NCBI GenBank assembly: GCA_002781125.1
Contig: PETJ01000032.1
Span: forward strand, 1-18,251
Direction of reading: 5' to 3'
Source of the DNA: Candidatus Nealsonbacteria bacterium CG01_land_8_20_14_3_00_12
GTDB taxonomy: Bacteria; Patescibacteriota; Minisyncoccia; Minisyncoccales; PETJ01
Length of the DNA stretch: 18,251 nucleotides
This document shows, piece after piece, positions 1 through 18,251 of this stretch. The notes under the pieces were generated by a model that was given only the letters and a program-made list of their open reading frames with translations, did not search any database and was not told the DNA's origin. The position numbers and the translations under genes were made by a program. Positions within the stretch are counted from its first letter, which is position 1. Each line of letters begins with the position of its first letter.

Positions 1-2
1 AA

Positions 3-920
3 TTTATTTCATTGAAGGAAACGGAAAAGGGAGTAGAAATTATAAAGCCATCAATTTATCTTCGACAAGAAATCAATGGGAATCCAAAATATGTTGCCTT
101 ACCTGGAGACTGGCTTCATTACGAAATTTATTTTAAAAATATTGGCGATGATGATTTAAATAATTTATTTATGATTTCCAATCTCGAAGGAGAGGCATTT
201 GATTTTCAGACGATAAAATCGGATTTGGGAAATTTTGAGCCCGGAGACAATTCAGTTATTTTCGATTGGCGCCGGGTTTCTAAACTTCAATATTTAGCTC
301 CAACCGAAGAAGGGAAAGCCGATTTCTGGATAAAGTTAAAGGATGATTTAGGAAATGTCAAAAATCCGGTTTTAAGAAATAAAGTTTTCGTTTCCCAGGT
401 GAAAGAAGAATTTGTGACTAGAATTAGTTCAAAATTGGAAATAGTTCAAAAGGGATATTTCCAAGACGAAGTTTTTGGCAATTCAGGTCCCATTCCACCC
501 AAGGTTGGTGAGAAAACTACTTATACCATAATCTGGCAGGTGAAAAATTATTATTCAGATGTTAAAGATGTAAAAGTAAAAGCAGTTCTGCCAACTCAGG
601 TTAATTTAACTGGGAAAATTTTTCCTGAAGAAGAGGCATCAAAATTTTCTTTTGATTCCGAAAGCAGGGAAATTGTCTGGCTAGTTCGAGATTTAGAAAG
701 AGGCAAGGGGGTTCTTACTCCCGCTCCAAATATCGCTTTTCAAATTGAGTTTTTGCCTGAGGAAGGGCAATTTGGCCAGACTCCAGAAATCATTGGTCAA
801 GCTAAAATTGCTGGTGAAGATAGCTGGACAGAGATGACCTTACAATCTGTTGCCTCGGCTATTAACACCACTTTACCAGACGACCCAACCATAGTTGAGG
901 AAATGGGTCGAGTTCGATAA
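3..920 (+). CDS. DUF11-like surface protein, C-terminal part (5' end outside window)
   Basis: The reading frame is open to the left edge, so the gene starts upstream; the TTG at 12 has no ribosome binding site and is probably internal. About 305 residues are visible. The protein has two beta-rich stretches resembling the conserved-repeat/DUF11 type of extracellular domain: one around 'PGDWLHYEIYFKNIG' and one beginning near 'VGEKTTYTIIWQVKN' and running to 'EIVWLVRDL'. It ends in an acidic tail with 'DDPTIVEE'. No membrane segment lies in the visible part; an N-terminal anchor would be upstream. Such proteins are generally exported and cell-wall or envelope associated, but the exact role is unknown. 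The stop lies 4 nt before the glyQS ATG. The domain assignment is by style only. Confidence 0.6.
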   Translation, partial: FISLKETEKGVEIIKPSIYLRQEINGNPKYVALPGDWLHYEIYFKNIGDDDLNNLFMISNLEGEAFDFQTIKSDLGNFEPGDNSVIFDWRRVSKLQYLAPTEEGKADFWIKLKDDLGNVKNPVLRNKVFVSQVKEEFVTRISSKLEIVQKGYFQDEVFGNSGPIPPKVGEKTTYTIIWQVKNYYSDVKDVKVKAVLPTQVNLTGKIFPEEEASKFSFDSESREIVWLVRDLERGKGVLTPAPNIAFQIEFLPEEGQFGQTPEIIGQAKIAGEDSWTEMTLQSVASAINTTLPDDPTIVEEMGRVR

Positions 921-924
921 AAAT

Positions 925-2250
925 ATGACTGATTTAATGTCAAAAATCATATCTTTATGTAAAAGGCGAGGATTTATTTTTCAATCTTCGGAGATTTATG
1001 GCGGGTTTGGTTCTTGTTATGATTTCGGGCCCCTGGGGGTGGAAATGAAAAATAATATTAAGAAAGCCTGGTGGGACGAAATGACAAAAAACCAGAATCC
1101 GCCAGCTGGCGGAATTGTTGGCTTGGATGCAGCAATTTTAATGAGCCCAAAAGTCTGGGAAGCATCTGGTCACTTAACGGCTGGTTTTGCCGATGAGTTG
1201 GTGGAGTGCAAAGAGTGTCATAAAAGGTTTCGATTAGATGAGTTAAAGATGAAAAAATGTCCAGAATGCGGTGGTCAACTCACTGAACCAAGAAAATTTA
1301 ATTTAATGATGAAAACACATATCGGGCCGGTGGAAGATGACGCAGCATTTACTTATTTAAGGGCGGAAACTTGTCAGGGGATTTATGTTAATTTTGAGAA
1401 TATTTTGAATACAATGAGATTAAAAATTCCCTTCGGGGTAGCTCAGATTGGAAAGGCGTTTCGAAATGAAATTACTCCAGGCGATTTTATTTATAGAACT
1501 CGCGAATTTGAACAAATGGAAATGCAGTGGTTCTGTCACCCGAAAGATGCTGAAAAATATTTTGATTACTGGCAAAAAGAAAGATTAAATTGGTATATAA
1601 ATTTAGGAATTAAAAAAGAAAACTTAAGAATTAAAGAAGTTCCGGTAAAAGAAAGGCCTCATTATGCTAAACAAGCTCTTGATTTAGAATATAAATTCCC
1701 TTTTGGCTGGAAAGAAATTGAAGGAATTCATAATCGGGGAGATTGGGATTTATCTAATCATTCCAAGTATTCTGGTAAAGATCTCAAATACGAAGGTTAC
1801 TATCCTTATATTATCGAAACTTCTGGTGGAGCTGATAGATCCTTTTTGGCTTTTTTATGTGATGCCTATCAAGAGATTCTGGGCGGAAGAACAAAAACAA
1901 CGAAAGCAGTAAAAGAAATTGAAATTTTATTAAAATTAGATAAAAAAATCGCTCCAATTAAAATAGCCATTTTGCCTTTAGTTAGAAACAAACCGGAATT
2001 GGTCAAAAAAGCCAAAGAAGTTTATCAATTACTAAAACCTCATTTTACCTGTCAATACGACGAATTAGGTTCAATCGGCAGAAGGTATCGGAGAGTTGAC
2101 GAAATAGGATGCCCCTGGGCAATTACGATTGATTTCGAGACCTTAAAAGACGATACTGTTACCTTGCGCTACCGCGACACAATGAAACAAGAAAGAGTGA
2201 AAATTAAAGAGCTTATTAAAATTATAAAAGAAAAATTAAATACTCAATGA
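925..2250 (+). CDS. glyQS: Glycine--tRNA ligase, single-chain (alpha2, class II) type
   Basis: Charges tRNA-Gly with glycine in the cytoplasm. The 441-residue protein opens with 'SLCKRRGFIFQSSEIYGG', typical of the archaeal/eukaryotic/Firmicutes single-chain GlyRS rather than the GlyQ+GlyS tetramer. A zinc-ribbon-like insert carries Cys95, Cys98, Cys112 and Cys115. Class II motif 2 is 'FRNEITP' at about 179-185 and motif 3 is 'GGADRSFLAF' at about 301-310. The anticodon-binding domain fills about 343-441, with 'GSIGRRYRRVDEIGCPWAI'. I chose ATG 925 over TTG 895 because 895 would overlap the upstream gene and add ten residues foreign to the family. No Shine-Dalgarno is evident. The protein contains an 'NPPAGG' segment encoded by a perfect 16-nt palindrome (1098-1113) just before the conserved 'VGLDAAIL'. 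The stop codon lies inside a tandem hairpin repeat. Confidence 0.95.
   Translation: MTDLMSKIISLCKRRGFIFQSSEIYGGFGSCYDFGPLGVEMKNNIKKAWWDEMTKNQNPPAGGIVGLDAAILMSPKVWEASGHLTAGFADELVECKECHKRFRLDELKMKKCPECGGQLTEPRKFNLMMKTHIGPVEDDAAFTYLRAETCQGIYVNFENILNTMRLKIPFGVAQIGKAFRNEITPGDFIYRTREFEQMEMQWFCHPKDAEKYFDYWQKERLNWYINLGIKKENLRIKEVPVKERPHYAKQALDLEYKFPFGWKEIEGIHNRGDWDLSNHSKYSGKDLKYEGYYPYIIETSGGADRSFLAFLCDAYQEILGGRTKTTKAVKEIEILLKLDKKIAPIKIAILPLVRNKPELVKKAKEVYQLLKPHFTCQYDELGSIGRRYRRVDEIGCPWAITIDFETLKDDTVTLRYRDTMKQERVKIKELIKIIKEKLNTQ
1098..1113. repeat. Perfect 16-nt palindrome inside glyQS
   Basis: TCCGCCAGCTGGCGGA is self-complementary over all 16 bases and much more GC-rich than its surroundings. It encodes part of 'NPPAGG', a loop segment before the conserved 'VGLDAAIL' of GlyRS that looks slightly longer than usual. 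GAAT occurs on both sides (1095-1098 and 1112-1115), but the spacing of 17 nt is not a multiple of three, so a clean insertion is not proven. The CCAGCTGG core recurs in the palindrome at 2746-2759. Confidence 0.7.
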
Positions 2251-2299
2251 ATCTTCGATTCATTTCGATCTTCAATTTATTTTCAATAAATTTCGATGT
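2244..2299. repeat. Tandem 28-nt hairpin repeat with compensated stems, glyQS/M16 junction
   Basis: Two 28-nt units, 2244-2271 and 2272-2299, match at 21 of 28 positions. Each unit folds into an 8-bp perfect stem with a TTC loop: 2246-2253 with 2257-2264, and 2274-2281 with 2285-2292. Six of the seven differences are three paired changes within the stem (G-C to T-A, A-T to T-A, C-G to T-A), so pairing is fully kept; the seventh (2270/2298) is outside the stem. The glyQS stop TGA (2248-2250) lies in the first stem and the M16 peptidase ATG (2296-2298) lies at the end of the second unit. Confidence 0.85.
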
Positions 2300-3561
2300 T
2301 TAAAAAGACTACTCTTGAAAATGGCTTGAGGATTATAACTGTTCCTCAAAAAGAAACTCAGTCCTTAACAGTTTTAGTATTAGTTGGAACTGGCTCAAAA
2401 TATGAAACAAAAGAAATAAATGGCATTTCCCATTTTTTAGAACACATGTTTTTTAAAGGAACAAAAAAGAGAAAAAGTATGATGGCTGTTGCCGACTCCC
2501 TGGATAAAATTGGCGGAATTTATAACGCCTTTACTTCGGAAGAATACACTGGGTACTTTGCTAAAGTCGCCGCTCCTCATCTGGAACTCGCCCTAGATTG
2601 GGTTTCCGACATCTATTTAAATAGCGCCTTACCAGAAAAAGAAATTGAAAAAGAAAGAGGGGTAATAATTGAAGAAATTAACATGATTTATGACCACCCC
2701 ACAAGCTACATTGGTAGCTTGTGGAATAAATTATTATACGGAAATCAACCAGCTGGTTGGGATGTCATTGGAACAAAGGAAAGTGTAGCTAAAATCAGCC
2801 GTCAGCAAATTTTAAACTATCTCAAATCTCAATATACAGCCCAAAATACTATAATTTGTATAGCCGGGAAAATAAATCCAGCCCAAGTAATAAATAAAAT
2901 CAAAAAATATTTCTCTAAGATTAAAACGACCCAACCTGAATCAAAACTTCCGGTCATTGAAAAACAAAGTCAGCCCCAGTGTTTAGTCCATTTTAGGAAG
3001 ACCGACCAAACTCATTTGGCTTTAGGGGTGAGGGCCTATAATATTTTTCACCCCCAAAGGTATACCCAGGAAATTCTTGGAATAATTTTGGGAGGAATGA
3101 TGAGTTCCAGGTTATTTATTGAAATAAGGGGGAGATTGGGAATAGCCTACTACATAAAAACTGAGGTTTTGACCGATTCCGATACTGGCTGCCTATCAAC
3201 TTCAGCTGGGATTGATAATAAAAATGTTGAGAAAGCAATTTCAGCTATTTTAAAAGAATATAAAAAGCTTTGCCAAAAAAAAGTCCTTGAAAGCGAACTC
3301 AAAAAAGCCAAGGATAATATAAAAGGAAAAACAGCCCTTCTCTTGGAGTCTTCCGATGTCCTATCTTTTTTTTATGCCGGTCAGGAACTTTTAGAAAAGA
3401 AAATTTTAACTCCAGAGGAAATTTTTAAAAAAATTGACCGGGTTTCTCTAAATGATATTCTAAAAGTAGCTAAAGATATTTTCCAACCTCAAAAATTAAA
3501 TTTAGCCCTGATTGGCCCCTTTAAAGATAAGGCAAAGTTTCAAAAACTATTAAAACCATAA
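2296..3561 (+). CDS. M16 family zinc metallopeptidase (mitochondrial processing peptidase/YmxG-like)
   Basis: A predicted zinc endopeptidase of the insulinase/pitrilysin clan; bacterial members are thought to degrade peptides or process secreted proteins, and the substrate here is unknown. The inverted zinc motif 'HFLEH' gives His46, Glu49 and His50; the third ligand should be Glu126 or Glu127 in 'ERGVIIEEI', about 76 residues later as the family expects. The C-terminal half has the second M16 domain with 'SSRLFIEIRGRLGIAYYI' at about 270-287. At 421 residues it matches the single-chain two-domain bacterial members. No signal peptide is apparent. The start at 2296 lies at the end of the 28-nt hairpin repeat, with no Shine-Dalgarno. 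Its stop overlaps the next start by one base (TAATG), implying translational coupling to the permease. The active-site set looks intact. Confidence 0.93.
   Translation: MFKKTTLENGLRIITVPQKETQSLTVLVLVGTGSKYETKEINGISHFLEHMFFKGTKKRKSMMAVADSLDKIGGIYNAFTSEEYTGYFAKVAAPHLELALDWVSDIYLNSALPEKEIEKERGVIIEEINMIYDHPTSYIGSLWNKLLYGNQPAGWDVIGTKESVAKISRQQILNYLKSQYTAQNTIICIAGKINPAQVINKIKKYFSKIKTTQPESKLPVIEKQSQPQCLVHFRKTDQTHLALGVRAYNIFHPQRYTQEILGIILGGMMSSRLFIEIRGRLGIAYYIKTEVLTDSDTGCLSTSAGIDNKNVEKAISAILKEYKKLCQKKVLESELKKAKDNIKGKTALLLESSDVLSFFYAGQELLEKKILTPEEIFKKIDRVSLNDILKVAKDIFQPQKLNLALIGPFKDKAKFQKLLKP
2699..2759. repeat. Hairpin and palindrome inside the M16 peptidase gene
   Basis: A perfect 11-bp stem (2699-2709 with 2714-2724, loop ATTG) encodes 'PTSYIGSLW'. 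Twenty-one bases after it, CAACCAGCTGGTTG (2746-2759) is a perfect 14-nt palindrome sharing the CCAGCTGG core with the glyQS palindrome. Protein length here matches the usual M16 spacing, so there is no sign of an insertion; the structure may be chance or a replacement of existing sequence. Confidence 0.5.
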
Positions 3562-4643
3562 TGAATAAAATGAATAACGATCACCTTTTAGATATTTCCT
3601 GGGGAACAATTCTGAAGGTAGCTATTGCTTTTTTCTGTTTTTACCTTGTTTATTTGGTGAGAGATATTTTAATTTGGTTTATTTTTGCCTTGATTATCGC
3701 CATTTTATTTAGTCCAGCCATTGATTTTTTACAAAGAAAAAAAATTCCCCGCGTCTTAGCTGCTGGATTAATCTACATTCTATTTTTGGGAGTTTTAGGC
3801 CTCTCAATTTATTTAATTGCTCCTGCTTTTATTTCTGAGATTCAACAGTTCACCCAGCTTTTTTCTCAATACTTTGAAAAATTGACTCCACCTTTAAAAC
3901 AATTAGGAATTGAAGCTTTTGAGAGTACAGAAAGTTTTACCCTGGCTTTTCAGGAGTGGTTAACTAGGGCCTCGGCTAATATTCTTTCGGCAATAGCTGC
4001 TATTTTTGGAGGAATTTTCGCTACTCTCACTATTTTTGCCATTTCTCTTTTTATTTCTTTAGAAGAAAAAGGAACAGAGCGGGCAATATTGCTTTTTATT
4101 CCAAAAAGATATGAGGCTCTGGTGTTAACTCTTTTGGAAAAAAGCCAACAAAAAGTCGCCGGTTGGTTTGGGGCGAGAATTCTATGTTGTCTTTTTGTTG
4201 GCCTGATGACTTTTCTGGCTCTTAAATTGTTTAATATCAATTATGCTTCTTCCCTTGGTTTCTTTGCCGGAGTAACAAATATGATTCCTATTTTAGGACC
4301 GATTTTTGCCGGGGGAATTATCACAATTCTTGCTACCCTTGATTCCTGGCTTAAAGCTACCTTTATCTTAATTGCCTTTATTTTGATTCAGCAAATAGAA
4401 GGGAATCTTTTAAGTCCTATTTTAACAAAAAAATTTATTGGATTACCGCCAGTTCTAGTATTGATAGCTGTACTAATGGGGGGAAAATTATGGGGAATTT
4501 TGGGAGCAATCTTGGCCATTCCTTTAGCCGGCGTAATTTATGAATTTTTAAGAGATTTTTTAAAGAAAAGAAAAGACGACAACCCACCCACCACCCTCCC
4601 GCCTTCGGCGGGCCCCAGCCGGGGAAGGCCAATGATTTTTTAA
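3561..4643 (+). CDS. AI-2E family transporter (PF01594-type permease)
   Basis: A polytopic inner-membrane protein of the AI-2E/PerM family. Members are variously linked to autoinducer-2 export or Na+/H+ antiport; the substrate here cannot be told from sequence. Hydrophobic segments occur near residues 13-35, 35-52, 63-85, 135-162, 205-225, 227-270 (with the family signature 'NMIPILGPIFAGGI') and 300-330 ('LPPVLVLIAVLMGGKLWG'). 'QQIEGNLLSPIL' is the other conserved block. The ATG overlaps the M16 stop by one base. The last ~20 residues after 'FLKKRKDD' are Pro/Gly/Arg-rich, unlike the family, and are encoded by a GC-rich hairpin sequence (4579-4630) that appears to have replaced the natural C-terminus. 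Confidence 0.92.
   Translation: MNKMNNDHLLDISWGTILKVAIAFFCFYLVYLVRDILIWFIFALIIAILFSPAIDFLQRKKIPRVLAAGLIYILFLGVLGLSIYLIAPAFISEIQQFTQLFSQYFEKLTPPLKQLGIEAFESTESFTLAFQEWLTRASANILSAIAAIFGGIFATLTIFAISLFISLEEKGTERAILLFIPKRYEALVLTLLEKSQQKVAGWFGARILCCLFVGLMTFLALKLFNINYASSLGFFAGVTNMIPILGPIFAGGIITILATLDSWLKATFILIAFILIQQIEGNLLSPILTKKFIGLPPVLVLIAVLMGGKLWGILGAILAIPLAGVIYEFLRDFLKKRKDDNPPTTLPPSAGPSRGRPMIF
4579..4630. repeat. GC-rich hairpin element forming the permease C-terminal tail
   Basis: A sharply GC-rich patch in an AT-rich gene. It begins with ACAACCCACCCACC (4579-4592), continues into a 6-bp stem CCCGCC-TTC-GGCGGG (4598-4612) and then a second weaker inverted repeat around CCCC-AGCC-GGGG (4613-4624). 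It encodes a low-complexity tail, 'NPPTTLPPSAGPSRGRP'. The TTC loop matches that of the 28-nt repeats at 2244-2299. The first 14 bases recur exactly at 17532-17545 inside leuS. Confidence 0.7.
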
Positions 4644-4672
4644 TTTTCACCGACTCAAAATTATGATAAAAT
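4644..4672 (+). promoter_or_regulatory. Promoter-like site upstream of metG
   Basis: TTTTCA (4644-4649), a 17-nt spacer and TAAAAT (4667-4672), with a TG one base upstream of the -10 (extended -10). The -35 matches the sigma-70 consensus at 4 of 6 positions and the -10 at 5 of 6. It begins directly after the permease stop. The predicted transcription start is near 4679, inside the inverted repeat that follows. Confidence 0.5.
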
Positions 4673-4673
4673 T

Positions 4674-4697
4674 AAAAGGAGTAAAACCTCCTTTTTT
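4674..4697 (+). terminator. AAAGGAG-N6-CTCCTTT inverted repeat with T-run, metG leader
   Basis: An 8-bp stem (4674-4681 with 4688-4695) and a TAAAAC loop, followed by a T tract to 4697, looks like an intrinsic terminator. It lies downstream of the metG promoter, 2-3 bases after the -10 box. The same half-sites with the same 6-nt spacing occur at 14311-14330 before purB. It may stop read-through from the upstream operon while sparing transcripts that start inside the left arm, or act as an operator. Its right arm reads ACCTCCTTT, the sequence typical of the 3' end of 16S rRNA. Confidence 0.55.
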
Positions 4698-4703
4698 AAG
4701 ATT

Positions 4704-6209
4704 ATGGCAAAGAAAAATAAAAAGTTTTATCTTTCAACTGCACTTCCCTATGTGAACGAATTTCCCCATGCAGGTTGGGCTTTAGAAATTATTCAAGCTG
4801 ATGTTATTGCGAGATATCATCGGCTTTTAGCTGAGGATGTTTTCTTTTTGACCGGAACGGATGAAAATTCCCTAAAAAATGTGAGAGCAGCTGAGGAAGA
4901 AGGCATGAGCGTAAAAAAGCTAGTAGATAGAAATGCAAAGAAGTTCCATGAACTAAAAGATATCTTAAATTTATCTTTCAATGATTTCATCAGAACTACT
5001 GAAGAGCGACATATTAAAGGAGCTCAAAAATTATGGAAAGCCTGCCAAAAAGATATTTATAAAAAGTCCTATCGAGGACTTTATTGCGTGGGGTGTGAAG
5101 AATTTTATAAAGAAAATGAGTTAGAAAACGGTCTTTGCCCAGAACATAAAACGAGACCCGATTTAGTAGAAGAAGAAAATTATTTTTTCCGACTTTCCAA
5201 ATATCAAGACAAATTAAAAACAATTATTGAAAGTGATGAAGCCAAAATAATTCCTCAGGTTCGAAAGAACGAAATCATAAGTTTTATAAATTCCGGTCTC
5301 GAGGATATTTGTATTTCGCGGTTATCTGAACGCGGCCGAGGATGGGGAATCCCAGTACCCGGGGATCCAAGCCAAATTTTATGGACCTGGTTTGACGCTC
5401 TTTCTAACTATGTCAATGCCCTGGGTTACGGAGAGAATAGCAAAAAATTTCAAGAATGGTGGCAAAAAAATGAAAATAAATTACATATTGTGGGCAAGGG
5501 AATTTTAAGATTTCATGGGATATATTGGATAGCATTCCTTCTTTCAGCTAAATTGGCCTTACCAAAGATAATTTTTGTCCACGGTTATTTAACTTCCGCT
5601 GGACAGAAAATGTCAAAATCTTTAGGAAACGTGATTGATCCTTTCGAGCTAGTGAAAAAATACGGTTGCGACCCCGTGAGATATTTTCTTTTGCGGGAGA
5701 TTCCCCCAACTGAGGATGGAGACTTCACTTATCAAAAATTTGAGGAACGCTATAACGCTGACCTGGCAAGCGGGTTAGGAAATTTAGTGGCGAGGGTGGT
5801 TACATTAGCTGCGGAACTCAAAACTCAAAAGTCAAATCTCAAAAACCGAGCTTCCAAAGGAAGCGAAGGTGAAGATGAAAACGAAGTTTTCATCGCCCCT
5901 GAAACTCAAAACTTAAAACTAAAAGAAGAAATTAAAAAAACTCAACAAAAATATAAAAAGGCTTTAGCAGAATTTAAGTTTAATGAGGCGCTAATTTCAA
6001 CTTGGGATTTGATTAGTTTTTGCGACAAATACATAGAAAGAGAGCGACCTTGGGAGAAGTCAGAAAAACAATTATCAATTATCAATAATTTATTATTTGC
6101 TTTGGATAACATTGCCCAACTTCTTCAGCCGTTTTTACCCGAAACTTCAGAAAAAATCAAAAAACAATTAAAAACCAAAAAGAGTCAGCCATTATTTCCG
6201 AGGATTTAA
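4704..6209 (+). CDS. metG: Methionine--tRNA ligase
   Basis: Charges tRNA-Met in the cytoplasm; class I synthetase of 501 residues. The nucleotide-binding motif reads 'HAGW' at 22-25 in 'EFPHAGWALEIIQADVIARYHR', where HIGH is canonical, so the last His is replaced by Trp. A connective-domain zinc site has Cys128, Cys131, Cys145 and His148. 'KMSKS' is at 302-306, intact. There is no C-terminal EMAP-II/Trbp-like tRNA-binding domain. The anticodon-binding helical domain (about 355-501) contains an unusual hydrophilic insert at about 371-406, encoded by a double-hairpin repeat and flanking 'ctcaaaa'-type direct repeats. ATG 4704 follows the AAAGGAG inverted repeat; tatD starts three bases after the stop. 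The metG-tatD pairing is common in bacteria. Confidence 0.96.
   Translation: MAKKNKKFYLSTALPYVNEFPHAGWALEIIQADVIARYHRLLAEDVFFLTGTDENSLKNVRAAEEEGMSVKKLVDRNAKKFHELKDILNLSFNDFIRTTEERHIKGAQKLWKACQKDIYKKSYRGLYCVGCEEFYKENELENGLCPEHKTRPDLVEEENYFFRLSKYQDKLKTIIESDEAKIIPQVRKNEIISFINSGLEDICISRLSERGRGWGIPVPGDPSQILWTWFDALSNYVNALGYGENSKKFQEWWQKNENKLHIVGKGILRFHGIYWIAFLLSAKLALPKIIFVHGYLTSAGQKMSKSLGNVIDPFELVKKYGCDPVRYFLLREIPPTEDGDFTYQKFEERYNADLASGLGNLVARVVTLAAELKTQKSNLKNRASKGSEGEDENEVFIAPETQNLKLKEEIKKTQQKYKKALAEFKFNEALISTWDLISFCDKYIERERPWEKSEKQLSIINNLLFALDNIAQLLQPFLPETSEKIKKQLKTKKSQPLFPRI
5847..5900. repeat. Double-hairpin repeat, copy A, in-frame inside metG
   Basis: Hairpin 1 is GCTTCC-AAA-GGAAGC (5850-5864). 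Hairpin 2 is a 9-bp stem, 5874-5882 with 5886-5894, loop GAA. The bases outside the variable stem and loop (CCGAGCTTCC, GGAAGCGAAGG, GAAGATGA, TCATCGCC) are shared with copy B at 7097-7153, and the second half resembles copy C in tatD. It encodes 'RASKGSEGEDENEVFIAP' within a loop of the anticodon domain. Flanks carry repeated 'actcaaaa' words (5816-5840 and 5902-5922). I see no clear target-site duplication. Confidence 0.85.
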
Positions 6210-6212
6210 TTT

Positions 6213-7112
6213 ATGCTAATTGATACCCATGCTCATTTAAATTTCAACGCTTACAAAGCAGATGCCGACGAAGTAATTCGTCGGTCTCTCGAGCAACGGC
6301 GAAGGGGGAAGAAGAAAATTTATTTTCTTCGCCCTCTGGATAATCAGGTCTGGATGATAAATGTTGGCACGAACTATGAGACAAGCAAAAGGGCAGTTGA
6401 AATTGCCCGAGGACATGAAAAAGGAGTTTATGCAGTAGTTGGGCTTCATCCAATTCATCTAGAAACAGGCCTAGTAAAAATTAAAAATGACGTAGAGGAA
6501 ATTGAAGTAAAAGCAAGAGAGGAGGAATTCGATTATGAAAAATACAAAGGATTGGCAAAATCTGAAAAAGTGGTAGCAATTGGTGAAATTGGTTTGGATT
6601 ATTATTATAAACCAAAAACAAAAAGAAAACTGGAATTATTTAAGGAAAAACAGAGAACTGTTCTCGGTCAGCAATTGAATTTGGCTAAAGAATCAAATTT
6701 GCCAGTGATTTTTCATTGCCGAATGGCTCACCAAGATTTAATTGATTTTTTAAAAGAAAATCCAGAAATTAGACCAGAAAAAGCGGTAGCTCATGGATTT
6801 GTGGGAAATTTAGAAGAACTTCAAAAATATTTGGATTTTGGATATTATATTGGAATTAATGGAATAATTTTTAAAAACATTGAAGGAATTGATTTCGGAG
6901 AAAACATTAAAAGAACGCCTCTAGATAAAATTTTAATTGAGACCGACTGTCCATATTTAACTCCGCCGCCGATGGAAGGTAGAAATGAACCTTTGTATGT
7001 TAAATACATCGCTGAAAAAATCGCCAGAATTAAAAATATAAGTTTCGATGAAGTGGCTGAAATCACAACGAAAAATGCCAAAAAATTATTTAAAATCCGA
7101 GCTTCCATTTAA
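6213..7112 (+). CDS. tatD: TatD family metal-dependent hydrolase/DNase
   Basis: Metal-dependent TIM-barrel hydrolase of the TatD family; members show 3'-5' exonuclease activity on DNA or RNA. Metal and catalytic residues are all visible: His6 and His8 ('DTHAHLNF'), Glu125 ('GEIGLDYYY'), His168 ('FHCRMAH'), His194 ('AHGFVG') and Asp245 ('ETDCPYLTPPP'). At 299 residues it is longer than the usual 255-265. Part of the excess is a 16-residue basic insert near residues 26-41 encoded by repeat copy C, and part a charged stretch after 'HPIHLETG'. The last four residues 'RASI' and the stop come from repeat copy B. The start is three bases after the metG stop, with GAGG about nine bases upstream. Confidence 0.95.
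   Translation: MLIDTHAHLNFNAYKADADEVIRRSLEQRRRGKKKIYFLRPLDNQVWMINVGTNYETSKRAVEIARGHEKGVYAVVGLHPIHLETGLVKIKNDVEEIEVKAREEEFDYEKYKGLAKSEKVVAIGEIGLDYYYKPKTKRKLELFKEKQRTVLGQQLNLAKESNLPVIFHCRMAHQDLIDFLKENPEIRPEKAVAHGFVGNLEELQKYLDFGYYIGINGIIFKNIEGIDFGENIKRTPLDKILIETDCPYLTPPPMEGRNEPLYVKYIAEKIARIKNISFDEVAEITTKNAKKLFKIRASI
6286..6337. repeat. Palindromic insertion, copy C, in tatD with CTCT direct repeats
   Basis: CTCT at 6286-6289 and 6334-6337 flanks a 44-nt element (6290-6333) that begins CGAGC and ends TCGCC, as copies A and B do. The core is a 9-bp stem GAAGAAAAT/ATTTTCTTC (6311-6319 with 6322-6330). The period is 48 nt, 16 codons. Removing one period leaves 'RRSLDNQVWMINVGT', which fits the ordinary TatD sequence with no gap. 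Compared with A and B, the first hairpin is missing (CGAGC-AACG-GCGAAGG). Confidence 0.8.
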
Positions 7113-7153
7113 GGAAGCGAAGGAGAAGATGAGGACAAAATCCTCATCGCCTT
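7097..7153. repeat. Double-hairpin repeat, copy B, bridging tatD stop and mtnP start
   Basis: Hairpin 1 is GCTTCC (7101-7106) with GGAAGC (7113-7118). Hairpin 2 is an 8-bp stem, 7128-7135 with 7141-7148, loop CAAAA, plus an outer GAAGG/CCTTC pairing. It aligns with copy A over nearly its whole length; the hairpin 2 stem differs in sequence (GATGAGGA versus GATGAAAAC) yet stays paired. The loop of hairpin 1 contains the tatD stop TAA (7110-7112). Hairpin 2 contains the mtnP ATG (7129-7131), with AGGAG just upstream. Confidence 0.85.
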
Positions 7154-7932
7154 CTAAACCAAAAATAGCCATTATTGGCGGAAGCGGGGTTTATGACCCA
7201 AAAATTTTTAAAAAAGAAAGAGAGATAAAAATTAAAACTCCTTTTGGATTTTCCTCGGCTCCAATTGAAATCGGTGATTTCTTAGGCAAAAAAGTTGCTT
7301 TTTTAGCTCGACATGGGAAAAAACACGAATTTCCCCCTCATAGAGTTCCTCAAAGAGCTAATATTTTTGCTTTGAAGAAATTAAGGGTGGAAAGAATCAT
7401 TGGAATTTGTGCAGTGGGGTCTTTAAAGAAAGAATTCAAGCCGGGAGATATTGTTATTTGCGACCAATTTATCGATTTCACAAAAAAGAGGGATTATACT
7501 TTTTATGACAAAGAAGCTGTCCATGTTTCTTTAGCCGACCCTTTTTGCTCTGAATTAAGGGATTTATTTTTTAAGGAAGCGAAAAAATTAAAAATCCCGG
7601 TTCATCAAACTGGAAATTATATCTGTATTGAAGGTCCAAGATTTTCAACCCGAGCTGAGTCAAGATTTTTTAAAAATTTCGCTGACATTATTGGTATGAC
7701 CTTAATTCCCGAAGTAATTTTGGCTCGGGAATTGGAAATTTGCTATTTATCCTTAGCCATGATCACCGATTACGACGTCTATCAAAAAAGGCCGGTATCG
7801 GCAGAGGAAGTCATAAGGACAATGAAAGAAAATTTGGAGAAAATTAAAAAATTGCTAAAAGTGACCATTCCAAAAATTAAAGAAAAAAGAACTTGTCTTT
7901 GCAAAAAAGCTCTAAAAAATGCCAAAATTTAG
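7129..7932 (+). CDS. mtnP: S-methyl-5'-thioadenosine phosphorylase (MTAP-type nucleoside phosphorylase)
   Basis: Phosphorolysis of 5'-methylthioadenosine or a related purine nucleoside to free base plus (methylthio)ribose-1-phosphate; feeds purine salvage. Phosphate-binding 'GGSGVYDP' is at 17-24, 'RHGKKHEFPPHR' at 61-72, 'EGPRFSTRAES' at 168-178 and the base-binding 'TDYD' at 213-216, all as in MTAP. Whether MTA or MTI-type substrates are preferred is not decidable here. I chose ATG 7129 (267 residues, usual length, AGGAG upstream but only about three bases away) over ATG 7048, which would overlap tatD by 65 nt. This makes the first residues 'MRTKSSSP' a product of repeat copy B. The gene overlaps the next by 14 nt. 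Confidence 0.9.
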   Translation: MRTKSSSPSKPKIAIIGGSGVYDPKIFKKEREIKIKTPFGFSSAPIEIGDFLGKKVAFLARHGKKHEFPPHRVPQRANIFALKKLRVERIIGICAVGSLKKEFKPGDIVICDQFIDFTKKRDYTFYDKEAVHVSLADPFCSELRDLFFKEAKKLKIPVHQTGNYICIEGPRFSTRAESRFFKNFADIIGMTLIPEVILARELEICYLSLAMITDYDVYQKRPVSAEEVIRTMKENLEKIKKLLKVTIPKIKEKRTCLCKKALKNAKI

Positions 7933-8467
7933 GAAAATTAACAATTCAAAGTGGTATGTGATTACTGGCGGACCTTCTTCAGGGAAAACGACGGTTCTTA
8001 GAGAATTAGAAAAACTGGGATATATCATTTATTCTGAGGCAGCTCGAGTTTTTATTGATAAAGAAATGAAAGGAGGAAAGTCATTGGAAGAAATTAGAAG
8101 GAACGAAGCTGAATTTCAGAGAAAGGTTTTAAAAATCAAAATAAAAATAGAAAAGAGTGCCCCCCCAAATAAAATCGTCTTTTTTGATAGAGCTATTCCT
8201 GATAGTATTGCCTATTATCAAGTTGTTGGACTAGACTCAAGCGAGGTTCTGAAATTTTGCCAGAAAGGGAGGTATAGAAAAATATTCCTTTTTGAACAAC
8301 TTCCCTTTGATCAAGATTATGCCAGGATTGAGGATGGAAAAACCATTAAAAAATTAAATAAACTTTTGAAAGAAAGCTACGAAAATTTAGGTTATGAAGT
8401 AATTGAGATTCCAGCCATGCCAGTTGAAGAAAGATTAAAAAAAATTTTAAGCGAAATAAAAAAATAA
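7919..8467 (+). CDS. P-loop ATPase/kinase-like protein (AAA_28, NadR/Ttd14-like)
   Basis: A 182-residue single-domain P-loop NTPase. The Walker A motif 'GGPSSGKTT' is at 17-25, and 'IVFFDRAIPDS' at about 86-96 gives a Walker-B-like Asp followed by an Arg, as in nucleoside or nucleotide kinase-like folds. The overall pattern ('YVITGGPSSGKTTVLRELEK', then 'EAARVFID') fits the AAA_28 group related to NadR kinase domain and TRPL-translocation protein Ttd14. The substrate is unknown. It overlaps mtnP by 14 nt and ends four bases before purM, so it is co-translated with purine genes; a role in nucleoside or nucleotide metabolism is possible but is only inferred from position. Confidence 0.75.
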   Translation: MPKFRKINNSKWYVITGGPSSGKTTVLRELEKLGYIIYSEAARVFIDKEMKGGKSLEEIRRNEAEFQRKVLKIKIKIEKSAPPNKIVFFDRAIPDSIAYYQVVGLDSSEVLKFCQKGRYRKIFLFEQLPFDQDYARIEDGKTIKKLNKLLKESYENLGYEVIEIPAMPVEERLKKILSEIKK

Positions 8468-8471
8468 AATT

Positions 8472-9494
8472 ATGAAAACTTATGCCAAAGCTGGCGTTGA
8501 TAGAAAATTAAGAGAAAAGGCAAAAAAATCTTTAGGAGATTTTAAATTAACTTTTAGATTAAGTAAATACGGAAAAATAATAAAGACCCCTTTCAATACT
8601 CTTTATCCTGTTGGAAAAGATATTTATCAAGTAAAAACCTCTGATGGGGTTGGAACAAAAGTGCTCATATCTCAGCTAATCAATAGGCACGACACAATTG
8701 GAATTGATGCCGTAGCAATGGTCGTTAATGATTGCATAAGATGCGGAGCAAGGCCAATTGCTATTACTGATATGATTGATATTAAAAAATCTGAGCCAAA
8801 ACTATTAAAAGAAATTCAAAAAGGGCTGATTTTAGGAGCAAAAGAAGCTGATTGCCCGTTAGTCGGGGGAGAAATAGCTGATGTGCCGGAACTCCTCAGT
8901 GCCACTTATCATATAAACTGTGATTGCGTTGGAGAAGTAACAAAACTGAATATCATTACTGGGCAGAAAATAAAGCCAGGGGATATAGTAATTGGTTTTC
9001 GGAGTTCGGGGATTCATTCCAATGGCTTAACTCTTGCCAGAAAAATTCTTTTTAAAAAATGGGGTGGGGAATATAACACATTTGACAAACCAAAAGGTTT
9101 AAAGAAACCCTTAGTTTACGAATGTCTTACGCCAACAAAAATTTATGTTAAACCATTTTTGAAAGTTGCCAAAAGATTTAAGATTTTTGGGGCAGTTAAT
9201 ATTACTGGCGATGCTTATTTGAAATTCAAAAAATTGAATTTTGGCTTTGAATTTTTAAATTTCAAACCCCAGCCAATTTTCGATTTGATTCAAGAAGCTG
9301 GAAAAATTTCTGATAAAGAGATGTTTAGCATCTTTAATATGGGTTGGGGCTTCGCTATTATTATTGATAAAAAAGATGCAAACAAAATTTTAGACTTATT
9401 AAACAAATTAAAAGTTGAGGCTGAAATAATTGGAGAAGTCGTTAAAGAGAAAAAAATTATTATTAATTATCAGGATAAAAAAATAATTTTGTAA
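8472..9494 (+). CDS. purM: Phosphoribosylformylglycinamidine cyclo-ligase (AIR synthetase)
   Basis: Converts FGAM plus ATP to 5-aminoimidazole ribonucleotide, step 5 of purine synthesis. The PurM/PurL superfamily ATP-binding elements are visible: 'SDGVGTK' at 57-63, 'DTIGIDAVAMVVND' at 74-87, 'GGEIADVPELLS' at about 132-143, 'GIHSNG' at 180-185 and 'FNMGWGFA' near 288-295. The sequence ('MVVNDCIRCGARPIAITDMI', 'GGEIADVPE') resembles archaeal-type PurM more than E. coli PurM, from memory of the families. Length (340) is normal. It lies four bases after the ATPase stop and one base before purL, in the same operon as its substrate-supplying enzyme. No insertion element is evident. Confidence 0.95.
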   Translation: MKTYAKAGVDRKLREKAKKSLGDFKLTFRLSKYGKIIKTPFNTLYPVGKDIYQVKTSDGVGTKVLISQLINRHDTIGIDAVAMVVNDCIRCGARPIAITDMIDIKKSEPKLLKEIQKGLILGAKEADCPLVGGEIADVPELLSATYHINCDCVGEVTKLNIITGQKIKPGDIVIGFRSSGIHSNGLTLARKILFKKWGGEYNTFDKPKGLKKPLVYECLTPTKIYVKPFLKVAKRFKIFGAVNITGDAYLKFKKLNFGFEFLNFKPQPIFDLIQEAGKISDKEMFSIFNMGWGFAIIIDKKDANKILDLLNKLKVEAEIIGEVVKEKKIIINYQDKKIIL

Positions 9495-9495
9495 A

Positions 9496-12400
9496 ATGGC
9501 ATATCGAATTGAAGTCGGTTTTAAAGAGAAAATTAGAGATGCCTTAGGAGAAAAGATAAAGAAAAGAATAATCGAAGATTTGAATATTCCGGTTAGCGAT
9601 GTCAAAACAATCGATGTCTATACGATTGATGCCGATTTATCAAAAGAACAACTAATTTTCCTTTGCCAGAACCTATTTTCTGACCCAGTGATTCAAGAAT
9701 TTAGTATAAATAAACCCTTGAAAAGAGATTTTGACCCCGTAGTGAAATTTGGACAAAGCTCCGCTTATTTTGTTTCGCCAAAGGCGAAACAGTCCAAATT
9801 CTACTACGGGGTTGATTGGGTAGCAGAAGTTGGTTTAAAGCCCGGGGTGACTGATAATGTTGGTAAAACAGCCGAGAAAGCAATTGAGGATATTTTAAAA
9901 AGAAAACTAAACGGTAATGTTTATACTTCCAAGCAATATCTAATTTCCGGAATTTTAAAGAAAGAAGCCATTGAGGGGATTGCTAAAGACCTTTTAGCCA
10001 ACGAGTTAATTCAACGTTGGTTTATTTTTGATTCTAAATCCTTTTCTGAAAAAGGGCGTTTTCTTCCAATACCAAAAGTTGAGATTCCTCACCAGCCAAC
10101 CACTTCCCTTATCGATCCAAACGTTGCCGACGAAGAGTTGCTAAAAATTAGCCAAGAGAGAAAGCTGGCTCTAAATCTTCAAGAGATGCAAACAATAAAG
10201 AATTATTTTGCCAGACCAGAAGTTATAACCGAGCGACAAAAAATTGGTTTAGACCAAAAGGCAACCGATGCTGAATTAGAAGCCCTGGCTCAAACTTGGT
10301 CAGAACACTGTAAGCACAAAATCTTTAATGCCAAAATAAAATACAAAGATAAAGATGGCGAAAAAGAAATAGATAGCTTATTTAATACTTACATTAAAAG
10401 TTCAACTAAAAAATTAGAAAAAGAGTTAGATTATGTTCTTTCAACTCTTTGGGACAATTCTGGAGTAATTAAATTTAACGATGACTGGCTTTTGGCAGTA
10501 AAATGTGAAACTCATAATAGTCCTTCAAATGAGGAACCCTATGGTGGTGCCATCACTGGAATTGTTGGGGTTTATCGTGACCCGATGGGGACTGGCAAGG
10601 GAGGGAAGTTAATTTATGGCACTTATGGTTTTTGCACTGGTAGCCCCTTTTATAATGGCGGCCTGAGACCAAAGTTACATCCTAAAAGGCTTTTGGAAGG
10701 AGTGAGAAAAGGAGTGGAAGATGGCGGAAATAAACATGGGGTACCAACAGTTTATGGAATTACTTTTTTTGACGATGGCTATATAGGGAAACCAGCAATT
10801 TATGTTTTAGCTGCTGGTTTGATTCCAGCCAAAGTTAATGGTGAGCCGGGTTTTCAAAAGAAAGCCGACCCAGGAGACGAAATTGTAATGTGTGGCGGAA
10901 GGGTAGGGATTGACGGAATCCACGGAGCAACTGAGTCCTCAATGGAAGCAGGGGAATGGATATCAGCAAGTCACGTTCAGATAGGTGACCCTTTCACCCA
11001 AAAGAAGCTTCACGATTTTTTAATTGAGGCTAGAGATTTGGGATTATATAAAGGCATTACTGATAACGGCGCTGGCGGCCTCTCTTCTTCGGTCGGAGAA
11101 ATGGCAAAATTTTCAAATGGCTTTGAATTAGAGCTGGAGAAAGTTCCTTTAAAATATACTGGGCTTGACCCTTGGCAGATTTTGGTTTCTGAATCTCAAG
11201 AAAGAATGACGATGTCAGTTTCTCCAGAAAAAATAGATAGATTTTTGGAAATAGCAAAAAAGCATGATGTTGAAGCTCAAGTGGTTGGAAAATTTACCAA
11301 TTCGGGAAAATTTTATTCTACTTATCAAGGAAAACCAGTTACTTATCTTGATATGGATTTTGCCCACGAAGGCGTGCCCCAGATGAGATTAGAAGCCGAG
11401 TGGGTGGCTCCCGAAGAGCGCGGGTTTTCCGAACCAAAACTCGAAGAGATAAAAAATCACAATTCATTTCTTGAGGAGATTTTGTCTCGTTTAAATATTT
11501 GCTCAAAAGAATACATCGTTCGTCAATTTGACCACGAGGTTCAGGGAACCAATGTAATTAAACATCTGGTTGGTCAGGACAGCGATGTTTATAGTGATGC
11601 GGTAGTATTAAAACCAGTTTTCGATTCAAATGAAGGTTTAGCTATTGCGGCCGGCATTAACCCAAAATATGGACAGATTGATACTTATTGGATGGCTACT
11701 TTATCTATTGACGAAGCAATAAGAAGAATTATTGCTGTTGGTGGAAGTTTAAAACAAGCTGCTTTCAATGATAATTTTTGCTGGCCAAGCCCTTTACTCT
11801 CAGAAAATAATCCTGATGCCAAATACAAACTTGCTCAATTAGTCAGAGCTAACCTGGCCCTTTATGATTTTACGATATCTTTCAAAACTCCTTGTATATC
11901 TGGCAAGGATTCAATGTCTATGGATGGAACAATTAAAAAACTAGATGGAAGTGAGGTTAGAATTTCTGCCTTACCAACTATCCAATTTTCAGCTGTCGGG
12001 AAAATAGAGGATATTAGAAGATGCGTGACCATGGATGTAAAAAAACCAGGAGATTTAATTTACATTTTAGGTATCACTCGGGATGAATTAGGTGGTTCAG
12101 AATATTACGAAGCCAGAGGCGAGATTGGATTAAATGTTCCAAAAGTAAATCCAAAAGAAGCAATAAAATTATATGATGCTTTATCTGAAGCAGTTGATAG
12201 AAAGTTGGTTGCTTCAGCTCACGGTATTTATAAAGGGGGATTGGCCGTGGCTCTGGCCCAAATTTCTTTTGCTGGCGGTCGCGGCTTAGAAATTGATTTA
12301 GATAAAGTGCCAACCGATGGACTAAATAATATCGATAAAATATTGTATTCGGAATCAGCCAGCCGATTTTTAGTTACCATTTCTCCAGAAAATAAAGATG

Positions 12401-12555
12401 CTTTTGAAAAAATAATGATTGAAAGTGTTCTTGGAGAAATTGGAAAGGTGAGAGGTGACAATATTTTTAAAATTATTACAAATGGAAAATTAATTATTGA
12501 AGAAGGTATTCCCAAACTAAAAGAGGCCTGGCAAAAACCTTTTAAAAATTTTTAA
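9496..12555 (+). CDS. purL: Phosphoribosylformylglycinamidine synthase, PurS-PurL fusion
   Basis: Synthetase part of FGAM synthase (FGAR + ATP + ammonia to FGAM). At 1019 residues it is longer than small PurL (~740) and shorter than the ~1300-residue form with a fused glutaminase; the glutaminase is the separate purQ next door. The N-terminus 'MAYRIEVGFKEKIRDALGEKIKKRI' (1-75) is PurS-like, and residues ~107-178 ('WVAEVGLKPGVTDN ... LANELIQRW') look like a second PurS-like half. Then come the synthetase core with 'SEHCKHK' at 269-275, 'CETHNSPSNEEPYGG' at 337-351, 'RDPMGTGKGG' at 361-370 and 'SGKDSM' near 802-807. Residues 80-106 are a palindrome-encoded in-frame insertion between the two PurS-like halves. 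It starts one base after purM and ends one base before purQ. Confidence 0.95.
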   Translation: MAYRIEVGFKEKIRDALGEKIKKRIIEDLNIPVSDVKTIDVYTIDADLSKEQLIFLCQNLFSDPVIQEFSINKPLKRDFDPVVKFGQSSAYFVSPKAKQSKFYYGVDWVAEVGLKPGVTDNVGKTAEKAIEDILKRKLNGNVYTSKQYLISGILKKEAIEGIAKDLLANELIQRWFIFDSKSFSEKGRFLPIPKVEIPHQPTTSLIDPNVADEELLKISQERKLALNLQEMQTIKNYFARPEVITERQKIGLDQKATDAELEALAQTWSEHCKHKIFNAKIKYKDKDGEKEIDSLFNTYIKSSTKKLEKELDYVLSTLWDNSGVIKFNDDWLLAVKCETHNSPSNEEPYGGAITGIVGVYRDPMGTGKGGKLIYGTYGFCTGSPFYNGGLRPKLHPKRLLEGVRKGVEDGGNKHGVPTVYGITFFDDGYIGKPAIYVLAAGLIPAKVNGEPGFQKKADPGDEIVMCGGRVGIDGIHGATESSMEAGEWISASHVQIGDPFTQKKLHDFLIEARDLGLYKGITDNGAGGLSSSVGEMAKFSNGFELELEKVPLKYTGLDPWQILVSESQERMTMSVSPEKIDRFLEIAKKHDVEAQVVGKFTNSGKFYSTYQGKPVTYLDMDFAHEGVPQMRLEAEWVAPEERGFSEPKLEEIKNHNSFLEEILSRLNICSKEYIVRQFDHEVQGTNVIKHLVGQDSDVYSDAVVLKPVFDSNEGLAIAAGINPKYGQIDTYWMATLSIDEAIRRIIAVGGSLKQAAFNDNFCWPSPLLSENNPDAKYKLAQLVRANLALYDFTISFKTPCISGKDSMSMDGTIKKLDGSEVRISALPTIQFSAVGKIEDIRRCVTMDVKKPGDLIYILGITRDELGGSEYYEARGEIGLNVPKVNPKEAIKLYDALSEAVDRKLVASAHGIYKGGLAVALAQISFAGGRGLEIDLDKVPTDGLNNIDKILYSESASRFLVTISPENKDAFEKIMIESVLGEIGKVRGDNIFKIITNGKLIIEEGIPKLKEAWQKPFKNF
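9731..9815. repeat. Large palindromic in-frame insertion in purL with TTGA direct repeats
   Basis: A 77-nt element (9735-9811) flanked by TTGA (9731-9734 and 9812-9815); period 81 nt, 27 codons. The outer stem pairs 9734-9754 with 9792-9812 (19 Watson-Crick pairs, one G-T, one mismatch). The inner stem is TGTTTCGCC-AAA-GGCGAAACA (9771-9791). A small AAGC-TCC-GCTT hairpin sits in the left-hand bulge, giving a three-way-junction shape. Removing one period fuses 'KRDFD' to 'WVAEVGLKPGVTDN', the expected PurL family sequence. Confidence 0.85.
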
Positions 12556-12556
12556 A

Positions 12557-13339
12557 ATGAAACCTAAAGTTTTAATTTTATATGGATATGGAATAAATTG
12601 TGATAATGAAACTCAGTATGGATTTGAATTAGCGGGAGCAGAAGCTGAAAAAGTTCATGTAAACCAGCTTATTTCTGGGGAAAGAAAGCTTAGAGATTAT
12701 CAAATTTTAGCCATTCCTGGGGGTTTTTCATTTGGCGATGACATTGGAGCAGGAAAGGTTTTGGCAACCAAAATAAAATACAATTTAGCCGCCGAATTTT
12801 CGGAATTTATCAAAAAAGGAAAATTAATTATCGGAATTTGTAATGGCTTTCAAGTTTTGGTAAAATTAGGAATTCTTCCTGGATTTAATGGAAATTATGA
12901 TCGGCAAGAGGTTACTTTAACTTTTAATGATTCTGGCAGATTTGAAGATAGGTGGGTTTGTTTAAAAATAAATCAAAAATCAAAATGCATTTGGACGAGG
13001 GGAATTGAGAGACTTTATCTTCCGGCGAGACATGGCGAAGGGAAATTTGTTTCAAGAGAGGAAAAAATTAGAGAAAGATTAATTAGCCAAAATCGAATTG
13101 TCGCTCAGTATATGGACGATAAAGGAAATTTAGCCGGTTATCCCTGGAATCCCAATGGTTCAGAATTAAATATTGCTGGAATTTGTGACGAAACTGGTAG
13201 AATCTTTGGCTTGATGCCTCATCCCGAAGCCTTTTTATTTCCTCAAAACCATCCCAGGTGGACACGAGAGAAAATCCAAGAGGGCGAGGGGTTAAAAATT
13301 TTTAAAAATGCAATAAATTTTGTAAAAAATAAACTATGA
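12557..13339 (+). CDS. purQ: Phosphoribosylformylglycinamidine synthase, glutaminase subunit
   Basis: Class I glutamine amidotransferase that supplies ammonia to PurL. The nucleophile Cys95 lies in 'GICNGFQ' (93-99), with His222 and Glu224 in 'MPHPEAF' completing the triad. 'PGGFSFGDDIGAGK' at 54-67 is the oxyanion/PurQ signature. At 260 residues it is longer than the short Bacillus PurQ (~227) and resembles the longer PurQ forms ending 'NHPRWTR'. It begins one base after purL (TAA-A-ATG), and its own TGA overlaps the next ATG (ATGA), so purL-purQ-guaA are translationally coupled. Confidence 0.96.
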   Translation: MKPKVLILYGYGINCDNETQYGFELAGAEAEKVHVNQLISGERKLRDYQILAIPGGFSFGDDIGAGKVLATKIKYNLAAEFSEFIKKGKLIIGICNGFQVLVKLGILPGFNGNYDRQEVTLTFNDSGRFEDRWVCLKINQKSKCIWTRGIERLYLPARHGEGKFVSREEKIRERLISQNRIVAQYMDDKGNLAGYPWNPNGSELNIAGICDETGRIFGLMPHPEAFLFPQNHPRWTREKIQEGEGLKIFKNAINFVKNKL

Positions 13340-14271
13340 ATTACAAAAAATTTATTGATAAAAAAATAAAAGAAATTAGAGAAATAGTTGGGAAAGAAAA
13401 AGCCATCAGTGTGCTTTCGGGTGGGGTAGATAGTTCAACGGTGACTGTTTTAGGTCATAGAGCTTTAGGGAGTAGACTAAAAACTATTTTCATAAATAAT
13501 GGTTTAATGAGAGAAAATGAGCCAGAGAATGTTGTAAAGGTTTTTAGAAAGATTGGAATAAAAGTTGAGGTAATTGATGCCAAAGATAAATTTTTTAAGG
13601 CTTTAAAAGGGAAAATAGATCCGGAAGAAAAAAGAAAAATTATTTCCGATGTCTTTTATAGAGATGTTTTTAAGAAAATCCTCGAAAAAAATAGAGTCAA
13701 ATTTTTATTACAGGGGACAAACTTAACCGATATTGAAGAGACCGTCGCTGGGATTAAATTCCAGCATAATGTTTTAAAGCAAATAGGAATTTCCACGGAA
13801 AAGAAATTTGGTTACCGTCTTATCGAACCCTTAATTGAACTTCGCAAAGATGATATAAGGAAGGTTGCTAAGCTCCTTGGCTTGCCCGAAGAAATTCATC
13901 AAAGAATTCCCTTTCCTGGCCCAGCCTTAGCTGCTCGAGTAATTGGCGAAGTGACCCAGGAGAAAATTGCTATTGTTAGAAAAGCAACTGCTATTGTCGA
14001 AAAAGAATTAAAAAATTCGGGCGCTTTTCAATATTTCCCGGTTTTAATGGAAGATAAAGCAACTGGAGTAAGGGGTGGAAAAAGAGAATTTGGTAATATT
14101 ATTATCATTAGATGTGTTGAAAGTATTGATGCAAGGACAGCCACTCCAACAAAACTTTCCTGGAAAGTTTTAGAGAAAATCACCAAGCACCTAACAAATG
14201 AAATTGCTGGGATAAATCGAGTTTGTTATGACATAACTCCTAAACCTCCAGCAACAATAGAATACATCTAA
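13336..14271 (+). CDS. guaA: GMP synthase, ATP-pyrophosphatase subunit (no glutaminase domain)
   Basis: Activates XMP with ATP for amination to GMP. The PP-loop 'SGGVDSS' is at 28-34. The core continues with 'FLLQGTNLTDIEET', 'HNVLKQIG', 'PFPGPALAARVIGE' and the C-terminal dimerization domain ending 'RVCYDITPKPPATIEYI', close to the canonical GuaA ending. At 311 residues it contains only the ATPPase and dimerization parts, as in archaeal two-subunit GMP synthase; the amidotransferase part is not in this window. It must use a separate glutaminase or free ammonia. Some usually fixed residues are changed ('QGTNLTDIEET' for 'QGTLYPDVIES'). It overlaps purQ by four bases. A T8 run follows the stop at 14273-14280 without a strong hairpin. 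Confidence 0.88.
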   Translation: MNYKKFIDKKIKEIREIVGKEKAISVLSGGVDSSTVTVLGHRALGSRLKTIFINNGLMRENEPENVVKVFRKIGIKVEVIDAKDKFFKALKGKIDPEEKRKIISDVFYRDVFKKILEKNRVKFLLQGTNLTDIEETVAGIKFQHNVLKQIGISTEKKFGYRLIEPLIELRKDDIRKVAKLLGLPEEIHQRIPFPGPALAARVIGEVTQEKIAIVRKATAIVEKELKNSGAFQYFPVLMEDKATGVRGGKREFGNIIIIRCVESIDARTATPTKLSWKVLEKITKHLTNEIAGINRVCYDITPKPPATIEYI

Positions 14272-14278
14272 ATTTTTT

Positions 14279-14306
14279 TTGACAATTATCTTAAATTTGA
14301 TAGTTT
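14279..14306 (+). promoter_or_regulatory. Promoter upstream of purB-purC
   Basis: TTGACA (14279-14284, perfect -35), a 16-nt spacer and TAGTTT (14301-14306) with an upstream TG (extended -10). It starts just after the guaA stop. The predicted start is near 14313, giving a leader of about 80 nt before purB. The -10 match is imperfect; the -35 and context support the call. Confidence 0.6.
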
Positions 14307-14310
14307 CAAG

Positions 14311-14334
14311 AAAGGAGGGTTAGCTCCTTTTTTT
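14311..14334 (+). promoter_or_regulatory. AAAGGAG-N6-CTCCTTT inverted repeat with T-run, purB leader
   Basis: AAAGGAG (14311-14317) pairs with CTCCTTT (14324-14330) around GGTTAG, and T residues run on to 14334. The half-sites and spacing are identical to those at 4675-4694 before metG, while the six loop bases differ. It starts four bases after the -10 box. It could be an operator at the transcription start, a terminator for read-through from guaA, or an early attenuator. Confidence 0.55.
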
Positions 14335-14355
14335 CGTGGCTAAAACGTCACGAAA
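14332..14355 (+). promoter_or_regulatory. Second leader hairpin before purB
   Basis: TTTCGTGGC pairs with GTCACGAAA (nine pairs, one G-U) around a TAAAAC loop, the same loop as in the metG inverted repeat. TTAGC in the first hairpin (14320-14324) could alternatively pair with GCTAA (14339-14343), so mutually exclusive folds are possible. No known riboswitch class is recognised. Confidence 0.4.
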
Positions 14356-14381
14356 CCAGAACCTTCCAAAAATATATAAGG

Positions 14382-14390
14382 AAAGAGGTG
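14382..14390 (+). promoter_or_regulatory. Ribosome binding site of purB
   Basis: AAAGAGGTG lies four bases before the purB ATG. This is a clear Shine-Dalgarno site, unlike most genes in regions 1 and 2. Confidence 0.7.
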
Positions 14391-14394
14391 AAAC

Positions 14395-15684
14395 ATGATA
14401 TCCCGATATGTCAGAAAAGAAATGGGAAGAATTTGGTCAGATCAGAACAAATATGACAAATGGTTGACGGTAGAACTAGCTGCTCTTTGGGCAAGACGCA
14501 AGATGGGAGACCTTTCTCGTTACGCCTGGAGGAGAATTTCCAGCCGCGCCTCTTTTACGGTTGAAGAAATTGAGGCGCTAGACAAAGAGATTGGTCATGA
14601 TATGAATGCCTTCATTGGAGTGGCCCAGGGATACATTCAATCAAAACATGCTGGTGAATTCCACAAAGAGCTCACTTCTTATGATGTAGAAGAGCCCGCT
14701 CTGGCTATTTTAATGAGGGAGTCGACCGACCTTATCAAAGAAGGCATTGAGAGATTAAAAGCAGCACTTCTTGAACGAGCTAGAGAACATAAATGGACCA
14801 TTATGGCTGGTCGAACTCACGGCGTTCAGGCTGAAGCCATTACTTTCGGTTTTAAACTCTTGGTTTGGTACGAAGCTCTAAATCGTCGATTAAAGATGAT
14901 AGATGAGGCCAGAGAGGTAATTAATGTTGGAAAGATTTCTGGGGCTGTTGGTACCTACACCTTACCGCTGACAATAGAGGAGATGGTTTGTAAGAAGTTA
15001 GGGATGAAACCAGCCAAAATCTCAACTCAAATTCTCCAAAGAGATCGCCATGCTCAGGTTATTTCTGCTTTAGCCATTACCGCTGGTACAATAGAGCAAA
15101 TTGCTCTCGAGTTAAGGCGGCTTTGCCAAACAGAGATTGGCGAAATCCAAGAGCCATTCACCAAAAGACAAAAAGGTTCTTCAGCAATGGCCCACAAGAA
15201 AAACCCGGTTGTACTTGAACGAATCTGTGGATTAGCTCGGGTAATAAGGCACGATGTCGGCGCTGCTTTAGAAAACATTGCCACTTGGGCAGAAAGAGAC
15301 ATTAGCCATTCCTCAGTAGAGCGAGTAATTTTCCCTGACTGCTTTCAGGCCCTTGATTATATTATTGAGCGACTCACTTGGGTCATAAAAGAGATGGAAG
15401 TTTTTCCTGAGAAAATGCTTGAAAACCTGGAAAAGACCCAAGGAACAATTTTCTCTCAGCAAATCAGGGTTTGGCTTCTCGATAAGGGAATGGAGCCAGA
15501 AGCTGCCTACCGGCTTACTCAAGACGCTTGCTTTGAAGCTATTAAAACAAGCACCCCCTTGGTTTATATCTTGAAGAAGAGACCAGAGCTTTCGGAGTAT
15601 CCAGAAGAAGAACTCGAGAATCTCTTTAACTATCAAAACCAACTAAAACACATTGACCAGATTTTTGCCCGTTTTGGAATCTAA
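14395..15684 (+). CDS. purB: Adenylosuccinate lyase
   Basis: Cleaves SAICAR to AICAR plus fumarate and adenylosuccinate to AMP plus fumarate; cytoplasmic tetramer of the fumarase/aspartase superfamily. The three conserved regions are present: 'ELTSYDVEEPA' at 92-102, 'GRTHGVQAEAITFG' at 139-152 with the catalytic His142, and the flexible signature loop 'GSSAMAHKKNPV' at 261-272 with the catalytic Ser262/263. 429 residues matches the Bacillus-type enzyme (431). It has its own promoter, a hairpin leader and a good ribosome binding site. Its coding sequence is more GC-rich than purL (42% versus 27-33% in hand-counted 60-base lines) and contains no palindromic element. The product step follows PurC, encoded next. 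Confidence 0.96.
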   Translation: MISRYVRKEMGRIWSDQNKYDKWLTVELAALWARRKMGDLSRYAWRRISSRASFTVEEIEALDKEIGHDMNAFIGVAQGYIQSKHAGEFHKELTSYDVEEPALAILMRESTDLIKEGIERLKAALLERAREHKWTIMAGRTHGVQAEAITFGFKLLVWYEALNRRLKMIDEAREVINVGKISGAVGTYTLPLTIEEMVCKKLGMKPAKISTQILQRDRHAQVISALAITAGTIEQIALELRRLCQTEIGEIQEPFTKRQKGSSAMAHKKNPVVLERICGLARVIRHDVGAALENIATWAERDISHSSVERVIFPDCFQALDYIIERLTWVIKEMEVFPEKMLENLEKTQGTIFSQQIRVWLLDKGMEPEAAYRLTQDACFEAIKTSTPLVYILKKRPELSEYPEEELENLFNYQNQLKHIDQIFARFGI

Positions 15685-15691
15685 TTTAACA

Positions 15692-15699
15692 AAAGGAGG
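15692..15699 (+). promoter_or_regulatory. Ribosome binding site of purC
   Basis: AAAGGAGG, near-perfect complement to the 16S rRNA 3' end, six bases before the purC ATG and in the 21-nt gap after purB. Confidence 0.75.
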
Positions 15700-15705
15700 A
15701 GCAGA

Positions 15706-16530
15706 ATGGAGGCTAGAAAAGACGCAGAAGGTAAGACAAAGGTAATCTGGCCCACTTCCAATAAAGATGTGGTGCTAATTGAGAATAAGGACGACATCAC
15801 TGCTGGGGATGGGGTCAGGCACGATGTTATTGAACATAAAGGTGTGCTTGCTACCGAGATGACCTGTAACTGCTTTTCTTTACTCAACACAAAAGGGATT
15901 CCTACTCACTTCATTGAACGGGAAAGCGAAAGGAGATTCCTTGCTCTAAGAGTAAAGATGATTCCTATTGAGCTGGTAGCTCGGCGTATTGCCACCGGTT
16001 CCTATCTGAAGCGCCACCCTGAAACAGTTGAGGGTACCATCTTTGACCCGCTTGTCTTTGAACCATTCTATAAAGACGATGAACTTCACGATCCAATGAT
16101 GGTTTGGAGTGACAGGAGAGGATGCTTCGAACTCTATAACGCCAAGAAGCCAAAAACAGCAGGTTATCTTTTTGACCTAGACCCGAGAAATATCTTGACG
16201 CCCCGGGGCCGTCCTCTAGGAAAACAAGAGATGGGTGAACTCTGCGATATTACCTGTAATGTCTTCCTCATTTTAGAAAGAGCCTGGAAGGAGTTGAATG
16301 TAGTCTTAGTAGACCTAAAGATTGAATGCGGTTGGACTCCAGTTGCTCTAATAGTTGTGGCAGACGTTATTGATAATGACTCTTGGCGTATCTGGCCTGG
16401 CGGAGATAAAACCCAGATGATGGATAAGCAGGTCTATCGCGACTTGAAAGGCACAACCGTTGAAGCATTAGGAGCGATCAAGAAGAATTATACTTGGGTT
16501 GCCGAAACAACTAGGAAGTTTCTTCGCTGA
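15706..16530 (+). CDS. purC: SAICAR synthetase, PAICS-like (eukaryote-type) form
   Basis: Joins CAIR and aspartate with ATP to make SAICAR, the substrate of PurB. 'EGKTK' is at 8-12, 'DDITAGDG' at 29-36, 'PIELVARRIATGSYLKR' at 87-103, 'HDPMM' at 128-132 and 'DLKIECG' at 203-209. The C-terminal part 'ADVIDNDSWRIWPGGDK' (219-235), then 'DKQVYRDL', is much closer to animal PAICS ('ADVIDNDSWRLWPSGD', 'DKQSYRDL') than to the 'ADEISPDTCRLWD' pattern of E. coli or Bacillus PurC. It is 274 residues with no fused PurE domain. Residues ~134-165 form an extra segment relative to PAICS. It is followed by a terminator. Two hand-counted 60-base lines give 43-47% GC, above the neighbouring operon. Confidence 0.93.
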   Translation: MEARKDAEGKTKVIWPTSNKDVVLIENKDDITAGDGVRHDVIEHKGVLATEMTCNCFSLLNTKGIPTHFIERESERRFLALRVKMIPIELVARRIATGSYLKRHPETVEGTIFDPLVFEPFYKDDELHDPMMVWSDRRGCFELYNAKKPKTAGYLFDLDPRNILTPRGRPLGKQEMGELCDITCNVFLILERAWKELNVVLVDLKIECGWTPVALIVVADVIDNDSWRIWPGGDKTQMMDKQVYRDLKGTTVEALGAIKKNYTWVAETTRKFLR

Positions 16531-16540
16531 CTACTCGCAA

Positions 16541-16554
16541 GGCATGAAAATGCC
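16541..16554 (+). other. Small GAAA-tetraloop hairpin after purC
   Basis: GGCAT-GAAA-ATGCC: a five-pair stem closed by a GNRA tetraloop, 10 nt after the purC stop and five bases before the terminator. It may protect the 3' end or be incidental. Confidence 0.4.
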
Positions 16555-16558
16555 AGAT

Positions 16559-16592
16559 AGGGCAGTTGCCTCTTTTGAGCAGCTGCCCTTTT
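16559..16592 (+). terminator. Rho-independent terminator of purB-purC
   Basis: GGGCAGTTG (16560-16568) pairs with CAGCTGCCC (16580-16588), one G-U; a bulged C precedes an inner CTC/GAG and a TTTT loop. A T4 tract follows at 16589-16592. It lies 28 nt after the purC stop and immediately before the leuS promoter. Confidence 0.85.
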
Positions 16593-16595
16593 AAA

Positions 16596-16624
16596 TTGCC
16601 AAAATGAAAAAAACGAGCTAAAAT
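16596..16624 (+). promoter_or_regulatory. Promoter of leuS
   Basis: TTGCCA (16596-16601), exactly 17 nt, then TAAAAT (16619-16624): 5 of 6 matches to each sigma-70 box. The expected start is about 16631, only about six bases before the leuS ATG. Confidence 0.7.
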
Positions 16625-16636
16625 GAAAAATCATCT

Positions 16637-18251
16637 ATGCCTTACAATCCACAAAAAATTGGAAAGAAGTGGCAGAAGATTTGGGGAAAGATAGGAATTT
16701 TTAAAGCCCTAGATAAGTCAAAAAAGCCGAAGTTTTATTGTCTGGATATGTTTCCCTATCCTTCAGCTGAAGGATTACATGTTGGCCACTTGAGGGGTTA
16801 TACCTTTTCTGACGTGATTTCCAAAAAGAAAATGATGGAAGGATATAATGTTTTACATCCGATGGGTTGGGATGCTTTTGGCTTACCAGCTGAAAACTTT
16901 GCGATTAAAACCGGAATTCATCCTGTTCTTACTACTAAAAAAGCTATTAAAAATATTAAAAAACAACTTATTTCAACTGGTTTTGGCTACGATTGGCAGA
17001 GGGAAATCAATTCTTCTCAGCCAGAATATTATAAATGGACTCAATGGATGTTTTTAAAACTTTACAAAAGAGATTTGGCTTATAAAAAAGAGGCACCAGT
17101 AAATTTTTGTCCTTCCTGTAAAACGGTTTTGGCCAGAGAACAAGTGATTGACGGAAAGTGCGAAAGATGTGATAGTTTAGTAGAAAAAAAATATTTAAAA
17201 CAATGGTTTTTCAAGATTACTGATTATGCCGAAAGATTATTAAATGATTTGGAAAAAATAGATTGGCCAGAAAAAATTAAAGTGATGCAGAGAAATTGGA
17301 TTGGGAAATCAGAGGGAACAGAAATAAAATTTCTAATTTCTAATTCCCAATTTCTAATTGATATTTTTACGACCAGAGCCGATACCCTTTTCGGTTGTAC
17401 TTATGTAGTGGTAGCGCCAGAATACCCCTTAATTGAAGAATTAAAACCGCAAATTTCAAATTGGAAAGAAATTGAAAAATATATGGAAGAGGCGAAGAAG
17501 AAAACTGAAATTGAAAGGTTAGCTGAAGACTACAACCCACCCACCGCCCAAGCAAAAACCGGAATAGAATTAAAAGGAATTAAGGCAGTTAATCCAATTA
17601 ATAATCAAGAAGTTCCAATTTTTGTTGCTGATTATGTCTTGATGGAGTATGGAACCGGAGCTATAATGGCTGTTCCAGCCCACGACCAAAGAGACCTTCT
17701 TTTTGCTAAAAAATATAATTTACCGATTGTCGAAGTCATTAAATCAGTCGATGGGAAATCTTCGGTTGAAACAACTGCCTTTGAAGAAGATGGAATTTTA
17801 ACCAATTCAGGAGTTTTTAACGGATTGGATTCAACTAAAGCTAAGGAAGAAATTACGAAATATTTAGAAAAAAGAAATCTAGGAAAGCGAGCTATTCATT
17901 ATAAACTTCGGGACTGGTTGATTTCTCGACAAAGATATTGGGGGGCTCCCATTCCAATCATTTATTGCCCAAAATGTGGTGGAATACCTGTTCCGGAGCA
18001 GAATTTACCGGTTTTGCTACTTAAAATTAAAGATTTTAAACCAACTGGAAAAGGGGAAAGTCCTTTAGCTAAAGTAGAAAAGTTCGTCAAGGTTAAATGT
18101 CCAAAATGCGGAAAGAGTGCCAGGAGGGAAACTGATACCTTAGATACTTTTGTTTGCTCTTCTTGGTATTTTTTGAGATACGTCGATCCGAAAAATCAAA
18201 AAGAGTTTGCCTCAAAAGGAAAAATTAAAAATTGGTTGCCGGTTGATTTAT
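16637..18251 (+). CDS. leuS: Leucine--tRNA ligase, N-terminal ~538 residues (3' end outside window)
   Basis: Charges tRNA-Leu; class I synthetase with a CP1 editing domain. 'MFPYPSAEGLHVGHLRGYT' contains the HIGH-type motif 'HVGH' at 48-51. A Cys-rich zinc segment 'CPSCK ... CERC' follows. The CP1 editing domain has 'FTTRADTLFG' and 'MEYGTGAIMAVPAHDQRD', with Asp350 as the expected editing residue. 'YWGAPIPIIYCPKCGG', a second Cys pair 'CPKCGK' and 'TDTLDTFVCSSWYFLRY' come next. The frame is open to the last base; KMSKS and the anticodon domain would be beyond the edge. Residues 299-306 'YNPPTAQA' look like a short insert and are encoded by a 14-nt motif shared with the permease tail. The start is nearly leaderless and lacks a Shine-Dalgarno. 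Confidence 0.95.
   Translation, partial: MPYNPQKIGKKWQKIWGKIGIFKALDKSKKPKFYCLDMFPYPSAEGLHVGHLRGYTFSDVISKKKMMEGYNVLHPMGWDAFGLPAENFAIKTGIHPVLTTKKAIKNIKKQLISTGFGYDWQREINSSQPEYYKWTQWMFLKLYKRDLAYKKEAPVNFCPSCKTVLAREQVIDGKCERCDSLVEKKYLKQWFFKITDYAERLLNDLEKIDWPEKIKVMQRNWIGKSEGTEIKFLISNSQFLIDIFTTRADTLFGCTYVVVAPEYPLIEELKPQISNWKEIEKYMEEAKKKTEIERLAEDYNPPTAQAKTGIELKGIKAVNPINNQEVPIFVADYVLMEYGTGAIMAVPAHDQRDLLFAKKYNLPIVEVIKSVDGKSSVETTAFEEDGILTNSGVFNGLDSTKAKEEITKYLEKRNLGKRAIHYKLRDWLISRQRYWGAPIPIIYCPKCGGIPVPEQNLPVLLLKIKDFKPTGKGESPLAKVEKFVKVKCPKCGKSARRETDTLDTFVCSSWYFLRYVDPKNQKEFASKGKIKNWLPVDL
17532..17545. repeat. Second copy of the ACAACCCACCCACC motif, inside leuS
   Basis: Identical to 4579-4592 over 14 bases, and 17 of 18 with the next four. 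It is read in the same frame in both genes ('NPPT'). In leuS it replaces the short charged linker that normally leads to 'KTGV'; no hairpin follows it here. Confidence 0.55.

Follow-up and report, generated by a model that had tools for sequence, protein, structure and literature searches.

Dispersed double-hairpin elements with a TYR-NNN target rule in one order of Patescibacteria

The window analysed here is a stretch of 18,251 nt from Candidatus Nealsonbacteria bacterium CG01_land_8_20_14_3_00_12 (order Minisyncoccales; assembly GCA_002781125.1, contig PETJ01000032.1), in which the neighbouring genes metG, tatD and mtnP contain three copies of a short repeat, all on the plus strand. Copy A (5845–5898, 54 nt, borders refined with orthologues) lies in frame in metG between the catalytic and anticodon domains and encodes the peptide NRASKGSEGEDENEVFIA; the Pfam matches of MetG stop at aa 365 and restart at aa 408, around this copy, and the target hexamer read from the sequence is TCA-AAA (5839–5844, plus strand). 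Copy C (6287–6334), of a 48-nt short subtype, lies in frame in tatD behind the hexamer TCG-GTC (6281–6286, plus strand), and its excision restores RRSLDNQVWMINVG. Copy B (7096–7152, 57 nt) follows TTA-AAA (7090–7095, plus strand) and covers the tatD stop and the mtnP start; its excision gives back the stop KKLFKI*. Within copy B, AAGGAG (7120–7125) and then ATG (7129–7131) stand on the plus strand in frame with mtnP, and from the letters alone it is possible that the element contributed the mtnP start. The first-pass annotation had reported these three copies, and our refined borders differ from it by no more than 3 bases. A fourth copy, which it had missed, was found on the minus strand (2242–2297) with the hexamer TTA-AAC in minus-strand reading (2298–2303). 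This AT-rich subtype has the same architecture with an ATC/GAT helix, overlaps the 3' end of a class-II aminoacyl-tRNA synthetase gene (895–2250), which we take to be GlyRS-like, and the start of an M16 peptidase gene (from 2296), and has lookalikes at loci L017, L022 and L068. In an unfiltered covariance search of the window, copies A and B, both members of the model, scored 73.7 and 73.1 bits, copy C, of the short subtype and outside the model, 31.3 bits (E 5e-8), and the fourth copy 27.8 bits (E 5.5e-7; match at 2243–2297, minus strand). No Rfam family reached its gathering score in the window.

Read on the top strand, the element has the order ACC-GA-stem1-GA-A-GGT-N(G/A)A-stem2-G(C/A)C-Y, which gives two hairpins with the same tandem GA motif at their feet, the first of them closed by a 3-bp ACC/GGT helix. 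We recovered 237 distinct matches, and the 173 of them starting with the canonical motif were used as the main set; their usual length is 54–58 nt (131 of 173), that of the short subtype 48 nt. In the alignment of copies, pairing is kept in 97.2% of cells, 14 of the 20 pairs are altered on both sides, and covariation amounts to 0.389 against 0.157 in shuffled alignments (0 of 500 shuffles). The covarying central (second) stem in a fixed frame, described earlier from three copies, therefore holds, with pairing kept through the stem changes; stem 1 and the ACC/GGT helix covary too, TCC/GGA in copy B being a double change of the latter. None of 200 shuffles folds as well as copy A or copy B, whether as DNA (z -4.9 for each) or as RNA (z -4.7 and -6.0), whereas copy C folds weakly (DNA z -1.7, equalled by 17 of 200 shuffles; RNA z -1.9, 8 of 200) because its first stem has only about 2 bp. 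The stems of the 173 copies contain G.T more often than A.C (66 vs 35, p 0.003), which points to a strand-specific fold. At the hairpin feet a linked G.A/A.C exchange is seen (p 8e-8 and 7e-15, relatedness uncorrected) in 90 copies parsed by a strict rule that itself permits only certain foot letters, the second test omitting 3 copies of other types. No T-run follows the copies among the best 100 of the 150 aligned matches (94 of them distinct for pairs, 99 for flanks).

The genome of the window (441 kb) has 73 covariance-model matches, a count for which 150 of 352 candidates were scored and which includes, for some palindromes, the weaker reading of the opposite strand as a separate match; four identical 53-nt bodies lie on four of its contigs. 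Two relatives of the same order have 155 (G018) and 164 matches, and the density in three genomes is about one match per 5–6 kb. What had been noted as a single repeat family is thus one, larger than reported and no product of chance, with copies A, B and C as members of a dispersed set whose further copies are plentiful. According to the first-pass annotation, a genome search without further copies, or stem changes that mostly lose pairing, would have spoken against it, and neither outcome was obtained. Within the order, 29 of 247 genomes have matches, that of the window included, and presence is patchy from family to family. Of 143 copies sorted by location (the 150 aligned of the 237 matches, minus the duplicate contig L085 and overlapping readings), 62 are intergenic and 40 lie at ORF ends. 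The family is bacterial and centred on one Patescibacteria order. A Nanoarchaeota contig holds a true element by score, and as the two matches in this genome of 1.7 Mb overlap each other at one contig end, misbinning or a chimera is likely. Pattern matches in Iodobacter, Desulfuromonadales and two Actinobacteria records have neither the ACCGAG box nor stem 1 and were judged to be chance. For phage or plasmid carriers, a distant blastn with copy A gave no match, and the strict element pattern had 0 matches in viral sequences; a looser pattern found 27 viral stretches, the best at 31.3 and 28.7 bits (E 6e-7 and 4e-6 after pattern-based selection) with a long insert or an imperfect second stem, which we set down as probably chance. 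We found no prior description of the element in the open-access literature consulted.

The element enters three nucleotides past a TYR triplet (T, then C or T, then A or G) and may point in either direction with respect to the genes. This rule, TYR-NNN^element, is in register in 138 of the 173 copies, against 0–22 at eight shifted positions, in flanks that lie outside the covariance model; T occurs at -6 in 159, Y at -5 in 167 and R at -4 in 154. The right end of the element (TCGCCY, TCGACY or TTGACY) is itself TYRNNN, with TYR in 165 of 173 copies, a figure partly by construction as the right end is inside the model. Excision of 54, 48 and 57 nt restores an ortholog-like MetG, TatD and TatD stop, so that no target duplication is needed, and the three window copies A, C and B are exact-length insertions without duplication. 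The 18 additional residues of MetG correspond to a gap in orthologues L212 and L224 (the other 12 in the alignment have a variable linker), and the 16 additional residues of TatD to a 16-residue gap in 14 of 14 aligned orthologues. This linker of MetG is also occupied by a copy in another genome, G180. Nested copies were recognised by eye at L088, L094 and L069, and in a RAYT hairpin at L165. At two of these nested sites, L088 and L069, a body lacking its last Y fits about equally well, which leaves the 3' end known to no better than 1 nt. The copy in ribosomal S9 (L063), with a net 54 nt for a 57-nt body, fits a clean insertion poorly.

Other copies lie inside the genes for ThrRS, AlaRS, LeuRS, UvrB, UvrC, DnaX, a Mur ligase and ribosomal S9, and one UvrB holds three. 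Within long ORFs 18 copies are in sense and 9 in antisense orientation. Length plus one is divisible by three in 20 of 27 copies within ORFs of at least 200 aa compared with 48 of 102 outside ORFs, an excess that is in part built in, as an insert that broke the frame would cut the ORF short. Copies can survive in frame inside essential genes because the common lengths are divisible by three and the element is open in two of its three sense frames.

Guide pairing of the target with the element was also considered, and no guide was established. Whether the target has C or T was not predicted by the stem-2 foot pair (98 C and 40 T with a GC foot, 15 C and 7 T with an AT foot), and in a scan of 185 position pairs in 103 copies with T at -6 the strongest association, between position -2 of the target and the variable base in TCWTC, was equalled by none of 500 shuffles (uncorrected) and may reflect relatedness. 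Possible likenesses to kink-turns, hammerheads and TIGR arrays were considered and dropped.

The first-pass annotation had compared the repeat with double-hairpin elements of fungal mitochondria. Common to both are the two hairpins and the lack of flanking duplications, the latter reported for Allomyces elements in the relevant section of a sponge-mitochondria paper (PMC2800124); Allomyces elements and yeast GC clusters likewise have, in the excerpts cited, a hairpin body, inferred mobility and merging clusters (PMC2800124, PMC4478555). The likeness is an analogy only, and Rickettsia palindromic elements and CGTC-type REPs are closer in behaviour. The former are described, in the sections cited, as palindromic, dispersed and inserted in frame in conserved protein genes, as seen here, and also in RNA genes (PMC2229807, PMC10969869). 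They differ in length (105–146 bp, about 150 in a review, versus about 54 nt here) and in their terminal inverted repeats, none of which was seen here; our elements are two tandem hairpins, have a TYRNNN target and belong to another phylum. CGTC REPs, which include RPE-4 and RPE-6, are short hairpins with intragenic copies, two of them in R. conorii uvrB, and no dedicated transposase is reported to have been found for them (PMC3733652); we likewise found intragenic hairpin copies, three in a UvrB, and no dedicated transposase. Unlike them, the unit here is a direct double hairpin with GA feet, and CGTC occurs near the 5'/3' end in 2/3 of 173 copies, its reverse complement GACG in 0/4. With GTAG REPs and REPINs accompanied by RAYT the family shares a high copy number, the hairpin and an ssDNA-type anatomy, but GTAG lies near the 5'/3' end in 2/0 of 173 copies (reverse complement CTAC 12/16), and most of the RAYT loci examined are flanked by their own repeats. 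Elements of the IS200/IS605 group are not known to duplicate their target, and copies A, B and C show no duplication either. In the source cited, elements of this group have subterminal hairpins and a 5' flanking target motif that is matched at the element's own 3' end, the recognised tetranucleotide directly flanking the element end (PMC6006769). Here too the 5' target motif resembles the 3' end (certain to 1 nt), whereas there are three free bases between motif and cut, no transposase gene and no established guide.

From the family, fold, target rule and distribution as observed, we interpret the repeat as a family of non-autonomous mobile elements that would move by a single-strand route, and give this explanation as a whole a probability of roughly 0.6. 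That the elements are mobile is very probable in its own right, given their dispersal over unrelated sites, the exact-length, nested and tandem insertions, the compensatory changes and the fixed target rule; on the same grounds the earlier wording, a mobile or structurally selected element, is supported. For the single-strand route taken separately we would put the odds slightly below even. The element would be moved in trans by a putative single-strand nuclease (HUH-type, as for IS200/IS605 and REPs) that would recognise the folded top strand and cut after TYRNNN at both ends; both cut sites would be alike, since the right end is TYRNNN. The right end of an inserted copy would then be a new target, which would explain tandem copies. 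Running counter to this explanation, no transposase is tied to the element.

The alternatives are not mutually exclusive, and their likelihoods need not sum. The resident RAYT (Y1) transposases of the order could move the elements as REPs: RAYT-like genes occur in 133 of 247 order genomes, with homologues in 21 of 29 element-bearing against 112 of 218 other genomes (p 0.046), PF01797 is above cut-off in 8 of the 12 element-rich genomes, and in G175 two copies in inverted arrangement stand on either side of a RAYT gene, at 28 and 26 nt from its ORF. By eye, however, these two copies sit nested within RAYT's own, different hairpin, and just 1 of 20 Y1 places in element-rich genomes, sub-threshold ones included, is bracketed, with a match elsewhere in the locus at L157, L169 and L177. 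None of 29 other best RAYT homologue loci has an R1 match, a weak control as most of those genomes are element-free, and among 39 other Y1 loci, one of them entered twice, 35 have a repeat of some kind common to both flanks. Among the twelve genomes with at least 8 matches, G018, G068 and G179 have no RAYT-like gene, and the Y1 hit of G018, with its 155 matches, is sub-threshold only. The link is weak; we dropped RAYT as the main mobiliser and consider movement of the elements as its REPs quite unlikely. An RNA route, in which the transcribed double hairpin enters RNA or DNA by reverse splicing or by target-primed copying with a reverse transcriptase, agrees with the folded strand being the constrained one and with the dispensable target duplication; two copies at L077 are moreover surrounded, as judged by eye, by tRNA-like sequence with the orientation of a neighbouring tRNA-Ala gene, and such a route is proposed for Allomyces elements in the section cited (PMC2800124). 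We regard it as unlikely, as 9 of 27 insertions in long ORFs are antisense and insertion into hairpin loops, an idea prompted by the nested and tRNA-like cases and since rejected, was no commoner than in controls (0.33 of 115 flanks against 0.33 of 400 flank-swapped controls, the 115 being drawn from the 173 copies by requiring T at -6 and no element-like words in the flanks).

Two further readings concern the pairing itself. Template-switch correction of quasi-palindromes could keep near-perfect palindromic stems paired without selection on the fold, yet it agrees poorly with the excess of G.T over A.C on the top strand, with the non-Watson-Crick G.A/A.C exchange, and with an ACC/GGT helix that covaries across an asymmetric GA/GAA loop, which correction would erase; we consider it improbable. 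Highly improbable is a reading in which the copies no longer move and function retains them as fixed, structured sites in RNA or DNA (terminators, attenuators, protein-binding sites): the strong pairing constraint and the intergenic and ORF-end positions (62 and 40 of 143) would suit such sites, but not the absent downstream T-run, the patchy presence, the nested copies, or the exact insertions in essential coding genes, with aligned MetG and TatD orthologues empty.

Returning to the mobile elements, we tentatively picture a minimal transposable element specific to Patescibacteria, in which two GA-footed hairpins would make up the entire 54-nt folded strand, an enzyme would cut three bases past TYR at both ends, and the length might be tuned so that insertions in essential genes stay translatable and can supply peptides or start sites. 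New here are the TYR-NNN target rule, the exact-length excisions, the GA-foot exchange and the essential-gene hosts. The copies are relevant to gene annotation and binning of uncultured genomes, and the target rule, near-exact borders and covariance model make the mechanism of movement directly testable. Genomes of Patescibacteria are highly reduced, yet the family is dense in three of them and lies inside aminoacyl-tRNA synthetases, UvrB, UvrC, DnaX and ribosomal S9; it offers a natural test of mobile DNA adding peptides to essential proteins, the question posed by the palindromic elements of Rickettsia.

The first-pass annotation had proposed a family of double-hairpin repeats in three neighbouring genes, and all three copies are present in the window: copy A in metG (5845-5898, 54 nt), copy C in tatD (6287-6334, 48 nt) and copy B across the tatD stop and mtnP start (7096-7152, 57 nt). 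Against R1, a covariance model of the family trained on 41 elements from several genomes (copies A and B included, copy C and a fourth copy left out), they score 73.7 (A), 73.1 (B) and 31.3 bits (C). The fourth copy, an AT-rich subtype with the same architecture, lies on the minus strand at 2243-2297 (27.8 bits); with its target (2242-2303) it is flanked by a class-II synthetase gene on one side and an M16 peptidase gene on the other, and it obeys the TYRNNN target rule. Further copies of this subtype were found at loci L017, L022 and L068, with partial matches at L069, L251 and L026. Used as DNA queries, copies A and B matched 20 (self included) and 15 places in their own genome, respectively.

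Stem changes were also claimed to preserve pairing, and this held: with a structure that we named from the sequences, and with kinship between copies ignored in the statistics, 97.2% of 786 cells were paired and 14 of 20 pairs had changed on both sides. Covariation was 0.389 versus 0.157 after shuffling, a value reached by none of 500 shuffles, and pairing fell to 36-49% when the partners were shifted by 1-3 columns; the number of further pair types (26) was not above shuffles, being reached in 81 of 500. Hairpin 1 is closed by a further helix of 3 bp, which reads ACC/GGT in 74 and ATC/GAT in 7 of 90 parsed copies (the parser demanded its pairing) and TCC/GGA in copy B. For some copies (L009, L090) the fold program favours pairing of GGT with the 3' end instead. 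Both hairpins stand on GA...GA feet, in which a change of the outer G to A tends to go with A to C opposite (foot 1: G-A 75, A-C 7, A-A 7, C-C 1; foot 2: A-C 58, G-A 22, A-A 7, A-G 2, A-T 1). Because G.T mismatches outnumber A.C in the stems (66 versus 35 across 173 copies, p 0.003), it seems to be the top strand, in the orientation given here, that is constrained, whether in the form of RNA or of single-stranded DNA.

MetG carries 18 additional residues relative to two orthologs (L212, L224), in the linker joining the catalytic and anticodon domains, which is variable in the other 12 aligned orthologs, and TatD carries 16 relative to all 14 aligned. In silico excision of 54 nt (copy A), 48 nt (copy C) and 57 nt (copy B) yields KSNLKTETQNLK, RRSLDNQVWMINVG and KKLFKI-stop, respectively. 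The ribosomal protein S9 gene of G018, a Lake Pavin Nealsonbacteria MAG, did not fit this simple rule: a 57-nt body there adds 18 residues net. In G180 (MAG JAUSLA01), copies occupy the same MetG linker and TatD C-terminus (L095, 521-576 and 2789-2843) but at slightly shifted base positions; these and the window copies are apparently independent insertions.

Upstream of 173 canonical copies, T stands at -6 in 159, C or T at -5 in 167 and A or G at -4 in 154; TYR is in register in 138, whereas eight other offsets gave it in 0 to 22. By eye, the rule also holds for copy C and its subtype if the element is taken to start one base earlier, at a wobble-capable T. The right end of the element (TCGCCY, TCGACY or TTGACY) is itself TYRNNN, with TYR in 165 of 173 copies, though this end belongs to the model, and a last base of T or C in 143. 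Fifteen of the 173 lie directly behind an element-like end; there are also tandem arrays with one base between model matches (four copies at L073 6390-6577, two at L105) and elements nested within elements (L088 6348, L094 6472, L069 2484). At L077 (2626-2780), just upstream of a tRNA-Ala gene, two copies lie in what by eye is duplicated tRNA-like sequence, inserted after TCAATT and TCATTT.

The copies join exactly and leave no duplication, their 5' target motif has its counterpart at the 3' end of the element itself, and they have hairpins and a constrained top strand; such features would be expected of single-strand transposition in trans, which may be how the element moves. RAYT, the Y1 transposase of REPs, was tested as the obvious enzyme candidate. 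Of 12 element-rich genomes, 8 passed the PF01797 cut-off, and RAYT homologues occurred in 133 of 247 genomes of the order, including 21 of the 29 element-bearing ones (p 0.046); the high-copy genomes G018, G068 and G179 were absent from the matches of that order-wide search. RAYT was not retained as the favoured mobiliser, since copies bracket only one of 20 Y1 places in element-rich genomes, and nesting explains that one: in G175 (L165, 1160-2114) the RAYT gene lies between two inverted copies that, by eye, both sit inside its own flanking hairpins, at TCACCG. Flanking repeats of their own were present at 35 of 39 Y1 loci examined. RAYT-like genes (L182-L210) are common in the order, and most of those examined are flanked on either side by a repeat or hairpin private to them. 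The mobilising enzyme may have been lost, or may be a broad-range nuclease.

In the portions of the literature compared, the element behaves like Rickettsia palindromic elements (PMC2229807, PMC10969869) but lacks their defining length, and like CGTC REPs (described with GTAG REPs in PMC3733652) but lacks their defining tag; mitochondrial hairpin elements (PMC2800124, PMC4478555) were also considered. Its CCGA foot resembles the CnGA foot of hairpins that, in the sections of PMC6006769 on Y1 enzymes and REPs, accompany class 3 Y1 proteins, a possible lead. Among the open-access titles listed, no prior description from Patescibacteria, Parcubacteria, the candidate phyla radiation or Nealsonbacteria appeared, and an earlier report elsewhere is possible.

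By a crude ORF call (88.5% coding), 41 of 143 non-overlapping copies are intragenic, 27 of them sense and 14 antisense; 40 cross ORF ends and 62 fall between genes, so copies inside genes are rarer than by chance. For ORFs of at least 200 aa (18 sense, 9 antisense copies), length plus one is divisible by three in 20 of 27 copies versus 48 of 102 not inside ORFs, an excess partly built in because a frame-breaking insert would not score as inside. Of the sense frames, by eye, one is usually shut by the TGA in GGTGA and the other two are open. Pfam scans of 16 host ORFs (10 + 6) identified MetRS (window and G180), another class I synthetase, LeuRS, a ThrRS-type enzyme and AlaRS, as well as UvrB, UvrC, DnaX, a Mur ligase, a DUF2229 protein, S9 and TatD; the UvrB gene (L090, 2503-4632) holds two sense copies and one antisense, one of the three near the called N-terminus. 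Positions 7120-7131, within copy B, contain AAGGAG and an ATG that shares the mtnP reading frame, and from this arrangement the copy may now provide the ribosome site and start of mtnP. A second in-frame ATG for mtnP lies upstream, within tatD (7048).

With 150 candidates scored in each genome, R1 matched 73 times in the window's genome, which is 79.7% complete at 440,920 bases; G018 gave 155 matches, G180 164 and G528 2. These counts include some opposite-strand readings of one palindrome. A pattern scan of genome contigs returned 35 stretches, four of which were set aside as chance; 30 others carry Parcubacteria, Nealsonbacteria or Patescibacteria titles or belong to JAUSLA01, titled only 'bacterium'. 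The remaining one lies at the extreme end of a contig (L093 41-96, JAUYGA010000190.1) that was assigned to a Nanoarchaeota bin, and is probably a misbinning or chimera. Order-wide, with about 23 candidates scored per genome and stricter filters than in the 150-candidate search, 29 of 247 genomes matched, the own genome counted; a phylum-wide draw gave 7 of 286, among them the own genome and G018; of the other five, G331 alone was strong (E 1.4e-9; the rest 2e-4 to 7e-4). The family is thus centred on one order and patchy inside it.
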